Shown piece by piece: positions 1-64,000 of a stretch of 64,000 nt of DNA (position 1 is the stretch's first letter; the number at the start of each line of letters is the position of its first letter). Below the pieces are notes generated by a model. It had not been told where the DNA came from, ran no database searches, and worked only from the letters and a program-made list of their open reading frames with translations. The DNA is from Spirosoma fluviale (lineage in GTDB: Bacteria; Bacteroidota; Bacteroidia; Cytophagales; Spirosomataceae), in contig NZ_OCNH01000003.1 in NCBI RefSeq assembly GCF_900230225.1, forward strand, positions 124,001 through 188,000, in the 5' to 3' direction. The position numbers and the translations under genes were made by a program.

Positions 1-26
1 CCAGCCAATCAACTAATTTCAGGCTC

Positions 27-1022
27 ATGAAAAATCGACCGTATGTATCTGTTGTGGTTTGTGTGTACAACGAATCCGGCAACAATCAGCCCTTACTCCA
101 GCAACTTGATCGGGCATTGCAATCGCTGGATTATGAGCTGATTTACGTTAACGATGGCTCAACAGACGCGACGCTCGCCGAGTTATTGGCCGTTCGGAAT
201 GAGCGGCTTACGATCCTGGATTTACAAAAGAATTATGGGCAGAGTGCGGCTCTGTCGGCGGGTATCGATGCGGCAAAGGGTACGTTTATTGTTACGATGG
301 ACGGCGATCAGCAAAACGATCCGCTGGATATTATTCCCATGCTTCGGATAGCCGAAGAACAGGACGTGGATCTGGTAATGGGGCGTCGGCATAATCGCCA
401 GGACAATAGTTGGTTGCGGGTGTGGCCCAGCCGACTGGCCAATGGCCTTATCCGGCGTGTGCTCGATCTTCCCATTGATGATAATGGTTGTGCCCTTAAA
501 GTATTCCGGGCCGATTTTGTGAAGCGAATTGGCTTATATGGTGAATTGCACCGGTTCATTGCGGCACTTGCTCATCTGGATGGTGCCCGAATCGTACAGG
601 TACCCGTTCGTCATCATCCTCGCCGAATAGGTCAGTCAAAATATGGGCTGGGACGAACGGGGCGGGTTTTAAGCGATTTGTTTTTGCTGCTCTTTTTTAA
701 ACGATACCTGAACAAGCCGATGCACCTGTTTGGTGGGTTGGGGATGCTGCTACTGGTGGGCGGCCTTTTTCTGTCCATACGATTTTTGTGGACTGCGGAT
801 ACCGACATAACCAGTCTCGACCGCCTGGCCATAGGGGGCATCTGGTTGCTGGCCGGACTCCAGTTTCTGACATTTGGGATTAGCCTGGATTTGCAAATGC
901 GCACCTATTACGAGTCTCAGGGCAAAAAAAACTACATTGTCCGGCGTACTTATACCTACCATACGGTGCTACCCGAACCGGTAAGGCGGTTGGCGTATGA
1001 CCAAACGCAATTTGTTGGGTGA
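27..1022 (+). CDS. GT2 family glycosyltransferase, polyprenyl-phosphate type
   Basis: This 331-residue protein has a GT-A catalytic domain at about residues 6-225 and two membrane helices at about 232-254 and 267-289. VNDGSTD (41-47) and the metal-binding MDGDQQNDP (91-99) are intact. The architecture is that of DPM1/ArnC/GtrB enzymes, which move a sugar from a nucleotide donor to a polyprenyl phosphate at the inner membrane face; the sugar cannot be told from sequence. It is complete, starting at an ATG 26 bases into the window. It ends six bases from the convergent CpsB-type gene, which also belongs to polysaccharide biology. Family call is firm, substrate unknown. Confidence 0.9.
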   Translation: MKNRPYVSVVVCVYNESGNNQPLLQQLDRALQSLDYELIYVNDGSTDATLAELLAVRNERLTILDLQKNYGQSAALSAGIDAAKGTFIVTMDGDQQNDPLDIIPMLRIAEEQDVDLVMGRRHNRQDNSWLRVWPSRLANGLIRRVLDLPIDDNGCALKVFRADFVKRIGLYGELHRFIAALAHLDGARIVQVPVRHHPRRIGQSKYGLGRTGRVLSDLFLLLFFKRYLNKPMHLFGGLGMLLLVGGLFLSIRFLWTADTDITSLDRLAIGGIWLLAGLQFLTFGISLDLQMRTYYESQGKKNYIVRRTYTYHTVLPEPVRRLAYDQTQFVG

Positions 1023-1028
1023 GTGTAC

Positions 1029-1802
1029 TCACATCAAAAGTAATGATTCGTTTCGCAGAGGCTGGGCGCGGAGTAGTTCATACTCTGGCAGGGAAAATAA
1101 CGAGCCAAGAGCCTGCAGGTCTTCCGGCCGATGGAGGTCACTGCCAATAAAATCGACCCAGTTGTTCTTCAGTATGCGCTGGGCCTGCGTACGGACCTTT
1201 CGGCCATACCGGCCGGTCAGGGAAAGCCAGTTAAGTTGAAACAGGCAACCTGTTTCATGGAGCCGGGCCAGGCTGGCCTCGTCGGTGTGGTAATAGGTAT
1301 ACCGTTCGGGATGAGCAAGTATAGGCGTGTAGCCTCGCGTTTGAAGGCGAAACAAAATGTCATCCAGTTGTTGGGGAGCGGATACCCAGCCCGTTTCGAT
1401 TAGCAGATAACGTTCCTTTCCAAATGTCAGGAGGTCATTTTTATCGAGTAGGTCTGGAAAAAACTCGTCGAGCATGTATTCTGCAGCAACCTCAATTTTC
1501 ATTGTAAGGCCGTTTTCGTCGGCTAATCGCTGCAATTCCAGTTGGCCCGCCCGTAGCGTATCGGATGAGTTGGGGTACCAGTCCCGGCTGACGTGCGGTG
1601 TGGTTATAACCCGTTGAATTCCCCAGGCGGCCATTTGCTGTAGGCAAGCCAGGGTTTCTTCGGAGTTATTCACGCCATCGTCAACATCGGGGAGTAAATG
1701 CGAATGCATATCAACCCGCCAGAAACAAGCGTCCTCCACGACTTTAGAGTCGCCTGCCGGATTCTGTATGAATCGCGTTTTTAATTGTTTCCAAAGATTC
1801 AT
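1029..1802 (-). CDS. CpsB/YwqE-type PHP-fold tyrosine-protein phosphatase
   Basis: A 257-residue soluble protein with the PHP metal-binding pattern of CpsB/CapC/YwqE: HSH within DMHSHLLPDVDDG (31-43), then TTPH, AHPER and GSDLH towards the C-terminus. In the family these are manganese-dependent phosphatases that dephosphorylate the tyrosine kinases controlling capsule or exopolysaccharide chain length. No kinase or polymerase lies in the window, so the partner is not visible. The gene is convergent with the glycosyltransferase, with only a six-base gap. Length is normal for the family (about 240-260). Confidence 0.88.
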   Translation of the reverse strand: MNLWKQLKTRFIQNPAGDSKVVEDACFWRVDMHSHLLPDVDDGVNNSEETLACLQQMAAWGIQRVITTPHVSRDWYPNSSDTLRAGQLELQRLADENGLTMKIEVAAEYMLDEFFPDLLDKNDLLTFGKERYLLIETGWVSAPQQLDDILFRLQTRGYTPILAHPERYTYYHTDEASLARLHETGCLFQLNWLSLTGRYGRKVRTQAQRILKNNWVDFIGSDLHRPEDLQALGSLFSLPEYELLRAQPLRNESLLLM

Positions 1803-2095
1803 AATGTTCTAATCTTGTCAAATCTACAACATCAGTTGGCTAACAAAAAATGGGGTTATGGCAACTAGCTGTAAGTGAGTTGATTAAGAAAATAGCTAAT
1901 GCGGCTGATCGATATGCTAAGCCCTATTCTCTCATCAAAAGAAACCGACCTCACAGGCTGGCTCACTTACCGGGTAGATCTGAATAAGAAGTAAAGCAAT
2001 ATATGATTCGCTACAAAGATAAAATATAGGTTAAGAAAGTAACCTATATGTTTACATAAATCTTCTGTTTGTAAAAACAATGTTTATTCATTCGA

Positions 2096-3445
2096 TTAGC
2101 CTGCTGCATGGTTCAAGTCAACTGGATTGAGAAGACTCTCCAGATGAATGGTTACGGTCGTTCCTTTGCCTAGCTCACTGTCAATAAGTAGCTGGCCCTG
2201 GTTGAGCCGGATAAACTCCCGGCATAGCTCCAGCCCCAGCCCCGTCCCTTTCTCGCCCGCTGTGCCCCGGCCGGGTACCACCTGACCCAGCAGAGAGGCT
2301 GGCCGTGTAAAGCTCATGCCTACTCCCGAGTCCTTGATGCTCAACCAGCAGGAGTTGGCCTGCCGACCGGTGCTGATGTGGATGGAGCCGCCCTGGGGGG
2401 TGAACTTGATGGCGTTGTGAAGCAGATTACGCAACACAATCTGGAGCTGCAGCTCATCGGCCACTGTAGGTGCGTTTTGGAAGTAGGTGCTTAACGAGAG
2501 GTTTTTATCCTTTAGTTCCGCTGTGTACAAGTGCAGGACCGACTCCATGAGTTCGGTCAGGTTCAGTTGGGTGGGTCTGGCCAGGAGGTGATCCCGCTGG
2601 AGCATGGACCAGTGGAGCAGGTTGTCCAAAGCCAGGTAGACCCCATCAACCATCTGCATGAGCTGGCCGGTGCGCTGCTGAAAGTCCTGAGGGGCGATGT
2701 AGCCATCCTGAACGCCCATGAGCTGGGTCTTCAGGCTGGCGACGGGGCTGCGCAGGTCGTGCCCAATGATGCCAAACAGCTTGTCTTTAATGTTATTAGT
2801 TTCGGTAAGCTGTTCATTTTTTCGGATGAGTTCGTCCTGAGCCGATTTAATCAGCTTTTGAGTGAAATAATTGAAGTAGATGATACAGCTGAACACCGAG
2901 AACCCATTGAGGAGTTGACCTACTTCAAAAGGCAGGTGTAAGTACTGCATAAGAATGATTCTGTACGCTTGGAAGGTAAGGCCTAACACGATCAGAATAA
3001 CTATTGAATGCTTTATCTCAAATAGGATGATTGTGCCGATACCTATTAATATCAGCATAAGTTCTGGGTGGATGTCTTTTTGATAGTAAAATATATCTAG
3101 CCCAAAATACAACACCGAACTTGCATAACTTGTCAGAATCAGGTACCAAGAAGCTAATTGTAGTTTGAGTCGATAGGTTAACCAAAGTACGGGTAACAGG
3201 CAGAACGTAAGAACCGCTAGATTAATGATAGCAGTTTGATGATCCTGCACATATGCATTGACACAAAAAGAGAAGATAGTTAAAAGGATTATAAACCATG
3301 TAATGATAAGCAATGATCTGAATCGGAATTGATCGAGCTCCGATAGATGGTGATCTACTAGAAATGCTCTGGAAAATAAGGTGTTAGCGTAGAGTTTCAT
3401 CAATTTATGTAAGTCAGGTAAGTAAGCATTCTTGTCATGAGGCAA
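2096..3445 (-). CDS. membrane sensor histidine kinase
   Basis: 449 residues. The N-terminal half holds five or six hydrophobic helices (about 43-65, 71-91, 97-119, 129-144, 146-168, 175-194) with no recognised extracellular sensor domain. A short coiled linker (about 195-222) leads to a HisKA-type dimerisation helix with the phospho-acceptor in GIIGHDLRSP (His229). The ATPase domain shows an N box (NLLHNAIKF), DSGVGMS and GTGLGLELC. It probably phosphorylates the LytTR regulator encoded upstream on the same strand at 3716-4468; the pairing is inferred from adjacency. A decayed fragment of a second copy of this kinase lies in the spacer between them. Confidence 0.9.
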   Translation of the reverse strand: MPHDKNAYLPDLHKLMKLYANTLFSRAFLVDHHLSELDQFRFRSLLIITWFIILLTIFSFCVNAYVQDHQTAIINLAVLTFCLLPVLWLTYRLKLQLASWYLILTSYASSVLYFGLDIFYYQKDIHPELMLILIGIGTIILFEIKHSIVILIVLGLTFQAYRIILMQYLHLPFEVGQLLNGFSVFSCIIYFNYFTQKLIKSAQDELIRKNEQLTETNNIKDKLFGIIGHDLRSPVASLKTQLMGVQDGYIAPQDFQQRTGQLMQMVDGVYLALDNLLHWSMLQRDHLLARPTQLNLTELMESVLHLYTAELKDKNLSLSTYFQNAPTVADELQLQIVLRNLLHNAIKFTPQGGSIHISTGRQANSCWLSIKDSGVGMSFTRPASLLGQVVPGRGTAGEKGTGLGLELCREFIRLNQGQLLIDSELGKGTTVTIHLESLLNPVDLNHAAG

Positions 3446-3494
3446 AAACGCATGACTAAACTAGGTCTATTTTTACACGGCTGTGTTGCCAAAC

Positions 3495-3640
3495 CGAATG
3501 GTTATAGTGGTTCTTTTACCTAACTCACTGTCAATAAGTAACTGGCCTTGATTGAGCCGCATAAACTCCCGGCTCAGCCCATTCCTGCTGAAAGTCCCGA
3601 GGTCTATGTAGTCTTCCTGAACGCCTATGAGTTGTGCGAG
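3495..3640 (-). pseudogene. remnant of a duplicated histidine kinase
   Basis: Two blocks in this spacer match the adjacent kinase gene. Bases 3495-3579 closely match 2146-2232, the ATPase C-terminal region, sharing CTCACTGTCAATAAGTA. Bases 3585-3640 match about 2679-2735, just after the phospho-His helix. The two blocks are joined directly, so the roughly 450 bases between them in the intact gene are missing. No open frame survives. This is the scar of a tandem kinase duplication with internal deletion and drift. Confidence 0.85.
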
Positions 3641-3715
3641 ATGTTAGGTTAAGTTCACGTCATTTGTAGTAAACAGCGCGCTCAATACAACAATAGATAA
3701 CCTGTACATGAGTGG

Positions 3716-4468
3716 TCAGCTTGTCTTTGCGCTGATACCAAGCTTTTGCAGGTGCTCATGTACTGTAGGTTGATAGGTAATGCCAATAGGAATTTTGGTA
3801 GTTTTAATCCAAACCGCTTTTGATTCCAGTCGTTTCAGATGGCTAACGTTAACTATATACGATTTGTGAATGCGAATGAAACGGTCGTTCGGAAGGTCTT
3901 CGGATAAAACAGATATACGTTTATTAATTGCAAAGACACCGTCTAGGGTGTGGACTTTAATGTAAAGCCCATATGCTTCAATATATAAAATGTCGTTGTA
4001 AGCAAACCGCTCCAAACGCCGGCCGGATTTTAAGTAAATTTCTTCCTTATCTGGCGCAGGTGCTGGTTTGACCTCATTAGCCCTTGTTGTCTGGATGCGC
4101 TCAAGTACACGCCCCACACCTCGCAGAAACCGGTTGAAATCGTAAGGTTTAGGTAAAAAATCAATGATATCGAAATCGTAGCAGTCGATGGCCAGTTCGC
4201 TATAGGCAGATGTGACAATAACTGCCGATGTATTACGGGAAGCCCTCAATAAGTCCAGCCCACTCATATCGGGCAAAGTAAGGTCTAAAAACAGAATATC
4301 GATATGAGGAGTTGCCATAACCTTCAACGCGTCCACACCCGTATGGCAAATAATAGGATGGGAAAGAAAGTTTACCTGCGAAATGTATTGGCTCAGTTGT
4401 TCAATAAAAGCAGGATCGTCTTCAACCAATAAGGTACTGTATAGTACCGGTGATTTAACATCATTCAT
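3716..4468 (-). CDS. LytTR-family response regulator
   Basis: I start it at the ATG giving MNDVKSPVL (250 residues); an in-frame ATG 12 codons upstream only adds a basic tail. The receiver domain (about 10-125) carries the acidic pair VEDD (Asp17, Asp18), phospho-acceptor Asp62 in LFLDLTLP, Thr86 and Lys107 in LPKPYD. After a Pro/Ala linker, a LytTR DNA-binding domain runs from about 143 to 245 (YIEAYGLYIKV, IRIHKSYIVN). It is a two-component transcription regulator of the AgrA/LytR/YehT type. It lies upstream of and codirectional with the histidine kinase, separated by the kinase remnant. Confidence 0.92.
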   Translation of the reverse strand: MNDVKSPVLYSTLLVEDDPAFIEQLSQYISQVNFLSHPIICHTGVDALKVMATPHIDILFLDLTLPDMSGLDLLRASRNTSAVIVTSAYSELAIDCYDFDIIDFLPKPYDFNRFLRGVGRVLERIQTTRANEVKPAPAPDKEEIYLKSGRRLERFAYNDILYIEAYGLYIKVHTLDGVFAINKRISVLSEDLPNDRFIRIHKSYIVNVSHLKRLESKAVWIKTTKIPIGITYQPTVHEHLQKLGISAKTS

Positions 4469-5000
4469 GTGTAGACTTTTGTTACGGTTACGGAATGGAT
4501 ACAAAAACTATGTCGCCGATATGCATATTTATGCTGATTATTAGATCACTTGATAGCATAAAAGCTCTATATGTATAGAGGAAATAGAAACTTGAGTAAA
4601 AATAACACAATCAAGGAGGATATTATGATTAGTGATTAATTTTTTGCTATTAGTTTACTTAATTGACTTATTTAGGTGAGAAATCTGAAATTTAGTATCC
4701 TATATGGCTTGAAATATATAAGATAGAGTTTAGAATTTGTGGTAATAAACATATAAAATAGTATTATATACTTGAAAATTAATTTTATTATACTTATATA
4801 AGTTTTAAATATACATTGTGCTGTATTAATCTTTATCGCGAAGTATTCGGTAAAATAGTGTTTCAACGTGGGTATCTGCCTGTGGGGTGGATAATTGCAT
4901 GATGGTCGAAATAGAGATGATTAGTTACTTATTGCCCCACATAGGCAGACAGTAGACAAGTATTAAATCTGTCTCTATGTATCAACTTAGTATAAACTAT
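4469..5000. other. AT-rich intergenic region without a supported gene
   Basis: About 530 bases, clearly richer in A+T than the flanks, between the divergent LytTR regulator and a lipoprotein gene. A 64-residue minus-strand frame (4672-4866) is Ile/Tyr/Phe/Lys-rich in the way random AT-rich sequence is, and I do not accept it. Near the right end an imperfect inverted repeat pairs TCTGCCTGTGGGG (4875-4887) with CCCCACATAGGCAGA (4935-4949). I cannot place a consensus promoter, though both flanking genes must be transcribed outward from here. Confidence 0.5.
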
Positions 5001-5450
5001 ATGAAAATTAAAACCCTCCTGTTCGTATTGTCTTTCCTGCCTGCCTGCTTAAGCTGCAACTCTCCACAAACTCCGCCCTCTCTGGTAGGTACCTGGGAGC
5101 TGGTATCGGCAACAGCTACCGAAAAAGATTCGACATTTTCGACCTTCGACCCGTCGCACAAGATGATTAAGCTTATCAACGCTACCCACTTCGCTTTCTT
5201 AAATCATGCGGTATCGAAAAACGATTCATCGGCAACTAGGTTCAGTGCCGGGGGCGGAAAATATACGCTGGTTGATAGTGTATACACCGAGAATCTGGAG
5301 TACTTCACCGACAAAGCGTGGGAGAATAATAAATTTCAGTTTGTAGTGAAATTCGCTGGTGATACGCTAATTCAGAAAGGCGTTGAAAAAGTAGAAAAGC
5401 TTGGTATTGACCACATCATTATCGAAAAGTACAAACGCGTGAACGAGTAG
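5001..5450 (+). CDS. lipocalin-like (DUF4488-like) lipoprotein
   Basis: I take the start at MKIKTLLFV (149 residues) rather than the ATG eight codons earlier, because it begins a normal leader. A hydrophobic core is followed by PACLSCNS; one of the two Cys residues is probably the lipidated one, although neither fits the lipobox perfectly. The mature part begins LVGTWELVSA and contains KMIKLINATHFAFL, a layout seen in small lipocalin-like/DUF4488 proteins of Bacteroidota. It probably sits on a membrane facing the periplasm. Ligand and role are unknown. The next two genes run in the same direction with short gaps. Confidence 0.7.
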   Translation: MKIKTLLFVLSFLPACLSCNSPQTPPSLVGTWELVSATATEKDSTFSTFDPSHKMIKLINATHFAFLNHAVSKNDSSATRFSAGGGKYTLVDSVYTENLEYFTDKAWENNKFQFVVKFAGDTLIQKGVEKVEKLGIDHIIIEKYKRVNE

Positions 5451-5493
5451 GATTCTGTAATACCGACTGTTCTGGTCAGGATACAAAGAGCAC

Positions 5494-5934
5494 ATGAAGC
5501 AGCAATTAACGTTACGTATACGTTTGGAAAGTCCAACTGTGGGCGTCGATTTTGGCCTCCAGAACGGAAGTGGTCATAACTACGATATCCTTCAAAAACA
5601 AAAGTCCGCTGCGCAGGATTTATGCTTCGAGTGCACGGTTGTTGCTAAATTGGGCGCCGACAATCAGCCTGATTTTACCGGGCCTCTGGTTCAGGGACCA
5701 CCGGCAAATCGATTCGTTTATATCAACATCGGGAAAAGTGCCGGCCAGTTTGACTCTATCTGGAGCCGACGGTTGAAGGTTCCGCTAAGAGGGATTACGG
5801 CTGAAATAGTTTACCAGACAACGGCCAATTCTGCTATGCTTTTGGAAACAAATGTTCCGGGAACAGGTAAGGACGGAGGGCCAACTTGTGGAACCGTGAA
5901 GCCTTTTAACGGGTGGCATATCGCTATGAAATAG
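5494..5934 (+). CDS. DUF5990 family protein
   Basis: A 146-residue soluble protein without signal peptide. The stretch DFTGPLVQGPPANRF with the following YINIGKSAGQ is the recognisable core, preceded by LQNGSGHNYD; together these look like DUF5990, a family of unknown function. It lies 43 bases after the lipoprotein gene and nine bases before the NTF2-like gene, so the three may share a transcript. Nothing in the sequence suggests a catalytic site. The family assignment is from memory of the motif pattern. Confidence 0.7.
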   Translation: MKQQLTLRIRLESPTVGVDFGLQNGSGHNYDILQKQKSAAQDLCFECTVVAKLGADNQPDFTGPLVQGPPANRFVYINIGKSAGQFDSIWSRRLKVPLRGITAEIVYQTTANSAMLLETNVPGTGKDGGPTCGTVKPFNGWHIAMK

Positions 5935-5943
5935 AAGTCATAA

Positions 5944-6312
5944 ATGCAGGAAATAATCAGGGCGTATATTCAGGCATATAATGACAACGACATACCGGCC
6001 ATGCTGGTTTTGTTGGATGATCATATCATCTTCGAGAATGTGTCTAACACTACAGGCGTCACAACGACAACATCGAAGCAGGCATTTGAGCAACTAGCCA
6101 TTCAGTCGGTCAGCTATTTTGCGGAGCGAAAGCAAATCATTCGGTTCATGGTGATGGGTACCGATTCGGCCGCTGTTGAGATTGACTATCAAGCTGTGCT
6201 GGCGCAAGATTTACCCAATGAATTAAAAGCGGGTGATCAACTGAACCTGCGAGGAGTAAGCTTTTTTGAAATACAAAACCGAAAGATTATCCGCATTAGT
6301 GATTATAGTTAA
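5944..6312 (+). CDS. NTF2-like (SnoaL-type) protein
   Basis: 122 residues with the small alpha+beta cone-fold pattern of the nuclear-transport-factor-2 superfamily: an N-terminal helix with YIQAYNDNDIPAMLVLLDD, then FENVSN, and a C-terminal strand RGVSFFEIQNRKIIRISDY. Bacterial members range from isomerases and cyclases to simple ligand-binding proteins, and this one is not assignable. It is cytoplasmic. It follows DUF5990 closely and ends before a shared terminator hairpin (6329-6366). Confidence 0.72.
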   Translation: MQEIIRAYIQAYNDNDIPAMLVLLDDHIIFENVSNTTGVTTTTSKQAFEQLAIQSVSYFAERKQIIRFMVMGTDSAAVEIDYQAVLAQDLPNELKAGDQLNLRGVSFFEIQNRKIIRISDYS

Positions 6313-6328
6313 GTGCTGATAAAAACAA

Positions 6329-6366
6329 AAACTGGGTGTACTACTTTCCGTTAGCACACCCAGTTT
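6329..6366. terminator. bidirectional terminator hairpin
   Basis: Inverted repeat AAACTGGGTGT (6329-6339) and ACACCCAGTTT (6356-6366), with an A-run before and T-rich sequence after. It lies between the NTF2-like gene and the convergent DUF2911 gene and can serve both. Confidence 0.7.
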
Positions 6367-6382
6367 CGTACGTTTCGCACTC

Positions 6383-6955
6383 TTACAGGCCAATGGGAAC
6401 GGCCACGACTGTTGTATCCCAACCCATGTACATAATGGCGTTTTTAGCGTCTTTCTTTGCAAACTGAATGGAGAAGTTCTCCAGTGGACTCTCGGCTTTC
6501 TGCACCGGCACATTTACCCGAACCACGTCCAGCTTTTCATTATAACTGTAAGCACCCCACTGGTCAACATCGGAACTGAGGATAACTGTCCATTCGTTTT
6601 CGTTGGGAATGGTTAACAAAGCGTAGTTTCCTGCTGGTATTTTTTTGCCGCCAATCGAAACATCCTGGTAAAATTTGATTTCCGGGGCTTCATTGGCACC
6701 GGCCCGCCATACTTTGCCGTAGGGCACTAACTTACCGAAAACTTCGCGGCCGTTCTTGAAGGGGCGATTGTAGGTGATTCGAACCATGGCTTTGTCGGTG
6801 CCAATTTTGGCGGGAGCAAACTTGCGGTCATGCGCGTAGTCGTCCGGGTAATACGCCATATCCATCGGCGTTTTGTCGAGACCTCTAAACGTCTGAGCAT
6901 TGGTCGCCCCAACGGCTACGAGAATTAATCCAAGAAGTAAAGCTGTTTTCTTCAT
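6383..6955 (-). CDS. exported DUF2911 protein
   Basis: 190 residues with a clear signal peptide (MKKTALLLGLILVAVGATNAQ, cut after the final AQ). The rest is a single DUF2911 domain: VRITYNRPFKNGREVFG, YGKVWRAGANEA, IPAGNYALLTIP and WGAYSYNEKLDVVRV. DUF2911 is common in Bacteroidota, is exported, and has no established function. The gene stands alone with a hairpin terminator behind it. The family call is firm. Confidence 0.9.
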   Translation of the reverse strand: MKKTALLLGLILVAVGATNAQTFRGLDKTPMDMAYYPDDYAHDRKFAPAKIGTDKAMVRITYNRPFKNGREVFGKLVPYGKVWRAGANEAPEIKFYQDVSIGGKKIPAGNYALLTIPNENEWTVILSSDVDQWGAYSYNEKLDVVRVNVPVQKAESPLENFSIQFAKKDAKNAIMYMGWDTTVVAVPIGL

Positions 6956-7050
6956 GCTGTTTGGAATGAAAGTAGATGAGGTAGTCGGGAGTAATTTGAT
7001 CTGTGGAATCGAAAGTTGTGAACAAAACCTATTTATCGCAAATAAAGTAG

Positions 7051-7099
7051 ACTCATTACAGAAAAAGGCCCCGCATTGGGGCCTTTTTCTGTAATGAGT
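7051..7099 (-). terminator. terminator of glmS
   Basis: A perfect inverted repeat with 22-base arms (7051-7072 and 7078-7099) and a five-base loop, containing GGCCCC flanked by A and T runs. It sits eight bases past the glmS stop. Confidence 0.88.
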
Positions 7100-7106
7100 T
7101 ATAAGC

Positions 7107-8945
7107 TTACTCCACTGTAACGGACTTGGCCAGGTTTCGGGGCTGGTCCACGTTGCGGCCCCGCATCACGGCGATGTAGTACGACAGCAATTGCAAAGGC
7201 ACCACCGACACCAAAGGCATCAGGATGTCATGTACCCGTGGAATCTCGATGGTGAAGTCAACCATGCCCGGCAGGTGCGTATCACCCTCCGTTACAACAG
7301 CGATTACCCGGCCTTTCCGCGCTTTCACCTCCTGAATGTTGGACACCACCTTCTCGTACGAACTGTCCTGTGTGGCAATGACCACAACAGGCATGTCTTC
7401 GTCGATCAGCGCAATCGGACCGTGCTTCATCTCAGCCGCCGGGTAACCCTCAGCGTGTATGTAGCTGATCTCTTTCAGCTTCAGTGCTCCTTCCAGGGCC
7501 ACCGGGAAGTTCAGCCCCCGACCCAAGTAGATGAAGTTGCGGGCATACGTGAAGATGTAGGCAATCTCCTTAATCTTGTCGGCTGCCTGCAACACCTGCT
7601 CCACCTTGGCCGGGATGCTTTCCAGCTCTGTCAGCAACTGCCGGAACAGCGACTCCGAGAGTGTTCCTTTTCGATGAGCGGCTGCCAGGGCCATCAGCGT
7701 TAGCACCGTCACCTGGGCCGTGAAGGCCTTCGTGCTGGCCACCCCAATCTCGGGACCCGCGTGGGTAAAGGCCCCCGCATGGGTAGCCCGCGCAATGGAC
7801 GAACCCACCACGTTACAGACCCCGAAGATAATGGCCCCCTTCGACTTGGCCAGTTCAATGGCGGCCAGCGTATCGGCTGTCTCGCCCGACTGCGAAATGG
7901 CAATTACAATGTCGCCCTCCTTGATAATGGGGTTGCGGTAGCGGAACTCCGACGCGTACTCGACCTCCACCGGAATGCGGGCCAGCTCTTCGAAGATGTA
8001 CTCGGCCACCAGCCCCGCGTGCCAGGAAGTGCCGCAGCCGATGATGACGATGCGCTTGGACTTGGCCAGCTTATCGAGGTAGTCCCGCAGGCCGCCCAGT
8101 TGGAGGGTACCTTCTTCGGCTTTGACCCGCCCCCGCATTGAATCGGCAATTGAGCGGGGCTGCTCGAAGATCTCCTTGAGCATGAAGTGGTCGAAGCCGC
8201 CTTTCTCGATGGCTTCCAGTTCCAGTTCCACCTTGTGGACATAGGGGGTAGTGGTGGTGTTATCCAGGGTAACGACCGAGAGCTGGCCGTCTTTGATGAC
8301 GGCCACTTCGTAGTCGTTGAGGTAAATGACGTCCTTGGTGTATTCGACAATAGGGGTGGCATCGGAAGCCAGGAAGAACTCATTGTCTCCCACGCCAATG
8401 ACCAGAGGTGAGCCTTTGCGGGCGGCAATTAGCTGGGTGGGGTCGGTCTGGCTCATGATAACGATGGCATAGGCACCCACTACTTCCTGGAGAGCCAGCC
8501 GGACGGCCTCTTCCAGGGAGCCTCCATTGTTTTCCCAAATGTCTTCGATAAACTGGCCCAGAACCTCGGTATCTGTCTCGCTGGTGAAGGTGTGCCCTTT
8601 TTTGAGCAGAGCCTGTTTAATGGCGGCATAGTTCTCGATAATGCCGTTGTGGATGATGGCCAGTTTACGGTGGAAGGAATAGTGAGGGTGAGCGTTGGCG
8701 TCATTGGGTTCGCCGTGGGTAGCCCATCGTGTATGACCCATCCCGATGGTTGCCTGAATATCTTTTCCGATCAGTTCGTGCTCCAGGGCAACCACCTTAC
8801 CTTTTTTCTTAAAAACGGATAATCCGTGCTGGTTGATGAGGGCAACACCGGCGCTGTCGTAGCCCCGGTACTCCAGGCGTTTTAATCCTTTTATCACTAA
8901 TGGGCAGGCTTCCCGATGCCCCACGTAAGCTACAATGCCACACAT
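7107..8945 (-). CDS. glmS: glutamine-fructose-6-phosphate aminotransferase (isomerizing)
   Basis: Makes glucosamine-6-phosphate from fructose-6-phosphate and glutamine, the first step to UDP-GlcNAc for peptidoglycan and lipid A. The start must be the ATG giving MCGIVAYVG (612 residues), because the Cys after Met is the amidotransferase nucleophile; an upstream ATG adds nine residues and would bury it. The N-terminal class II glutaminase (HTRWATHG, HNGIIEN) is followed by two SIS sugar-isomerase domains (GCGTSWHAG, SQSGETADTLAA, and near the end HAEGYPAAEMKHGP). Length is normal. It appears monocistronic, with its own strong terminator. I see no glmS ribozyme upstream. Confidence 0.98.
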   Translation of the reverse strand: MCGIVAYVGHREACPLVIKGLKRLEYRGYDSAGVALINQHGLSVFKKKGKVVALEHELIGKDIQATIGMGHTRWATHGEPNDANAHPHYSFHRKLAIIHNGIIENYAAIKQALLKKGHTFTSETDTEVLGQFIEDIWENNGGSLEEAVRLALQEVVGAYAIVIMSQTDPTQLIAARKGSPLVIGVGDNEFFLASDATPIVEYTKDVIYLNDYEVAVIKDGQLSVVTLDNTTTTPYVHKVELELEAIEKGGFDHFMLKEIFEQPRSIADSMRGRVKAEEGTLQLGGLRDYLDKLAKSKRIVIIGCGTSWHAGLVAEYIFEELARIPVEVEYASEFRYRNPIIKEGDIVIAISQSGETADTLAAIELAKSKGAIIFGVCNVVGSSIARATHAGAFTHAGPEIGVASTKAFTAQVTVLTLMALAAAHRKGTLSESLFRQLLTELESIPAKVEQVLQAADKIKEIAYIFTYARNFIYLGRGLNFPVALEGALKLKEISYIHAEGYPAAEMKHGPIALIDEDMPVVVIATQDSSYEKVVSNIQEVKARKGRVIAVVTEGDTHLPGMVDFTIEIPRVHDILMPLVSVVPLQLLSYYIAVMRGRNVDQPRNLAKSVTVE

Positions 8946-9055
8946 AATCAGTCTTTGCCGGAACGCCGGCACGTTTAGATTTTACACCGGATTTCCGGTT
9001 TGGTTTTGGTTGAACTAGTTAAGGATGGTACTTTTTCAGAAGTAAATAAACAATA

Positions 9056-9079
9056 AAAAGCCGGGAATTCCCGGCTTTT
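9056..9079 (-). terminator. terminator of the GT5-type gene
   Basis: Perfect palindrome AAAAGCCGGGAA/TTCCCGGCTTTT between the glmS start region and the end of the glycogen-synthase-like gene, ending in a T-run for the minus strand. Confidence 0.75.
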
Positions 9080-9150
9080 AAAGGATCATTTTAAAACTAT
9101 TTGTTAAGTACTTGTTAACTATTTTATAAAAATATTTAACAAGTAGAAGG

Positions 9151-9957
9151 CTAGCCCGCCAGCTGTGTGTAAAGGTTGTAGTAACGGTCTGTTACGTCCT
9201 CATCGTCAACAGCGTCAAATTTATGCTCAGGGAAGTCAGTCATGATGGCATTGAGGCTTTCGCTCGATTCTTCTTCAGCCCGAACCACGGCATCGGCATA
9301 AGTAGAGCCAATTCGTATAAAGCCTTCAAAATCAGCTGTTTTTAACTCGGCCAGCATTTCGTCGTCGATGTCCATCATGCGCGCTTTCTCAATGATGTCG
9401 CCCTCAAAACGGTGCTCAAAGGAGTTGTTATAGACTGTAAAAACCGACTTGGTGTCCTTAAACATTGGGTCGTTTTTATAGGTTGTTTTGAGATAAAGGG
9501 GAATTAGAGCGGTCATCCAGTCGTTGCAGTGAACGATATCGGGCGCCCAGCCTAGTTTCTTAACTGTTTCCAGAACACCTTTGCAAAAGAAGATTGCCCG
9601 TTCGTCGTTGTCGTCGTAGAACCGGTTTTCTTTATCATGAAAGACGTATTTACGCTGGAAGTAGTCTTCGTTGTCAATAAAATATACCTGTAGTTTAGCC
9701 GTTGGAATCGAAGCTACTTTGATAATTAGTGGTTTTTCATCATCTCCTACGGCAATATTTATCCCCGACAACCGTACTACTTCGTGCAACCGGTTTTTGC
9801 GCTCGTTGATAAGGCCAAAACGAGGCACCAGAATTCTGATTTCCATCCCGCGCTCCTGCATGGCTTGAGGCAATTTGCGGACGAAGTCAGCGACGTCAGA
9901 CGTTTTCAGGAAAGGATTGATTTCGCTGGCAACATAAAGGATGCGAAGTTTGCTCAT
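9151..9957 (-). CDS. GT5-domain protein, glycogen/starch synthase N-terminal half only
   Basis: I start it at MSKLRILYVASEINPFLKTSD (268 residues); the longer frame adds 15 residues with no sign of coding. It matches the N-terminal Rossmann domain of GT5 glycogen synthases: ASEINPF, the equivalent of the ADP-glucose-binding K-x-G-G-L-x-D-V region reads KTSDVADFV, and IVHCNDWMTALIPLYLK is conserved. The whole C-terminal Rossmann domain that carries the catalytic Lys/Glu residues is absent, and the KxGGL motif is degraded. It is therefore unlikely to be an active glycogen synthase by itself. It is divergent from panC. Function unknown. Confidence 0.8.
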   Translation of the reverse strand: MSKLRILYVASEINPFLKTSDVADFVRKLPQAMQERGMEIRILVPRFGLINERKNRLHEVVRLSGINIAVGDDEKPLIIKVASIPTAKLQVYFIDNEDYFQRKYVFHDKENRFYDDNDERAIFFCKGVLETVKKLGWAPDIVHCNDWMTALIPLYLKTTYKNDPMFKDTKSVFTVYNNSFEHRFEGDIIEKARMMDIDDEMLAELKTADFEGFIRIGSTYADAVVRAEEESSESLNAIMTDFPEHKFDAVDDEDVTDRYYNLYTQLAG

Positions 9958-9999
9958 AAGTAGGGAAGCGTGTGTTGTCTGAGTGAACCAAAAAACTTG

Positions 10000-10030
10000 C
10001 AAAATTATACAAATTTTTCCCGTATTTCAA
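10000..10030 (-). promoter_or_regulatory. promoter of the GT5-type gene
   Basis: Read on the minus strand: TTG (10030-10028), 20 bases, then TAATTTTG (10007-10000). This matches the Bacteroidota housekeeping consensus TTG/TAnnTTTG and lies about 43 bases before the start codon. Confidence 0.55.
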
Positions 10031-10035
10031 TACGG

Positions 10036-10069
10036 TTTGTCCAAAAAAGATGCGGTTAATGTATTATTG
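10036..10069 (+). promoter_or_regulatory. possible promoter of panC
   Basis: TTTG at 10036-10039, 22 bases, then TATTATTG at 10062-10069, one mismatch from TAnnTTTG. Position is right for panC, but the leader would be short (about 20 bases). Confidence 0.4.
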
Positions 10070-10095
10070 CAGCCCCAAAAAAAGATTTGCCTGTT

Positions 10096-10938
10096 ATGCT
10101 TCGTTTTGATACTATTACCGCGCTGCGTCACCATCTGAGTTCTATACGGTCTGAACAACAAACGATTGGCCTTGTGCCAACCATGGGCGCGTTGCACGAG
10201 GGGCACCTAACCCTTATTGACGCGGCCCATCGTCAAAACGGTGTAGTGGTAAGCAGCATCTTCGTTAACCCTGTTCAATTTAATAATCCGGACGACCTTG
10301 CCCGGTACCCCCGCACCCTGGAAGAAGACTGTCAGAAACTGGAAGCGGCCGGTTGCGATGTGGTGTTCGTGCCGTCGGTTGGGGAAATGTACCCTGAGTC
10401 GCCAACCATGAGGATGAACTTTGGCGAGTTGGAGACCGTAATGGAAGGGGCTTTTCGGCCGGGCCACTTCAATGGAGTGGGAATTGTTGTTGCCAAACTA
10501 TTCAACATTATACAGCCCGATAAAGCCTATTTTGGTCAGAAAGACCTGCAACAGGTGGCCGTAATCCGACAACTTATTCGTGACTTGAGTATCCCGGTTG
10601 AACTGGTCCGGTGCCCGACCGTTCGGGAGGCAGATGGGCTGGCTATGTCGTCGCGTAACCGGAATCTTTCCCCCGACGAGCGGGAACAGGCTACGGCGCT
10701 GTTTAAGGCCCTTACGCTGGCCCGCGAGCTGCTGGCCGACGGTCATAGTACTTCGCAGGCGAAAGCGGCTGTAACGGGCTATTTTGTGGGCAATCCGCAC
10801 TTTCGGCTGGAGTATGTTGAAGTCGTTAACGCCGACACCCTTCAACTGGCAAATGAAGTGCTGGCGCCGGGGCAAACGGCCATCTGTCTGGCGGCTCATT
10901 TAGGAAACGTCAGACTGATTGATAATCTGGTGTTTTGA
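10096..10938 (+). CDS. panC: pantothenate synthetase
   Basis: Condenses pantoate with beta-alanine using ATP, the last step to pantothenate and so to coenzyme A. I use the ATG at 10096 (280 residues, MLRFDTITAL); the upstream TTG is not needed. PTMGALHEGHL (nucleotide-binding HIGH-type motif), FVNPVQF, KLFNIIQPDKAYFGQKDLQQ and MSSRN are intact, so the enzyme should be active. Its usual partner panB is in this window too, but 53 kb away at 63663 on the other strand. It ends 28 bases from a convergent M28 peptidase gene. Confidence 0.96.
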   Translation: MLRFDTITALRHHLSSIRSEQQTIGLVPTMGALHEGHLTLIDAAHRQNGVVVSSIFVNPVQFNNPDDLARYPRTLEEDCQKLEAAGCDVVFVPSVGEMYPESPTMRMNFGELETVMEGAFRPGHFNGVGIVVAKLFNIIQPDKAYFGQKDLQQVAVIRQLIRDLSIPVELVRCPTVREADGLAMSSRNRNLSPDEREQATALFKALTLARELLADGHSTSQAKAAVTGYFVGNPHFRLEYVEVVNADTLQLANEVLAPGQTAICLAAHLGNVRLIDNLVF

Positions 10939-10966
10939 GCCGTGAATCTTCTTTTAAGAAATAAAT

Positions 10967-12040
10967 TTAGGGGGCCGGGCTTGCGGCCAGCCAGGCTGTC
11001 TGGAAGAGAAGTGTTGCCCGTTTTTGCAACACCTCATAATTGATCTTGTCTGCCGTATCGGAAGGTTGATGGTAATCGTTGTGGCTACCGTTTGTGAAAA
11101 ACAGGGCGGGGATACCTATTCTGGCGAAGTTGTAATGATCTGACCTGTAGAAATATCGTTCGGGATCGTTTTTCGTATCGTATCCATCTTGGTTTAATGT
11201 CAGGTTTACGGATTGTTGATTCGCAACCTCAGCGATTTTCTGTAATTCGTTGACCTGATCTCCTCTCAGTAAGTAACAGTAATCGGGATTCTTCCGGTGA
11301 GCATTATCGACTCGACCTACCATGTCTACATTGAGGTCACACACGAATTGGCTTAACGGAATAGGGCTGTTTCTGACGAAGTATTCCGACCCCAGTAACC
11401 CACCTTCCTCGCCTGAAAATAAAACAAACATGATCGTTCTGCGGGGTTTAATACCCCGTTGGGACAGACTATCAAATACGGCGGCCACGCTCAGAACGGT
11501 AGCCGTACCCGACGCATTATCATCCGCACCATGAAAAATTCGACTGCCATTTCTACCCAGGTGATCGTAATGAGCGGATACAATGACCACTTCCTGTTTT
11601 AAGTCGGTTCCGATGAGTGCCCCTGCCACATTATCGCCAAAAAGCACATGGCTACTGTCTTTGGCTGTAAGGGGTAGTGGTGCTAATTCATAACGTTTAT
11701 AGGCTGGTGACGTAACACGATAAGCACCGGCTGAACCAAAATTGGCTACCTCTGTGATCGTAAAAGGATACGTTTGTCGAAAAGAACGCCGAGTGGAATC
11801 AATCGGGAAAACAGTAGCTAAATGATTTCTTCGAAACGTAGCTGAGCAGTAAAAAGCGGCCTGAAGCTGGCCTTTGGTGCCGGTTGCGCGGCCCTGCAAA
11901 CTATCGGAAGCTAATAGGTAAACGTGCTTTTTAAGCAGAGAATAAGAAACGGAAACCGGCGAAACATTCTGCTGACCCCAGCAATGAATAATACTGAAAA
12001 ACGTGTAAAGTATTGCTCTCAGGAGGGTTAGTCTCATCAC
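10967..12040 (-). CDS. M28-family zinc aminopeptidase, exported
   Basis: 357 residues with an N-terminal hydrophobic leader (about 3-22, ending WGQQN). The metallopeptidase domain shows the two-zinc ligands in order: SAHYDHLG, GADDNASG, FSGEEGGLLGS (catalytic Glu pair), NVDMVGR, and the last His in SHNDYHQPSD. This is the bacterial M28 aminopeptidase layout; it probably trims peptides in the periplasm or outside the cell. It is convergent with panC. A short spacer without a clear promoter separates its start from the end of the dipeptidase gene. Confidence 0.92.
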   Translation of the reverse strand: MMRLTLLRAILYTFFSIIHCWGQQNVSPVSVSYSLLKKHVYLLASDSLQGRATGTKGQLQAAFYCSATFRRNHLATVFPIDSTRRSFRQTYPFTITEVANFGSAGAYRVTSPAYKRYELAPLPLTAKDSSHVLFGDNVAGALIGTDLKQEVVIVSAHYDHLGRNGSRIFHGADDNASGTATVLSVAAVFDSLSQRGIKPRRTIMFVLFSGEEGGLLGSEYFVRNSPIPLSQFVCDLNVDMVGRVDNAHRKNPDYCYLLRGDQVNELQKIAEVANQQSVNLTLNQDGYDTKNDPERYFYRSDHYNFARIGIPALFFTNGSHNDYHQPSDTADKINYEVLQKRATLLFQTAWLAASPAP

Positions 12041-12110
12041 ATAATGACCGCATAAATGTTTGTTCGCAAGCTTGTTACGGGTTGAATATCATTAAGTCAC
12101 TCCTTACAGG

Positions 12111-12842
12111 TCAATCTACAATTCTAAACATCATCTTTGCCTTCTCTCTCGACAGCGAATTGAAATGCCACCATTCATACTCAATCGGCGTAAAGCCGCC
12201 CTGCCGCATAGCCGTACGCAGAATCTGACGGTTGTCGATTTGCTGCCGGGTTAATTTTCCGGATTGAAGGAGTTGTTTTTCGCGGGATGGGTACGCCAGT
12301 TCACCGAAGAAATCGTATTTAGTGCCCATGTCCAGTGCTTTTCCATCGGCCGTGGCTACAGTTAAGTCGACCGCGCAGCCGTAGTTGTGAATAGAACCTA
12401 TGCGCGGGTCGGCTACGTATTTCCGGCGCTCATTTTCGGATAACTCGGGCAGGGCGTTCCAGAGTTTCCATTGGGCCGAGCGGGGGCGGGCGGCATCATA
12501 CACCAGCAGGCGAAGGTTAGGGTGATGCGCCTGTAGATACTTGCTGGCCTTTGTGAGTTTTTCGGCGGCCATGGGCTGCATATACGCCCGTGTGAGGTCG
12601 CCATACACGTCTTTCCCGACGAAGTTGTCGGTGGTTGAATACTTGAGTTCGACCAGAATGGTGGGGTCTGCTTTTTGTACATCAACAAGGCCCTGTTTGG
12701 CCATAGCGGCTTCGAAATCCTGTGCTTTAAGCGTTAAGCCACAGAGATACGCAGAGAAAACACAGAGATACACAAAGAATCTCTGTGCAACTCCGTGCGT
12801 CTCTGTGAATCTTTGTGGCTTAACTTTTTTACCGTTCATCAT
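12111..12842 (-). CDS. ddpX: D-alanyl-D-alanine dipeptidase, M15D (VanX/DdpX type)
   Basis: Cleaves D-Ala-D-Ala, in this setting probably for recycling of peptidoglycan peptides. The peptidase domain has the zinc ligands SIHNYGCAVDLT (His, Asp) and the catalytic Glu/His in EYEWWHF, plus AARPRSAQWKLW. The odd part is the N-terminus: the region up to KAQ|DFEAAM, including the hydrophobic stretch FFVYLCVFSAYLCGL, is encoded by a palindromic intergenic-type repeat (12733-12824). It reads as a usable signal peptide. Starts at 12866, 12842 or 12839 are possible; I prefer 12842. It could instead begin inside, at MAKQGLVDV, giving a cytoplasmic enzyme. Confidence 0.9.
   Translation of the reverse strand: MMNGKKVKPQRFTETHGVAQRFFVYLCVFSAYLCGLTLKAQDFEAAMAKQGLVDVQKADPTILVELKYSTTDNFVGKDVYGDLTRAYMQPMAAEKLTKASKYLQAHHPNLRLLVYDAARPRSAQWKLWNALPELSENERRKYVADPRIGSIHNYGCAVDLTVATADGKALDMGTKYDFFGELAYPSREKQLLQSGKLTRQQIDNRQILRTAMRQGGFTPIEYEWWHFNSLSREKAKMMFRIVD
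12733..12824. repeat. CACAGAGAT-family palindromic repeat inside a coding region
   Basis: Left arm 12733-12779 (GTTAAGCCACAGAGATACGC...) pairs imperfectly with right arm 12780-12824 (...TTTGTGGCTTAAC). Both arms are built from a CACAGAGAT/CACGGAG theme. A relative lies at 60757-60833. This copy encodes the leader of the D-Ala-D-Ala dipeptidase. Confidence 0.85.
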
Positions 12843-12893
12843 AACGCAAATAACGCCAAAACGCACTACTTTGCTTGCTAAACCGCCCGTAAC

Positions 12894-14129
12894 ATGGCCT
12901 TAAATTACATCTGGGTTGCCTTTTTTATCGTTGCGTTTATCGTTGCGCTGGCCAAACTGATCTTCCTGGGCGACACCGAGATCTTCAAAATTCTGGTTGA
13001 AGGGCTGTTCGATTCGTCCAAAGTGGCCGTTATGGACATTGCCCTGCCACTAGCCGGGGTGATGACGTTTTTTCTGGGATTGCTCAACATCGGCGAAAAA
13101 GCGGGAGCCATCAATTTCCTGGCCCGCATCATCGGCCCGTTCTTTCACAAGCTCTTCCCCGAAGTGCCCCGAGACCATCCGGCAAACGGGCAAATGATCA
13201 TGAATTTCTCCGCCAATATGCTTGGGCTGGACAATGCCGCCACGCCGTTCGGCTTACGGGCCATGGCGAGTTTACAGGAACTGAACCCGACGAAAGAAAC
13301 GGCCTCCAATGCACAGATCATGTTTCTGGTATTGCACACATCGGGCTTAACCATTATTCCCCTGAGCATCATGGCGCAGCGGGCAATTCTGGGGGCCAAA
13401 GACCCGTCGGATATTTTCATTCCCTGCCTGATTGCTACGTACGTTGCCACGGTCGTGAGTATGATTGCGGTAGCCATCAAACAACGCATCAACTTGATTA
13501 ATACTACCGTATTGGGCTGGTTAGGCGGTATCACCAGCCTGATTGGCCTGGCGTTGTGGTTCCTGTCGACCAAAACGAAAGACGAGATCGAGGTCATTTC
13601 GAAGGTGACGGGCAACCTTGTGCTGATGCTCATTGTGGTGTCGTTTCTGCTGGGCGCAATGCGCAAAAAAGTAGATATTTTCGACGCGTTCATCGAAGGG
13701 GCAAAAGGTGGTTTCGAAACCTCCGTCCGCATTATCCCGTATCTGGTTGGCATGCTCGTGGCCATTGGGGCCTTCCGCAACTCGGGAGCTATGGATTATG
13801 TAATCGACGGGCTGAAATATGTGTTCAGTCTGACGGGTATCAACACCGAGTTTACCGATGCCCTGCCGGTGGCCCTCATGCGGCCATTGAGCGGTTCAGG
13901 ATCGCGGGCACTGATGATCGATGCGATGAAGCAGTTTGGTCCTGACTCCTTTGTCGGGCGGCTGGCCTGTATGTTTCAGGGGGCGGCCGATACAACGTTT
14001 TACATTGTGGCCCTGTACTTTGGCTCAGTGGGTATTCGCAACTCACGGTATGCCATTCCATTTGGCCTATTCGCCGATTTAATGGGTGTCATCGCTGGTA
14101 TTGCCCTCGGATATTTCTTCTTTCACTGA
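12894..14129 (+). CDS. fused spore maturation protein A/B (nucleoside-recognition gate domains)
   Basis: 411 residues, about ten membrane helices. The N-terminal half resembles SpmA (MNFSANMLGLDNAATPFGL, FLVLHTSGLTIIP); the C-terminal half resembles SpmB (GAKGGFETSVRIIPYLVGM, ALMRPLSGSGSRALMIDAM, QGAADTTFYIVALYFGS). Both halves are Gate/nucleoside-recognition domains. In Bacillus, SpmA and SpmB act in spore core dehydration; in non-spore-formers the role is unknown, probably small-solute transport at the inner membrane. The fused form is common in Bacteroidota. It is divergent from the dipeptidase gene, 51 bases apart. Confidence 0.9.
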   Translation: MALNYIWVAFFIVAFIVALAKLIFLGDTEIFKILVEGLFDSSKVAVMDIALPLAGVMTFFLGLLNIGEKAGAINFLARIIGPFFHKLFPEVPRDHPANGQMIMNFSANMLGLDNAATPFGLRAMASLQELNPTKETASNAQIMFLVLHTSGLTIIPLSIMAQRAILGAKDPSDIFIPCLIATYVATVVSMIAVAIKQRINLINTTVLGWLGGITSLIGLALWFLSTKTKDEIEVISKVTGNLVLMLIVVSFLLGAMRKKVDIFDAFIEGAKGGFETSVRIIPYLVGMLVAIGAFRNSGAMDYVIDGLKYVFSLTGINTEFTDALPVALMRPLSGSGSRALMIDAMKQFGPDSFVGRLACMFQGAADTTFYIVALYFGSVGIRNSRYAIPFGLFADLMGVIAGIALGYFFFH

Positions 14130-14152
14130 GCAAAAAACATCAGAAATGTGTT

Positions 14153-14391
14153 AGCTAGTTAGCTAACCAACAAACTAACCGCTTCGGCGGAATTACCTAA
14201 TGAACATTACCCAGGTACGTGAACAACTCCACTTACTAATCGACGAGGTCGATGATATCTATGTGCTCAATGGCCTCTATCGCAACCTCCTCTCCGACAA
14301 ACGTCAGCGGGAAGAGTACGAAAGGGAGCAGTTAGAGAAAGCGAAAAAACAAGGTCGAACTGGTAAGCATGCTTAAGCTAGTTAGCTAACC
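14153..14391. repeat. 16-base direct repeats flanking the 58-residue gene
   Basis: AGCTAGTTAGCTAACC occurs exactly at 14153-14168 and 14376-14391, 223 bases apart. The second copy begins on the last base of the small gene's TAA and also encodes the last residues and stop of the DUF1345 gene on the other strand. Confidence 0.85.
14200..14376 (+). CDS. small charged protein, antitoxin-like
   Basis: A 58-residue frame from ATG 14200 to TAA 14374-14376, starting MNITQVREQLHLLIDEVDD and ending in a Lys/Arg/Glu-rich helix (REEYEREQLEKAKKQGR). Codon use matches the neighbours, and the helix-rich, highly charged composition resembles small Bacteroidota antitoxin-like proteins. No toxin gene is adjacent. 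It lies between exact 16-base direct repeats, in the gap between the SpmAB gene and the convergent DUF1345 gene. Function not recognised. Confidence 0.65.
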   Translation: MNITQVREQLHLLIDEVDDIYVLNGLYRNLLSDKRQREEYEREQLEKAKKQGRTGKHA

Positions 14392-15040
14392 CGCCAACCG
14401 TCAGGGCAATGATAATGGCGTTGAACCCGAAGGATAGTACCCCGTGAACCAGCGCCGTTCGGCGCATGGGTTTCGAACTGATCGCTACATCGGAAACCTG
14501 ACTGGTCATGCCGATCACAAATGAGAAATAGGCAAAATCCAGGTAGTCGGGTTCATTCTCATTCGGGAAGTCCAGACCGCCCGGATGCGTTTTCTGCTGC
14601 TTGTCATTACCGTAATACATGTGTGCATAGCGGAGGGTGAACACCGTATGCACGAGCGTCCAGGCACTGGCAATGGCCGAGATAGCCAGCAGCCTGTTGC
14701 GACTCCACTCAGGAGCATTTTTGTTGGTTGAGTCGAGTAGTTCGATAACGGCAAAGAGGCTGGCAACGGCGGCAACAATCACGAAAAGCAGAATCAGCGT
14801 TCGGCTCGAATCCTCAAGGCTCGATAGTTTGGGCAGGTCGCGGGGGTGAGTAATGCCGATACTCGTCCACATGAGCGTTAGGATTGTCACGGCAAACGTT
14901 ATCCAGACAATGGTTAGGTGGGCGGCTACACTGAACTTTCCCGGAACGGCAAAATACGCAACGACTGCCGTGAACAGCCCAATCGCTAACCGATGTTGAG
15001 AGTCCAGACGGGCAACGGAGTGCAGTGGGTGGGTCGACAT
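14378..15040 (-). CDS. DUF1345 membrane protein
   Basis: 220 residues with five or six membrane helices (about 17-33, 39-60, 83-103, 120-139, 165-180, 195-216). FAYFSFVIGMTSQVSDVAI is the family's most conserved segment. DUF1345 proteins are predicted inner-membrane proteins without a proven function, sometimes placed near ion-channel proteins. The C-terminal GLAN and stop codon are encoded by one of the direct repeats. The gene is convergent with the 58-residue gene, one base apart. Confidence 0.88.
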   Translation of the reverse strand: MSTHPLHSVARLDSQHRLAIGLFTAVVAYFAVPGKFSVAAHLTIVWITFAVTILTLMWTSIGITHPRDLPKLSSLEDSSRTLILLFVIVAAVASLFAVIELLDSTNKNAPEWSRNRLLAISAIASAWTLVHTVFTLRYAHMYYGNDKQQKTHPGGLDFPNENEPDYLDFAYFSFVIGMTSQVSDVAISSKPMRRTALVHGVLSFGFNAIIIALTVGGLAN

Positions 15041-15149
15041 TTTCTAAATGAGTGAACGAGTAGGTTACGAAGAACGTCCTTCAGGTAGTGTTCCCCAAAT
15101 TTTTAGCGGCTCTCGTTCTATCTTTTAATGTATTCAGTAAATAGACACC

Positions 15150-16169
15150 ATGTCTCAACCCACTCAGCATCAACTTGTCCGAATTGGCACCGGCAGCGAT
15201 TCACTATCGAAGTCGCAGAAGGAATTTAATCGGCTCACGCAGAAAATAGAAGAAACAACGGCTGAACTAAAGCAACTTCGGGAGGCTTCGGATTACATCT
15301 ACCAACGATTGCAGGCCAATTACCAACCATTCGTTGATCAGTACATTCAGTTGCGGGTTAACCTGGTCCGGTTGTTCGACCGGGCGTATGAGCATGACGA
15401 CATCACGAGAGCGGAACAGAAAAAACTGGCTGACCTGATTCGAACCATCGCGTCCGATCTGATTTTTCAATACGACGTCGATAGCCTGGAGCCCATTTAT
15501 GCCAAATACAAAACGTCCGACTCCGATGAGCCAGACCAGCAACTGGCCACATGGACAGGGGAGAGGAGCGATGATTCCGGGTACGACTCGGATAGTGTAG
15601 TTGCGGAGGAAGCCGCCGAAGACGAACGCCAGCGACAACGTGCCAGTAAGCCTAAATCGGAGAAGCGGTTGGCGCGAGAGGCCAAAAAGAAAGCCGATGA
15701 GCAGAACACGACCAAAGCTGTTCGAACCCTCTACATGGATCTGGTAAAAGCATTTCACCCCGACCGCGAACCGGATGAGGCCGAAAAGGTGCGCAAAACC
15801 GAGATCATGCACCGCGTCATTGCCGCCTATGAGAAAAGCGATTTGTTAGCGTTGTTTCGGTTGCAGCTCGAATTCGAACGCATCGACCAGGCGCATCTCG
15901 AGTCACTGGCCGAAAGTCAGCTTAATTATTACAACAAAATCCTTCGGCAGCAGGCGCAGGAACTGGACGACGAACTGGCCGGGTTGCAGAAACAACTGGC
16001 GCGGATGACGGGAAAATCCAAGTTTACGGCGGGTTCGCTGGTTGGCTTCGACATCAGTCTCAACAGCGATATAGGGCAGCTCAAACGGGATACTAAACAG
16101 TTGAAAAACGACCTGAAAGCACTGGCTGACCTGGGTGTGCTGAAGCAATGGCTGAAGAGCTACCGGTGA
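15150..16169 (+). CDS. J-domain-like protein with coiled coils
   Basis: 339 residues, highly charged, no signal peptide. Coiled-coil-like helices occupy about 20-60 and 255-335. An acidic, low-complexity middle (about 125-185) leads into a J-like segment, RTLYMDLVKAFHPDREPDE, which keeps the HPD tripeptide needed to stimulate DnaK, followed by MHRVIAAYEKSDLLALF. It is probably a specialised DnaK co-chaperone or scaffold; its client is unknown. It stands alone between DUF1345 and pyruvate carboxylase. Confidence 0.78.
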   Translation: MSQPTQHQLVRIGTGSDSLSKSQKEFNRLTQKIEETTAELKQLREASDYIYQRLQANYQPFVDQYIQLRVNLVRLFDRAYEHDDITRAEQKKLADLIRTIASDLIFQYDVDSLEPIYAKYKTSDSDEPDQQLATWTGERSDDSGYDSDSVVAEEAAEDERQRQRASKPKSEKRLAREAKKKADEQNTTKAVRTLYMDLVKAFHPDREPDEAEKVRKTEIMHRVIAAYEKSDLLALFRLQLEFERIDQAHLESLAESQLNYYNKILRQQAQELDDELAGLQKQLARMTGKSKFTAGSLVGFDISLNSDIGQLKRDTKQLKNDLKALADLGVLKQWLKSYR

Positions 16170-16358
16170 GGTGAGCTACAGGAAGGATAAATAGACCTTT
16201 ACTGGATAAGACACCGCTTCATTAGTTTCTGCAATATTCCCCGAAAAAACTATCTTCTCCAAGGATTATAGAGGGGAGGGTAGTTATTTCAAAATTTTCA
16301 ACAATCTTGCTATGTTATTTGGCACTTGTATAGCCTGAAGCCGCTTTTGTTGAGAATC

Positions 16359-19300
16359 ATGAAAGAGTACATCCGACCCATTAAACGTTTGCTCGTCGCC
16401 AACCGGGGCGAAATCGCTATCCGTATCATGCGGGCAGCTACTGAGCTAGGCATCACAACCGTTGCCGTTTACACCTACGAAGACCGGTATTCGCTTCACC
16501 GCTATAAGGCCGACGAAGCCTATCAGATTGGTCGTGATGAAGATCCGTTGAAACCGTATCTGGACGTTGAAGGGATTGTTCTCCTCGCCAAACGGCACAA
16601 GATCGATGCCATTCATCCCGGTTACGGATTCCTGTCGGAGAACGTAAAACTGGCCCGGCGGTGCCGCGAGGAGGGTATTATTTTCGTGGGGCCATCGCCG
16701 GAAGCCATGGATGCGCTCGGCGATAAAGTACGCGCTAAAAACCTCGCGACCAGTGCCGGTGTTCCACTCATCCCGGATTCGCGGGAGGAGAATATGTCGC
16801 CGGAGTTTGCGCTTACCGAAGCACAGCGGATTGGTTTTCCCATCATGGTGAAGGCCGCTGCCGGGGGCGGTGGACGCGGTATGCGGGTGGTACGACAGGC
16901 CGAAGAGTTTTCGAAAGCCTTTGCCGAAGCCAAAAACGAAGCTCGCAACGCCTTTGGCGACGATACCATCTTCCTCGAAAAATTTATTGAAGAACCCAAG
17001 CACATTGAGGTTCAGTTGCTCGGCGATCAGCACGGCAACATCGTTCACCTTTACGAGCGCGACTGTTCCGTACAGCGACGATTCCAGAAGGTGGTCGAAG
17101 TCGCTCCATCCTTCGGGCTGAAACAGGAAACAAAAGATAAACTCTACGCCTACGCCCTGCAACTGGGTCGGGCGGTGAATTACTCCAATGCCGGTACCGT
17201 CGAGTTTCTGGTCGACAAGGCCGAAAATATCTACTTTATTGAGGTTAACCCCCGTATTCAGGTTGAGCACACGATTACCGAAGAGGTAACGGGTATTGAC
17301 ATTGTCAGAACACAGATTCTGATTGCAATGGGCTACCAGCTTTCCGATAACGGCATTTATATCAATCACCAGGACGACGTTCCGCTCAACGGGTACGCCA
17401 TCCAGTGCCGCATTACGACCGAAGATCCCGTCAACGGTTTCAAGCCCGATTTTGGTACGATAACCGCCTATCGGAACGCGGCTGGTTTCGGTATCCGGCT
17501 CGATGAGGGGAGCAGCTACGCGGGCATGAAAATATCGCCCTACTTCGACTCCATGATTGTGAAGGTCTCGGCGCGGGGACGGACGCTCAAGGGCGCTACC
17601 CAGCGACTCACGCGGGCACTGGTCGAGTTCCGGATTCGGGGTGTGAAGACCAACATCGGCTTCCTGCTGAACGTGATCAGCCACCCGGTTTTTCAACGGG
17701 GCGAAGCACGGGTATCGTTTATTGAAACCCATCCCGAACTGTTCAACTTCCGCAAGCCGCAGGACCGCTCAACGCGGGTACTTAATTACCTGGCCGAGGT
17801 AATTGTAAATGGTAATCCGGAAGTTAAAAAGAAGGACGACAGCAAGATATTCCGTACCCCCGTTGTTCCCAATTTCGATACCTACAGTGCCTACCCGGCC
17901 GGTAATCGCGATCGGCTGAAGGAGTTGGGTCGGGAGAAGTTCGGCCAGTGGGTTCTCGATCAGAGAGGCATATTGTATACCGATACTACGTTCCGCGATG
18001 GGCACCAGTCCCTGCTGGCAACCCGCGTTCGAACGCAGGACCTACAAAAAGTAGCCGAAGGATTCGCCAAAAATCACCCGGAGCTATTTTCAATGGAAGT
18101 CTGGGGTGGCGCTACCTTCGATGTGTCGATGCGCTTCCTGTACGAAAGCCCGTGGAAACGGCTGGCTGCCCTGCGCGAAGCCATGCCGAACATGCTTCTG
18201 CAAATGCTGTTCCGAGGTTCCAACGCCGTTGGGTATTCAGCTTACCCCGACAATCTGATCGAAAAGTTCGTGGAGAAATCGTGGGAAACGGGCATCGACG
18301 TTTTCCGTATTTTCGACTCGCTCAACTGGGTCGAAGCCATGAAGGTGAGTATGCGGGCCGTCCGCGAACGGACCGACGCCCTGTGCGAAGCCGCCATCTG
18401 CTATACCGGCGATTTGCTGGACCCCAATCAGAAAAAATACACGCTCCAGTATTATCTGGACATGGCGCGTCAACTGGAAGATGAAGGCGCTCACCTGCTG
18501 GCTATTAAAGATATGGCTGGTTTGCTGAAGCCATTGGCTGCCGACGTACTCGTTCGGGAACTGAAGAAGGCCGTAAGTATTCCGGTCCACCTGCACACGC
18601 ACGATACCCCCGGTATTCAGGCCGCTACGTACCTCAAAGCCATTGACGCTGGTGTCGATATTGTCGATTGTGCCCTTGGTGCGCTGTCGGGTCTGACCTC
18701 ACAACCCAATTTCAACTCTGTTGTGGCTATGATGCAGGGCCACGAGCGTGAATGCCAAACGGATCTGTCGTCGCTCAATGCCTACTCGAATTACTGGGAA
18801 GATGTTCGGGAATACTACTACCCGTTTGAGTCGGGTATGAAAGCGGGTAGTGCCGAGGTGTACGAGAACGAAATTCCGGGCGGACAGTATTCCAACCTGA
18901 AACCACAGGCCATTGCTACTGGCCTGGGCGACAAGTTTGAAACACTAAAAAAGAACTATGCCGTAGCCAACAAACTCTTCGGCGACATTGTGAAAGTGAC
19001 ACCCTCCTCGAAAGTGGTAGGTGATATGGCTATTTTCATGACCGCCAATAACCTCACCGCTGATGACGTTCTGACGCGTGGTGATTCGCTGTCGTTCCCG
19101 GAGTCGGTAAAAGAGCTAATGAAGGGAATTCTGGGTCAGCCCGTTGGCGGTTTCCCGGAGGATATTCAGCAGGCTGTGTTGAAAGGGGAGGAGCCGATAA
19201 AAGGCCGCCCGAACGAGCACCTGAAGCCAATTGATTTCGATGCCGATTTCAAAACCTTCCAGGAGAAATACCCCCAGTGCGATGGGTTCGTCGATTACCT

Positions 19301-19808
19301 GTCGTACCAGATGTACCCCAAGGTGTACGACGAATACTACAAGGCAAATGTGCAGTACGGTAACGTCAGCATCATTCCAACGCCCGCGTTCTTCTACGGA
19401 TTGAAGGAGAATGAAGAGATTCTGATCAACATCGAAGAAGGAAAGAATATTCTGGTTCGGTTGCTGTTTAAATCGGAGCCCGACGAGTTTGGAATGCGGA
19501 CCATCACGTTTGAACTCAACGGCCAGAGCCGTCAGGTTCAGGTGCGCGACCGGGCTTCGAAAGTAGAGAAAGCGATGAACGCCAAAGCGAGTAAGGCGGG
19601 CGATGTTGGTTCTCCGCTACAAGGTCGCCTAACCCGCATTCTGGTGAAAGAGGGCGATGTGGTCAAGAAAAATCAGCCGCTGTTCGTGATCGAAGCCATG
19701 AAAATGGAGAGTATCGTGGCGGCCCAGAAAGAAGGCAAAGTGGCGAAAGTCGTATTGAAAGAAGCCACCACGGTTGAGCAGGATGATTGCGTTATTGAAC
19801 TGGCGTAA
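16359..19808 (+). CDS. pyc: pyruvate carboxylase
   Basis: ATP- and biotin-dependent carboxylation of pyruvate to oxaloacetate, refilling the TCA cycle and feeding gluconeogenesis. I start at ATG 16359 (MKEYIRPIKRLLVANRGE, 1149 residues); the TTG 33 bases earlier is not needed. Domains in order: biotin carboxylase (about 8-460; KAAAGGGGRGMRVV ATP-grasp loop), carboxyltransferase (about 535-830; YTDTTFRDGHQSLLATR), PYC/OADA domain, and C-terminal biotinyl domain with the biotin Lys in FVIEAMKMES. All single-chain pyruvate carboxylase parts are present and intact. It is monocistronic with its own terminator. Confidence 0.98.
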   Translation: MKEYIRPIKRLLVANRGEIAIRIMRAATELGITTVAVYTYEDRYSLHRYKADEAYQIGRDEDPLKPYLDVEGIVLLAKRHKIDAIHPGYGFLSENVKLARRCREEGIIFVGPSPEAMDALGDKVRAKNLATSAGVPLIPDSREENMSPEFALTEAQRIGFPIMVKAAAGGGGRGMRVVRQAEEFSKAFAEAKNEARNAFGDDTIFLEKFIEEPKHIEVQLLGDQHGNIVHLYERDCSVQRRFQKVVEVAPSFGLKQETKDKLYAYALQLGRAVNYSNAGTVEFLVDKAENIYFIEVNPRIQVEHTITEEVTGIDIVRTQILIAMGYQLSDNGIYINHQDDVPLNGYAIQCRITTEDPVNGFKPDFGTITAYRNAAGFGIRLDEGSSYAGMKISPYFDSMIVKVSARGRTLKGATQRLTRALVEFRIRGVKTNIGFLLNVISHPVFQRGEARVSFIETHPELFNFRKPQDRSTRVLNYLAEVIVNGNPEVKKKDDSKIFRTPVVPNFDTYSAYPAGNRDRLKELGREKFGQWVLDQRGILYTDTTFRDGHQSLLATRVRTQDLQKVAEGFAKNHPELFSMEVWGGATFDVSMRFLYESPWKRLAALREAMPNMLLQMLFRGSNAVGYSAYPDNLIEKFVEKSWETGIDVFRIFDSLNWVEAMKVSMRAVRERTDALCEAAICYTGDLLDPNQKKYTLQYYLDMARQLEDEGAHLLAIKDMAGLLKPLAADVLVRELKKAVSIPVHLHTHDTPGIQAATYLKAIDAGVDIVDCALGALSGLTSQPNFNSVVAMMQGHERECQTDLSSLNAYSNYWEDVREYYYPFESGMKAGSAEVYENEIPGGQYSNLKPQAIATGLGDKFETLKKNYAVANKLFGDIVKVTPSSKVVGDMAIFMTANNLTADDVLTRGDSLSFPESVKELMKGILGQPVGGFPEDIQQAVLKGEEPIKGRPNEHLKPIDFDADFKTFQEKYPQCDGFVDYLSYQMYPKVYDEYYKANVQYGNVSIIPTPAFFYGLKENEEILINIEEGKNILVRLLFKSEPDEFGMRTITFELNGQSRQVQVRDRASKVEKAMNAKASKAGDVGSPLQGRLTRILVKEGDVVKKNQPLFVIEAMKMESIVAAQKEGKVAKVVLKEATTVEQDDCVIELA

Positions 19809-19878
19809 GCTGCTGATTAACTAGCATCTATGATAAATAGACGGTATTAGTGGGAAGCTGAAAAATAAGAAAGTGCTT

Positions 19879-19914
19879 AAAAAAGGTCGTTTCTCCGCGA
19901 AATGACCTTTTTTT
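19879..19914 (+). terminator. terminator of pyc
   Basis: AAAAAAGGTCGTTT (19879-19892) pairs with AAATGACCTTTTTT (19900-19913) around CTCCGCG, one G-T pair, ending in a T-run. It lies about 70 bases past the pyc stop. Confidence 0.82.
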
Positions 19915-20011
19915 ATTATTTACACACCTAACGAAGCAGTTGGTCTTTCATAACATTGTATGAATCAAAGTTTTGTCGGAACTTGTTTGTTCATCTAAAC
20001 CGCTGTTTCTC

Positions 20012-20401
20012 ATGGAAAATCAACCGCCTACTCCCCCTTTTCCGCCTGTTCCTGCACCCATGAGTGAGTCAGATGTTCGCATGTGGGCTATGCTGACTCA
20101 TCTGAGCACGCTGACCGGCTTATTTACGGGTGTTGGGTTCATTATCGCACCAATTATTATCTGGCAGATTCAAAAGGATAAATCAGCTTATATAGATTAC
20201 CACGGAAAAGAAGCCGTTAATTTTCAGATTACAATAGCGCTGGCAACGGCCGTATCGTTCTTATTAATGTTTGTCCTGATCGGTTTTGTTCTAATCTGGA
20301 TTGTCGGTATTGTATGGCTCGTTTTCACTATTATTGCGGCCATAAAAGCCAATAACGGCGAATATTACCGTTATCCTTTAACCATACGATTTATCAAGTA
20401 A
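20012..20401 (+). CDS. DUF4870 membrane protein
   Basis: 129 residues from MENQPPTPPF (the longer frame starts 13 codons upstream without a reason to). A Pro-rich tail precedes a DUF4870 domain: MWAMLTHLSTLTGLFTGVGF, then a helix, IQKDKSAYIDYHGKEAVNFQ and two further helices. DUF4870/Tic20-like proteins are small inner-membrane proteins of unknown role. It precedes the DUF3467 gene by 47 bases in the same direction and may be cotranscribed. Confidence 0.88.
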   Translation: MENQPPTPPFPPVPAPMSESDVRMWAMLTHLSTLTGLFTGVGFIIAPIIIWQIQKDKSAYIDYHGKEAVNFQITIALATAVSFLLMFVLIGFVLIWIVGIVWLVFTIIAAIKANNGEYYRYPLTIRFIK

Positions 20402-20448
20402 CGATCCTGTTAATCGTTGGCCTGTATCAGCTATTAAAAAATCAGAGC

Positions 20449-20769
20449 ATGACTCCTCCCCAACAAAACCCTGAAGGCGCTATTGACGTCGAATTAAGCG
20501 AAGAGATCGCCGAAGGTGTGTATGCCAATCTGGCTATGATCGCCCATTCGAACAGTGAGTTTATTTTAGATTTTATTCGGTTAATGCCGGGCGTTCCCAA
20601 AGCAAAAGTCAAAGCACGGATTATCCTGACCCCCGAACATGCCAAGCGTCTTTTGGAAGCTCTGCGTGAAAATATCAGCCGTTTTGAGGAAGCCTATGGT
20701 GGCATTAACGAGCCTAATGAATTTCGTTTTCCGGCTGGTGGCTTTGGCGGCCCGGTGGGTCAAGCGTAA
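20449..20769 (+). CDS. DUF3467 protein
   Basis: 106 residues, cytoplasmic. AEGVYANLAMIAHSNSEFIL, LMPGVPKAKVKARIILTPEH and the helix KRLLEALRENISRFEEAYG are the family pattern. DUF3467 is a short widespread family without a known function; in many Bacteroidota it lies near core transcription or translation genes, and here it is directly upstream of rpsL. The rpsL promoter lies just after its stop codon. Confidence 0.88.
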   Translation: MTPPQQNPEGAIDVELSEEIAEGVYANLAMIAHSNSEFILDFIRLMPGVPKAKVKARIILTPEHAKRLLEALRENISRFEEAYGGINEPNEFRFPAGGFGGPVGQA

Positions 20770-20781
20770 ATCTATAATTCC

Positions 20782-20812
20782 TTTGGCTTTCAAACAGTTT
20801 TCCGTATCTTTG
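20782..20812 (+). promoter_or_regulatory. promoter of the rpsL-rpsG operon
   Basis: TTTG at 20782-20785, exactly 19 bases, then TATCTTTG at 20805-20812. This is a textbook Bacteroidota promoter and lies 45 bases before the rpsL ATG. Confidence 0.8.
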
Positions 20813-20857
20813 CACCTCAAAATTCGGGAAGACTGATTTTCGTAAACATAACTAAGA

Positions 20858-21286
20858 ATGCCTACTATACAACAACTCGTGCGTAAGGGCCGCGAAAAGC
20901 TGATCGACAAGTCAAAGTCGCCTGCTTTGGACTCTTGCCCACAACGTCGGGGCGTGTGTACGCGTGTGTACACAACGACGCCGAAGAAGCCGAACTCGGC
21001 CCTTCGGAAAGTTGCCCGGGTTCGCCTGACGAACCAAAAAGAAGTTAACGCCTACATTCCAGGCGAAGGTCACAACCTCCAGGAGCACTCAATCGTACTG
21101 ATTCGTGGTGGCCGGGTTAAAGATCTTCCAGGTGTACGTTACCACATTGTTCGGGGTGCTCTGGATACGGCTGGCGTAAGCGGTCGTCTGCAAAGCCGCT
21201 CGAAATACGGTGCTAAACGGCCAAAACCAGGTCAGGCTCCCGTTAAAGGTGGCAAAGGTGCACCGCCAGCAAAAAAGAAAAAATAA
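20858..21286 (+). CDS. rpsL: 30S ribosomal protein S12
   Basis: 142 residues beginning [15 protein letters not shown]. It contains [20 protein letters not shown] (the streptomycin/decoding-site loop) and [15 protein letters not shown], whose Asp is the methylthiolated position in many bacteria. The tail is the usual basic Ala/Lys stretch. S12 lies at the decoding centre of the small subunit. It is followed by rpsG after a 130-base spacer that holds an inverted repeat. Confidence 0.98.
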
Positions 21287-21289
21287 GAA

Positions 21290-21360
21290 TGATATATGAT
21301 ATAGGAAGTATGATGTATTCGCAACGACATATATCATATATCTGACATCATACATCACAA
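21290..21360. repeat. ATGATATATGATA/CATCATACATC inverted repeat
   Basis: The rpsL-rpsG spacer holds ATGATATATGATAT and GTATGATGTAT on the left, complemented by ATATATCATATAT and ACATCATACATC on the right. Similar words occur at 54879-54958. It should be transcribed within the ribosomal operon. Confidence 0.65.
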
Positions 21361-21416
21361 CTGACTGGGCGTTGGAAAGACTGCGTCCAGAGTAAGATCA
21401 AAAATCTGAAGAAATC

Positions 21417-21884
21417 ATGAGAAAGGCGAAACCGCCCAAGCGTTACGTATTACCCGACCCGAAGTATAAAGAGGTCCTCGTAACCAAATTTGTTAACAAC
21501 TTGATGTATGCCGGCAAGAAAAGTCTGGCGTACTCCATTTTCTACGACGCTCTCGATGTGGTTGCCAAGCGCACCAGCGAAAGTGGTCTGGATACCTGGA
21601 AAAAGGCATTGAACAATGTCATGCCATCAGTTGAAGTAAAAAGCCGTCGTGTCGGTGGAGCTACCTTCCAGGTGCCAACCGAAGTACGGGCAGACCGAAA
21701 AGTCGCGGTAGGCATGAAATGGCTTATTAAGTATGCTCGTTCACGTGGTGAAAAAACCATGGTAGACCGGTTAGCAGCCGAAATCGTCGCAGCCGCAAAA
21801 GGCGAAGGTGCAGCTGTGAAAAAGAAGGATGATACGCACCGTATGGCTGAAGCCAACAAGGCGTTCTCTCACTTCCGGTTCTAA
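21417..21884 (+). CDS. rpsG: 30S ribosomal protein S7
   Basis: 155 residues beginning [19 protein letters not shown], with the conserved [38 protein letters not shown] and [15 protein letters not shown] segments of S7. It binds 16S rRNA at the head of the small subunit and often represses its own operon. It is the second gene of the rpsL-rpsG unit; fusA, which usually follows, is not here, and a terminator stands 43 bases downstream. Confidence 0.98.
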
Positions 21885-21926
21885 ACCAATAAAACTGGCC
21901 AAAATCCCGATGGCCGTTACCTTTGC

Positions 21927-21954
21927 AAAAGCTATCCAACATTGGGTAGCTTTT
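21927..21954 (+). terminator. terminator of rpsL-rpsG
   Basis: AAAAGCTATCCA (21927-21938) pairs with TGGGTAGCTTTT (21943-21954), one G-T pair, loop ACAT, followed by a T-rich run. A TACCTTTG word just upstream (21918-21925) could be the -7 element for the next gene, but no TTG stands at the right distance. Confidence 0.7.
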
Positions 21955-21970
21955 GTTGTTTTTCAGCTAT

Positions 21971-22843
21971 ATGACAACTTTAGAAAACGACGATCTCCGG
22001 GTTACTATTCGGCCTAAAGGTGCCGAACTAACCTCTATCTTTCATAAGTCAAGTGGCATCGAGCATCTGTGGCAGGCCGACCCAACCGTATGGGGCTGGC
22101 ACGCGCCAAACCTGTTTCCGGTAGTTGGCGGGTGCCTGAACAATCAATTACTGATTGATGGAAAAACCTACCCGATCGAGCGCCATGGATTTACCCGGCA
22201 ATCAACTTTTGAGACGACCGAGTCAACTCAAACCCATGCTATCTTCTCATTGCGATCGAGCGAGGCTACCCGCGAACATTTCCCGTACGAGTTCGAATTT
22301 CAGATTATCTATGAAATCGAGGGACCGAAACTGACGGTTACGTATCGCGTGGTGAACGAGGATGAACAGACTATTTACTTTTCAGTAGGCGCACACCCGG
22401 CCTTTGCGGTGCCGTTTAAAGCGGGTGAAGCCTATGAGGAGTATTTTATCGAGTTCGAGGAAGCCGAGCCGCTGGAAACGCATATGCTCTCGTCAGGAGG
22501 GTATTTCACCGGCGAAACCAAAGCTGTTCCGACGGTTGATGGCAATAGGTTACCCTTAACAAAACATTTGTTTGATGCCGATGCGCTGGTATTTAAGAAT
22601 CTGGCGTCTCGCCGGGTAACCATTCAGAGCGAAAAGCATGACCATTCATTATCGGTCGAGTACTCTGCCTTTCCGTATTTAGGAATCTGGGCTAAACCAG
22701 GTGCTTCTTTTGTTTGCATTGAGCCATGGCTGGGCTGCGCGGATAGCGAAGGAGAACCCAAGCCTATTCAGGAGAAAGAAGCTATTCAACAATTGGCTGT
22801 GGGAAAGGTGTTTGACGCAGCATTCACCATTACCATCCGGTAA
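21971..22843 (+). CDS. aldose 1-epimerase family protein (LacX-like)
   Basis: 290 residues from ATG 21971 (MTTLENDDLRVTIRPKGAEL). The galactose-mutarotase fold is shown by the opening strands, PNLFPVVGGCL, ERHGFTRQSTFE, FSVGAHPAFAVPF with the catalytic-region His, and IEPWLGCAD near the end. It is nearer to the LacX/YeaD-like branch than to classical GalM, so it probably interconverts anomers of a sugar or sugar phosphate in the cytoplasm. It follows the ribosomal terminator closely. Confidence 0.88.
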   Translation: MTTLENDDLRVTIRPKGAELTSIFHKSSGIEHLWQADPTVWGWHAPNLFPVVGGCLNNQLLIDGKTYPIERHGFTRQSTFETTESTQTHAIFSLRSSEATREHFPYEFEFQIIYEIEGPKLTVTYRVVNEDEQTIYFSVGAHPAFAVPFKAGEAYEEYFIEFEEAEPLETHMLSSGGYFTGETKAVPTVDGNRLPLTKHLFDADALVFKNLASRRVTIQSEKHDHSLSVEYSAFPYLGIWAKPGASFVCIEPWLGCADSEGEPKPIQEKEAIQQLAVGKVFDAAFTITIR

Positions 22844-22863
22844 ACAGGCATCGCCGTTAGTTA

Positions 22864-22911
22864 GCTGTTCGTGTTCTGTGCTGGTATCGGCCATATAAGA
22901 GCACGAACAGC
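22864..22911. terminator. hairpin between convergent genes
   Basis: GCTGTTCGTG (22864-22873) and CACGAACAGC (22902-22911) form a 10-base stem between the epimerase gene and the convergent exported protein. There is no strong T-run, so termination is inferred from place. Confidence 0.5.
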
Positions 22912-22932
22912 CAATCAAATAGGGCATAACGG

Positions 22933-24519
22933 CTATTGCACCTCTTCTAATGGTGTAAAGTCTTTGAACCGACGTTTGAGCGCCTTGTCGTTCGCTTCCT
23001 TCTTTGTTTGCCAGTTGGCATCCAGCTCCAGGGCAACCAAACCGCTCAAACTCATTGAATTGCGGAAGTCGTCCAGTTTCTTGATAAACTCCCCACTGCG
23101 ACGAGCGGACTTCAGCGCAAACTCACGGGCAAATACATCGCCTTTGTTTTGCAGTTCACTTCGCTTTCCCAATACATAATTGTATCGGTCGAGCAAATCC
23201 TTCATCGACTTACCAATCACTTCGGTTGCTTCCAGCGTACCCATAGTCAAAACCGCCGTACCCCCAATGGCCGAGATAAGGCGACCATTTTTCTGTGCTT
23301 CCGCACTGGTACTTGAGCCCGTTACGGCGGGTGTTACGCCCGTAACGGCACCCAGCGATGCATTGGCTACCGAGCGGTTTCGCTTGCCGCCCTTCGCTTT
23401 TTTGTAGTCGTGCTTAAGTTGCTCTTCTTTATCACTTAACTGTTCAACGAGCCCCCACGCCTGTACCAGCAACTGACGGTACTGATTATAATAGTAACGG
23501 TCTTTTTCGGCTTCATTGATGGTGTTCAGCACCGTAAAGTTGATCCGGCGCTCCTCCCGGTTCTGGGCTTTATCCAGCACGTAGAAGGTTATTTTTACGT
23601 CCAGCGATTCGTAGGGGTCTTTAACGAAATCATAACTGGGTTGCCAGATGAACTCGTACTGATTGTCAGTGTTTTTGACTAAGGCCGTTTTCGGAATTTG
23701 CTGGTTGTCAGATAGAAAGCCAAAGGCCGCAATATCATCATCTCCGTTTGGGTCAGACAGGTAAAATTTAAGATTTACGGTTGCATTTTCTTTTAACTTG
23801 TAACTGGTGTCTTTGGGAATAACCGCAATATCGGGCGGTAAATCCATGGCGGTTACCTCCACTTTCAGCCGACCTTTGGTGCGTGTTTTAGCGGGTTGGT
23901 CTTCTACCCAGAATTCAATGTACTGGGGGGCCTGTTTCAGCTTGTTGAACTGATTTAACGACAGTGTCCAGGTAAGTTCACCCTGCGACGTTAGTTTGCT
24001 GCCTTCAGGCATCTGGTCGGCGATAGGGATGAAAACAATAGGGTCACCATCATCATCGCGAACTACCTGCGAATCCATTTTATAGGTATTCTGCGTTCGG
24101 TAACTTACATAGAAGGGCCGCAACTCACCAATTACCGGCGGACGGTTTACGTGAATTAGTTTAAAATCGACACTTTGTGTGGCCGTTTGCCCATGCTGGT
24201 TCCGAACCTCAAAACTAACCGGGTAGCTTTTTGTCGTTTGAATACGGTCTGCTAAATCAAAGCCGGGTGTCCAGCTAAAATGACCCAGTGAGTCCAGTTG
24301 CATTCCTTCCTGTTTGTCATTTCCGAAAGAAAACCGAAGGGTATCTGTAGAAGAGCCAATGGCTTTGAGATCAAACCGAACGGTGCTGCCTTCATGCACC
24401 ACATTCCAGTTGGTTTGGGTAGGTAGGAGTAGTTGGAGTGATTTGGAATCCTGCGCATGGATGCTACCAATTGTGATTGCGGATAACAGGCATGCTACTA
24501 TACCGGCAGTTCGGTTCAT
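22933..24519 (-). CDS. exported Ig/cadherin-like protein with C-terminal helical region
   Basis: About 528 residues, starting at MNRTAGIVACLLSAI with a signal peptide ending at SIHAQ. Three beta-rich repeats of about 100 residues follow; each has a putative-Ig type edge (FSWTPGFD, VNRPPVIGEL, ELTWTLSLNQF, FIWQPSYDF) and Asp-rich turns (DDDGDPI, DPNGDDDI). The last third is helical and charged, with a small Gly/Ala hydrophobic patch (GRLISAIGGTAVLTMG). It probably acts in the periplasm or at the outer membrane. I do not recognise the full architecture. It stands alone downstream of the envelope operon's terminator. Confidence 0.75.
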   Translation of the reverse strand: MNRTAGIVACLLSAITIGSIHAQDSKSLQLLLPTQTNWNVVHEGSTVRFDLKAIGSSTDTLRFSFGNDKQEGMQLDSLGHFSWTPGFDLADRIQTTKSYPVSFEVRNQHGQTATQSVDFKLIHVNRPPVIGELRPFYVSYRTQNTYKMDSQVVRDDDGDPIVFIPIADQMPEGSKLTSQGELTWTLSLNQFNKLKQAPQYIEFWVEDQPAKTRTKGRLKVEVTAMDLPPDIAVIPKDTSYKLKENATVNLKFYLSDPNGDDDIAAFGFLSDNQQIPKTALVKNTDNQYEFIWQPSYDFVKDPYESLDVKITFYVLDKAQNREERRINFTVLNTINEAEKDRYYYNQYRQLLVQAWGLVEQLSDKEEQLKHDYKKAKGGKRNRSVANASLGAVTGVTPAVTGSSTSAEAQKNGRLISAIGGTAVLTMGTLEATEVIGKSMKDLLDRYNYVLGKRSELQNKGDVFAREFALKSARRSGEFIKKLDDFRNSMSLSGLVALELDANWQTKKEANDKALKRRFKDFTPLEEVQ

Positions 24520-24710
24520 AACGACGTTCAATGGTGGTCTGTTTTGAGAAACGTAAAAATAAGCCGAAGATTTCGTCTGGTTTACTTTATACGTCAGTTT
24601 TAAGACTTTTCTTAGCGATAGCCACTTTTTAGAGCCTAATAATTACACTTCTACGGGAAATAGTAATAGGCTAAACGGGTGCGAAACTGAATTCAGCGTT
24701 GAGAAATATA

Positions 24711-24778
24711 GCTGAGGGTCTTAACGAAAAATCGCTCCTCCATTTCTGAAGAAGCGATTTTTCGTTAAGACCCTCAGC
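24711..24778 (-). terminator. terminator of the uppS-bamA-ompH operon
   Basis: A perfect inverted repeat with 26-base arms (24711-24736 and 24753-24778) sits nine bases after the last ompH stop. The arms include GGGTCTTAACG, with an A/T tract inside the stem. Confidence 0.82.
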
Positions 24779-24786
24779 AAAAAATC

Positions 24787-25452
24787 TTAGTTTTTCTTTG
24801 GCGCGGCTGTAGAACCGGCAGGCTTTGCAGCGGCTGGGGCACTACCACCGGTTGTCGCTGGTTTAGCAGCGGCAGCGGCTTTGGCAGGATCGATACCCAG
24901 CTTTTTCAGTACTAACTCTGTGATGTTGTTCTCTTCCGGAGCAACCAGCAGAATGGGGATCGTGTTGGCACCCGCATCCAGGTTGAAAACGTACTGATAC
25001 CCGTTTTCTTTAGCAACGGCATCAATGCCTTTCTGGATTTTCTGCACAACCGGATTTACCAACTGCTGATATTTCGTTTGCAGCGATTGCTCTGCCGTAC
25101 GGCCGAACTCCTGAATCCGGGTTTGAAGACTCTGCAATTCGGTTTCGCGGTCTTTTCGGATTACATCCGACATCTGAGCGCCCCCTTTTTGATAAGCTTC
25201 GTATTTGTCTTCCAATTCTTTGTTCATACGCTTCATTTCGTTTTCTGACTGCGTACGCTGAATGGTCAACTGGTTCTGGATATCTTTTGCTTCGGGTGTT
25301 TGCGAAAGAATGTAGTCGATGTTGGTATAGCCTAACTTCAATGGACCAGCAGAAGCTGTGGTAGCCGGTGTTGCCGTTGGGGCTTGAGCCTGTGCGTTTA
25401 AACCACCCAATAGCAGGGCTGCCGCAAACGCAATGACGAGGTTTTTCTTCAT
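24787..25452 (-). CDS. OmpH/Skp-family periplasmic chaperone, second copy
   Basis: 221 residues: a signal peptide (MKKNLVIAFAAALLLGGLNAQAQ), a short Ala/Thr linker, LGYTNIDYILSQTPEAKDI, a long charged coiled coil (about 60-140) and the closing strand FNLDAGANTIPILLV. These are the body and tentacles of Skp, the trimeric chaperone that carries unfolded outer-membrane proteins to BamA. A 35-residue Ala/Pro-rich tail is extra. It lies 18 bases behind the first ompH copy, at the end of the uppS-bamA-ompH-ompH unit. Confidence 0.93.
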   Translation of the reverse strand: MKKNLVIAFAAALLLGGLNAQAQAPTATPATTASAGPLKLGYTNIDYILSQTPEAKDIQNQLTIQRTQSENEMKRMNKELEDKYEAYQKGGAQMSDVIRKDRETELQSLQTRIQEFGRTAEQSLQTKYQQLVNPVVQKIQKGIDAVAKENGYQYVFNLDAGANTIPILLVAPEENNITELVLKKLGIDPAKAAAAAKPATTGGSAPAAAKPAGSTAAPKKN

Positions 25453-25470
25453 CTCAAATTATTGTTTGTA

Positions 25471-26043
25471 TTACTTAGGTTTTGTGGTTGTGTTATTGGT
25501 TGGATTACTATTGGTGGCCGTTGGTTTAATATCTAACCCCAACTCTTCCATCACATAATCCGAATAATCGTGCCTTGGGTTGGTGTAGAGCATAACAAAG
25601 TCAGACGCTTTATCGAACATAAAGTCCAGCTTTTTCTGCAAACACACTTTTTCAACGGCCCGGTTCACTAACTCCATTGGGGCTTTCATTAACTCCTTTT
25701 TTTTCTCGAAAAGAAGTCCCTGGTACCCGAACACTTTGTTGTTGTACTCCCGTGCCTCCCGCTCCTTATCGCTAATGGCACGTAGCCGGTCGCGTTTCAT
25801 GTCTTCGGTCAGCAGAATTTCCTCGGCCTGATACGCTTTCTGCAATTTGTCAATCTCGACGTACTTATCCTGAATATCTTTCGACCATTTATCGGCAAAC
25901 TTGTCGATTTCACTCAGTGCTTTTTGATATTCGGGCATTTTACCGAAAATGAACTCAGTATCTACGTACCCAAACTTCTGCGCATGAACGGGTGTAGATA
26001 CCCAAACGGCGCACAAAAGTACGAAAAATAGGGCTTTTTTCAT
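25471..26043 (-). CDS. OmpH/Skp-family periplasmic chaperone, first copy
   Basis: 190 residues from MKKALFFVLLCAVW; a longer frame adds 14 residues before the signal peptide and is unlikely. The mature part begins KFGYVDTEFIFGKMPEY and continues through a Lys/Glu-rich coiled coil (about 45-110) to LDFMFDKASDFVMLYTN. It is a Skp-like holdase for outer-membrane proteins. It follows bamA after a spacer with a perfect hairpin (26097-26159), and precedes the second copy, from which it differs in lacking the Ala/Pro tail. Tandem ompH genes behind bamA are usual in Bacteroidota. Confidence 0.93.
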   Translation of the reverse strand: MKKALFFVLLCAVWVSTPVHAQKFGYVDTEFIFGKMPEYQKALSEIDKFADKWSKDIQDKYVEIDKLQKAYQAEEILLTEDMKRDRLRAISDKEREAREYNNKVFGYQGLLFEKKKELMKAPMELVNRAVEKVCLQKKLDFMFDKASDFVMLYTNPRHDYSDYVMEELGLDIKPTATNSNPTNNTTTKPK

Positions 26044-26096
26044 TGATTGTGCCTCAAATATTTGCAGGAAGTGATTGATTGTCAAATGGATTTGTG

Positions 26097-26159
26097 AAGT
26101 ATAAATGACGATTTACGATTTAGTGCAACTCGACGGATCGTAAATCGTCATTTATACTT
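26097..26159. repeat. perfect hairpin in the bamA-ompH spacer
   Basis: Arms of 23 bases, 26097-26119 and 26137-26159 (AAGTATAAATGACG and its complement), separated by 17 bases. It lies inside an operon, so it may act on mRNA stability or on the relative expression of the genes either side. Confidence 0.8.
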
Positions 26160-26193
26160 TGTAAATCTACTAAACGTTTAATTTACCTGAATC

Positions 26194-28791
26194 TTATCTG
26201 ATCTGTTGCCCAATCGTGAAGTGGAACTGACCGGAAGCTTTGTCTTTCACGCCCGGAATCTTGTCGAAACCGTAGCCATAGTCAATACCAATCAAACCAA
26301 ATGCGGGCATAAAGATACGCGCACCGAAACCAACCGACCGTTTCAGGTCAAATGGGTTGTACTGCTTGTAGCTCCCCCAGTTGTTACCAGCCTCCAGGAA
26401 GGTCAGCACGAAAATGGTGGCCGATGGATTCAGCGAAACCGGGTAACGCAATTCAGCAACGAACTTGTTGTACACAACGCCCCCCTGGCTACGAGCCTGG
26501 GCATCAACGGCGCGGTCGTAGTCAGCGGTGTATACACTCCGGTCATCATAACCACGAAGACCAATAATGTCCTGCGCCAGCGCAAACTGTCCCTGACCGG
26601 CTAGTCCCGAACCACCCAATACAAACCGCTCGAATGGGCCGATTGATGTGCGGTTGTTGTAACTGCCCAGGAAGCCAAGGTGAGCGCGGGTACTCAACAC
26701 CAGTTTGCCAAAGACGGTCTGGAACCAGCTGGCATCGAACATCCATTTGTGGTATTCAACGAACTTGTATTTGTCCTCCGGCTTCTCCGATAGGGTTGTC
26801 TTGCGCCAGGCTGAGTAAGGGGGCGTAAACGAACCGCTCAGGGTAAACGACGAACCGGCACGGGGGAACTGCGGGTTATCGATGCTGTTCCGGGAAAGAG
26901 TCGTGTTGAAGGTAATATTGTTCGAAATACCGTCTTTGTACCCAATGTAGAACAAATCGAGGTTGTTAAGATTGTACCGTTGGAATGAGAGCGAATTACT
27001 TAAGCTGAAGTAATCATCCGGCACTTTTAACTGACGGCCCAACCCAATGGTAACCGCTGTATTGGTATACGAACCAGTTGGTTGACGACCCTTCAGGCTT
27101 TGGTAAATACTGGCTGGATTGGTAGGGTCATAGAACGTTTTGTATACCGTATGGCTGGCACTTACCGACAGGGCATTGGGTTTGCGGCCACCTAACCAGG
27201 GCTCCGTAAAGGACAACGAGTACACCTGATATTGGGAACCGTTCGCCTGGAAGCGCAATTGTACCCGCTGACCGTCTCCGGCCGGCAGAGGACGCCAGGC
27301 TTTCATGTTTGTAATGTTGCGGGCCGAGAAGTTATTGAACGTTAAGCCAAGTGTACCCACAAAGCCTACATAACCGCCCCAGCCGCCCGATAGCTCGATC
27401 TGGTCGGATGGTTTTTCTTCAACGGTGTATTCGATATCAACGGTTCCGTCGTTCTGCGGAACTGGGTTGATGCCAATTTTCTCCGGGTCAAAGTAGCCAA
27501 GCGTTGATAATTCCCGCTGGGTACGAATCAGGTTCGTTTTCGAGAACTTCTGACCAGGCAGTGTACGAATGGTACGCATCACCACGTGATCACTTGTCTT
27601 GGTGTTTCCGTTCAGAATGACTTTGTTGATCGTTGCTTGCTTGCCCTCGAAAATACGGATTTCGAGGTCGATTGAGTCACCTTCAATGGCCCGTTCGATG
27701 GGCTGGGCATTGTAATACAAATACCCCAGGTCCATGTATTGCGAACTCAAATCCTGTCCTGGATTACCATTCAGGCGTTTATCCAGGTCTTCCGGATTAT
27801 ACACGTCTCCTTTGGTTACACCCAATACGGAACGAAGCTGGTCGGACGTGTAGAGGTAGTTTCCCGAGAAGTCGATCTTACGGTAGTAATACTGATGCCC
27901 CTCGTTTACCTTCATGTTGATGGTAATCGTGTTGCTATTACCGCCGTTGTTAATGACACTGTCGCTCTCGATCGTTGCATCACGGTAACCGAGTTTGTTG
28001 TAATACTCAATCAACTTCTGCTTGTCCTCTTCGTATTTTTTTGGGACGAATTTCGATGGCGTAAACACCCGGCCAAAGCGTTGTTCTTTAGTGCCTTTCA
28101 TTTTCATGCGCACCGCCGACTCGTCTACTTCCTCAATCCCTTCGAGGTTGATTTTGGCAATCTTTACTTTTTGGCCCTTATCAACCAGTACGCGCATGGT
28201 TGCGTTGTTCCGGGTGCTGTCTGGGATGGTTGTGATTTTTACTTTGGTATTCAGATAGCCCTTGTCGATAAAGTATTTCCGGGTAGCCATCTGGGTGTTT
28301 TTGATAATCGTGTTGGTTACGATCTTACCCAGATTCAGCTTCACTTTGTCTTTAAGATTGTCCTGTTCTCCTTTCTTTATGCCCATGAAGCTAACCCGGT
28401 AAAGACGGGGCCGCTCCAGTACTTTAAACATCAGAGTTACTTTGTTGTCGGCTACGTTGGTGGAAAATAACTCCACATTGTCCAACAGTCCGGATTCCAT
28501 AAGTTTTCGAACCGATGAGCCGATGGCTTCGCCCGGAATGCGGATTTTGTCGCCCACCTTCAAGCCCCCCAGCGAAACCAGCGAGTTTGGGTCCAGATAC
28601 CGGGTTCCCGTTACGCTCAGCCCGGCAATTTCGTACTCTTTGGGGTTGGCGTAGTTGAGCAGATCGTTTGTTTCTGTCAGGGCGGGGGTGTCGCGTCCAA
28701 CGCCAACACGCACCTGTGCCCAGACCTTAGCAGGCAACAGACCAACAAGCAGGCAAACGGCTCCTACTAGGTATTTTATACGGTGTTCCAA
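26194..28791 (-). CDS. bamA: outer membrane protein assembly factor BamA
   Basis: The essential Omp85 insertase that folds beta-barrels into the outer membrane. I prefer a TTG start at 28791 (LEHRIKYLVGAVCLLVGLL, with the first codon read as Met; 865 residues), because it puts a normal signal peptide (ending KVWAQ) at the N-terminus; the ATG at 28869 adds 26 polar residues in front. POTRA domains span about residues 50-440 (for example GLKVGDKIRIPG, YYNKLGYRDATI, VILNGNTKTSD, FSKTNLIRTQRELSTLGYF). The barrel follows, with LGGSGLAGQG and GLRGYDDRSVY near the conserved lid loop, ending in FHFTIGQQIR. It sits between uppS and two skp-like genes. Confidence 0.95.
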   Translation of the reverse strand: MEHRIKYLVGAVCLLVGLLPAKVWAQVRVGVGRDTPALTETNDLLNYANPKEYEIAGLSVTGTRYLDPNSLVSLGGLKVGDKIRIPGEAIGSSVRKLMESGLLDNVELFSTNVADNKVTLMFKVLERPRLYRVSFMGIKKGEQDNLKDKVKLNLGKIVTNTIIKNTQMATRKYFIDKGYLNTKVKITTIPDSTRNNATMRVLVDKGQKVKIAKINLEGIEEVDESAVRMKMKGTKEQRFGRVFTPSKFVPKKYEEDKQKLIEYYNKLGYRDATIESDSVINNGGNSNTITINMKVNEGHQYYYRKIDFSGNYLYTSDQLRSVLGVTKGDVYNPEDLDKRLNGNPGQDLSSQYMDLGYLYYNAQPIERAIEGDSIDLEIRIFEGKQATINKVILNGNTKTSDHVVMRTIRTLPGQKFSKTNLIRTQRELSTLGYFDPEKIGINPVPQNDGTVDIEYTVEEKPSDQIELSGGWGGYVGFVGTLGLTFNNFSARNITNMKAWRPLPAGDGQRVQLRFQANGSQYQVYSLSFTEPWLGGRKPNALSVSASHTVYKTFYDPTNPASIYQSLKGRQPTGSYTNTAVTIGLGRQLKVPDDYFSLSNSLSFQRYNLNNLDLFYIGYKDGISNNITFNTTLSRNSIDNPQFPRAGSSFTLSGSFTPPYSAWRKTTLSEKPEDKYKFVEYHKWMFDASWFQTVFGKLVLSTRAHLGFLGSYNNRTSIGPFERFVLGGSGLAGQGQFALAQDIIGLRGYDDRSVYTADYDRAVDAQARSQGGVVYNKFVAELRYPVSLNPSATIFVLTFLEAGNNWGSYKQYNPFDLKRSVGFGARIFMPAFGLIGIDYGYGFDKIPGVKDKASGQFHFTIGQQIR

Positions 28792-28900
28792 GTTATAATA
28801 GCTAATATGTTGTTGATTGTCAGGAGTCCCTGTTAGGTAAAAGGGTTGGATTGTACCTGCTCTTTTCACCAGTTTTTATGCAAAGACTACCCTCCCTGTT

Positions 28901-29638
28901 TTACTTGACTAATTGTTCGCTGGTTTTGCCAAACCGACGTTCACGTTGCTGATAACTTACAATGGCTTTATGCAAATGTTCCTTACGGAAATCGGGCCAG
29001 AGCACATCGGGCATGTATAACTCAGAGTAAGCCAATTGCCAGAGCATAAAATTACTGATGCGCATTTCGCCACTGGTGCGGATCATCAGCTCAGGATCGG
29101 GTATACCCTTTGTCGACAAACGCTGGCTAAACAGGGTTTCGTCGATCTGATCCGGCGTCAGTTTGCCATCGCGTACATCGGCGGCTAGCTGCCTGGCCGC
29201 TTCCAGAATCTCCCAGCGTCCACTATAACTCAACGCCAGTATGAGCGTTAAGCCGGTGTTCTGGCTTGTCTCACGCATGGCTTCGGCCAGCTCACGCTGA
29301 CAGTCGCCGGGCAGACTTTCCGTATGGCCAATGGTTGCCAGCTTTACGTTATTATCCATCAGCGTTTTGATTTCCCCCCGTATGGTATGAACCAGCAACG
29401 TCATCAACGCGTCTACTTCATATTTGGGGCGATTCCAGTTCTCGGTCGAGAAAGCGTAAAGTGTCAGGTATTTTACACCCAATTCAGCGCACCCTTCCGT
29501 GACTTCCCGTACGGCCTTAATGGCGCTGTTGTGGCCAAATACTCTGGCAAGGCCCTGCCGTTTTGCCCAACGCCCGTTTCCGTCCATGATAACGGCTATG
29601 TGCTGGGGCAGATTGCTCGGGTCAATGTGTTCCTTCAT
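28901..29638 (-). CDS. uppS: isoprenyl (di-trans,poly-cis-undecaprenyl) transferase
   Basis: Extends farnesyl diphosphate with isopentenyl units to undecaprenyl diphosphate, the lipid carrier for peptidoglycan and surface glycans. 245 residues with the intact catalytic start HIAVIMDGNGRWAKRQG (Asp and Asn-Gly-Arg), YLTLYAFSTENWNRP and the late DPELMIRTSGEMRISNFMLWQ block. Length is normal. It is the first gene of the uppS-bamA-ompH-ompH unit on the minus strand, a conserved envelope cluster in Bacteroidota. Confidence 0.97.
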   Translation of the reverse strand: MKEHIDPSNLPQHIAVIMDGNGRWAKRQGLARVFGHNSAIKAVREVTEGCAELGVKYLTLYAFSTENWNRPKYEVDALMTLLVHTIRGEIKTLMDNNVKLATIGHTESLPGDCQRELAEAMRETSQNTGLTLILALSYSGRWEILEAARQLAADVRDGKLTPDQIDETLFSQRLSTKGIPDPELMIRTSGEMRISNFMLWQLAYSELYMPDVLWPDFRKEHLHKAIVSYQQRERRFGKTSEQLVK

Positions 29639-29699
29639 CCCAATGGGGGAGTTTTAACAAAAGTTAACAAGACCGCGAAGATACGGAATTTTAGTGAGC

Positions 29700-29780
29700 G
29701 CATAAGCCAATAAGTTAGTAAGTCAATAAGTTAATAAGTCGATAAGTTAGTACTTACCTGACTTACCACTTACCCACTCA
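29700..29780. repeat. AATAAGTTAGTAAGTC tandem repeats with partial palindrome
   Basis: Four or so variants of (A)ATAAGTTAGTAAGTC/GATAAGTTAGT run from about 29700 to 29752, followed by a complementary stretch (ACTTACCTGACTTACC, about 29752-29775). It fills the spacer between divergent uppS and the FAS1 gene. Confidence 0.65.
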
Positions 29781-29787
29781 CATCCCG

Positions 29788-29795
29788 TATCTTTG
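29788..29795 (+). promoter_or_regulatory. -7 element before the FAS1 gene
   Basis: TATCTTTG matches TAnnTTTG and lies 70 bases before the ATG. I see no TTG at the expected distance upstream, so only half of the promoter is supported. Confidence 0.35.
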
Positions 29796-29864
29796 TCGAA
29801 AAGACTATACATGGAGCGTCGTCGTTTTTAGAAACAGACACTCATTAACTCGATTTACTTTCGT

Positions 29865-30821
29865 ATGAACCCTGTTTTTTTAAAAGGTACCCGCTCCATT
29901 TCTGTACTTTTTCTGGTACTGATGGTTTTAACAGGCTGCACAAAAAGTGACGACACCGTTGCCACGCCACAGACAATTACAGACCGTATTCTGGAGGACA
30001 CTCAATTTAGTATACTGCGGGCTGCCGTGACGTACGCAGAAATGGGCGACTTGCTCAAGGGAGGTAACCTGACGCTTTTCGCGCCGAACGATGCCGCTTT
30101 TCAGGCTGCCGGGTATAGTTCACCAACCGCCATTGCCTCCTTATCGAAAGAGCAGGTGCGAGCCCTTTTATTGTATCATGTGCTGCAGGGACCCGTATCG
30201 GCATCGGAGATTCCGGGAGGACTCAATCCGGTAGCAACGGCTGATAAAGGCGTTGCCTACATCAACAAAGTGTCGGATGGCAGAGTATTTATCAACAATG
30301 CCCAGGTGATTCAGTCCGACATCAAGGTAGCGAACGGATATATTCACAGTATTGACCGGGTATTGACGCCTTCGGCTGGCAGCTTACTGACGGCCATTCG
30401 CAGCAATCCGAATCTGACCCTGCTGACGGCTGCCGTGAACCGGGTTGCTGGCAGCAACCCAACGTTATTGGCGACCTTGAGCAACGATGCGTCGACTAAT
30501 CTGGTAACTGTATTCGCGCCGAACGACGCGGCTTTCAGGTCGGCGGGGTATACCGATTTGGCGGCTATAAATGCGGCCAATCTGCAAACGCTGACGAATG
30601 TGCTGCTGTACCATGTGGTATCCGGGGCTACATTTTCCAATCAGCTTCAAACGGGTACGCTGAATACGTTACTCAGCGGAAACCGGCTCACCATCATGTC
30701 AACGGCAAATCTGCTGACAATCAAGGGAAATAAGAACGCAACAGCGGCTACGATAAAGCAAGGGAATATACCGGCTAATAGTGGCGTAATTCACATTATC
30801 GATCAGCTGCTGCTTCCGTAA
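29865..30821 (+). CDS. lipoprotein with two FAS1 (fasciclin) domains
   Basis: 318 residues: a lipoprotein leader with lipobox LTGC (Cys at about residue 26), then two FAS1 domains at about 38-170 and 175-318. Each repeats the family's landmarks: LTLFAPNDAAFQAAGY and YHVLQGPVS in the first, VTVFAPNDAAFRSAGY and YHVVSGATF in the second, with H-x-I-D-x-V/L-L near each end. FAS1 domains mediate adhesion in eukaryotes; in Bacteroidota they are often surface lipoproteins of unknown role. It heads a run of lipoprotein genes on the plus strand. Confidence 0.93.
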   Translation: MNPVFLKGTRSISVLFLVLMVLTGCTKSDDTVATPQTITDRILEDTQFSILRAAVTYAEMGDLLKGGNLTLFAPNDAAFQAAGYSSPTAIASLSKEQVRALLLYHVLQGPVSASEIPGGLNPVATADKGVAYINKVSDGRVFINNAQVIQSDIKVANGYIHSIDRVLTPSAGSLLTAIRSNPNLTLLTAAVNRVAGSNPTLLATLSNDASTNLVTVFAPNDAAFRSAGYTDLAAINAANLQTLTNVLLYHVVSGATFSNQLQTGTLNTLLSGNRLTIMSTANLLTIKGNKNATAATIKQGNIPANSGVIHIIDQLLLP

Positions 30822-30910
30822 TCGACAAAAAGCAGAGGATGTACAACCTTTTGCCACGTTTGGGGGTCAATGGGCGTAGTATTTATGTTTCCTTAGTCAA
30901 TTTCTTCTTC

Positions 30911-31846
30911 ATGCGTACATTTCATTTTGCTATTTTGGGTGCATTGCTGATTGGCGGGCTGGCGGCTTGCCAGCCACAAAGTATCGACTCCAATGCCGAT
31001 GCAGCTACTGTTTTTGCAGCTAATCAGACCGACATTAACAACTATGTGATTAGCAAGGGTCTTTCGGGAACGACATCGGCTTCCGGTCTTTTTTTTCAAA
31101 CAACCGTACCCAGTTCATCCACAGTCATACCGACTTTTGGCCAGGAAATTGAGTTCAATTACAAGTTATATGTGCTGAATGGGCAGAGTAATACGGGGGT
31201 TACCAGCACGACGGCCGTTACCGATAAAGTAGTGGATTCGGCCTACGTGACCACATCCGCCTACTTCCCATTCTTTGCCGGTTCGTTGAAGTCGGGTCTG
31301 GAAGAGGGTATCAGGAAAATGCACGAGGGCGAATCGGCCATCCTGATTATGCCGTCGCTGCTTGCCTTTGGCAATGTGGCCTCCTCGGATAAAGCCATTC
31401 CTGCCAATTCGCCCGTTCGGTTCGACGTTACCGTACGCCGGGCGCGGACCGAAGATCAGCAGATTGATGACTACATAGCCACTAACAAGCTGGTGGTTAC
31501 GGAGAAAACGCCGACGGGTTTGCGCTTCATTAAAACGAAAGACAACCCAACTGGTGCAACCCCAACGGCGAATCAAACGATAACGATAAACTTTGCCGGC
31601 AAACTTTTGCGGGCTACAACCGGATTTGCGGGTGGTACCGGAACAGATACCAAAACCGTTGGTGTATTGAAATATGTACCCGGTTTTGAAGAGGGGTTGG
31701 CTAAACTCCGAGTGGGTGACAAAGCAACCGTTATTTTTCCGTCGTCGCTTGGTTATGGAGCCACGGGAGCGGCCCAGAATCAAACGTACGTGATTCCGCC
31801 TTATTCGCCCCTTAGTTTCGATCTCGAAGTCGTATCCGTGAAATAA
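30911..31846 (+). CDS. FKBP-type peptidyl-prolyl isomerase lipoprotein (copy 1)
   Basis: 311 residues from MRTFHFAILGALLIGG, with lipobox LAAC. Two FKBP domains follow. The first (about 40-180) is degenerate but keeps GLEEGIRKMHEGESAILIMP; the second (about 195-311) is closer to consensus, with VPGFEEGLAKLRVGDKATVI and VIPPYSPLSFDLEVV. The product is expected to catalyse or assist proline isomerisation of exported proteins on the periplasmic face. A clear paralogue lies 158 bases downstream, past a terminator. The longer frame upstream lacks a leader and is not used. Confidence 0.92.
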   Translation: MRTFHFAILGALLIGGLAACQPQSIDSNADAATVFAANQTDINNYVISKGLSGTTSASGLFFQTTVPSSSTVIPTFGQEIEFNYKLYVLNGQSNTGVTSTTAVTDKVVDSAYVTTSAYFPFFAGSLKSGLEEGIRKMHEGESAILIMPSLLAFGNVASSDKAIPANSPVRFDVTVRRARTEDQQIDDYIATNKLVVTEKTPTGLRFIKTKDNPTGATPTANQTITINFAGKLLRATTGFAGGTGTDTKTVGVLKYVPGFEEGLAKLRVGDKATVIFPSSLGYGATGAAQNQTYVIPPYSPLSFDLEVVSVK

Positions 31847-31867
31847 TGTCTTCACGTTCTGAAAGAT

Positions 31868-31899
31868 AAATGGTTTGTGTTTGCCAGCACAAACCATTT
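31868..31899 (+). terminator. terminator after FKBP copy 1
   Basis: AAATGGTTTGTG (31868-31879) and CACAAACCATTT (31888-31899) form a 12-base perfect stem, followed by TTTTTG. Confidence 0.85.
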
Positions 31900-31954
31900 T
31901 TTGTTGGTCATGGACACTGTCAGGCATTTGTTCCACGAAACACCAGCACTTTAC

Positions 31955-31962
31955 TACCTTTG
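31955..31962 (+). promoter_or_regulatory. -7 element before FKBP copy 2
   Basis: TACCTTTG fits TAnnTTTG; a TTTG stands at 31927-31930, 24 bases upstream, slightly farther than usual. It follows the terminator, so copy 2 probably has its own promoter. Confidence 0.45.
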
Positions 31963-32004
31963 CAGGATAATATACCCGGCTATACTTCTTTATCTTTTAT
32001 TTCC

Positions 32005-32892
32005 ATGCGTAACTCTCCTGTATTGATTTTTGGTTTATTGCTGGCGGGCGGGCTGATTTCCTGTCAAAAAGAAAATGTTGATGCCAGCGGAGGTGATGTT
32101 TTTGAAGTTGATAAGGCAATTATTCAGGATTATGCGGCCAGTAAAGGGCTTAATGGTGCAATGACCCCTAATGGCGTGTATTATGCGCTGACCAAAGCCG
32201 GTGCCTCTACAGTAACCCCCGCCAATGGGCAGGAAGCTGAATTCAGTTATACCCTATACACACTGGCTCGGGGCAGCGGCACCGCCGTGACCGACAAATT
32301 TGTTGATTCGACCTACGCTACAAAGTCCAGTTATGTGTATCTGGTGGCCACCAATCCGGGAGTGACCGAAGGGTTGCTGCGGATGCGGGAGGGTGATCAG
32401 GGCGCGATCCTGTTACCGTCCGATTATGCCTTTGGCTCATCAGGAAGCTCAGACGGCGTTATTCCCCCTAATACGCCCGTTCGCCTGAATGTTACGATGA
32501 AGCGGATACGTACCGAAGATCAGCAGATAAACGAATACATGACGGCCAATAAACTGACGCCTACCGAAGTAACCGTAAGCGGCCTGCGTTTTATTAAAAC
32601 GGTGACCAACAGCTCCGGTGCTGCGCCACTGCCCAATCAAACCCTCAATGTACGGTACCGGGGATCGTTGCTGCGGTCTTCGTCGGCTTTCGACAGCACA
32701 GGCGTTGGTACGGTTGGGTTTACGCTGGGCCAGTCTGTTGCGGGATTTGATGAAGGGCTGGCTAAACTTAAAGTTGGTGAGAAAGCAACGCTCATTATGC
32801 CGTCTAAAATTGGGTACGGCGCGAGCGGTCGGTCGGTTATTCCGCCCTACGCACCCATGCGCTTCGACATCGAACTGGTATCGGCCCAGTAA
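32005..32892 (+). CDS. FKBP-type peptidyl-prolyl isomerase lipoprotein (copy 2)
   Basis: 295 residues from MRNSPVLIFGLLLAGGLISC, lipobox LISC. It is a tandem paralogue of copy 1 with the same two-domain plan: a degenerate first FKBP domain (GVTEGLLRMREGDQGAILLP) and a near-consensus second (SVAGFDEGLAKLKVGEKAT, then VIPPYAPMRFDIEL). The linker KRIRTEDQQINEYM matches RRARTEDQQIDDYI in copy 1, so the whole gene was duplicated. It is likely a periplasm-facing folding helper. It has its own terminator. Confidence 0.92.
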   Translation: MRNSPVLIFGLLLAGGLISCQKENVDASGGDVFEVDKAIIQDYAASKGLNGAMTPNGVYYALTKAGASTVTPANGQEAEFSYTLYTLARGSGTAVTDKFVDSTYATKSSYVYLVATNPGVTEGLLRMREGDQGAILLPSDYAFGSSGSSDGVIPPNTPVRLNVTMKRIRTEDQQINEYMTANKLTPTEVTVSGLRFIKTVTNSSGAAPLPNQTLNVRYRGSLLRSSSAFDSTGVGTVGFTLGQSVAGFDEGLAKLKVGEKATLIMPSKIGYGASGRSVIPPYAPMRFDIELVSAQ

Positions 32893-32914
32893 CTACGGTC
32901 AATTTGTTTTAGAG

Positions 32915-32946
32915 GAGTCGGGTAGTCCATAGCGTCTGTCCGACTC
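32915..32946 (+). terminator. terminator after FKBP copy 2
   Basis: GAGTCGG (32915-32921) and CCGACTC (32940-32946) form a short stem followed by TTTTTG, 23 bases after the stop codon. Confidence 0.7.
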
Positions 32947-33096
32947 TTTTTGTTTGTGTAATGGAGTATATCGGCCTGTTATTCTAAAAATACCATTCCT
33001 GTTTACAACCTTCTCTTGCTTAAGCGAGTCTTCATCAAAAACCTGAATATACTTAACCTGAAGGTATTTCAGTTAGTTAAAGACAACTCAACGCAC

Positions 33097-33654
33097 ATGA
33101 AGCCGCTGCATACAATTAAATTGGTCGCGAGTCGCTATGCCCTGTTAGGGCTGTTGGCAGCTACAGCTACCGCCTGTTTCAATGAGCCCAACTACTCGAA
33201 TGTCCCGCAAATCGACTTCAAGGGGTTTAGCAAATACACCCTGGAAGCTGGAACCGGGGTAGGTCAGCAACGGCGCGATTCGCTGGTTATAACCATCGGC
33301 TTTAAAGACGGCGATGGTGACCTTGGTAATAACATGCCGCTCAGCAACGCAGAGGAGGAACAGTATATGCAAGCCGGTGGATGGGGCAATTATAAGATTC
33401 GGACGTTTCGGCTGGAAAACAATCAGTTCAGAGAGCTGAACAACACAGAAGAAAGATTCCTGATATTCCCCCGACTGGCTCGTGAGGGAAAAACAGGTGC
33501 CATAGAAGGCAGCCTTGACCTGCGTCAAATTTACCCTTATGGCACACGAACTACGAACTACCGAGTCAAATACCGGATTCAGATTCGCGACCGGGCGCTG
33601 AATGTCAGCAACGAAATCGAGACCGATACCATTACCGTTCCCTACGCTAACTAA
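33097..33654 (+). CDS. lipoprotein of unknown function
   Basis: 185 residues from MKPLHTIKLVASRYAL; the lipobox is ATAC. The mature part is beta-rich, with an Asp-rich loop GFKDGDGDLGNNMPL and a final YRVKYRIQIRDRALNVSNEI. The pattern is of a single Ig-like/cadherin-like domain of the kind common in Bacteroidota lipoproteins. No enzyme motif is visible. It lies in the lipoprotein run between the FKBP genes and another unknown lipoprotein. Confidence 0.75.
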   Translation: MKPLHTIKLVASRYALLGLLAATATACFNEPNYSNVPQIDFKGFSKYTLEAGTGVGQQRRDSLVITIGFKDGDGDLGNNMPLSNAEEEQYMQAGGWGNYKIRTFRLENNQFRELNNTEERFLIFPRLAREGKTGAIEGSLDLRQIYPYGTRTTNYRVKYRIQIRDRALNVSNEIETDTITVPYAN

Positions 33655-33747
33655 AGCAATACAATAGTCGTTAACGTACGAACTGGTAGCTATAGGGTGT
33701 GTAAATCGTGTCTATACTACTCCGTTATCCAGTCATCTTCTGACTTT

Positions 33748-34347
33748 ATGAGAAAATCTCTTTTCGTTATTACGATACTAAGCACTCTATGTTTTTTTCA
33801 ATGTACGCCCGACCAACCAGCAACGTCCGTTATCAATAAAGAACAGGCTGCCCGGACTCTGCTTGATAACGAAGTGAATCAACTCGTGGGCAAGTGGCGT
33901 ATACAGGAATCGATTGTTGAACCGCGCCAATTCAATCCTTATCAGGTAGAATTAGCCATTGTAAAAGATACTGTATTGCGCGATCTGGCCACGCTGACAA
34001 TCCGACCAGCCGCAACGACCAATCGGTTAACACAGGGCTGGCCGTCATCGCATTATACAGGGTTGGATGGCACGCTCGACTATGGCAGTAAATCATACCC
34101 GATTTATATTAATCTGGTTATCCCAGACGAGGTGACCAGTACCGGCAGAGGAATAGTCAAACTTTTTAATTTCCTGCCGGGTACGTTTGAGCCAGAAGCC
34201 GAAGCCATTTTATTTAAGAAGCTGGGCTTTTTTCATACCGACTTTACGCTGACAACACCATCCGATTCATCCGTAATGCATTGGCGAGACACAGGTCAAG
34301 TTTCGTCGATAGGGTTGACCCAGGTTAAGTTAATCAAACAGCCATAG
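33748..34347 (+). CDS. lipoprotein of unknown function
   Basis: 199 residues from MRKSLFVITILSTLCFF, with the probable lipidated Cys in FFQCTPDQ. The mature domain begins with a helix (NKEQAARTLLDNEVNQLVGKW) followed by strands (WRIQESIVEPR, LATLTIRP). It has the general look of a small lipocalin-like fold but I do not recognise a family. It ends 24 bases from the convergent rsmH gene, and has a 93-base spacer from the previous lipoprotein. Confidence 0.65.
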   Translation: MRKSLFVITILSTLCFFQCTPDQPATSVINKEQAARTLLDNEVNQLVGKWRIQESIVEPRQFNPYQVELAIVKDTVLRDLATLTIRPAATTNRLTQGWPSSHYTGLDGTLDYGSKSYPIYINLVIPDEVTSTGRGIVKLFNFLPGTFEPEAEAILFKKLGFFHTDFTLTTPSDSSVMHWRDTGQVSSIGLTQVKLIKQP

Positions 34348-34371
34348 CTCTCCCGGTTACCCCATTCCCGC

Positions 34372-35277
34372 TTATAACTTCTCCGCAATTCGGAGTTTGG
34401 CGCTGCGGGCGCGGGGGTTACGGGCTATTTCTTCGGGCGTGGCTTCAATGGGCTTGCGCGTGATGGATTGCAGGGGTTTGATATCGTTGCCAAACAGATC
34501 TTTCTCCACTTCTCCCTGAAATTTTCCTTTGTTGATGAAGTTCTTCACGAGCCGGTCTTCGAGGGAGTGATAGGACATTACAACCAGTCGACCGCCGGGC
34601 CGGAGAATGTCCGGCACCTGTTCCAGAAACTCCTCCAGTGCCTGCAACTCTTCGTTTACCTCAATGCGTAGCGCCTGGAAAACCTGCGCAAAATATTTAT
34701 TCTCTTTCCCGCGCGGAGCATAGCGTTGCAGAGCGGCTTTAAGGTCATTGACCGTTTTGAGTGGCTTATTTGAGCGGGCCGATACCAGTGCTGCGGCTGC
34801 CGTTCGGGCGTTGGTGATTTCGCCGTACATACCCAAAATCCGGTGCAGGTCGGCTTCCGAGTACTCATTAATGACCTGTCGGGCTGTTTTATCGGCGTTC
34901 TGGTTCATCCGCATGTCGAGGTCAGCGTCGAAACGGGTCGAGAAACCGCGTTCGGGCGTGTCGATCTGGTGCGACGAGATGCCGAGGTCGGCCAGAATGC
35001 CATCTACCTGTTCCGCTTTATAGAGCCGTAGGTATCGCTTGACATTACGGAAGTTAGACGCCACGAAAGTAAGTCGGGGATCACCAATGGCCTGAGCGTT
35101 GGCGCGGGCATCGGCATCCTGGTCGAACCCAAAAAGTTTACCCCCTTCCAACTGGTTCAGGATTTCCCGGCTGTGTCCTCCACCACCAAAGGTGATGTCG
35201 ACGTAGGTGCCGCCGGGTTGTAGATCAAGCCCGTCAATACAGGCCTGTAATAAAACGGGTTCGTGGTAAGTAGCCAT
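34372..35277 (-). CDS. rsmH: 16S rRNA (cytosine(1402)-N(4))-methyltransferase
   Basis: 301 residues. Uses S-adenosylmethionine to methylate C1402 in the decoding centre of 16S rRNA. The opening YHEPVLLQACIDGL, the SAM-binding DITFGGGGHSREIL, ADLGISSHQIDTPERGF and PGGRLVVMSYHSLEDRLVK are all intact. In many bacteria rsmH (mraW) opens the dcw cell-division cluster together with mraZ and ftsL; here neither neighbour is present, so it stands apart from that cluster, at least on the visible side. Confidence 0.97.
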   Translation of the reverse strand: MATYHEPVLLQACIDGLDLQPGGTYVDITFGGGGHSREILNQLEGGKLFGFDQDADARANAQAIGDPRLTFVASNFRNVKRYLRLYKAEQVDGILADLGISSHQIDTPERGFSTRFDADLDMRMNQNADKTARQVINEYSEADLHRILGMYGEITNARTAAAALVSARSNKPLKTVNDLKAALQRYAPRGKENKYFAQVFQALRIEVNEELQALEEFLEQVPDILRPGGRLVVMSYHSLEDRLVKNFINKGKFQGEVEKDLFGNDIKPLQSITRKPIEATPEEIARNPRARSAKLRIAEKL

Positions 35278-35406
35278 TCAGAAACTAACCGTAGTTAGCA
35301 GTCGTTATTTTGGATGTTGACACTCAGCCAGTAGACCCTATTTGTACCGTTTAGTACGTATACTTGCCTATCAGCTACAGCCTGCATCCTGAATTAAGTA
35401 AACACT

Positions 35407-36660
35407 ATGAAACATCTTCTCTCCATGGCAACCGCCACGTTGCTGCTTTTGCCATCGGCCTGCTCCAGCCAGTCGACCCCCGCCACCGTTAAACCCGGTA
35501 TGTATCGGGCCGTCCTGAAAACCAAAGGGGGTGACTTACCGTTTGGCCTGGATATTCAGCCAACGGCCGCCGACGCCAAATCCTACACGGTCTTTGCCAT
35601 TAACGGCAAAGAACGGCTAAAAATGGACCCCGCTACCGTTCAGGATGATTCCATCCGCATCCCGATGGCCATGTTTGAATCGGAATTAGTTGCAAAGATA
35701 GACGGTAATCAGCTACGGGGTGTATGGCGTCGGCGTCGAACCGCTCAACAGGTGCAAACGATGCCCTTTAACGCCCAACATGGCCAGACGTATCGGTTTG
35801 TGCCCGACGATAAATCTGCCGCTACCAACTTAACGGGAAAATGGGCCACAGACTTCGGCAGTAAAAGTGGTAAAGTGGATACCGTGAACGCCGTGGGCGT
35901 ATTTGACCAGAAAGGCAATCATCTGTCGGGTACGTTCCTGACTCCCACCGGCGATTATCGCTATCTCGACGGCAACGTAGTGGGCGACAGTCTGTTTTTA
36001 TCCTGTTTCGATGGTTCGCATATTTATCTGTTCAAAGCCAAACACGACCCCGCTACCAAAACGCTTACCGGCGGGCATTGGGCGGGCGTAGCGGGTTACG
36101 AAGCCTGGGTGGCCCGGTTCGATCCCAAGGCCGACCTTCCCGACCCGGCTAAATTGACTTATCTGAAGCCGGGTGCTAAAACCCTCAACTTTTCATTTCC
36201 TGAGCCGGGCGGCAAAACCGTATCGACGACCGACCCACGCTTTAAAGATAAAGTGACGATTGTGCAGATCATGGGTTCCTGGTGCCCGAACTGCATGGAT
36301 GAAACCAACTTCCTGAGTCCCTGGTACAAGCGTAATAAACAACGTGGTGTCGAAGTGGTCGGGTTGTCGTTTGAGCGGTCGCCGGAAATGAGCGAGTCCG
36401 GGCCGAAGATCGAGCGGATGAAGCAGCGATTCCAGATCGACTACCCCGTGGTGCTGGCTGGTACGAACGACAAAGCGCAGGCCTCCAAAGCCTTACCGGA
36501 CCTGAACGCTGTTGTCGCCTTCCCAACCACCATTTTTATCGATAAAAAAGGCCAGGTTCGGCATATACATACCGGTTTCTCCGGCCCCGGTACCGGCAAA
36601 TATTACGATCAATACGTTGAAGAGTTTAATCGACTGGTCGATAAATTGCTGGCGGAGTAG
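35407..36660 (+). CDS. TlpA-like thioredoxin-family lipoprotein
   Basis: 417 residues. The leader MKHLLSMATATLLLLPSACSS ends in a lipobox-like PSAC. Residues about 25-250 are beta-rich and include two related stretches (GMYRAVLKTKGGDLPFGLDI; LTGKWATDFGSK...); the C-terminal 160 residues are a thioredoxin/TlpA domain with the redox pair in MGSWCPNCMDE and the cis-Pro in VVAFPTTIFID. It probably reduces or swaps disulfides in exported proteins. Its stop codon's last base is the first base of a 34-base-arm hairpin. Confidence 0.9.
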   Translation: MKHLLSMATATLLLLPSACSSQSTPATVKPGMYRAVLKTKGGDLPFGLDIQPTAADAKSYTVFAINGKERLKMDPATVQDDSIRIPMAMFESELVAKIDGNQLRGVWRRRRTAQQVQTMPFNAQHGQTYRFVPDDKSAATNLTGKWATDFGSKSGKVDTVNAVGVFDQKGNHLSGTFLTPTGDYRYLDGNVVGDSLFLSCFDGSHIYLFKAKHDPATKTLTGGHWAGVAGYEAWVARFDPKADLPDPAKLTYLKPGAKTLNFSFPEPGGKTVSTTDPRFKDKVTIVQIMGSWCPNCMDETNFLSPWYKRNKQRGVEVVGLSFERSPEMSESGPKIERMKQRFQIDYPVVLAGTNDKAQASKALPDLNAVVAFPTTIFIDKKGQVRHIHTGFSGPGTGKYYDQYVEEFNRLVDKLLAE

Positions 36661-36762
36661 TCTGAACCTGGATTTATTTGATTTTTCTGATTCCTATGAT
36701 TAATCCTAGCGGTGTAATAAAATTATAAGAATCAGAAAAATCAAATAAATCCAGGTTCAGAC
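36660..36762. repeat. GGATTTAT-TGATTTTT family long hairpin
   Basis: Perfect 34-base arms, 36660-36693 and 36729-36762 (GTCTGAACCTGGATTTATTT and its complement), loop about 35 bases. It begins on the last base of the upstream stop codon. A relative is at 48251-48356. Confidence 0.88.
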
Positions 36763-36765
36763 ATT

Positions 36766-36783
36766 TAGTATGCATGCATACTA
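36766..36783. promoter_or_regulatory. perfect palindrome, likely MarR operator
   Basis: TAGTATGCATGCATACTA is a perfect 18-base palindrome 57 bases before the marR-type start codon. It overlaps where the -33 element would lie if TAGATTTA (36800-36807) is a weak -7 element. Repression by the downstream regulator is inferred. Confidence 0.6.
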
Positions 36784-36840
36784 GTTTCGAAAAAAATAGT
36801 AGATTTACATCCGGAAGTTGGACTGAGGACGAGACCGATC

Positions 36841-37311
36841 ATGAAAAAGGAAAAGACAGTAGATTTTCACATAAAGTGGGGTTGGCATGCTATTTCGCGA
36901 ATGTACAATGCGTACGCTTCCCGGTTCGGCATTACTATGGCGATTGGTTATGTGTTGCTGAATGTCGATCTGGAAGAAGGTACGCCAGCTACTAAAATTG
37001 GGCCGTTGCTGGGTATGGAACCCCGCTCACTGGTTCGAATGCTCAAAAGCCTGGAAGAACGGGGACTGATTCGGCGGGAAGTGGACGGGAATGACAAGCG
37101 ATTTGTCCGGATTTACCTCACCGACGAAGGAAAAGCAAAACGGGAGATGGCCCGCGATGGCGTTATCCAATTCAACAACATGATTCGCGAGAAAATCCCG
37201 CTCGATAAACTAGTGGTCTTTTTCGATGTGATGAAAGAAATTAACAAGATGGTCGAAGAAGAAAATACGAAAATCAAAGCGGGCGAACCGGAAGAATTGC
37301 CTTTGGAGTAA
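36841..37311 (+). CDS. MarR-family transcriptional regulator
   Basis: 156 residues with the winged-helix layout of MarR: a dimerisation helix at the N-terminus, GPLLGMEPRSLVRMLKSLEE as recognition region and RREVDGNDKRFVRIYLTDEG as the wing. A MarR gene directly in front of a FadJ-type gene is frequent in Bacteroidota, so it probably senses an acyl-CoA or fatty acid and controls beta-oxidation. The palindrome at 36766-36783 is the likely operator. A GC-rich hairpin lies between it and the next gene. Confidence 0.92.
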   Translation: MKKEKTVDFHIKWGWHAISRMYNAYASRFGITMAIGYVLLNVDLEEGTPATKIGPLLGMEPRSLVRMLKSLEERGLIRREVDGNDKRFVRIYLTDEGKAKREMARDGVIQFNNMIREKIPLDKLVVFFDVMKEINKMVEEENTKIKAGEPEELPLE

Positions 37312-37346
37312 TCCGCTGATGTTGATAGTTAACTGAATCCAAAAAA

Positions 37347-37377
37347 GATAGGAACGCGGCCGGGCCGCGTTCCTATC
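37347..37377. terminator. GC-rich hairpin between marR and fadJ
   Basis: GATAGGAACGCGGCC (37347-37361) and GGCCGCGTTCCTATC (37363-37377) are perfect complements. It lacks a downstream T-run on the plus strand and has an A-run upstream, so it may attenuate rather than end the transcript. Confidence 0.6.
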
Positions 37378-37399
37378 CCATTCGAGTAAAACAAAACCC

Positions 37400-39865
37400 A
37401 TGGAAGCTACCTTAGAAAAACCCAAAGCCCAAATGAAGAATAGAACCATCCGGCGCGTTGCTGTGCTGGGCTCCGGCATTATGGGTTCGCGCATTGCGGC
37501 TCATTTCGCCAATATTGGAGCAGATGTTTTACTGCTGGACATTGTCCCCAAAGAAATCAATGCGGCTGAGCAGGCAAAAGGATTGACAACCGATAGCCCG
37601 GCGGTACGTAATCGGATTGTCAACGAGGCTTTCCAAACGATGCTGAAAGCTAGTCCGGCATCTTTGTACAGTCCGAAATTTGCGGAACGGGTCAAGCTGG
37701 GCAACTTCGATGATAACCTTAAAGAAATTGCTACCTACGACTGGGTGATTGAGGTCGTGGTAGAGCGCCTGGATGTCAAGCGGTCGGTTTACGAACGCGT
37801 TGAACAGTTTCGTAAGCCGGGAACGCTCATCACGTCCAATACATCGGGTATTCCCATGCACCTGCTGGCCGAAGGACGGAGTGAAGATTTTCGCCGTAAC
37901 TTCTGCGGAACGCACTTTTTTAACCCACCGCGCTACCTCCGATTACTTGAAATCATACCCGGCCCCGATACCGATCCGGCCGTTATTGATTTCCTGATGA
38001 ATTACGGTGATCTGTACCTCGGCAAAACGACCGTATTGTGTAAAGATACGCCCGGCTTCATCGCCAACCGGCTCGGTATTCAGTCGCTCATCCAGACCAT
38101 TCGCGTAGCCGAAGAACTGGGGCTCACGGTTGAGGAAGTCGATAAACTGACCGGTCCGGTTGTTGGACGCCCCAAATCGGGAACGTTCCGCTTGTCGGAT
38201 GTGGTGGGACTGGATACAACCGTCAATGTAGCCGGTAATCTGGTTAAAATGGAGCACGACGAATCACGGGCGAGTTTTGAGTTGCCTGCTTCGGTGCAGA
38301 AATTAATGGAGAACAAATGGCTGGGCGACAAAACCGGTCAGGGCTATTACAAAAAGACAAAGGACGAGAAAGGCCAAACCCAGATTCTGGCACTCGACCT
38401 GAAAACGTTTGAATACAAGCCGTCGCAGAAGGTAAAATTCTCGACGCTGGAAAGTACCAAGGCAATTGACAACCTTAAGAAGCGTTTTCCGGTGCTGGTT
38501 GCCGGAAAAGATAATGCCGGTGAATTCTATCGCAAAACTTTTGCCGATGGGTTCCAATATGCCACGCACCGTATCCCGGAAATCTCCGATGAACTCTACC
38601 GCATCGATGCGGCCATTACGGCTGGTTTCGGCTGGCAGTTAGGCTTATTCGAGACCTGGGACGCTATTGGTGTGAAAAAAGGCCTTGAGATGATCGAAGC
38701 CCAGGGCCAGAAACCTGCTCAATGGGTGTACGACATGCTTGAGGCTGGCGTCGATCGGAATGCCGAACCAAGCTTCTATAAAGTGGAAGGGGGCAAGCGT
38801 AAGTATTACGACATTCCAACCAAAAGCTACAAGGTTATTCCAGGTGCCGAAGCCTTCACAATTCTGGAAAACCTCCGTGGCGACGGACCGAGCAACAAGG
38901 TCGTCTGGCAAAATGCGGATGCGTCGATCTATGATATTGGCGATGGTATTCTGAACGTCGAATTCCGGAGCAAGATGAATACGTTTGGTCAGGGTGTTTC
39001 CGAAGCGCTGAACAAAGGTATTTCACTGGCCGAAAAAGATTTCCGGGGACTGGTTGTCGGGAATGATTCGGCCGAAGCTTTCTCGGCGGGGGCGAATCTG
39101 GCAACGCTGTTCATGTTTGCCGTTGAGCAGGAGTTCGACGAGGTGAACCTGATGATTGCCCAGTTCCAGAAACTCATTACCCGGCTGCGTTACTCGTCCA
39201 TTCCGGTGGTGGTTGCTCCGCATACGCTTACCCTCGGTGGCGGTTGCGAAGCCGTACTGCACGCCGACCGCGCCGTGGCTCATGCCGAAAGTTATATTGG
39301 TCTGGTGGAAGTAGGCGTTGGCCTGATTCCGGCGGGTGGCGGTACCAAAGAGATGGCCGCGCGCGCGTCGGACCTTTACCAATCCGGTGATCCTGAGCTG
39401 AACATTCTGCAAAATGTGTTCATGAACATCGCCACGGCCAAAGTGTCGACCTCGGCGCAGGAAGCCCGCGAGATGAACTACCTCCGCTCAACCGACCAGA
39501 TTGTGCTCAACCGCAGCCGACTGCTGGCCGAAGCCAAACAGGCTGCTATTGAACTGGCCGACAACGGTTATACTCAGCCCAAACCCCGTACTGATATTAA
39601 GGTGCAGGGTAAAACAGGAATTGCTTTGTTCAAAGCTGGTTTAACGGCCATGCGGATGGGACGTTACATTTCGGACCATGATATGAAAATTGCCGACAAA
39701 CTGGCTTACGTCATTTGTGGGGGCGACCTGAGCGCACCGCAGGTTGTTTCGGAGCAGTATTTACTTGATCTGGAGCGTGAAGCATTCCTGTCGCTCACGG
39801 GTGAGAAGAAAACGCTGGAGCGGATTCAGAGCCTGCTAACCGGTGGTAAACCGCTGCGTAACTAA
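37400..39865 (+). CDS. fadJ: 3-hydroxyacyl-CoA dehydrogenase / enoyl-CoA hydratase fusion
   Basis: 821 residues, two beta-oxidation steps in one chain. The dehydrogenase comes first: VLGSGIMGSRIAAHFANIGA (NAD-binding, about 21-40), HFFNPPRYLRLLEIIPG, then KDTPGFIANRLG. The crotonase-fold hydratase comes last (about 510-720), with GNDSAEAFSAGANL and its two catalytic Glu residues in GGGCEAVL and LVEVGVGLIPAGGG. This order is the reverse of E. coli FadB/FadJ and is normal for this bacterial clade. Thiolase and acyl-CoA dehydrogenase genes, its usual companions, do not follow; a strong hairpin does. Confidence 0.94.
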   Translation: MEATLEKPKAQMKNRTIRRVAVLGSGIMGSRIAAHFANIGADVLLLDIVPKEINAAEQAKGLTTDSPAVRNRIVNEAFQTMLKASPASLYSPKFAERVKLGNFDDNLKEIATYDWVIEVVVERLDVKRSVYERVEQFRKPGTLITSNTSGIPMHLLAEGRSEDFRRNFCGTHFFNPPRYLRLLEIIPGPDTDPAVIDFLMNYGDLYLGKTTVLCKDTPGFIANRLGIQSLIQTIRVAEELGLTVEEVDKLTGPVVGRPKSGTFRLSDVVGLDTTVNVAGNLVKMEHDESRASFELPASVQKLMENKWLGDKTGQGYYKKTKDEKGQTQILALDLKTFEYKPSQKVKFSTLESTKAIDNLKKRFPVLVAGKDNAGEFYRKTFADGFQYATHRIPEISDELYRIDAAITAGFGWQLGLFETWDAIGVKKGLEMIEAQGQKPAQWVYDMLEAGVDRNAEPSFYKVEGGKRKYYDIPTKSYKVIPGAEAFTILENLRGDGPSNKVVWQNADASIYDIGDGILNVEFRSKMNTFGQGVSEALNKGISLAEKDFRGLVVGNDSAEAFSAGANLATLFMFAVEQEFDEVNLMIAQFQKLITRLRYSSIPVVVAPHTLTLGGGCEAVLHADRAVAHAESYIGLVEVGVGLIPAGGGTKEMAARASDLYQSGDPELNILQNVFMNIATAKVSTSAQEAREMNYLRSTDQIVLNRSRLLAEAKQAAIELADNGYTQPKPRTDIKVQGKTGIALFKAGLTAMRMGRYISDHDMKIADKLAYVICGGDLSAPQVVSEQYLLDLEREAFLSLTGEKKTLERIQSLLTGGKPLRN

Positions 39866-39883
39866 CGTATTTTTTCATCTACT

Positions 39884-39936
39884 GACTAAGCCACAACGGG
39901 CAAAGGGTTTACCTCTTTGCCCGTTGTGGCTTAGTC
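39884..39936 (+). terminator. terminator of the marR-fadJ unit
   Basis: Perfect 22-base arms, 39884-39905 and 39915-39936 (CCACAACGGGCAAAG and its complement), loop of nine bases, 18 bases after the fadJ stop. It has no long T-run. Confidence 0.75.
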
Positions 39937-40080
39937 GTTAATGGGTTAATTCAAGTTTCAGACGTGTGCCATTGGATATGTTTCTGCCGGCACATAGCAA
40001 CTCTATATAGGAGTCTTTACTTATCTTGTAGACGGAAGCGCGTAAACCTAAACAGGAACACTAACCTTTATACACGATCA

Positions 40081-40632
40081 ATGAGTACTCGTTTGAGTGA
40101 TGAAGAGATGATTCGACAGTATCTGCCGAGTCAGCCTGCGCACTGTTTTGAGGCTCTTTACAAACGGTACGTGAACAAAGTCTACAGACGATGTTTGTCC
40201 ATGACTAAAGACCCTTTGAAAGCGGAAGACTTTACCCACGATATATTTTTAAAGGTATTTAATAAGCTCGACGCCTTTCAGGAGCGGTCGAGTTTTTCTA
40301 CCTGGCTTTATTCGATCTCGTATAACTACTGCTCTGACCAGATTCGCCTGGCAAGACGGCTTCAAATGACGGATATCGAGGATCGTTCCAATTATAATAT
40401 TCCTGAAGTAAAAGAAGAACTCCTGCATGAGGAGACACTTCATCTGGTGAATCGGGCTATGGAGTCGCTGTCTGCAAGCGAACAGGCCCTATTACGGCTC
40501 AAATACGAAGATGGTATGAGCATTACCGCCATCAGCGAACTGTTCGATCTGAAAGAGAGTACCGTGAAAATGCGACTTAAGCGGAGCCGCGACAAGATCT
40601 ACAAACTATATGGCAAACTGTATGCAGCTTAA
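40081..40632 (+). CDS. ECF-type RNA polymerase sigma factor
   Basis: 183 residues from MSTRLSDEEMIRQY; the longer frame is rejected because its 39 extra residues look non-coding. Sigma region 2 runs about 28-95 (FTHDIFLKVFNKLDAF, FSTWLYSISYNYCSDQIR) and region 4 about 120-175 (YEDGMSITAISELFDL, STVKMRLKRSRDKI). Like other sigma-70 group 4 factors it should redirect RNA polymerase to a small regulon. No anti-sigma gene follows, so how it is controlled is not visible. Confidence 0.93.
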   Translation: MSTRLSDEEMIRQYLPSQPAHCFEALYKRYVNKVYRRCLSMTKDPLKAEDFTHDIFLKVFNKLDAFQERSSFSTWLYSISYNYCSDQIRLARRLQMTDIEDRSNYNIPEVKEELLHEETLHLVNRAMESLSASEQALLRLKYEDGMSITAISELFDLKESTVKMRLKRSRDKIYKLYGKLYAA

Positions 40633-40678
40633 ACGTTGTTTGCTGTTGAACAAGACAGGTGAGTAGTTGAAAAGGCTC

Positions 40679-42649
40679 TTATTTTGTGAAGTTGATAAAA
40701 TGAGCCAATGCGGCCGGATTTCGGAGAGTATCTTTACTCGTTGCCAGCGAAACATCCACGCCGGACAGAATTTTCTTGATCGGTGTTTCGAGTTTCTTGC
40801 CGCTAATTGTGTACGGAATGTCGGCTATGGCATAAACGGCATCCGGCACGTGACGAGGGCTAAACTGACGGCGTAATGTGTCTTTGATCCGCGTTATAAG
40901 CTCACTCGTTAGCGTAACGCCCTCGCGCAGTACGACAAACAGCGGCATGAAATACTGCCCGCCGGGTTGTTCCAGACCAACCACCAGGCTATCCATAATT
41001 TCAGGAATACTTTCTACGGCACTATAAATCTCGCTGGTGCCAATTCGAACCCCATCCCGATTGAGGGTTGCATCCGAGCGACCATAGATGATGATCCCAT
41101 TCCGTTCGGTGATCCGAATGTAGTCACCATGCCGCCAGATGCCGGGGTACTCCTCAAAGTAACTTTTGCGGTAACGATCGTTGCTGGGGTCGTTCCAGAA
41201 ATAGACCGGCATAGAGGGCATGGGCTCCAAAATGACCATTTCCCCCAACTCACCCCGAACAGGCCTGGCGTTCTCATCGAACGCTTCTACTTTAGAGCCT
41301 AACAGTCGGCATTGAATTTCGCCTTCGTAAACGGGTAAGAGTGGATTTCCACCTACAAAACCACTGCACACATCTGTGCCGCCACTGAGCGAAATCAACC
41401 ACACTTTAGGTTTCACGGACTCATAGATCCACCGGAAACCCTCCGGCGGTAGGGGAGAACCTGTGGAGCCGATGGTTCGCAAATGTGTTAATTTGGCGGT
41501 ATCCGCCGGTTTGAGTCCCGCCCGTAAACAGGCGAGGTAATAAGCCGCACCACCGCCAAAATGAGTAACTTTAGCTTCATCGGCCAGTTTCCAGAGGACA
41601 TTCAGGGTCGGGTAACCAGCCGCTCCATCGTACAGCACCAGCGTTGCCCCCACCAGCATGGAACCAAGTGCATAATTCCACATCATCCAGCCGGTAGTCG
41701 AATACCAGAAATACCGCTCCCCCGGTCTAACGTCCTGATGCAGTCCGAGGGCTTTAAGGTGTTCGAGAAGACATCCGCCTACGCTGTGGGTGATGGCTTT
41801 GGGCTTACCCGTTGTTCCCGATGAATACAACACCCAAATAGGCTGTTCGAAAGGCACGGGCTCAAACGTCAGTCCGTCGGGAGCGGGGGTGTCCAGCACA
41901 TCAGGCCAGGAAACAGAGCCCTCAAGCTGGCTGTGCTCGTTCAGATAAGGCACCCAAATGACTCGTTGAAGGGTTGGCAGTTCATCACGAAGTTCACGCG
42001 CTACGTCTGTCTTGTCAATCCGCCGACCATTGTACGAATAACCATCGGCCACGATCAGAATTTTTGGCTCGATCTGCTGAAACCGGTCGACAATACTGGA
42101 CGTACCAAAATCGGGTGAGCAACTCGACCATACGGCACCAATGGCATTGGTGGCCAGAAAGGCAACAATGGCTTCGGGGCCGTTTGGCAGAACGGCAACC
42201 ACCCGGTCGCCAACGCCAATCTGCTGATTACGGAGGTAAGCAGCCACAGCGGCTACCTGCCGTTCCAGGGTATCCCACGATAGAGTCCGTACGCCAGGCT
42301 GCTGTTCAGACGAATAAAGAATTGCTGGTTGCTGGGGCGTACGGTGCCGGAAAATGTGCTCGGCATAATTGAGCGTTGATTCCGAAAACCAGCTCACCCC
42401 AATCATGTCCTGCTGACTGGGCCTGAAAACCACCTGATGGTAGGGCGTGTGGCTCTGTACATCGAAAAACTGCCAGATACTTCCCCAAAAATCTTCCAGA
42501 TCCGTGACGGACCAATCCCACAAATCGTCATAGTCCCGAAAATACAAGCCTTTCTTTACGAAAAGCCAGTTCATGTATCGCTTCAACAGGCTTTGCTCAA
42601 TCGTATTGCGGTCGGGCGTATAAAGTGGGGTTACGGTTGATCGGGACAT
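40679..42649 (-). CDS. acetoacetate-CoA ligase
   Basis: 656 residues of the ANL adenylating superfamily. The N-terminal acetyl-CoA-synthetase-like part (YRDYDDLWDWSVTDLEDFW-type start), P-loop-like VLYSSGTTGKPKAITHS, WYSTTGWMMWNYALG and the C-terminal YGRSDATLNRDGVRIG with ISGKKLETPIKKIL (catalytic Lys) are intact. It joins acetoacetate to CoA, letting the cell use ketone bodies, polyhydroxybutyrate or leucine breakdown products. The neighbouring FadJ-type gene also works on short acyl-CoAs. Specificity for acetoacetate over acetate is inferred from the overall sequence type. Confidence 0.9.
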   Translation of the reverse strand: MSRSTVTPLYTPDRNTIEQSLLKRYMNWLFVKKGLYFRDYDDLWDWSVTDLEDFWGSIWQFFDVQSHTPYHQVVFRPSQQDMIGVSWFSESTLNYAEHIFRHRTPQQPAILYSSEQQPGVRTLSWDTLERQVAAVAAYLRNQQIGVGDRVVAVLPNGPEAIVAFLATNAIGAVWSSCSPDFGTSSIVDRFQQIEPKILIVADGYSYNGRRIDKTDVARELRDELPTLQRVIWVPYLNEHSQLEGSVSWPDVLDTPAPDGLTFEPVPFEQPIWVLYSSGTTGKPKAITHSVGGCLLEHLKALGLHQDVRPGERYFWYSTTGWMMWNYALGSMLVGATLVLYDGAAGYPTLNVLWKLADEAKVTHFGGGAAYYLACLRAGLKPADTAKLTHLRTIGSTGSPLPPEGFRWIYESVKPKVWLISLSGGTDVCSGFVGGNPLLPVYEGEIQCRLLGSKVEAFDENARPVRGELGEMVILEPMPSMPVYFWNDPSNDRYRKSYFEEYPGIWRHGDYIRITERNGIIIYGRSDATLNRDGVRIGTSEIYSAVESIPEIMDSLVVGLEQPGGQYFMPLFVVLREGVTLTSELITRIKDTLRRQFSPRHVPDAVYAIADIPYTISGKKLETPIKKILSGVDVSLATSKDTLRNPAALAHFINFTK

Positions 42650-42832
42650 ACGGGTAATGATCGGGTAGTAGTTTAGGGTAGAAAAGGAGGGGGCGGTGCG
42701 CCATTATAGGTATCCGCCGGCAACTGTACCGATGGCTCGGTATTGACTAACGTGGAATGGGTTCTGCGGATTGTTTTTCATATAAAAAGCGTTGCAACAA
42801 AAAGGACATAGTCAGGTTATCCTGAAAAGCCC

Positions 42833-42840
42833 TAACTTTG
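42833..42840 (+). promoter_or_regulatory. -7 element before rluB
   Basis: TAACTTTG fits TAnnTTTG, about 86 bases before the start codon. I see no TTG at the usual distance upstream. Confidence 0.4.
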
Positions 42841-42925
42841 CACCCCATTTTGTATTTTATTAAAACAGGTGTGCTGATTATCAGCTAGATTAATTATAAA
42901 AATATCAGATTTACTGTATTTTTCC

Positions 42926-44821
42926 ATGAGTCAAGATTCAGAACAGAACGACCGAAACACCGGCCCAGGCCGTGATGGTGATTCGAACCGGCAGAGCGGT
43001 CGTTCCTTCGGCCGTCGGGATGACGTCCGCAACGGTGGCACAAGCTCGCCACGCCCCAGTCGGGATTCAGATCGCCCCCGTTTTAGTCGGGACAGCGACC
43101 GCAATGACCGGCCCAAATTTAACCGGCCTGCCGATGGCGACCGGCCCCGATTCAACCGCGATGACCGTACTGACGGACCACGTAACGTCGGACCGCGTAC
43201 GGATGGACCACGTAACGATAGACCCCGTACTGACGGACCACGCAGCACAGGCCCCCGTACCGACGGACCGCGTACCAATGACCGAAACAGCGATCAATCC
43301 GGGAAACCCCGTTTTGACCGTAATTCAAACGACCGACCTTCTTTCAACCGGAATTCGGAGCGTCCACGCTTCAGCCGGGATAATGACCGTTCTTCATCCA
43401 ATCGGGATTCGGAACGTCCACGCCGGGATAATGACCGGGATGATCGCCCAAAATTCAACCGGCCTGCCGATGGCGACCGCCCCCGCTTTAACCGGGATGA
43501 CCGCACATACCGACCCGCTGGAGCCGGACCACGTCCGGATTCACCGGCTCGGCCCAACCGGGACGACCGTCCGGAGCGTCCTCGTCGCGATACCGATTCT
43601 CCGCGTTTCCCCAGCGACAGAAGCCGCAGCAATGACCGTTCGGACAGTGACCGGCCCAAACGCGATGAGCGCCCTTCTTTCAGCCGGGATTCGGAGCGCC
43701 CCCGCTTCAATCGTACGGATGCCCCGCGTGACGCTAACCGGGAGTCGAAAACTGATGGCCCGGCACGTTTTCCGCGTGAGCGTAAAAGCACGGGTGGATT
43801 TCCCCGCCCTGAAAAACCAGCGTTCAAACGGGTAGGTGGTTTCAGCCGGGAGGCCGACGAACGTAATAATTTTGGCGGTGAAGACCGTCCCGGTAATAAT
43901 CGCCGGAACGACCGTACCGAAGAAACGGGTTTCACGGGTCGGCAGCGTAAAGAGTCGGGTGATCGACGCACGGGGAGTTTTACCAAAGCGCCGGACTATA
44001 ACCTGGAGCAGATACGGGCCAACCAATCTGATAAACGGGGACGTCCGGATGATCGGCGTCGCAGCCAGGATGCCGATCCGGAAAAAGGAAAGCGTGCACC
44101 CGCCAATGATGGAACGACCCGACTGAATCGATTCATTGCCAACTCGGGTGTTTGTTCCCGCCGGGAGGCCGACGAACTCATTGCCCACGGCGATATCTCG
44201 GTGAATGGCAAAGTCGTGACCGAAATGGGATACAAGGTAAAAGAAGGGGATACCGTTAAGTACGGTACCAAAGTCCTGAACCCGGAACGCTTCGTATATG
44301 TGCTGCTCAATAAGCCTAAAGATTATATCACCACGACCGAAGATCCTGAAGAGCGAAAAACGGTAATGGAACTGGTAGCTGATGCGGGCAAATTCCGGAT
44401 GTATCCGGTTGGACGCCTTGACCGGAACACCACCGGGCTGCTGTTGATTACAAACGACGGCGAACTGGCCGACAAGCTAACGCACCCATCGAACAACATC
44501 CGTAAGATTTACCAGGTTGAACTGGATAAACCCATCACCGAAGAACATTTCGAGGCTATCAAAAAAGGCATTGAACTCGAAGATGGTCCGGTCAAACCCG
44601 ACGCTGTAAGCATCGTTACGCCGGATGGGTACGTGATTGGTATCGAAATCCACTCGGGACGTAACCGCATTGTGCGCCGTATTTTTGAAAGCTTCGGGTA
44701 TGAAGTAACAAAACTCGACCGCACAACCTACGCTGGTTTGACCAAGAAAGAGCTGCCCCGTGGCAAATGGCGCTTCCTCGACCCGAAAGAGGTTGTTAAG
44801 TTGAAGTATCTGAACTCCTAA
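42926..44821 (+). CDS. rluB: RluB-type 23S rRNA pseudouridine synthase with long disordered extension
   Basis: 631 residues. The last 240 or so are a complete enzyme: an S4 RNA-binding domain (TRLNRFIANSGVCSRREADE, about 395-455) and an RsuA-type catalytic domain with the Asp nucleophile in GRLDRNTTGLLLITNDGEL. It isomerises a uridine in 23S rRNA (by homology U2605-type). The first 380 residues are low-complexity, dominated by Arg, Asp, Pro, Ser, Asn and Phe, and contain near-repeats of TDGPRN and DRPRFNRDDR. Such tails occur in other Bacteroidota RluB-like proteins but this one is long. The tail may bind RNA or drive condensation; that is inference. Confidence 0.92.
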   Translation: MSQDSEQNDRNTGPGRDGDSNRQSGRSFGRRDDVRNGGTSSPRPSRDSDRPRFSRDSDRNDRPKFNRPADGDRPRFNRDDRTDGPRNVGPRTDGPRNDRPRTDGPRSTGPRTDGPRTNDRNSDQSGKPRFDRNSNDRPSFNRNSERPRFSRDNDRSSSNRDSERPRRDNDRDDRPKFNRPADGDRPRFNRDDRTYRPAGAGPRPDSPARPNRDDRPERPRRDTDSPRFPSDRSRSNDRSDSDRPKRDERPSFSRDSERPRFNRTDAPRDANRESKTDGPARFPRERKSTGGFPRPEKPAFKRVGGFSREADERNNFGGEDRPGNNRRNDRTEETGFTGRQRKESGDRRTGSFTKAPDYNLEQIRANQSDKRGRPDDRRRSQDADPEKGKRAPANDGTTRLNRFIANSGVCSRREADELIAHGDISVNGKVVTEMGYKVKEGDTVKYGTKVLNPERFVYVLLNKPKDYITTTEDPEERKTVMELVADAGKFRMYPVGRLDRNTTGLLLITNDGELADKLTHPSNNIRKIYQVELDKPITEEHFEAIKKGIELEDGPVKPDAVSIVTPDGYVIGIEIHSGRNRIVRRIFESFGYEVTKLDRTTYAGLTKKELPRGKWRFLDPKEVVKLKYLNS

Positions 44822-44826
44822 ATGTT

Positions 44827-44912
44827 AATGAGTGAATGAAGGAATGAGTGATTGAGTGAATGGACGAGGCAAACCCTATTCACTCAATCACTCATTCCTT
44901 CATTCACTCATT
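44827..44912. repeat. GAGTGAAT-family perfect long hairpin
   Basis: Perfect 35-base arms, 44827-44861 and 44878-44912, made of AATGAGTG/AATGAAGG variants, with a 16-base loop. It lies in the rluB-deoC spacer, ending seven bases before the deoC ATG. Relatives: 57053-57123 and 60205-60271. Confidence 0.9.
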
Positions 44913-44918
44913 GTACTT

Positions 44919-45560
44919 ATGAACCATCTTTTCCCCTACATAGAGCGAACGCTGCTGCATCCCGGCGTTACGATCAACGAGCAATACCAGGCGCTCGATG
45001 AGGTGACCCAGTTGGGTATGGCCGGACTGACTGTAGCACCCTTCTGGGTAAAGAAGTTCCGGCGAGAGATGGGCGATACGCACCCGGCTGTGCTGTCGAC
45101 TGTAATCGGGTTTCCGTTCGGCTATCAGCGTACCGAGGCCAAACAAACCGAAATTGAGTGGGCTTTGCGCGATGGTGCTACCGAGATAGAAGTTGTCCTG
45201 AATACATCGGCTTTGTTTTCGTCTACCTCCGTCTGGCTCAAGATCGAGTTAGCCAAACTCGTTGCGCTGGTTCATGCGCAGGAAAAGCTGTTTACGGTTA
45301 TTCTTGAAAGCTCATTGCTCGATCCCGAGCAACTGGAGAAGATGATCAGGACGGCAACGGACACCGGAGCTGATTTTGTCAAAAATGCTACAGGTGCCCT
45401 ATCTACAGGCTTTTCTCTCGAAGCCGCCTTGCAGTTTCGTCAACTCGTTCCAAAATCGGTTGGCGTTAAAATCGTGGCCGATGGGGCAACGGAGACCCAA
45501 CTGGAAGCTTTAGTAGCGGCAGGCGTAGAGCGGCTATCGGCCCGGCGTCTGGATTTGTAA
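44919..45560 (+). CDS. deoC: deoxyribose-phosphate aldolase
   Basis: 213 residues from MNHLFPYIERTLLHPG. A class I aldolase that splits 2-deoxyribose-5-phosphate into acetaldehyde and glyceraldehyde-3-phosphate during deoxynucleoside breakdown. The TIM-barrel landmarks are present: TVIGFPFGYQ, EIEVVLNTSAL, and the Schiff-base Lys in DFVKNATGA; the second conserved Lys is in VGVKIVADGA. The usual KTSTG after the catalytic Lys is here KNATG. The upstream frame is not used because it is the long hairpin. Function is likely but this is a slightly divergent, compact member. Confidence 0.9.
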   Translation: MNHLFPYIERTLLHPGVTINEQYQALDEVTQLGMAGLTVAPFWVKKFRREMGDTHPAVLSTVIGFPFGYQRTEAKQTEIEWALRDGATEIEVVLNTSALFSSTSVWLKIELAKLVALVHAQEKLFTVILESSLLDPEQLEKMIRTATDTGADFVKNATGALSTGFSLEAALQFRQLVPKSVGVKIVADGATETQLEALVAAGVERLSARRLDL

Positions 45561-45630
45561 TTGCTTCCCCGATTTTGGGCGCTTTACGACCTTTTTATAT
45601 ATTACGGACGATTCATCTTTTCGTTCTGTT

Positions 45631-47085
45631 ATGAAATTCCGCGTTACCCTTTTCTTTCTCCTTTATACCTTTTCGTCGTTCGCTCAAACTGCCATTTATC
45701 AGGCATTTGAAGCGGATAGTGCCGCCGAGCCCCGTGGCGGAATGCCGTATCTGACCACATTTCTTCAGTCAAACCTCCGCAAACCAATCGCTGCGGAAGC
45801 CCAGGGCATTGGTGGACGTGTTGTTGTAACGGGTATCGTTGAACCTGATGGCCGAATCTCCGACGTGAAGGTTGTCAATGCATTTCGACCCGATTATGAC
45901 CGGGAAGCGGTGCGCGTGTTCGCCCTTTTCAACGCCTGGAAACCCGGCTACAAAGGCGGAAAGCCCGTTCGGCAGTACGTGAACATTCCGGTTACATTCA
46001 AGCCAAATCCACCCTTTATCTATGAAAACGGCGCACGTGTAAGCTACTTCGACGGAGCGGATAAGCTCATTGCCGATAGCAGCAAGGCGCAATTCAAACA
46101 AACTGTACCCATCGACTCACTGGGTATACCCAGCGGGGATATTGTGCTGTACAAAGCCAGGGGGAAAGCCTGGAAAGAGGAAACCCGGATGCCCCTGATC
46201 CGGAAAGAAAATGGTGTTCGGGGAGCGTCGGGTAAAAGTGGGTACCTGATTGGTTATCAGAACGGGATCATTCAATGGAATGGCTTGCTGGTTACTGTCG
46301 ATGACAAGGGGGCCATCCTTCGGCAAACCTATTTTCAGGATGGCAAACGGTCGGGTACCGAACTGGTCTACCATCCGACCGGGCTGGTTGCCGAAAAAAC
46401 CGAGGAGTTTGACGATAGATACGTGACAACCTCCTGGTACACAAATGGGCAAATCCGGCAAATTCAATCCAGTGCCAAACAAAAAATCAATGTGCCCACT
46501 CCGCCCGATCATGTACTGACTTATTGGGAAGATACGGGTCGGCAGATGGTGAAGGACGGTGCTGGACGGGCGGTTTACCAAACGCGGACACCCTTACCCA
46601 CCGACACCACGAAGTTTGTTGCTTTTGTTGAGGAAGGCCAGTACGAAAACGGATTTAAGGAAGGTGTCTGGAAAGGCCGCTATGCCGATGATTCTTACTC
46701 GTACGAAGAACAATATGACAAAGGTATCTGTCAAACGGGGAAGGCACGGCAGGCCGATGGCACGGTGCTGGCCTATAAGGAGGTTCAAAAGCAGCCCGAA
46801 TTCAAGGGCGGTATGCCCGCACTGGGGCAGTTTCTGGCTTCAAACCTGCGTTACCCAGCCGATGCCCAGCGCGCCAGAGTACAGGGAAGGGTTTTTATAA
46901 CTTTTGTGATCAACACCGATGGCAGTATTGTCGACGCGATGGTGTTGAAAGGGGTAGGATACGGCGCGGACGAAGAAGCACTTCGGGTGGTAAAGTCCAT
47001 GAGTGGGCGCTGGCACCCCGGCTATCTGCGTGGAAAGCCCGTTCGGGTGAAGTATAATCTGCCTATTAATTTTACGCTTCAGTAA
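45631..47085 (+). CDS. exported protein with two TonB C-terminal-like domains and MORN-like repeats
   Basis: 484 residues with a signal peptide (MKFRVTLFFLLYTFSSFAQ). A TonB-C-like domain lies at about 35-130 (RGGMPYLTTFLQSNLRKP, VTGIVEPDGRISDVKVVN) and another at about 390-484 (FKGGMPALGQFLASNLRYP, FVINTDGSIVDAMVLKG, YLRGKPVRVKYNLPINF). Between them are MORN/YwqK-like stretches (YFQDGKRSGTELVYHPTG, WYTNGQIRQI, YENGFKEGVWKGRY). There is no transmembrane anchor after the signal peptide, so it is unlikely to be a normal inner-membrane TonB; it is probably a periplasmic binding or signalling variant. Confidence 0.85.
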   Translation: MKFRVTLFFLLYTFSSFAQTAIYQAFEADSAAEPRGGMPYLTTFLQSNLRKPIAAEAQGIGGRVVVTGIVEPDGRISDVKVVNAFRPDYDREAVRVFALFNAWKPGYKGGKPVRQYVNIPVTFKPNPPFIYENGARVSYFDGADKLIADSSKAQFKQTVPIDSLGIPSGDIVLYKARGKAWKEETRMPLIRKENGVRGASGKSGYLIGYQNGIIQWNGLLVTVDDKGAILRQTYFQDGKRSGTELVYHPTGLVAEKTEEFDDRYVTTSWYTNGQIRQIQSSAKQKINVPTPPDHVLTYWEDTGRQMVKDGAGRAVYQTRTPLPTDTTKFVAFVEEGQYENGFKEGVWKGRYADDSYSYEEQYDKGICQTGKARQADGTVLAYKEVQKQPEFKGGMPALGQFLASNLRYPADAQRARVQGRVFITFVINTDGSIVDAMVLKGVGYGADEEALRVVKSMSGRWHPGYLRGKPVRVKYNLPINFTLQ

Positions 47086-47106
47086 GGCTTCTGGCATCGC
47101 TACAGG

Positions 47107-47136
47107 TTGAAAGCCGTGGATACATTTGTAAATTTG
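47107..47136 (+). promoter_or_regulatory. promoter of gcvT
   Basis: TTG at 47107-47109, 19 bases, then TAAATTTG at 47129-47136; the start codon is 19 bases later, so the leader is short. This matches the Bacteroidota consensus exactly. Confidence 0.7.
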
Positions 47137-47155
47137 CGGGATAACCCCCGCGCAA

Positions 47156-48247
47156 ATGTCGCTTAAGCAAGTTCCCCTTCATCATATCCATCAGCAGTTA
47201 GGTGCGAAGATCGTACCGTTTGCGGGTTTCGAGATGCCCGTTCGCTACTCCTCCGATCTCGATGAACACAATACCGTTCGGAACGCCGTTGGTATGTTCG
47301 ATGTCTCGCACATGGGCGAATTCATCCTTAAAGGTGAAGGTGCGCTCGACCTCATTCAGCGGGTATCGGCCAACGATGCCAGTATTCTGTTCGATGGTAA
47401 AGTGCAGTACAGCTACCTGCCCAACGGACGGGGCGGTATTGTCGACGATCTGCTGGTGTATCGAATCAGCCCGACGGAATACATGCTTGTCGTGAACGCA
47501 TCGAACATCGAAAAAGACTGGAACTGGATCAGCCAGTACGCATCCGACTACGATCTCACGATGGTGAACATATCCGACGATATGTGTCTGTTTGCCGTTC
47601 AGGGGCCATTAGCTGCTAAAGCCTTACAGTCGCTGACCCCGGCCGATCTGGAGTCGATGGATTACTATACATTTGAAAAAACGGACTTTGCCGGGTATGC
47701 CAACGTCATCGTGTCGGCAACGGGTTATACCGGGGCGGGTGGTTTTGAAATTTACGTGTCGAATCACCAGGCCGAGGGTGTCTGGAACGCCATCATGGAA
47801 GCCGCCGGTCCATTCGGTATCAAACCCATTGGTCTGGGTGCCCGCGACACACTCCGCCTTGAAATGGGCTACAACCTCTACGGCAACGACATCACCGACG
47901 AAACCTCGCCCATTGAAGCAGGTTTAGGCTGGGTAACGAAATTTACCCATGACTTCATCGACGCCGATGTGCTGAAAGCGCAGAAACAGCAGGGGGTATC
48001 CCGCAAGCTGATTGGCTTTGAACTTCTTGATCGGGGCGTTCCGCGCGGCCACTACGAACTTACCGATGCCGAAGGTAACAAAATTGGCGAAGTAACGTCC
48101 GGCACGCAGTCGCCCACGCTTGGCAAGGGCGTTGGTCTGGGCTACGTTCAGACGGCATTCAGCAAACCGGGAACGGAAATCTTCGTTAAAGTGCGCGACC
48201 GGCTGCTGAAAGCCCAAATCGTTAAACCTCCTTTCGTGAAAAAATAA
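47156..48247 (+). CDS. gcvT: aminomethyltransferase, glycine cleavage T-protein
   Basis: 363 residues. Passes the methylene group of the lipoyl-bound aminomethyl (H-protein) to tetrahydrofolate, releasing ammonia. PFAGFEMPVRYSS, FDVSHMGEF, VVNASNIEKDWNW, GYTGAGGFEIYV and LGARDTLRLEMGYNLYGNDI are the family's conserved blocks. Length is normal. gcvP and gcvH are not in the window, so the complex is encoded at separate sites. The next spacer holds a long hairpin before comB. Confidence 0.97.
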   Translation: MSLKQVPLHHIHQQLGAKIVPFAGFEMPVRYSSDLDEHNTVRNAVGMFDVSHMGEFILKGEGALDLIQRVSANDASILFDGKVQYSYLPNGRGGIVDDLLVYRISPTEYMLVVNASNIEKDWNWISQYASDYDLTMVNISDDMCLFAVQGPLAAKALQSLTPADLESMDYYTFEKTDFAGYANVIVSATGYTGAGGFEIYVSNHQAEGVWNAIMEAAGPFGIKPIGLGARDTLRLEMGYNLYGNDITDETSPIEAGLGWVTKFTHDFIDADVLKAQKQQGVSRKLIGFELLDRGVPRGHYELTDAEGNKIGEVTSGTQSPTLGKGVGLGYVQTAFSKPGTEIFVKVRDRLLKAQIVKPPFVKK

Positions 48248-48250
48248 TCC

Positions 48251-48356
48251 GAACCGGGATTCATATGATTTTTATGACTGACTATGATTTTTAATGAGCA
48301 GCTTTCTCTGAAAGCGAAATCGTGGTTAATCCGAAAAATCATATAAATCCCGGTTC
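48251..48356. repeat. GGATTTAT-TGATTTTT family long hairpin
   Basis: Arms 48251-48273 and 48334-48356 (GAACCGGGATTCATATGATT and complement, one G-T pair), loop about 60 bases with some further pairing. It begins four bases past the gcvT stop. Same family as 36660-36762. Confidence 0.85.
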
Positions 48357-48368
48357 AGACGACGGTAT

Positions 48369-49079
48369 ATGAAACAAATTGACGTTTGCTTAACCCCTGA
48401 GTTGTTACACCTCCACACCGTTGAAAACACAATTGTTGTGGTGGCGGATGTTTTCCGGGCTACATCGTGCATGGTGACGGCCTTCGCCTATGGCGTAAAT
48501 AGCATTATTCCGGTGGCTACCATCGACGAATGCCGGGACTGGCAGGAGCGTGGGTACCTGGCCGCTGCGGAACGCAATGCCCAGAAAGTGGATGGCTTCG
48601 AACTGGACAACTCGCCTTTCACGTACATGAATGAACAGATTCGGGGAGCTAATGTAGCCATGACGACTACCAATGGAACCTTGGCCATCACCAAATCGCG
48701 GTCGGCGGTGAAGGTACTCGTGGGTTCGTTTCTGAATCTGGACGCTATCGCCCGTTTTCTACAAAGCGAGCGCTACGATGTAATGGTACTTTGCGCGGGC
48801 TGGAAAGGACGCGTCAACATGGAAGATACGCTCTTTGCCGGGGCACTGGTGGATCGGCTGAAAGATAGCTACGCCATGGCCGAAGACAGCGCCATCATGT
48901 CGTGGCGACTTTATTGCCAGGGGAAAGACAACCTGCCGAGCTATCTGGCCAATTCGTCGCACATCCGGCGGTTGCAACGGCTGGGAATCCAGAAAGATAT
49001 TACCTATTGCTTACAGCACGATCTCTATGACGTTGTTCCGGTTTTGCGGGGCAATGCGCTGGTGAACATGCAGATTTGA
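48369..49079 (+). CDS. comB: 2-phosphosulfolactate phosphatase
   Basis: 236 residues matching the ComB family: VVVADVFRATSCMVTAFAYG, AAERNAQKVDGFELDNSPF, GANVAMTTTNGTLAITKSR and CAGWKGRVNMEDTLFAGALV. In methanogens ComB removes phosphate from 2-phosphosulfolactate in coenzyme M synthesis. Homologues are widespread in bacteria that make no coenzyme M; there the product may be sulfolactate, or the substrate may differ. ComA and ComC genes are not nearby. The TGA stop is one foot of a hairpin. Confidence 0.9.
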   Translation: MKQIDVCLTPELLHLHTVENTIVVVADVFRATSCMVTAFAYGVNSIIPVATIDECRDWQERGYLAAAERNAQKVDGFELDNSPFTYMNEQIRGANVAMTTTNGTLAITKSRSAVKVLVGSFLNLDAIARFLQSERYDVMVLCAGWKGRVNMEDTLFAGALVDRLKDSYAMAEDSAIMSWRLYCQGKDNLPSYLANSSHIRRLQRLGIQKDITYCLQHDLYDVVPVLRGNALVNMQI

Positions 49080-49155
49080 TTAGTTATTATTTAATGGTTA
49101 TTAGCTAATGGTTATTGATAACGATTAATCAATAACCATTAACTAATAACTAATC
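49078..49155. repeat. TAATGGTTATTAG hairpin between two stop codons
   Basis: GATTAGTTATTATTTAATGG at the left edge pairs with complement ending ACTAATC at 49155; the left arm has an internal near-duplication (TAATGGTTATT twice). The left foot lies on the comB TGA (49077-49079) and the right foot on the stop of the convergent gene (49154-49156). Confidence 0.8.
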
Positions 49156-49462
49156 AACTGGCAGCCGCATTCTTCTTCCGGGTGGCGGCTGCTTTTTTTG
49201 CGGATGCCGACCGTTCCTCCGGCGTGCGTGCTGCCGATGCGGCTCCCCCTTTTCGGCCGCCTTTCTTTTCGGGCTCTTTGTTTTCGGCATGTCCGCGTCC
49301 GGAACCGCTCTTTTTGCCTCCGCCCGATACCTTGTTTACCGTTGCCCAGGCCCGGCTTTCGGCTTCTTCTTCGGGTACCCCGCGCTTTTCGTAACTTTCC
49401 TCAATGTGTTCAGCCTGTCGTTTCTGCTTATCGGTATAGGCCGACTTATCTCCTTGTGGCAT
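49154..49462 (-). CDS. small Lys/Ala-rich protein, 'plasmid stabilization'-type
   Basis: 102 residues from MPQGDKSAYTDKQKRQAEHI; the longer frame adds 38 residues that look non-coding. The N-terminal half has the pattern KQKRQAEHIEESYEKRG and EEEAESRAWATVNKVSGGGK found in small proteins annotated as plasmid stabilization proteins. The C-terminal half is a histone-H1-like tail of Lys, Ala, Gly and Ser (KKGGRKGGAASAARTPEERS). It may bind nucleic acid. Location is chromosomal by all signs, so the common name should not be taken literally. Confidence 0.75.
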   Translation of the reverse strand: MPQGDKSAYTDKQKRQAEHIEESYEKRGVPEEEAESRAWATVNKVSGGGKKSGSGRGHAENKEPEKKGGRKGGAASAARTPEERSASAKKAAATRKKNAAAS

Positions 49463-49546
49463 AGCTTTCTGGTTTAGCTTAAGATGTGCTTTTAGGGTGT
49501 AGCCATTACAACCCGTACCCTCCCATTGTGTTTTACCCAGAAAAAA

Positions 49547-49590
49547 GCTCAGCGGGAAAAATGACCAACTGGTCACTCTTCCCGCTGAGC
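49547..49590 (-). terminator. terminator after the acyl carrier protein gene
   Basis: GCTCAGCGGGAA (49547-49558) and TTCCCGCTGAGC (49579-49590) are perfect complements; the loop holds a second small palindrome (TGACCAACTGGTCA). A T-run follows on the minus strand. Confidence 0.8.
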
Positions 49591-49618
49591 GTATCGTTTT
49601 TGTATCAATTCGGCTGTA

Positions 49619-49852
49619 TCAGGCCGTTGCGGCCTGTTCGGCTTCGAGGTACGTTAAGACGTCCTGCACGGTTGTTAGCTTATGGTAATCTTCATCTGGA
49701 ATTCGAATACCAAACTCCCGTTCCAGCTGCATGATCAAGTCAACGCTGTCGAGACTATCCATCCCCAGATCACGTGAGAAATGGGTTTGGTCGGTGATGG
49801 CTGATTCGGGTATCCCGAATTCTTTCAGAATGTCAATTACTTGCTTTTTCAT
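49619..49852 (-). CDS. acyl carrier protein, accessory copy
   Basis: 77 residues. The phosphopantetheine Ser33 is in DLGMDSLDSVDLIMQLE, followed by helix III (YHKLTTVQDVLTYLE). Many Bacteroidota keep the fatty-acid-synthesis ACP next to fabF and rnc; this copy is not, and it reads GMDSLDSV instead of the more usual GADSLDTV. It probably serves a special acylation pathway, but no synthase is adjacent: it lies between a small unknown protein and the efflux operon, in the same direction as the latter. Confidence 0.88.
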   Translation of the reverse strand: MKKQVIDILKEFGIPESAITDQTHFSRDLGMDSLDSVDLIMQLEREFGIRIPDEDYHKLTTVQDVLTYLEAEQAATA

Positions 49853-49951
49853 AACTCCAGTAGTTATATGGTCAACCTGCCTGTTTCTTTATAGAATCCT
49901 TTTTAATCCGATTTAGTATGTGCCAACGGCGGGGATTAACAAATTTTAACC

Positions 49952-51286
49952 TTACAGCAGTGACTCGCCCAGCAGTCTTTTTAGTTCCAGTTGATTCAGC
50001 ATGAGCTGATATTGAAAGTTTAGCTGGCCTAGTTTGGCTTCTTCCACCCCCGTTTCGGCACTTTGTAATTCAACATTGGTAATGACCCCATTTCGCAGCC
50101 GGGCGTTGGCAATCTGAAGCGCTTTTTGTGCCTGCAACACCTGCGTTTCAAGATTGGCCAGACGAGATTGGTTACTCCGAATGTCGGCGTTGAGCTGGGC
50201 AATACTTTGCCGTACCTGTGCATTGGCGTTCTCCACGGCGTAGCGGCTGGCGTTCAGGTTGAGCTGTGCCGCCTGGTTTTGCAGTTGATACCGCTTGCCG
50301 GCATAAATGGGAACCGTAAGCGACACACCTGCCGCCACGTTGAAGCGGGGCGTATTAATTTCCGGCAAATACCCGTTTCGGTACCCTGCTGAGCCCGAAA
50401 AACTGAGGTTAGGACGACCGGACAAGTCAGAAACCAGAATGTCCGTTTCGGCCTGGCGAACCCGATCCTGAGCCAGTTGCACATCTTTACTGCTCGCCAA
50501 CGGGTTTTGGCCGTCGGCAATCAGGAACGGCTGCGTGGTTGCGCTGCCACCGGCTGCTTCCAGATTGAACTGGGTCATGGCCCGGCTAACATCCGGATTG
50601 GGATTGCCGGTCAGGTAGGTCAACAAAGCCAGTTGACGTTCCAACTGGTTCTGGATTTCAATTTTCCGGTTTTGCGCCGATTTTACCCGCACCTGCTGGG
50701 TCAGCACATCATACTCCAGCGCGTCGCCGTTTTGCAGCCGTGTCGTCAGGAGCCGTACATTGGCACCGGCGGTCTGAATTACGGAATCCTGCACCGACAA
50801 GCTCCGTTGCAGAAACCCGACGCCGTAATAAGCTGCAGCCACCTGATAAGCCAGTGTCTGTTGGGTAATTTCCAGACCCCGCCGGAGTACCTGTACATTA
50901 TCGGCCGCTTGCTGTACCGATGCATTGGTACGGCCCCAGTCGTAAATGGTTTGCCCAACGCCAACGGAGGCATTTACGTTGTGGTTGGGCTGAAACTGAA
51001 TAGTCCGGTTCACACCGTCTACCGGTAGCGTAGCCTGTGCAACGGGCGTTACATACTGATAAGACGCCGTACCGTTTACGTTGGGCCGAAGGGCCGTGCG
51101 GGCAATATCAGCTCGCAGGTCACCCGCCTGAATGAGTTGTTGCTGTTGTTTCAGGCTTGGGTAATTGGTGTTTGCCTGCTGAACCAGCGCCCGCAGGTCG
51201 TCGGGGAGTTGTACCGGCTGGGTTTGTGCCCTAACGGCTCCCGCAGTGAGTAGTATAGCAGTTACTGTGTAAAGTCTGTGAATCAT
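49952..51286 (-). CDS. TolC-family outer membrane efflux protein
   Basis: 444 residues with signal peptide (MIHRLYTVTAILLTAGAVRAQ). Two homologous halves of long helices with the family's strand regions: TNYPSLKQQQQLIQAGDLRA, IYDWGRTNASVQQAADNVQV, PIYAGKRYQLQNQAAQLNL and RLRNGVITNVELQSAETGVE. It forms the trimeric channel through the outer membrane for the pump encoded just upstream. It is the third gene of an adaptor-transporter-channel operon on the minus strand. Confidence 0.94.
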   Translation of the reverse strand: MIHRLYTVTAILLTAGAVRAQTQPVQLPDDLRALVQQANTNYPSLKQQQQLIQAGDLRADIARTALRPNVNGTASYQYVTPVAQATLPVDGVNRTIQFQPNHNVNASVGVGQTIYDWGRTNASVQQAADNVQVLRRGLEITQQTLAYQVAAAYYGVGFLQRSLSVQDSVIQTAGANVRLLTTRLQNGDALEYDVLTQQVRVKSAQNRKIEIQNQLERQLALLTYLTGNPNPDVSRAMTQFNLEAAGGSATTQPFLIADGQNPLASSKDVQLAQDRVRQAETDILVSDLSGRPNLSFSGSAGYRNGYLPEINTPRFNVAAGVSLTVPIYAGKRYQLQNQAAQLNLNASRYAVENANAQVRQSIAQLNADIRSNQSRLANLETQVLQAQKALQIANARLRNGVITNVELQSAETGVEEAKLGQLNFQYQLMLNQLELKRLLGESLL

Positions 51287-51301
51287 GGTTGAAGATGTTA
51301 C

Positions 51302-51351
51302 GGTTTCTGTCTGCTGGCCTTCAAGAGTTTGAAGGCCAGCAAACAGAAACC
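51302..51351 (-). terminator. hairpin between transporter and TolC-type gene
   Basis: Arms of 23 bases, 51302-51324 and 51329-51351 (CTGGCCTTCAA and complement), one G-T pair, loop GAGT. It lies four bases past the transporter stop, inside the operon, so it may reduce rather than stop transcription into the channel gene. Confidence 0.75.
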
Positions 51352-51355
51352 AGAA

Positions 51356-52969
51356 TCAGTGGGCGGCATCGGCAACCGCTTTGGCAGCGGCCGCGTCCAT
51401 TTTTCTACTTTTGAGGAGGAACAACAGTGGGAACGAGACGACAAAAAACAGACCAGCCAACCTGAACGTATCCAGATAGGAAATCATCAGGGCTTGTCGG
51501 GAAATGATCAGATCCATCGTTTTGTAAGCGCCCGTCACGGCATCGAAGGAGTTAACGCCTTTGGCAATTAGTCCCTGTGTAATGGCATTAAGCCGCTCCA
51601 TCGTGAGCATTTCACCCGGTTGCAGGTTCGATACCAGGTCGCCCCGGTGTACCGCTGTGCGTTGGGTAACGTAGGTATTCGTAATGGCTACCCCGAAGGC
51701 ACCACCCACCTGACGCATCATGTTGACAATGGCAATGCCGGTTGGTAACTGGCGCGGCTCCAGCGTTGCCACCGACTGGTTAATGAGCGGCACGTTGACA
51801 AAGGCCAGCCCGATCCCCCGAATGATGAGCGCCGTAATGAAGTCGCCGTTTGAGGCATCCATGTTGTACGTTGCCATCATGAAACAGAACGATGCGAACG
51901 CAACGTACCCCACCGCTACCAGCGTTCTCGGCGATGTTCCTTTCGCCAGCAACCGCCCGACAATAGCGAACATCGGTAAGGTGATGATGCCGCCCGGAAT
52001 GAGGAGCTTGCCCGTTTGCGTAGCGGTAAGTCCAACAATACGCTGGGCAAAAAGTGGGTAGAGAAGGACCGAGGTAAACAGGCCGTATCCGATCACGACC
52101 ATCAGAATCGAGCCAATGGACAGGTTTCGATTCTTAAAGGTTCGAAGGTCCACCACCGGCTCTTTCGTTCCTTTGAGTTCCCACAGAATGAATGCTGGGA
52201 TCGCTACCGCAGCCGCCACCGCCAGCCCCATGATCACGTTGCTGTCGAACCAGTCGTCTGCTTCGCCCCGCTCCAGTACGTATTGCAGACTGCCGATACC
52301 AACGGCCAGCAACAAAATACCCGTTTGGTCGATATGAATAGACTTTCGGTCGATAGCCAGTTCGTCTGCTTTCTTATCAATGAACGCAAGACTCAGCATA
52401 ACAGCCGCAATACCAATGGGTATGTTGATGTAAAACATCCAGCTCCAGTGGTAATTGTCGATGATGAACCCGCCGAGCGTGGGGCCGAGCGTGGGGCCCA
52501 ACACGATGCCCATTCCGAATAGCGCCGACGCCAGAGGGCGTTGTGACGGTGGAAACGCATCGAACATCAGCCCTTGCGAAGTCGACAGCAACGCGCCACC
52601 CCCAATGCCCTGCAAAAAGCGGAAGGCGACCAGCGTCCATAAACTATCGGCAAAGCCACAGCCGTAAGAAGCTATGGTGAACAGGATAATGGACCCGATG
52701 TAATAATTTTTCCGGCCGAAATACCGCTGCAAAAAGCCCGTCATTGGAATAACAATGACGTTGGCGATGGCATAGGCCGTTACGACCCACGATACATCTT
52801 CGACCGTAACGCCCAGGTTCCCCGCAATGTCGGTCAGGCCAACGTTCACGATGGAGGTATCAATTAATTCAATAATGGCGGCCGAAATCGCGGTCACGAC
52901 AATAATCCACTTTTTAAATCCAGTGGGCATTGCCGCCTGCGTCGGGAGGGCCAATGGTTGAGTTGCCAT
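51356..52969 (-). CDS. EmrB-type multidrug efflux transporter, DHA2 family MFS
   Basis: 537 residues with about 14 membrane helices, the DHA2 number. The conserved opening IELIDTSIVNVGLTDIAGNL, motif A-like FLQRYFGRKNYY and the antiporter motif C region (GPTLGPTLGGFIID) are clear. A proton/drug antiporter of the inner membrane. It needs the adaptor encoded before it and the TolC-type channel after it, forming an EmrAB-TolC-like tripartite pump. Substrates are unknown. Confidence 0.95.
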   Translation of the reverse strand: MATQPLALPTQAAMPTGFKKWIIVVTAISAAIIELIDTSIVNVGLTDIAGNLGVTVEDVSWVVTAYAIANVIVIPMTGFLQRYFGRKNYYIGSIILFTIASYGCGFADSLWTLVAFRFLQGIGGGALLSTSQGLMFDAFPPSQRPLASALFGMGIVLGPTLGPTLGGFIIDNYHWSWMFYINIPIGIAAVMLSLAFIDKKADELAIDRKSIHIDQTGILLLAVGIGSLQYVLERGEADDWFDSNVIMGLAVAAAVAIPAFILWELKGTKEPVVDLRTFKNRNLSIGSILMVVIGYGLFTSVLLYPLFAQRIVGLTATQTGKLLIPGGIITLPMFAIVGRLLAKGTSPRTLVAVGYVAFASFCFMMATYNMDASNGDFITALIIRGIGLAFVNVPLINQSVATLEPRQLPTGIAIVNMMRQVGGAFGVAITNTYVTQRTAVHRGDLVSNLQPGEMLTMERLNAITQGLIAKGVNSFDAVTGAYKTMDLIISRQALMISYLDTFRLAGLFFVVSFPLLFLLKSRKMDAAAAKAVADAAH

Positions 52970-52973
52970 GTCT

Positions 52974-53100
52974 TTAATGAAGAATGTATAATGAATAATT
53001 GACCATTGAGGGCGCTTTCGAATGAAAGCTGGGAATGACTAACACATCTGGGAAATGATCCCATAGACATTATTCATTGTACATTATCTATTATTCATTA
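52974..53100. repeat. TATTCATT-family inverted repeat in the efflux operon
   Basis: AATGAAGAATGTATAATGAA (from about 52979) is complemented by TTATTCATTGTACATTATC and ATTATTCATTA up to 53100. It fills the adaptor-transporter spacer, and its right end is the adaptor's TAA stop (53098-53100). Confidence 0.7.
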
Positions 53101-54210
53101 GTTAGCGACTCGTACCTCAGCGTCTACGCTCAGGCCTGCCCGCAGTTGATTTTTGTATTTCTCCGGATTTAGAATCTCAATTTTTACCGGCACGCGCTGG
53201 GTGATTTTGACGAAGTTGCCCGAGGCATTATCCGCCGGAAGCAACGCAAACCGTGCTCCGGTAGCATCCGATAAAGACGAAATGCGGCCTTTAATGTCAA
53301 GATCAGGATACGCGTCGAGCTTGATGTCGACGGCCTGACCCAGTTGCATTTTCTCCAGCTGCGTTTCCTTGAAGTTGGCAACAACCCAGAAAGTCGAATC
53401 GGCAACGATAGTGAACAGGTTCTGACCAGGCTGTACATACTGACCAACCACCACGTTTTTGCGCCCGATTTTACCGGCAATCGGAGCGGCCAGACGGGCG
53501 TAGCCTACGCGCAGTTTGGCGTTGTCGATGGCCGCCTGTTTTACCTTCAGCACCGCCTGAATTTTCTGGATGTTTGCTTGTGCCTTTGCGATACCGGCCT
53601 GGGCCACCCCCTGCGACGTTTTGGCGAGGTTGATCTGCTCAACATTGGCATCGTACTGGCGTCCCTGCACTTCGGCATTGTTCTGCGAATCTTCCAGTTG
53701 CTTGCGCGTCAGCGATTGCTCTTTGTAAAGGTTCTGATCGCGCTGCAAATCCTGCCGTGATTTGTCCCGCCGGGCGGCCTGTACTTGCGCGTTCGATGCC
53801 GCAACCCGCGCATTCTGCACTACGTTACGGGCGTTTGCCTGGGCATTCTGCAAATCAGCGCGGGCGTTTTCGAGGTCGGCCAGCGACTGCTGGTAATCGG
53901 CTTCGGCCTGAGCCAGTGCCACGTCGTATTCCTGCGGGTCGATGGTGACCAGCGGCTGACCGCGTTTCACATTGGTGTAATCATCTACGTTCACGGCGGT
54001 AACGTAACCGGCTACCCGAGCCAGTACGGGGGCTGAGTTGCCTTCAATTTGTGCATTATCCGTGGTTTCGTATTGCTGACTGTGTACGTAAGCCTTATAG
54101 CCAAAATAGCCACCAACGAGTAAAACGAGGGCTATAATGATACGCGGTAAGTACGCTTTAATTCCGCTTTTTTCGTCTGTGGTTGCCATTGGTTCAGTTA
54201 TGGTTGCCAT
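53098..54210 (-). CDS. EmrA/HlyD-type periplasmic adaptor protein
   Basis: 370 residues. A single N-terminal membrane helix (about 21-42) is followed by the membrane-fusion layout: lipoyl half YETTDNAQIEGNSAPVLARV, a long coiled-coil hairpin (about 95-215, many Gln/Ala), the second lipoyl half (RVGYARLAAPIAGKIGRKNV) and a barrel domain (FWVVANFKETQLEKMQLGQ, VDIKLDAYPDLDIKG). It bridges the inner-membrane pump and outer-membrane channel. It is first in the operon, whose promoter region holds two MarR-type operators. Confidence 0.95.
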   Translation of the reverse strand: MATITEPMATTDEKSGIKAYLPRIIIALVLLVGGYFGYKAYVHSQQYETTDNAQIEGNSAPVLARVAGYVTAVNVDDYTNVKRGQPLVTIDPQEYDVALAQAEADYQQSLADLENARADLQNAQANARNVVQNARVAASNAQVQAARRDKSRQDLQRDQNLYKEQSLTRKQLEDSQNNAEVQGRQYDANVEQINLAKTSQGVAQAGIAKAQANIQKIQAVLKVKQAAIDNAKLRVGYARLAAPIAGKIGRKNVVVGQYVQPGQNLFTIVADSTFWVVANFKETQLEKMQLGQAVDIKLDAYPDLDIKGRISSLSDATGARFALLPADNASGNFVKITQRVPVKIEILNPEKYKNQLRAGLSVDAEVRVAN

Positions 54211-54262
54211 AGTTTGAGTAGTGTTTTAGACATAGGCTGATGTCTTATGAAGAACTTAGTTG

Positions 54263-54283
54263 ATAGTCAACACGTTTGACTAT
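54263..54283. promoter_or_regulatory. MarR-type operator 1
   Basis: ATAGTCAA-CACGT-TTGACTAT: 8-base arms with a five-base centre. It lies just downstream of the likely transcription start of the efflux operon. The half-site AGTCAA recurs in operator 2. Confidence 0.72.
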
Positions 54284-54290
54284 TGTATGA

Positions 54291-54321
54291 CAAAAGTAAA
54301 CCAAGTTGACTATAAAGTCAA
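54291..54321 (-). promoter_or_regulatory. promoter of the efflux operon
   Basis: On the minus strand: TTG (54321-54319), 20 bases, TACTTTTG (54298-54291). The TTG lies inside operator 2. Confidence 0.65.
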
Positions 54322-54339
54322 GTAGGTTGACTATATTTG
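54306..54339 (+). promoter_or_regulatory. promoter of the MarR gene
   Basis: TTG at 54306-54308, 23 bases, then TATATTTG at 54332-54339, 48 bases before the ATG. Operator 2 fills the space between the two elements. Confidence 0.65.
54316..54332. promoter_or_regulatory. MarR-type operator 2
   Basis: AGTCAA-GTAGG-TTGACT, the same half-sites and spacing as operator 1. Another TTGACT half-site at 54306-54311 pairs with its left arm. It overlaps both divergent promoters. Confidence 0.75.
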
Positions 54340-54386
54340 TACAATCTTTTGATTAGAATTGGTTCAGTATTTTTTATTTTGCGAGT

Positions 54387-54872
54387 ATGTTCGTGGAAAC
54401 AGATAAAAATTCCTTTGATTTTACCCAATTTCAGGCGATTAGAGATCGGTCTATCGGGCGGTTGTTTTGGCGGCTCAAACGATACACGAGTGCCTTTATC
54501 GAGCCGCGTCTGCACGCTAAAGGATTCGCCGATTTCAAAATGAGTTACCTGATGTTCCTCTCCAATATTGAAGAGGGGGGTACGACCAATAATGAATTAG
54601 CCAAACGAGCCTGCGTAACGAAACAGATGATGAGTAAAATCGTCGGACTGCTTGAAGCGGAAGGGTATATTTATACGCAGAAAAATCCCAATGACTCCCG
54701 TTCCAGCATCATCTTTCTTAACGAGCGGGGTAAAGAGCTGTTCGTTTCGCTCAAAGCCTGTATGCAGGAAGCCCGCGACAAATTTGACGGGATTGTAGGC
54801 CACGACCGCATGGAGCAGGTTATCGACACCATGGTCGAATTAGCCAATAAATTGGAAAACGAAGAACAGTAA
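54387..54872 (+). CDS. MarR-family regulator of the efflux operon
   Basis: 161 residues with the MarR plan: N-terminal helices, then NNELAKRACVTKQMMSKIVG (recognition helix), LLEAEGYIYTQKNPNDSRSS (wing) and a C-terminal dimerisation helix. It is divergent from the adaptor-transporter-channel operon with two matching palindromes and overlapping promoters between them, so it very probably represses both and is relieved by a pump substrate. This is inferred from layout, which is the classic one for MarR/EmrR. Confidence 0.93.
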   Translation: MFVETDKNSFDFTQFQAIRDRSIGRLFWRLKRYTSAFIEPRLHAKGFADFKMSYLMFLSNIEEGGTTNNELAKRACVTKQMMSKIVGLLEAEGYIYTQKNPNDSRSSIIFLNERGKELFVSLKACMQEARDKFDGIVGHDRMEQVIDTMVELANKLENEEQ

Positions 54873-54878
54873 GGAGGT

Positions 54879-54958
54879 GTATGATGTGTAGGATGTAGGA
54901 TGTATGGGTACTTCACTACTATAATCAAGTCGCTCTCGGTGCATATATCATACATCTC
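54879..54958. repeat. TGTATGATGTGTAGGATG / ATCATACATC repeats
   Basis: GTATGATGTGTAGGATGTAGGATGT-type words lie after the MarR stop, and ATATATCATACATC complements them just before the aldehyde dehydrogenase start. It resembles the repeat at 21290-21360. Confidence 0.55.
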
Positions 54959-54961
54959 TCT

Positions 54962-56335
54962 ATGTTTACGTCCATAAATCCCTACTCGCAGAAACGCATT
55001 AAAACCTATCGGCCCGATAGCACCAGCGCCATCGAGCGGAAACTCAAACAAGCCGACCGGGCCTTTGCTGACTGGTCGGCTTTGTCGCTTTCGGAGCGCA
55101 CGGATTACCTGCGGAAAGTCGGGCAATATCTAACGGCTAATAAACAGCGATACGGCGAGTTGATAACGGCCGAAATGGGGAAGACACTGAAAGAAGCCGT
55201 GGGCGAAGTGGAGAAATGTGCCGCCACCTGTACGTTTTACGCCGACCATGCCGAAGCTTTCCTCGCCGATCAGTCTATACAATCCGACCGTACCGACGGA
55301 CCGGCCGAAAAGAGCTTTGTAACCTATCAGCCACTCGGGGCCGTGCTGGCCATTATGCCCTGGAATTTCCCTTTCTGGCAGGTCATGCGCTTTGCTATTC
55401 CGGGCCTTATTGCGGGCAACGTCGGGCTACTCAAACACGCACCTAATGTATTTGGCTGTTCGCTGGCCATTGAGGAAGCCTTTCGAGAGTGCGGGTTGCC
55501 AACGGGCGTTTTTCAGTCGCTGCTGGTCGATGTGCCCGTTGTTGAAGAACTTTTAAAAGACAAACGGGTCAAAGCCGTAACACTTACGGGTAGCGGACGG
55601 GCGGGGTCGTCGGTGGCTAGCATTGCCGGTCGTGAAATCAAAAAATCAGTACTGGAACTGGGTGGCTCCGACGCGCTGATCGTTCTGGCCGACGCTGATC
55701 TGGATAAAGCCGCAGAAGTGGCCGTGAAGTCACGCATGCAAAACGCCGGGCAAAGCTGCATTGCCGCCAAGCGATTCATCATCGAAAAATCCGTGAAAAA
55801 AGCCTTTACCGAACGGGTGCTACATCAGATCAATCAAATCCGTCAGGGCGACCCCCTGGACGAGACTACCACCATGGGGCCAATGGCGCGGCTTGATCTG
55901 GCCGATTCCATTGAGCGGCAATACCGGCAAACGCTCGCTAAAGGAGCCAAACGACTAACGGTCGGTGAGCGCGAAGGGTGTAATGTGCAGCCCATGCTGT
56001 TGGACAATGTAAAGCCCGGCATGGCGGCTTTCGACGAGGAAACCTTTGGGCCGCTGGCCGTTCTGATCGACGCCAAAGACGAAACCGACGCTATCCGATT
56101 AGCAAACCAGTCTGATTTTGGCCTTGGCTCAGCCATCTGGACGCAGGATCTGGACAAGGCAGAACGACTTGCCCGCCAGATTCAGGCGGGGTCTGTATTT
56201 ATCAATGGGCTGATGCGCTCCGATGCCAGGGTGCCCTTTGGTGGTATCAAAACATCGGGCTTTGGGCGTGAATTGTCGGAAGCCGGTATAAAGGAGTTTG
56301 TGAATATGAAGACAATCTGGGTTGACAGAAGTTGA
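54962..56335 (+). CDS. NAD(P)-dependent aldehyde dehydrogenase, succinate-semialdehyde type
   Basis: 457 residues. Conserved blocks are [23 protein letters not shown]-equivalent [32 protein letters not shown] (general-base Glu), catalytic Cys in [13 protein letters not shown] and [10 protein letters not shown]. The short length and the PWNFP/GSDAL pattern fit the succinate-semialdehyde branch, oxidising the semialdehyde to succinate; other aldehydes are possible. It follows the MarR gene by 89 bases in the same direction, though a shared role with the pump is not evident. Confidence 0.9.
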
Positions 56336-56344
56336 GGCTAGTTT

Positions 56345-56377
56345 AAACCTATAAGGTTTCTAAAACCTTATAGGTTT
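56345..56377. repeat. AACCTATAAGGTTT perfect hairpin
   Basis: AAACCTATAAGGTTT (56345-56359), loop CTA, AAACCTTATAGGTTT (56363-56377). This palindrome type recurs in Bacteroidota genomes as I recall. It lies between two converging genes and could end both transcripts. Confidence 0.8.
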
Positions 56378-56392
56378 GTAGCCAAATGAGCA

Positions 56393-57046
56393 CTAATCGG
56401 TGTTCACTTCGGCTTTCTTTTCCTTTCTGGCGTTCAGATAGCCTTTCACAACCGTGAACGTGGTTACGGCCAGGAAGAAGAAAATGATGTATTGAACATA
56501 ATCGACAATACCCGGGAAACGCTCCCCGAAGAAGAAGCCGCCCCCCACCAGCGTGATTACCCAAACTGCCGCCCCAATGATGTTATAAAGCATAAAAAAG
56601 CGGGGTGGCATATGGATCAGGCCCGCCAGAAGCGGGGCAAACGTCCGGACAATAGGCAGAAACCGGGAGATAATCAGGGCACTATTGCCATATTTGATAA
56701 AGGCCTCCCGCGTATTTTCGATGTATTTCTGCTTGAAAAACAGCGAATCGGGCCGGTTTTTGATCCGTCCGCCAAAATAATAGCCCGTCAGATACCCGGT
56801 CAACGACCCTAAAACCGCTGCTGCGAAAACGCAGCTCAGCAAGAGCCAGAGGGGTACGTTCAATAGTTTTATTCCAGCAAACACACCCGATAGAAACAGC
56901 AGGTAATCGCCCGGCAGGAAGAAGCCGAAAAAAATGCCGTTTTCAACGAAGACAATCAGCGTAATCAGTACAAGACCACCCGTTCGGATAATATCCTCAG
57001 AGTCGAGCAGGGTCTGAAAAAAAGCTATGATCTGATCCATATACAA
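56393..57046 (-). CDS. DedA-family membrane protein
   Basis: 217 residues with four to six hydrophobic segments. The family's signature is seen in FVENGIFFGFFLPGDYLLFLSG, YFGGRIKNRPDSLFFKQKY, and the Arg-containing loop GNSALIISRFLPIVRTFAPLLAG. DedA proteins of the inner membrane act as lipid scramblases/flippases; some recycle undecaprenyl phosphate. Length is normal. It lies between the aldehyde dehydrogenase (convergent) and an ABC-F gene (same strand). Confidence 0.94.
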   Translation of the reverse strand: MYMDQIIAFFQTLLDSEDIIRTGGLVLITLIVFVENGIFFGFFLPGDYLLFLSGVFAGIKLLNVPLWLLLSCVFAAAVLGSLTGYLTGYYFGGRIKNRPDSLFFKQKYIENTREAFIKYGNSALIISRFLPIVRTFAPLLAGLIHMPPRFFMLYNIIGAAVWVITLVGGGFFFGERFPGIVDYVQYIIFFFLAVTTFTVVKGYLNARKEKKAEVNTD

Positions 57047-57052
57047 TGATAG

Positions 57053-57123
57053 AATTCTAAATGAGTGAATGATAGAATAATAACCTGTGAACTATTCATT
57101 CTGTCATTCACTCATTCAGAATT
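57053..57123. repeat. GAGTGAAT-family hairpin
   Basis: AATTCTAAATGAGTGAATGA (from 57053) is complemented by TCATTCACTCATTCAGAATT up to about 57123, with small bulges. It fills the DedA/ABC-F spacer, ending on the ABC-F stop codon (57122-57124). Confidence 0.8.
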
Positions 57124-59014
57124 AAATAAACTCCGCCAGTTCCAGCCAGCGGTCTGATTTTTCGGCAATGGTTTGGTCAATTGATTCGATTTGCCGCGAC
57201 CATGCTATTAACTGTTCATGGTGACCTCCTGCGTTGAGGAGACTCACGATTTCAGTTTTTCGTTGCTCCAGAGACTCAATATCTTTTTCAAGTGTTTCAT
57301 ACTCCCGAATCTCTTTGAAGGAGAGTTTTCGTTTGGCCCCGTTCTGACTCGCCGGTACCGACGAAACGACGGGAACTGCGGCCTGACTCTTTACATCGGC
57401 CGGGGCCGTTTTGCCCGGACGCGCATTGGCTTTGGGCTGCGAATCGCGCCACTCCCGGTAATCGGTATAGTTGCCCGGATAATCGCGCACTTTTCCTTCG
57501 CCCTCCATCACAAAGACGTGCTCCACCAGCCGATCCATGAAGTACCGATCGTGCGTAACAATGAGGACACAGCCCGAGAAGTTGAGCAAAAAGTCTTCCA
57601 GTACATTCAGCGTGGTAATGTCGAGGTCATTGGTCGGCTCATCCAGAATCAGGAAGTTCGGGTTTTGCACCAATACCAACAAAAGTTGCAGACGCCGTTT
57701 TTCTCCTCCGCTTAGCTTCGCTACAAAATCATACTGCTTGGAACGGTCGAACAGAAACCGGCTCAGGAGCTGCGTTGCCGTGATGGTGTCGCCGTTGGCC
57801 AGCTTCATCACTTCGGCCACATCCTGCACCACATCGATAACGCGCTGGTTTTCGGGTAAATCCAGTTCGGTTTGGGTGTAATAGCCAAACTTGACCGTGC
57901 CTCCCGTGCTGATCTTGCCGGAGTCTGGCCGGAGTTGGCCGGTTAGCATGTTCATCAGCGTGGTTTTGCCCATGCCGTTTTTGCCGATCAGTCCAACGCG
58001 GTCGGGCCGTTTGAAGGTGTACGTGAAATGGTCGAGCAGGACTTTTTCGCCGAAGCGTTTACTCAGGTTCTCAACCTCCAGAATTTTGCTGCCCAGACGC
58101 GACATGCGCAGGTTGAGGTCCAGTTCCCCGTCGTTCTTTTTGCCGCTGGTCTTCTCTTTCAGCTCTTCGTAGGCATCAATCCGGTATTGTGCTTTGGTGC
58201 CGCGCGCTTTGGGTTGCCGACGCATCCATTCCAGCTCCCGCCGGAACGTGTTGCGATCTTTGGTCAGTTCGGAGGCTGCGGCTGTTTCGCGCTCGTCTTT
58301 TTTCTCCAGAAAATACGCGTAGTTACCTTTGTAAGTGAATAACTGCCCGTTGTCCATCTCGGCAATCTGGTTGCAGACCCGGTCCAGAAAGTACCGGTCG
58401 TGAGATACCATCAGCAGCGTACCGTTGTTGGTGTTGAGGTAATTTTCGAGGTATTCGATGGCTTCCAGATCGAGGTGGTTGGTAGGCTCATCCAGAATAA
58501 TCAGATCGGGATTTTGAATGAGTACCCGTGCCAGCGCAACACGCTTACGCTGTCCGCCGGATAGCGAGCCAACAATTTGCTCGAAATCCTGGATTCCCAG
58601 TTCACCCAGAATTTGCCGGATCTGGGCTTCGTAATCCCAGGCTTCGAGCTTCTCCATGTCGGCCATGGCTTGTTCGAGACCTTTGTTGTCTACGTGAGCC
58701 AGGGCATGTTCATACGCCCGAACCGCATCGAGCTGAGCGCTTTCGCCCGCCAGCACAACTTCCATTACGGTCAGGGCATCATTGAAGTCCGGCTGTTGGT
58801 CGAGGTAACCAATGCTAATGTCTTTACGATGACTCACAATGCCGGAATCGGGCGGCATGGCACCGGCCAGAATAGAGAGCAGTGTAGTTTTTCCGGAGCC
58901 ATTGGCGCCAACGATAGCTACTTTGTCACCCCGGTTAATGCCAAACGTGAGGTTTTTAAACAGAGTACGGTCGCCGTATGTTTTCGATAAATTTTCGGCT
59001 GAGAGATAGTTCAT
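57122..59014 (-). CDS. ABC-F ATPase, Uup type
   Basis: 630 residues with two ABC domains and no membrane part. Walker A motifs are GANGSGKTT and GKNGMGKTT; signatures are LSGGQRKR and LSGGEKRR; both Walker B regions end in DEPTNHLDL/DEPTNDLDI. A linker between the domains is rich in charged helices, and the C-terminal 90 residues form a predicted coiled coil as in Uup. ABC-F proteins act on the ribosome; Uup also affects transposon excision. A TACCTTTG -7 element lies about 104 bases upstream of the start. Confidence 0.94.
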   Translation of the reverse strand: MNYLSAENLSKTYGDRTLFKNLTFGINRGDKVAIVGANGSGKTTLLSILAGAMPPDSGIVSHRKDISIGYLDQQPDFNDALTVMEVVLAGESAQLDAVRAYEHALAHVDNKGLEQAMADMEKLEAWDYEAQIRQILGELGIQDFEQIVGSLSGGQRKRVALARVLIQNPDLIILDEPTNHLDLEAIEYLENYLNTNNGTLLMVSHDRYFLDRVCNQIAEMDNGQLFTYKGNYAYFLEKKDERETAAASELTKDRNTFRRELEWMRRQPKARGTKAQYRIDAYEELKEKTSGKKNDGELDLNLRMSRLGSKILEVENLSKRFGEKVLLDHFTYTFKRPDRVGLIGKNGMGKTTLMNMLTGQLRPDSGKISTGGTVKFGYYTQTELDLPENQRVIDVVQDVAEVMKLANGDTITATQLLSRFLFDRSKQYDFVAKLSGGEKRRLQLLLVLVQNPNFLILDEPTNDLDITTLNVLEDFLLNFSGCVLIVTHDRYFMDRLVEHVFVMEGEGKVRDYPGNYTDYREWRDSQPKANARPGKTAPADVKSQAAVPVVSSVPASQNGAKRKLSFKEIREYETLEKDIESLEQRKTEIVSLLNAGGHHEQLIAWSRQIESIDQTIAEKSDRWLELAEFI

Positions 59015-59117
59015 TCGCTAATCTTATAACGGACGGAGGAGAAAAGGTGACAGTATTTCTGTTTGCCTGACTCACTTAACTGGTATACCAGCCCGACCGC
59101 GTTTTCATTTATTTTTA

Positions 59118-59125
59118 CAAAGGTA
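59118..59125 (-). promoter_or_regulatory. -7 element before the ABC-F gene
   Basis: On the minus strand TACCTTTG (59125-59118), fitting TAnnTTTG. No TTG is at the right distance, so support is partial. Confidence 0.4.
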
Positions 59126-59193
59126 CAACAAAGGAAATCGTTCGTACTTTTACCTGTCGATCAATACTGATTCCTTTTCTTATATAACCAACA

Positions 59194-60198
59194 ATGCGTC
59201 TAAAATATCTCTTATTGACCATCGCCTTTTTAGTGGGCGTTTTGGTTCGTACAAGTGCCCAAACCACAACCGATTTTAAATCGTACACGCAAACCGTTCC
59301 GGGCAGTAACCAGACCTATGCCATGGTGGCTGTTCCTGGAGGAGTGTATCTGATGGGGAGCCCGGCCGCCGAAAAAGGTCGTAGTGCCGATGAAGGTCCA
59401 CAGCATAAAGTGCAGGTTGAACCCTTCTACATGGGTAAGTTCGAGGTTACCTGGGACCTTTACGACCTGTTTGCCTTCACCAATATGGAAAAGGAAATGG
59501 CCGCTAAGTACACCGAGTCAGACGCCAATCTGGCAAAGACAGATGCCACCACCCGGCCCAGCCCACCTTATGTCGATATGTCGTTTGGTATGGGACGGGC
59601 GGGCTATCCAGCCATCAACATGACGCAATACGCGGCTATTAAATTCTGCGCCTGGCTCTATGCTAAAACGGGTATGTTCTTTCGCTTACCCACCGAAGCC
59701 GAGTGGGAATATGCCTGCCGCGCTAATACAACAACGCCCTATTCGTTTGGGGCCGATGTGAAGAAATTAGGCGAATACGCCGTGTTTACCGGTAATAGCG
59801 ACGGAGCCTATAAAAAAGTAGGTACCAAAAAGCCGAATCCATTTGGCTTGTACGATATGCACGGCAATGTAATGGAGTGGACGAAAGACCAGTACGTTGC
59901 CGATTATTACAAGCAAGTGGCCAGTGGCAAAGTAAAAGAACCGTTTGCACCAACCACAGCGCTTTACCCCAACTCGGTTCGGGGTGGCTCGTGGGACGAT
60001 GCCGCCACCGTACTTCGGTCGGCGGCCCGGACCCCCTCGGCCCCGGCCTGGAAAGTCCTCGATCCCCAAAGCCCCAAATCGGATTGGTGGCTAACTTCGG
60101 CTTCCTTCGTGGGTTTCCGGCTGGTGCGCCCCGCCAAAACGCCCAGCGAAGAAGAGATCAAAGCGTATTATGATATAAAGCCGATAAAGGATTATTGA
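59194..60198 (+). CDS. exported SUMF1/FGE-fold protein without the catalytic Cys pair
   Basis: 334 residues with signal peptide (MRLKYLLLTIAFLVGVLVRTSAQ). The domain is of the formylglycine-generating-enzyme fold: MVAVPGGVYLMGSPAAEKGRS, EVTWDLYDLF, RLPTEAEWEYACRA, NPFGLYDMHGNVMEW and SVRGGSWDDAATVLRSAART. The active-site Cys residues normally found after RGGSW and before R-x-A-x-R are not present, so it should not make formylglycine. Related proteins act in gliding (GldJ/GldK) or other surface functions. Exact role unknown. Confidence 0.88.
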   Translation: MRLKYLLLTIAFLVGVLVRTSAQTTTDFKSYTQTVPGSNQTYAMVAVPGGVYLMGSPAAEKGRSADEGPQHKVQVEPFYMGKFEVTWDLYDLFAFTNMEKEMAAKYTESDANLAKTDATTRPSPPYVDMSFGMGRAGYPAINMTQYAAIKFCAWLYAKTGMFFRLPTEAEWEYACRANTTTPYSFGADVKKLGEYAVFTGNSDGAYKKVGTKKPNPFGLYDMHGNVMEWTKDQYVADYYKQVASGKVKEPFAPTTALYPNSVRGGSWDDAATVLRSAARTPSAPAWKVLDPQSPKSDWWLTSASFVGFRLVRPAKTPSEEEIKAYYDIKPIKDY

Positions 60199-60204
60199 TC
60201 GATC

Positions 60205-60271
60205 AATAAGTGAGTGAGTGAATATGTTCGAGACGACTTTATTCACTCATTCACTCATTCACTCATTCACC
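60205..60271. repeat. GAGTGAAT-family hairpin abutting folK
   Basis: AAGTGAGTGAGTGAATAT (about 60208-60225) pairs with part of a tandem run ATTCACTC (60241-60270). The right edge is two bases from the folK start codon. Confidence 0.75.
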
Positions 60272-60272
60272 A

Positions 60273-60752
60273 TTGAAAACTCACCTCCTCCTCGGCGCCA
60301 ACCTCGGCGACCGCCCTTATACGCTTCTTCGGGCAGTTGACTTTATTTCGGAACGTGTCGGACGAGTAGTGCAGCAGTCGGGATTGTACGAAACGGCTCC
60401 CTGGGGCGTTACCGATCAACCCGCTTACCTGAATCAGGTGCTGGCGGTTGAGACTACTTTACTGCCTAAAGAAGTGCTTGAACACACACAGGCGATTGAG
60501 CAGGAACTGGGCCGGGTGAGACTGGAGAAGTGGGGTGCCCGCGTGATTGACATTGATATACTGTTCTACGATCAGCTCATGCTACACACAAACACCCTTA
60601 CGATTCCGCATCCGTTTCTTCACCAGCGACGGTTTACCCTCGTGCCGCTAGCCGAAATTGCCCCGGATTTTGTGCATCCTGTTTTGGGGAAAACGACAAC
60701 TGAGTTACTGGGAGATTGTGAGGATGAGGGAGAGGTAACAAGGTTTATTTAA
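60273..60752 (+). CDS. folK: 6-hydroxymethyl-7,8-dihydropterin pyrophosphokinase
   Basis: 159 residues starting with TTG at 60273 (KTHLLLGANLGDRPYTLLRA); no ATG is suitably placed in frame. It moves pyrophosphate from ATP to 6-hydroxymethyl-dihydropterin in folate synthesis. GANLGDR, YETAPWGVTDQPAYLNQVL, RLEKWGARVIDIDILFYD (metal-binding Asp pair) and PHPFLHQRRFTLVPLAEI are intact. The start codon lies directly against a GAGTGAAT hairpin, which may have replaced an older start. Confidence 0.95.
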   Translation: MKTHLLLGANLGDRPYTLLRAVDFISERVGRVVQQSGLYETAPWGVTDQPAYLNQVLAVETTLLPKEVLEHTQAIEQELGRVRLEKWGARVIDIDILFYDQLMLHTNTLTIPHPFLHQRRFTLVPLAEIAPDFVHPVLGKTTTELLGDCEDEGEVTRFI

Positions 60753-60756
60753 AAGT

Positions 60757-60833
60757 TATGACACAGAGATGCACGGAGATGCACAAAGAAGAAAAAAGAC
60801 CCTCTGTGCATCTCCGTGCATCTCTGTGTCATA
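60757..60833. repeat. CACAGAGAT-family hairpin
   Basis: Arms 60757-60788 and 60802-60833 (ATGACACAGAGATGCACGGA and complement, one mismatch). It follows the folK stop directly. Same family as the repeat at 12733-12824. Confidence 0.85.
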
Positions 60834-60882
60834 GCCCCTTTTTTAATTTCCTAAAAACTACGCCCCTCCGCTGAAAACCCAC

Positions 60883-60890
60883 TACCTTTG
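60883..60890 (+). promoter_or_regulatory. -7 element before the aminotransferase gene
   Basis: TACCTTTG, 41 bases before the ATG. No matching TTG at about 19-23 bases upstream. Confidence 0.45.
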
Positions 60891-60930
60891 CGGTCAGTTT
60901 GTTATCATTTTCTCAAAAACATCACTGATT

Positions 60931-62148
60931 ATGTCTGCCACGCTTGACACCGTGAGTTTGTTAGCCGACCGCATCAACGCGCTGGAGGAGTCGTCCACGC
61001 TGGCGATGACCAAAAAGGCCCGTGAATTGGCCGCTCAGGGCCACAAAGTAATTAGCCTGAGCGTTGGGGAGCCGGATTTTAAAACACCCGCACACATCTG
61101 CGAAGCCGCCAAGAAAGCCATTGATGATGGTTTCCATGGCTATTCGCCCGTTGCCGGTTATCCCGACCTACGCAAGGCCATTGCCGATAAATTCAAGCGC
61201 GACAATAATATCGACTGGAAACCCGAGAATATTGTTGTGTCGACCGGTGCCAAGCACTCGCTGGCAAACGTCATTCAGGTGCTGGTGAACCCCGGCGATG
61301 AAGTAATTATCTTCTCGCCGTACTGGGTTAGTTATTCCGAAATGGTGAAACTGGCCGAAGGTAAAGCGGTTGTCGTTGACGGTAGCTTCGATAATAACTT
61401 TAAAGTAACGCCGGAACAGTTTGAAGCCGCCATTACGGACCGGACCAAGATTGTGATGTACGCATCGCCGAACAACCCAACGGGTTCTATTTATTCGGAA
61501 GCCGAACTGCGTGCCATTGCCGATGTGGTGGCCCGGCATGAGAACGTCCACGTACTGGCCGATGAGATTTACGAATACATCAACTTCACCCCCGAAGGTC
61601 ATTTCAGCATGGGATCGATTCCCGAAATTGCTGAACGTGTCATTACGGTAAATGGAGTAGCTAAAGGCTATGCCATGACGGGCTGGCGGATCGGGTATAT
61701 TGGCGCGGCTAAATGGATTGCCGATGGTGTTGAGAAACTCCAGGGCCAGGTAACATCGGGTACCAACTCTATTGCGCAGAAAGCAACGGTAGCTGCCCTG
61801 AACGGGCCGATGGAACCATCCATGGAAATGGCTAAAGCGTATCACCGTCGGCGTGATTTAGTCGTAGGCTTGCTGAAAGAAGTCCCTCATTTTCGTACTA
61901 ATGTACCGGAAGGTGCCTTCTATGCTTTCCCCGACATCAGCTATTACTACGGCAAGTCGGATGGAACGACAACGATCCAAAATTCGGATGACTTCGCTGG
62001 CTGGTTACTGAATACTGCGCATGTGGCAACCGTTGCGGGTTCGGGTTTCGGAGCTCCGGATTGCCTGCGTATCTCAACGGCCGCATCCGACGAATCACTT
62101 GTCGAAGCGGTTCAACGCATTAAAGATGCAGTGGCTACATTAAAATAA
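60931..62148 (+). CDS. PLP-dependent aminotransferase, aspartate type
   Basis: 405 residues, fold type I, class I/II. SLSVGEPDFKTPAHI, VSTGAKHSLANVIQV, YASPNNPTGSIYSEAEL (cofactor ring and substrate contacts), LADEIYEYINF and the PLP Lys in VNGVAKGYAMTGWRIGY are present. It resembles the AspB-type (1-beta) aspartate aminotransferases, moving amino groups between aspartate and 2-oxoglutarate; prephenate is an alternative substrate in this group. It is monocistronic with a strong terminator. Confidence 0.94.
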   Translation: MSATLDTVSLLADRINALEESSTLAMTKKARELAAQGHKVISLSVGEPDFKTPAHICEAAKKAIDDGFHGYSPVAGYPDLRKAIADKFKRDNNIDWKPENIVVSTGAKHSLANVIQVLVNPGDEVIIFSPYWVSYSEMVKLAEGKAVVVDGSFDNNFKVTPEQFEAAITDRTKIVMYASPNNPTGSIYSEAELRAIADVVARHENVHVLADEIYEYINFTPEGHFSMGSIPEIAERVITVNGVAKGYAMTGWRIGYIGAAKWIADGVEKLQGQVTSGTNSIAQKATVAALNGPMEPSMEMAKAYHRRRDLVVGLLKEVPHFRTNVPEGAFYAFPDISYYYGKSDGTTTIQNSDDFAGWLLNTAHVATVAGSGFGAPDCLRISTAASDESLVEAVQRIKDAVATLK

Positions 62149-62155
62149 ATAAAGA

Positions 62156-62223
62156 AAAAACGCAAAAGGGGACAAAAAGAGCGTGGTAAACCACCAACTC
62201 TTTTTGTCCCCTTTTGCGTTTTT
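62156..62223 (+). terminator. terminator of the aminotransferase gene
   Basis: Perfect 26-base arms, 62156-62181 and 62198-62223 (CGCAAAAGGGGACAAAAAG and complement), eight bases after the stop codon, ending in a T-run. Confidence 0.88.
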
Positions 62224-62576
62224 GTTGGCTAAACCTCTATATTTAATATAGTAACAGGTTGTAAAAAAGCTGGCTAATCACTTACAAAGCACCCTTTTGA
62301 CCTGATTCGTTATAAAGTTTTGTAGTTCAGCTTTATAAGGAAATTTTTGGCATAGTAATTGACAAGTAGAATACAAGGTAATGGTGGTGACAACTAATTT
62401 ATCTATTTATACTAAAATGTAGTATATTAGACAGTGAACTTTTTATCGTAGCGTTTGTTTTTGTACAAAGACAAGGTTAATTTTGAATATCGATAGAAAG
62501 TGGCACTGAAAAGACTAGATATTAGTTATCACTTCTTAAATACCGTAAACTTAACTTTAAAATATCTTTTAAGCCG
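62224..62576. other. AT-rich intergenic region
   Basis: About 350 bases of AT-rich sequence between the aminotransferase terminator and a small ORF. I see no coding frame, tRNA or long repeat; a small inverted pair TATACT/AGTATA lies near 62410-62430. It may hold the promoter of the small ORF, but I cannot place it. Confidence 0.5.
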
Positions 62577-62759
62577 ATGAAGAATTTTCGTTTGCACATG
62601 GCTTTTCAGTGGATCTTTTTTTTGCCAATCATTCTCCCTCTATGCATAGTCTTCGGAGCTCTTCGTGGGATCATTCAAATGATTGAGCGCGTAATGGAGC
62701 AAATTGTGCTGGATGTAGCGCCTACAGAGCCTAACACCTCCACATTGACTGAACGCTGA
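62577..62759 (+). CDS. small single-pass membrane protein, unknown
   Basis: 60 residues (MKNFRLHMAFQWIFFLPIIL...). Residues about 9-30 form one membrane helix, followed by an amphipathic helix (GIIQMIERVMEQIVL) and a polar Thr-rich tail. It is preceded by a long AT-rich spacer and followed by a strong bidirectional terminator, which supports a real transcript. No family is recognised, and the composition is not a strong proof of coding. Confidence 0.5.
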   Translation: MKNFRLHMAFQWIFFLPIILPLCIVFGALRGIIQMIERVMEQIVLDVAPTEPNTSTLTER

Positions 62760-62780
62760 TAACACCTCAACTCGGTATAT

Positions 62781-62824
62781 AAAAATGGCTCTGTATTCCT
62801 TTCTCGGAATACAGAGCCATTTTT
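62781..62824. terminator. bidirectional terminator
   Basis: AAAAATGGCTCTGTATTCC (62781-62799) and its complement (62806-62824) form a perfect 19-base stem with A and T runs on the edges, between the small plus-strand ORF and the convergent RluA-type gene. Confidence 0.88.
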
Positions 62825-62851
62825 ATGATTAAGCCAGAGCGTTGGCGGAGA

Positions 62852-63598
62852 TTACTCAAAGGTAATATCCAAATTCTTATCGTTATAAATCTCCGTGTCC
62901 AACTCAAGGAATTCTTCCCAGAATGGGTCGTTTGGCAACCCTGCTTTACAAATAATGGGGCGATCCTCCGCTCCGGCCTGCTTGATTGGATGGATGAAAT
63001 ACAGTCGGCGAGCGTGTAGATAGATCTTTTTGTCGGGAACAGCCCGGTCGTATCCATATTTAATATCGCCCCGAATAGGACAGCCCATGTGCGCCAATTG
63101 CGAACGAATCTGGTGTGGCCGACCTGTAATCGGATTTACTTCCAGCAAATAGTGTTCATTGATCTTGCCGAGCAGCCGGTACGAAAGTTCGGCTTTCTGC
63201 GACTTGGGGACCTCGTAATCATACACTGTTACCTGATTTTTCTGCTCGTCTTTGATAAGCCAGTTAACCAGTTTATCCGCATCTTTTGGTGGTTTTCGCC
63301 TAACCACGGCCCAGTACGTTTTTTGTACCTGCCGTTTCCGGAAAATCTCGTTCATGCGTTCCAGCGCTTTCGAGGTACGCGCAAACACAACCAGACCACT
63401 AACGGGCCGGTCGAGCCGGTGAACGAGTCCCAAAAAAACGTCGCCGGGTTTATTGTACTTTTCCTTGACATAGTCTTTAAGGACATCCAGTAGGGTAATA
63501 TCGCCGGTGCGATCCCCCTGTACCAGAATGCCGGGGTCCTTATTGACAATAAGCAGGTGGTTGTCTTCGTAGACCACCTGAAATGGTTTATTTTTCAT
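62852..63598 (-). CDS. RluA-family pseudouridine synthase
   Basis: 248 residues with the catalytic Asp in HRLDRPVSGLVVFARTSKAL; VYEDNHLLIVNKDPGILVQG opens the domain, and NPITGRPHQIRSQLAHMGCP is the conserved late block. There is no S4 domain, so it is a compact RluA-type member that converts uridine to pseudouridine in tRNA or rRNA; the target is not readable. It lies in front of (downstream of) panB on the same strand, 64 bases away. Confidence 0.93.
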   Translation of the reverse strand: MKNKPFQVVYEDNHLLIVNKDPGILVQGDRTGDITLLDVLKDYVKEKYNKPGDVFLGLVHRLDRPVSGLVVFARTSKALERMNEIFRKRQVQKTYWAVVRRKPPKDADKLVNWLIKDEQKNQVTVYDYEVPKSQKAELSYRLLGKINEHYLLEVNPITGRPHQIRSQLAHMGCPIRGDIKYGYDRAVPDKKIYLHARRLYFIHPIKQAGAEDRPIICKAGLPNDPFWEEFLELDTEIYNDKNLDITFE

Positions 63599-63662
63599 GA
63601 GTCGTGCGGGTGAGAACCCGCATTAATAATCAATTGGCCGATTCCCACCCGCCTTACTTAAC

Positions 63663-64000
63663 TCAATACGCTTCTTTCTCGTTCGGGAAGTCGTTGGTTT
63701 TCACGTCGTCTACATAATGAGCGATGGCCTCGGTCATGATTTTGTGCAGATCAGCGTACCGGCGCAGGAACCGTGGCTTAAATTCATTGGTGATGCCCAG
63801 CAGGTCATGGACAACAAGAATCTGCCCATCGGCGTCCGGGCCAGCGCCGATACCAATCGTTGGAATTGTGAGGCTTTCTGAAACGGTTTTGGTGAGTACC
63901 GCCGGGATTTTTTCAAGTACCAGCCCGAAGCAGCCAATATCCTCAAGCATGTGTGCATCGTCGATCAGCTTTTGCGCTTCGGCTTCTTCTTTGGCGCGCA
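63663..64000 (-). CDS. panB: 3-methyl-2-oxobutanoate hydroxymethyltransferase, 3' part
   Basis: The last 112 codons are in the window; the 5' end lies beyond it. Makes ketopantoate from alpha-ketoisovalerate and methylene-tetrahydrofolate. The frame runs to the window edge (AKEEAEAQKLIDDAHMLEDI) and includes the active-site Glu region FGLVLEKIP, the conserved IPTIGIGAGPDADGQILV and HDLLGI. The end is FPNEKEAY. Its pathway partner panC is 53 kb away. It is upstream of the RluA-type gene. Confidence 0.95.
   Translation of the reverse strand, partial: RAKEEAEAQKLIDDAHMLEDIGCFGLVLEKIPAVLTKTVSESLTIPTIGIGAGPDADGQILVVHDLLGITNEFKPRFLRRYADLHKIMTEAIAHYVDDVKTNDFPNEKEAY

What the first reader, a model, noticed from the sequence alone, without database searches (positions are those of the whole stretch)
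12733..12842. A palindromic repeat has become the signal peptide of a D-Ala-D-Ala dipeptidase
The sequence encoding the hydrophobic core and cleavage region of the leader (FFVYLCVFSAYLCGL ... LKAQ) is the left arm of a CACAGAGAT-family hairpin; the right arm encodes the polar segment in front of it. The same repeat family is intergenic at 60757-60833. Repeat translation normally gives junk, but in this frame and strand it gives a basic N-region, a hydrophobic core and an AQ cut site. This looks like a repeat insertion that replaced or created an export signal.
Basis: partly seen in the sequence, partly recalled or inferred. Interest (0 to 1): 0.72.

Follow-up and report, generated by a model that had tools for sequence, protein, structure and literature searches.

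The report
Repeat hairpins serving as signal peptides
In a soil bacterium related to Spirosoma, a scattered hairpin-shaped DNA repeat appears to have been reused as the export tag of a cell-wall enzyme, and relatives show the same kind of reuse in four genes and with two different repeats.

Summary
A 92-nt hairpin (12733-12824; -54.7 kcal/mol, z -10) lies in frame at the 5' end of an M15 D-Ala-D-Ala dipeptidase gene. Its purine-rich arm encodes a basic n-region, its pyrimidine-rich arm the hydrophobic core; the L-K-A-Q cut site lies just outside it (a correction). It is not a one-off. Profiles from non-leader copies find this repeat (family 1) in 9 of 35 Spirosoma dipeptidase leaders and a second palindromic repeat (family 2) in 17 others plus 4 weak. 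Family 1 also marks leaders of DUF4403 (8 of 36) and DUF4249 lipoproteins (7 of 31 genes); family 2 marks a TPR lipoprotein (17 of 30, plus one weak and one out of frame). Some orthologues and paralogues have ordinary leaders. Best explanation: palindromic repeats are recurrently co-opted as signal peptides. Against: leader codons lack the third-position bias of the mature part, family 2 is not enriched for signal-like frames, and nothing was tested at the bench. Precedents: Rickettsia palindromic elements; Yersinia RU-2 in YPO1552. New variant of a known kind.

The parts
12111..12842 (-). M15 D-Ala-D-Ala dipeptidase gene, read from the ATG at 12842 (243 aa, P0001); the mechanical ORF starts at a GTG at 12866
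   Evidence: PF01427 E 4.3e-29; an ATG directly after a TATTT-[G/A]CG-NN block was found in 9 of 9 family-1 genomes
12733..12824 (.). family-1 palindromic repeat (hairpin); outer arms 12733-12757 and 12800-12824, loop 12778-12780 in the fold
   Evidence: nhmmer 74.7 bits to the profile of 19 non-leader copies, best of 100 codon shuffles 4.2; hit covers model 3-110
12780..12842 (-). n-region MMNGKKVKPQRFTETHGVAQR: MMNGKK outside the repeat, then the purine-rich arm; net charge about +4
   Evidence: translation
12729..12779 (-). h-region FFVYLCVFSAYLCGLTL, nearly all encoded by the pyrimidine-rich arm; peak 11-residue Kyte-Doolittle mean 2.06
   Evidence: translation
12720..12731 (-). c-region L-K-A-Q, predicted signal peptidase I site, outside the repeat; A-Q present in 9 of 9 family-1 genomes
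12702..12704 (-). internal Met codon (MAKQGLVDV), the rival start
   Evidence: sequence; 22 of 118 database homologues start at the equivalent Met
12843..12893 (.). 51-nt spacer between divergent start codons; block clearly shared with 6 other family-1 genomes and weakly with 2
   Evidence: alignment scores 47-140 among seven genomes, 22-41 for G005 and G017, shuffled maximum 22
12894..14129 (+). divergent Gate-domain (nucleoside recognition) membrane protein, neighbour in 35 of 35 genomes examined
   Evidence: PF07670
60757..60833 (.). second family-1 copy in the window, intergenic

Best explanation
A family-1 palindromic repeat sits inside the signal-peptide coding region of the dipeptidase gene, between the start (MMNGKK) and the cleavage region (LKAQ), and now serves as most of the export signal. 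It can do so because a hairpin with a purine-rich 5' arm and a pyrimidine-rich 3' arm reads, in frame, as basic/polar residues followed by hydrophobic ones, the order of a signal peptide's n- and h-regions. SHOWN by sequence: the hairpin, its family, its frame, its presence in 9 species, and the parallel cases in three other exported-protein genes and with a second repeat family. INFERRED: that the leader is translated from 12842, directs Sec export and is cleaved at A-Q; that insertion (not gradual convergence) put it there; and that tolerance of signal peptides for almost any hydrophobic core is why such fusions survive there.
For: Profile built without leader copies: family 1 scores 17.5-85.6 bits in 9 of 35 Spirosoma dipeptidase leaders, shuffles of those rows at most 9.2; both outgroups 0. 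The nine hits span nearly the whole element. ATG-to-anchor lengths 150,150,153,153,150,153,168,159,159 are all multiples of 3, A-Q in 9 of 9. Of six frames only the coding one lacks stops in 9 of 9. DUF4249 lipoproteins: 7 of 31 genes at 35-69 bits, the other 24 at 0.7 or less; a G014 gene has it (47.3) while its neighbouring paralogue does not. In 6 of these 7 genes no ATG follows within 97 residues of the Cys, so no nearby internal ATG can replace the leader; in G005 the Pfam domain begins 3 residues after it. DUF4403: 8 of 36 at 20 bits or more, 7 of them reaching the hydrophobic core. TPR lipoprotein with family 2: 17 of 30 in frame at 11 bits or more, own genome 21.5 against at most 2.0 in shuffles; in G025 an ATG lies in the purine arm. 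Non-leader family-1 elements give signal-like frames in 16 of 114 against 153 of 4920 random (p 9e-7).
Against: Leader differences fall nearly evenly on codon positions (35-45% at third positions in six genome pairs, against 75-86% in the mature part) and nonsynonymous changes outnumber synonymous ones: no amino-acid-level purifying selection is visible. Family 2 is not enriched for signal-like frames (2 of 108 against 105 of 4770 at threshold 1.6, p 1.0; 8 against 164 at 1.4, p 0.056). The +2 frame is also open in 6 of 9 and one antisense frame in 7 of 9. A -55 kcal/mol hairpin right after the start could hinder translation. The internal Met is present in 9 of 9 family-1 genomes. GTG/TTG codons follow the Cys in the DUF4249 genes, and in G017 an ATG at residue +11. 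In the window's genome only 2 of 24 distinct family-1 places evaluated are leaders. In one TPR gene (L304) repeat and mature part are in different frames. No signal-peptide predictor or proteomics was available.
Confidence: 0.82

Rival explanations
1. The repeat is only 5' untranslated DNA; translation starts at the internal Met (12704) and this dipeptidase, like the classical VanX (recalled), stays in the cytoplasm.
For: Nearly flat codon-position pattern in the leader; strong hairpin after the upstream ATG; internal Met in 9 of 9 family-1 genomes; 22 of 118 database homologues annotated from it.
Against: The same Met is there in orthologues with ordinary-looking signals, so it can simply be part of the mature protein. 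Repeat-leader homologues P0039, P0040 and P0056 have no Met there (a TTG or CTG start cannot be excluded from protein alone). Lengths and A-Q kept in 9 of 9. In 6 of 7 DUF4249 repeat-leader genes there is no ATG within 97 residues after the Cys.
Confidence: 0.1
2. The leader is translated but is a poor or uncleaved signal, a neutral N-terminal extension like the RPE insert of Rickettsia guanylate kinase (described in PMC2229807 passages).
For: No per-site constraint; median hydropathy peak 2.15 in the nine family-1 leaders (values) against 2.41 in the 27 other dipeptidase rows (family 2, neither, and one outgroup; some rows mis-cut there).
Against: Peak hydropathy 1.95-2.82 and charge +3 to +7 in 9 of 9; A-Q or a Cys in lipobox position lies directly after the repeat-coded part in four gene families.
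Confidence: 0.06
3. The hairpin is kept for an RNA- or DNA-level role (attenuator, boundary between divergent genes) and coding is a side effect.
For: Strong fold; an ATG follows family-2 hairpins within about 15 nt in at least 5 of the 20 printed copies (read by eye, not checked as gene starts).
Against: In a fixed 108-nt stretch the fold is weaker in G013, G014 and G008 (-26, -33, -39 against -56 kcal/mol in G000) while frame and leader remain; in family-2 dipeptidases the profile hit in the leader covers only part of the model; no Rfam family at gathering score.
Confidence: 0.05
4. The similarity of leader and repeat is chance or base composition, since pyrimidine-rich DNA looks like any hydrophobic leader.
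For: Pyrimidine-rich codons give L, F, S, V, C; family-2 frames are not enriched; the weak family-2 rows (1.4-7.6 bits) lie at or below the highest shuffle of any row, 7.6.
Against: Codon shuffles never approach the clear scores; family-1 dipeptidase hits span nearly the whole 100-nt element.
Confidence: 0.02

Closest known systems
Rickettsia palindromic elements (RPE) in protein genes (Ogata et al. 2000; seen only as described in PMC2229807 passages)
   Same: Palindromic repeat, intergenic and also in frame inside protein genes
   Different: RPE inserts are described in 19 reading frames, many of conserved proteins; here the fusions found are at the N-terminus, as n- plus h-region of predicted export signals. 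Sequence relation to RPE was not tested
Yersinia RU-2/YPAL repeat in YPO1552 (Delihas 2007, PMC2759123, passages seen)
   Same: [quoted passage not shown] the nearest precedent found
   Different: One main example plus a few predicted ones; here four gene families, two repeat families and many species, with paralogues lacking the repeat and a stated reason (purine arm then pyrimidine arm)
M15 D-Ala-D-Ala dipeptidases (VanX/DdpX type, names recalled; Pfam PF01427)
   Same: Full domain match
   Different: Predicted exported version with a repeat-derived leader
Random sequences acting as export signals (Kaiser et al. 1987, recalled, nothing seen)
   Same: Would explain why a repeat-encoded hydrophobic stretch can work
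   Different: Here the donor is a recurrent genomic repeat rather than random DNA

Membership tests
Sec/SPI signal peptide | basic n-region, hydrophobic h-region, small residue before the cut | tested here: met
   charge +4, peak KD11 2.06, L-K-A-Q; all 9 family-1 leaders similar
Sec/SPI signal peptide | directs export and is cleaved | not testable with these tools
   needs proteomics or fusion; no predictor available
Palindromic coding repeat (RPE-like kind) | dispersed palindrome found both intergenically and in frame in genes | tested here: met
   21 pattern matches in own genome, control 0; second window copy intergenic; in frame in dipeptidase, DUF4403, DUF4249
RPE of Rickettsia proper | sequence homology to RPE consensus | not tested
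   no RPE sequence was fetched; similarity claimed only in kind
MITE | terminal inverted repeats and target-site duplication of a transposase family | not tested
   empty sites and duplications were not mapped
M15 D-Ala-D-Ala dipeptidase | PF01427 above gathering score | tested here: met
   102.1 bits against cut-off 27
M15 D-Ala-D-Ala dipeptidase | activity on D-Ala-D-Ala | not testable with these tools
   assay needed

The most novel reading that the evidence does not exclude
In Spirosoma, dispersed palindromic repeats form a standing supply of ready-made export signals: a purine-arm-first hairpin landing in frame near a start codon encodes a basic n-region followed by a hydrophobic core, and leaders of exported proteins are repeatedly rebuilt from, and even swapped between, two different repeat families (dipeptidase: family 1 or family 2 between the same two genes).
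Probability: 0.6. Interest if true: 0.75.

Novelty: new variant of a known kind. Interest (0 to 1): 0.66.

Why it matters
Where signal peptides come from, and why they turn over so fast between close relatives, is open. Here the donor DNA can be recognised and sister genes or paralogues without it serve as controls, so the question becomes directly testable. It also gives palindromic repeats a concrete coding use, a simple rule for when a hairpin is pre-adapted as an export signal (borne out for family 1, not for family 2, on a crude index), and a warning for annotation: 22 of 118 database dipeptidase homologues start at the internal Met.

Tried and rejected
A database search with the leader alone gave only three dipeptidases; it had 3 candidates. 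A search of the order (390 genomes) gave no match with a long open frame outside Spirosoma; one other genome (G225) has only 78-aa open frames. Rfam gave only sub-threshold microRNA matches, which I take as chance hits of a long hairpin. Many long open frames through repeats were rejected as leaders because a Met with its own likely start follows the repeat (for example L042, L045, L050, L176, L177, L187) or the protein looks cytosolic (TruB, named from recall: L046, L183, L185). The 20 stretches were picked for long open frames, so they are no fair sample. Independent insertions at the dipeptidase: the trees need several changes of state, but the shared upstream block of seven genomes and the Gate gene tree point to recombination or retention of one family-1 configuration there; for G005 and G017 the block match is weak and partly includes the repeat, so a separate origin is open. 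The idea that both repeats are intrinsically signal-like held for family 1 and failed for family 2 (18 of 20 family-2 copies could be delimited). In some searches the rows L215 and L217 show the neighbouring paralogue instead of their own; one search corrects this. Two family-1 rows were mis-cut and corrected. My notes gave 19 of 30 TPR genes; one of them (L304) is out of frame and one (L295) weak, hence 17. The DNA search was not exhaustive: it missed the window's own second copy.

Full report
What is there. The window belongs to a 7.8-Mb genome (G000) whose 35 same-genus relatives in the searches are taken as Spirosoma (inferred from database names and equal contig lengths, for example P0002 S. 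linguale = G035 and P0004 S. pollinicola = G024). On the minus strand, ORF 12111-12866 is an M15 D-Ala-D-Ala dipeptidase (PF01427, 102 bits). Its 5' end holds a strong hairpin, 12733-12824 (fold -54.7 kcal/mol, z -10.2). Read in frame from the ATG at 12842: MMNGKK (outside the repeat) - VKPQRFTETHGVAQR (purine-rich arm) - FFVYLCVFSAYLCGL (pyrimidine-rich arm) - TLKAQ (the L-K-A-Q codons, 12731-12720, lie outside the hairpin). The same family is intergenic at 60762-60828. A 28-base family-1 pattern has 21 matches in the genome and its reversed control none. Of 27 loci fetched from the window's genome with the hairpin (25 distinct places, one not evaluated at a contig end), 2 are leaders, the dipeptidase and DUF4403.

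Is the leader really the repeat? I built a nucleotide profile from 19 family-1 copies that are not leaders of the genes tested, and a second from 20 copies of another palindromic repeat met on the way (family 2, core TCGCTCTTTCACTCTTTCGCTC with up to 2 mismatches, in 35 of 36 genus genomes, up to 260 matches in one, reversed control 0). All 35 Spirosoma dipeptidase leaders (one of 36 genomes gave none) and 2 outgroup leaders were scored, each against 100 codon shuffles. Family 1: 9 of 35 score 17.5-85.6 (shuffles of those rows at most 9.2). Family 2: 17 of 35 score above the highest shuffle of any row (7.6); 4 more are weak (1.4-7.6, above their own shuffles). Five have neither. None has both. 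The outgroups have neither. The nine family-1 hits span nearly the whole element.

It is shared, not fresh. Seven of the nine family-1 genomes clearly share the spacer upstream of the start (alignment scores 47-140, shuffled maximum 22); for G005 and G017 the match is weak (22-41) and their 75-nt segments include the start of the repeat, although each one's eight best matches are still the other eight family-1 genomes. On a tree of two proteins (37 rows) family 1 needs 5 changes, all forced by well-supported branches. The dipeptidase and Gate gene trees also need 5 each, 3 and 4 of them forced. But the Gate tree unites five family-1 genomes that the larger tree separates, so recombination of the Gate-spacer-leader block, or retention with repeated replacement, is likelier than many insertions at one spot. 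In G008 the leader has decayed to 17.5 bits and the family-1 pattern has no match in that genome, yet the frame is intact.

Evidence for translation. An ATG follows a conserved block in 9 of 9; lengths from ATG to the mature anchor are all multiples of three; A-Q is there in 9 of 9; peak hydropathy is 1.95-2.82 and charge +3 to +7. Only the coding frame is stop-free in all nine, though the +2 frame is open in 6 of 9, the +1 frame in 2 of 9 and one antisense frame in 7 of 9. By a protein profile of the nine leaders, 31 of 118 database homologues (2 more of 120 had no anchor) score 36 bits or more, and 22 of 118 start at the internal Met (the cut-off was set by eye, and two rows lie just below it, at 31 and 29). 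Against: within the leader 35-45% of differences fall on third positions in six genome pairs, against 75-86% in the mature part, and most changes are nonsynonymous. That fits a signal peptide, where only general character matters, but it also fits no translation at all.

The same thing elsewhere, which decides me. (1) DUF4403 lipoprotein (PF14356), 36 of 36 genomes: 8 of 36 leaders score 20.7-79.9 bits for family 1; in one (L108) the hit lies upstream of the hydrophobic core; three more score 6-8. Own genome: GVSLCLLCVSLCLILISC (20.7), where the repeat is read in another frame than in the dipeptidase. (2) DUF4249 lipoproteins (PF14054): 31 genes examined (29 of the 30 loci and two further paralogues, out of 41 places listed there): 7 genes in 5 genomes with family 1 at 35-69 bits, 24 at 0.7 or less. 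In G014 and G034 a repeat-leader copy and an ordinary copy lie side by side. In 6 of the 7 no ATG follows within 97 residues of the Cys (in G017 one at +11); GTG or TTG codons do follow. (3) TPR lipoprotein, 35 of 36 genomes, 30 loci scored: 17 of 30 with family 2 in frame (11.3-73.9 bits), one weak (L295, 6.9), and one with the repeat out of frame with the mature part (L304, G016). Example: MKERERCIKSERAKERTSKKGGRPLFVLSFFHSFALSLFLMAC in G025, where the first ATG lies in the purine arm; here and in G028 an ATG also sits just before the Cys, so a start there cannot be excluded for these two. In L308 no start was identified. Own genome 21.5 bits; ordinary leaders in L306, L307 and L311. So this one genome seems to have three repeat-derived export signals.

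How it works. In a palindrome whose 5' arm is purine-rich, that arm reads as R, K, E, H, Q, T, and the complementary arm reads as L, F, V, C, S, Y: polar and basic first, hydrophobic second. That is the n-h order of a signal peptide, and a 35-45-nt arm is about one h-region long. Tested crudely (open frame, KD11 at least 1.6, charge at least +1): 16 of 114 frames of 19 non-leader family-1 elements pass against 153 of 4920 of random segments (p 9e-7); family 2 (18 elements) does not pass more often than chance (2 of 108 against 105 of 4770), so it must have been improved by substitution, or many insertions were lost. Cleavage motifs (A-Q, or a Cys in lipobox position) sit just outside the repeats and look native.

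Comparison with the literature. [quoted passage not shown] Passages of PMC2229807 review RPE insertions and name signal peptides among MITE fusions. So the kind is known. I found no paper on these repeats in Spirosoma or on recurrent repeat-derived signal peptides across genes (searches; listings only apart from those two papers; open-access library). The novelty is recurrence across genes and repeat families, natural controls, and the hairpin rule.

Limits. TPR and DUF4249 sets are those returned by the tools. Genes were found by searching with leader-like queries, so rates must not be read as genome-wide. No signal predictor, expression or protein data were available.

Noticed in passing
L057:1500-1660 (own genome, DUF4403 gene): A second, nested palindrome (GGTATCGCTGGGAT...ATCCCAGCGATACC) lies inside the family-1 element and supplies a likely ATG; similar AQG.. 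leader pieces occur in L110, L117 and L122.
   Followed up: partly
L194-L213: An ATG follows the family-2 hairpin within about 15 nt in at least 5 of 20 printed copies (L200, L203, L208, L211, L213, by eye), which may be why they become fused to leaders.
   Followed up: no
L046, L183, L185: A family-1 copy lies directly in front of what looks like truB (named from recall) in three genomes (G000, G005, G014).
   Followed up: no
window 12894-14129 and orthologues: The Gate gene tree conflicts with the two-protein tree and unites five family-1 genomes, suggesting recombination of the Gate-leader block.
   Followed up: partly
window 60244-60268: A short CACTCATTC tandem resembling family 2 lies just before an ORF that starts at 60273.
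   Followed up: no
L304 (G016): The TPR lipoprotein gene has its family-2 repeat and mature part in different frames, a broken gene or a sequencing error.
   Followed up: no
P0027, P0028, P0044, P0078, P0082 and others: 22 of 118 database dipeptidases start at the internal Met; for P0078 (contig length equal to G032) the genome has an upstream leader in frame, so the entry may be cut short.
   Followed up: partly
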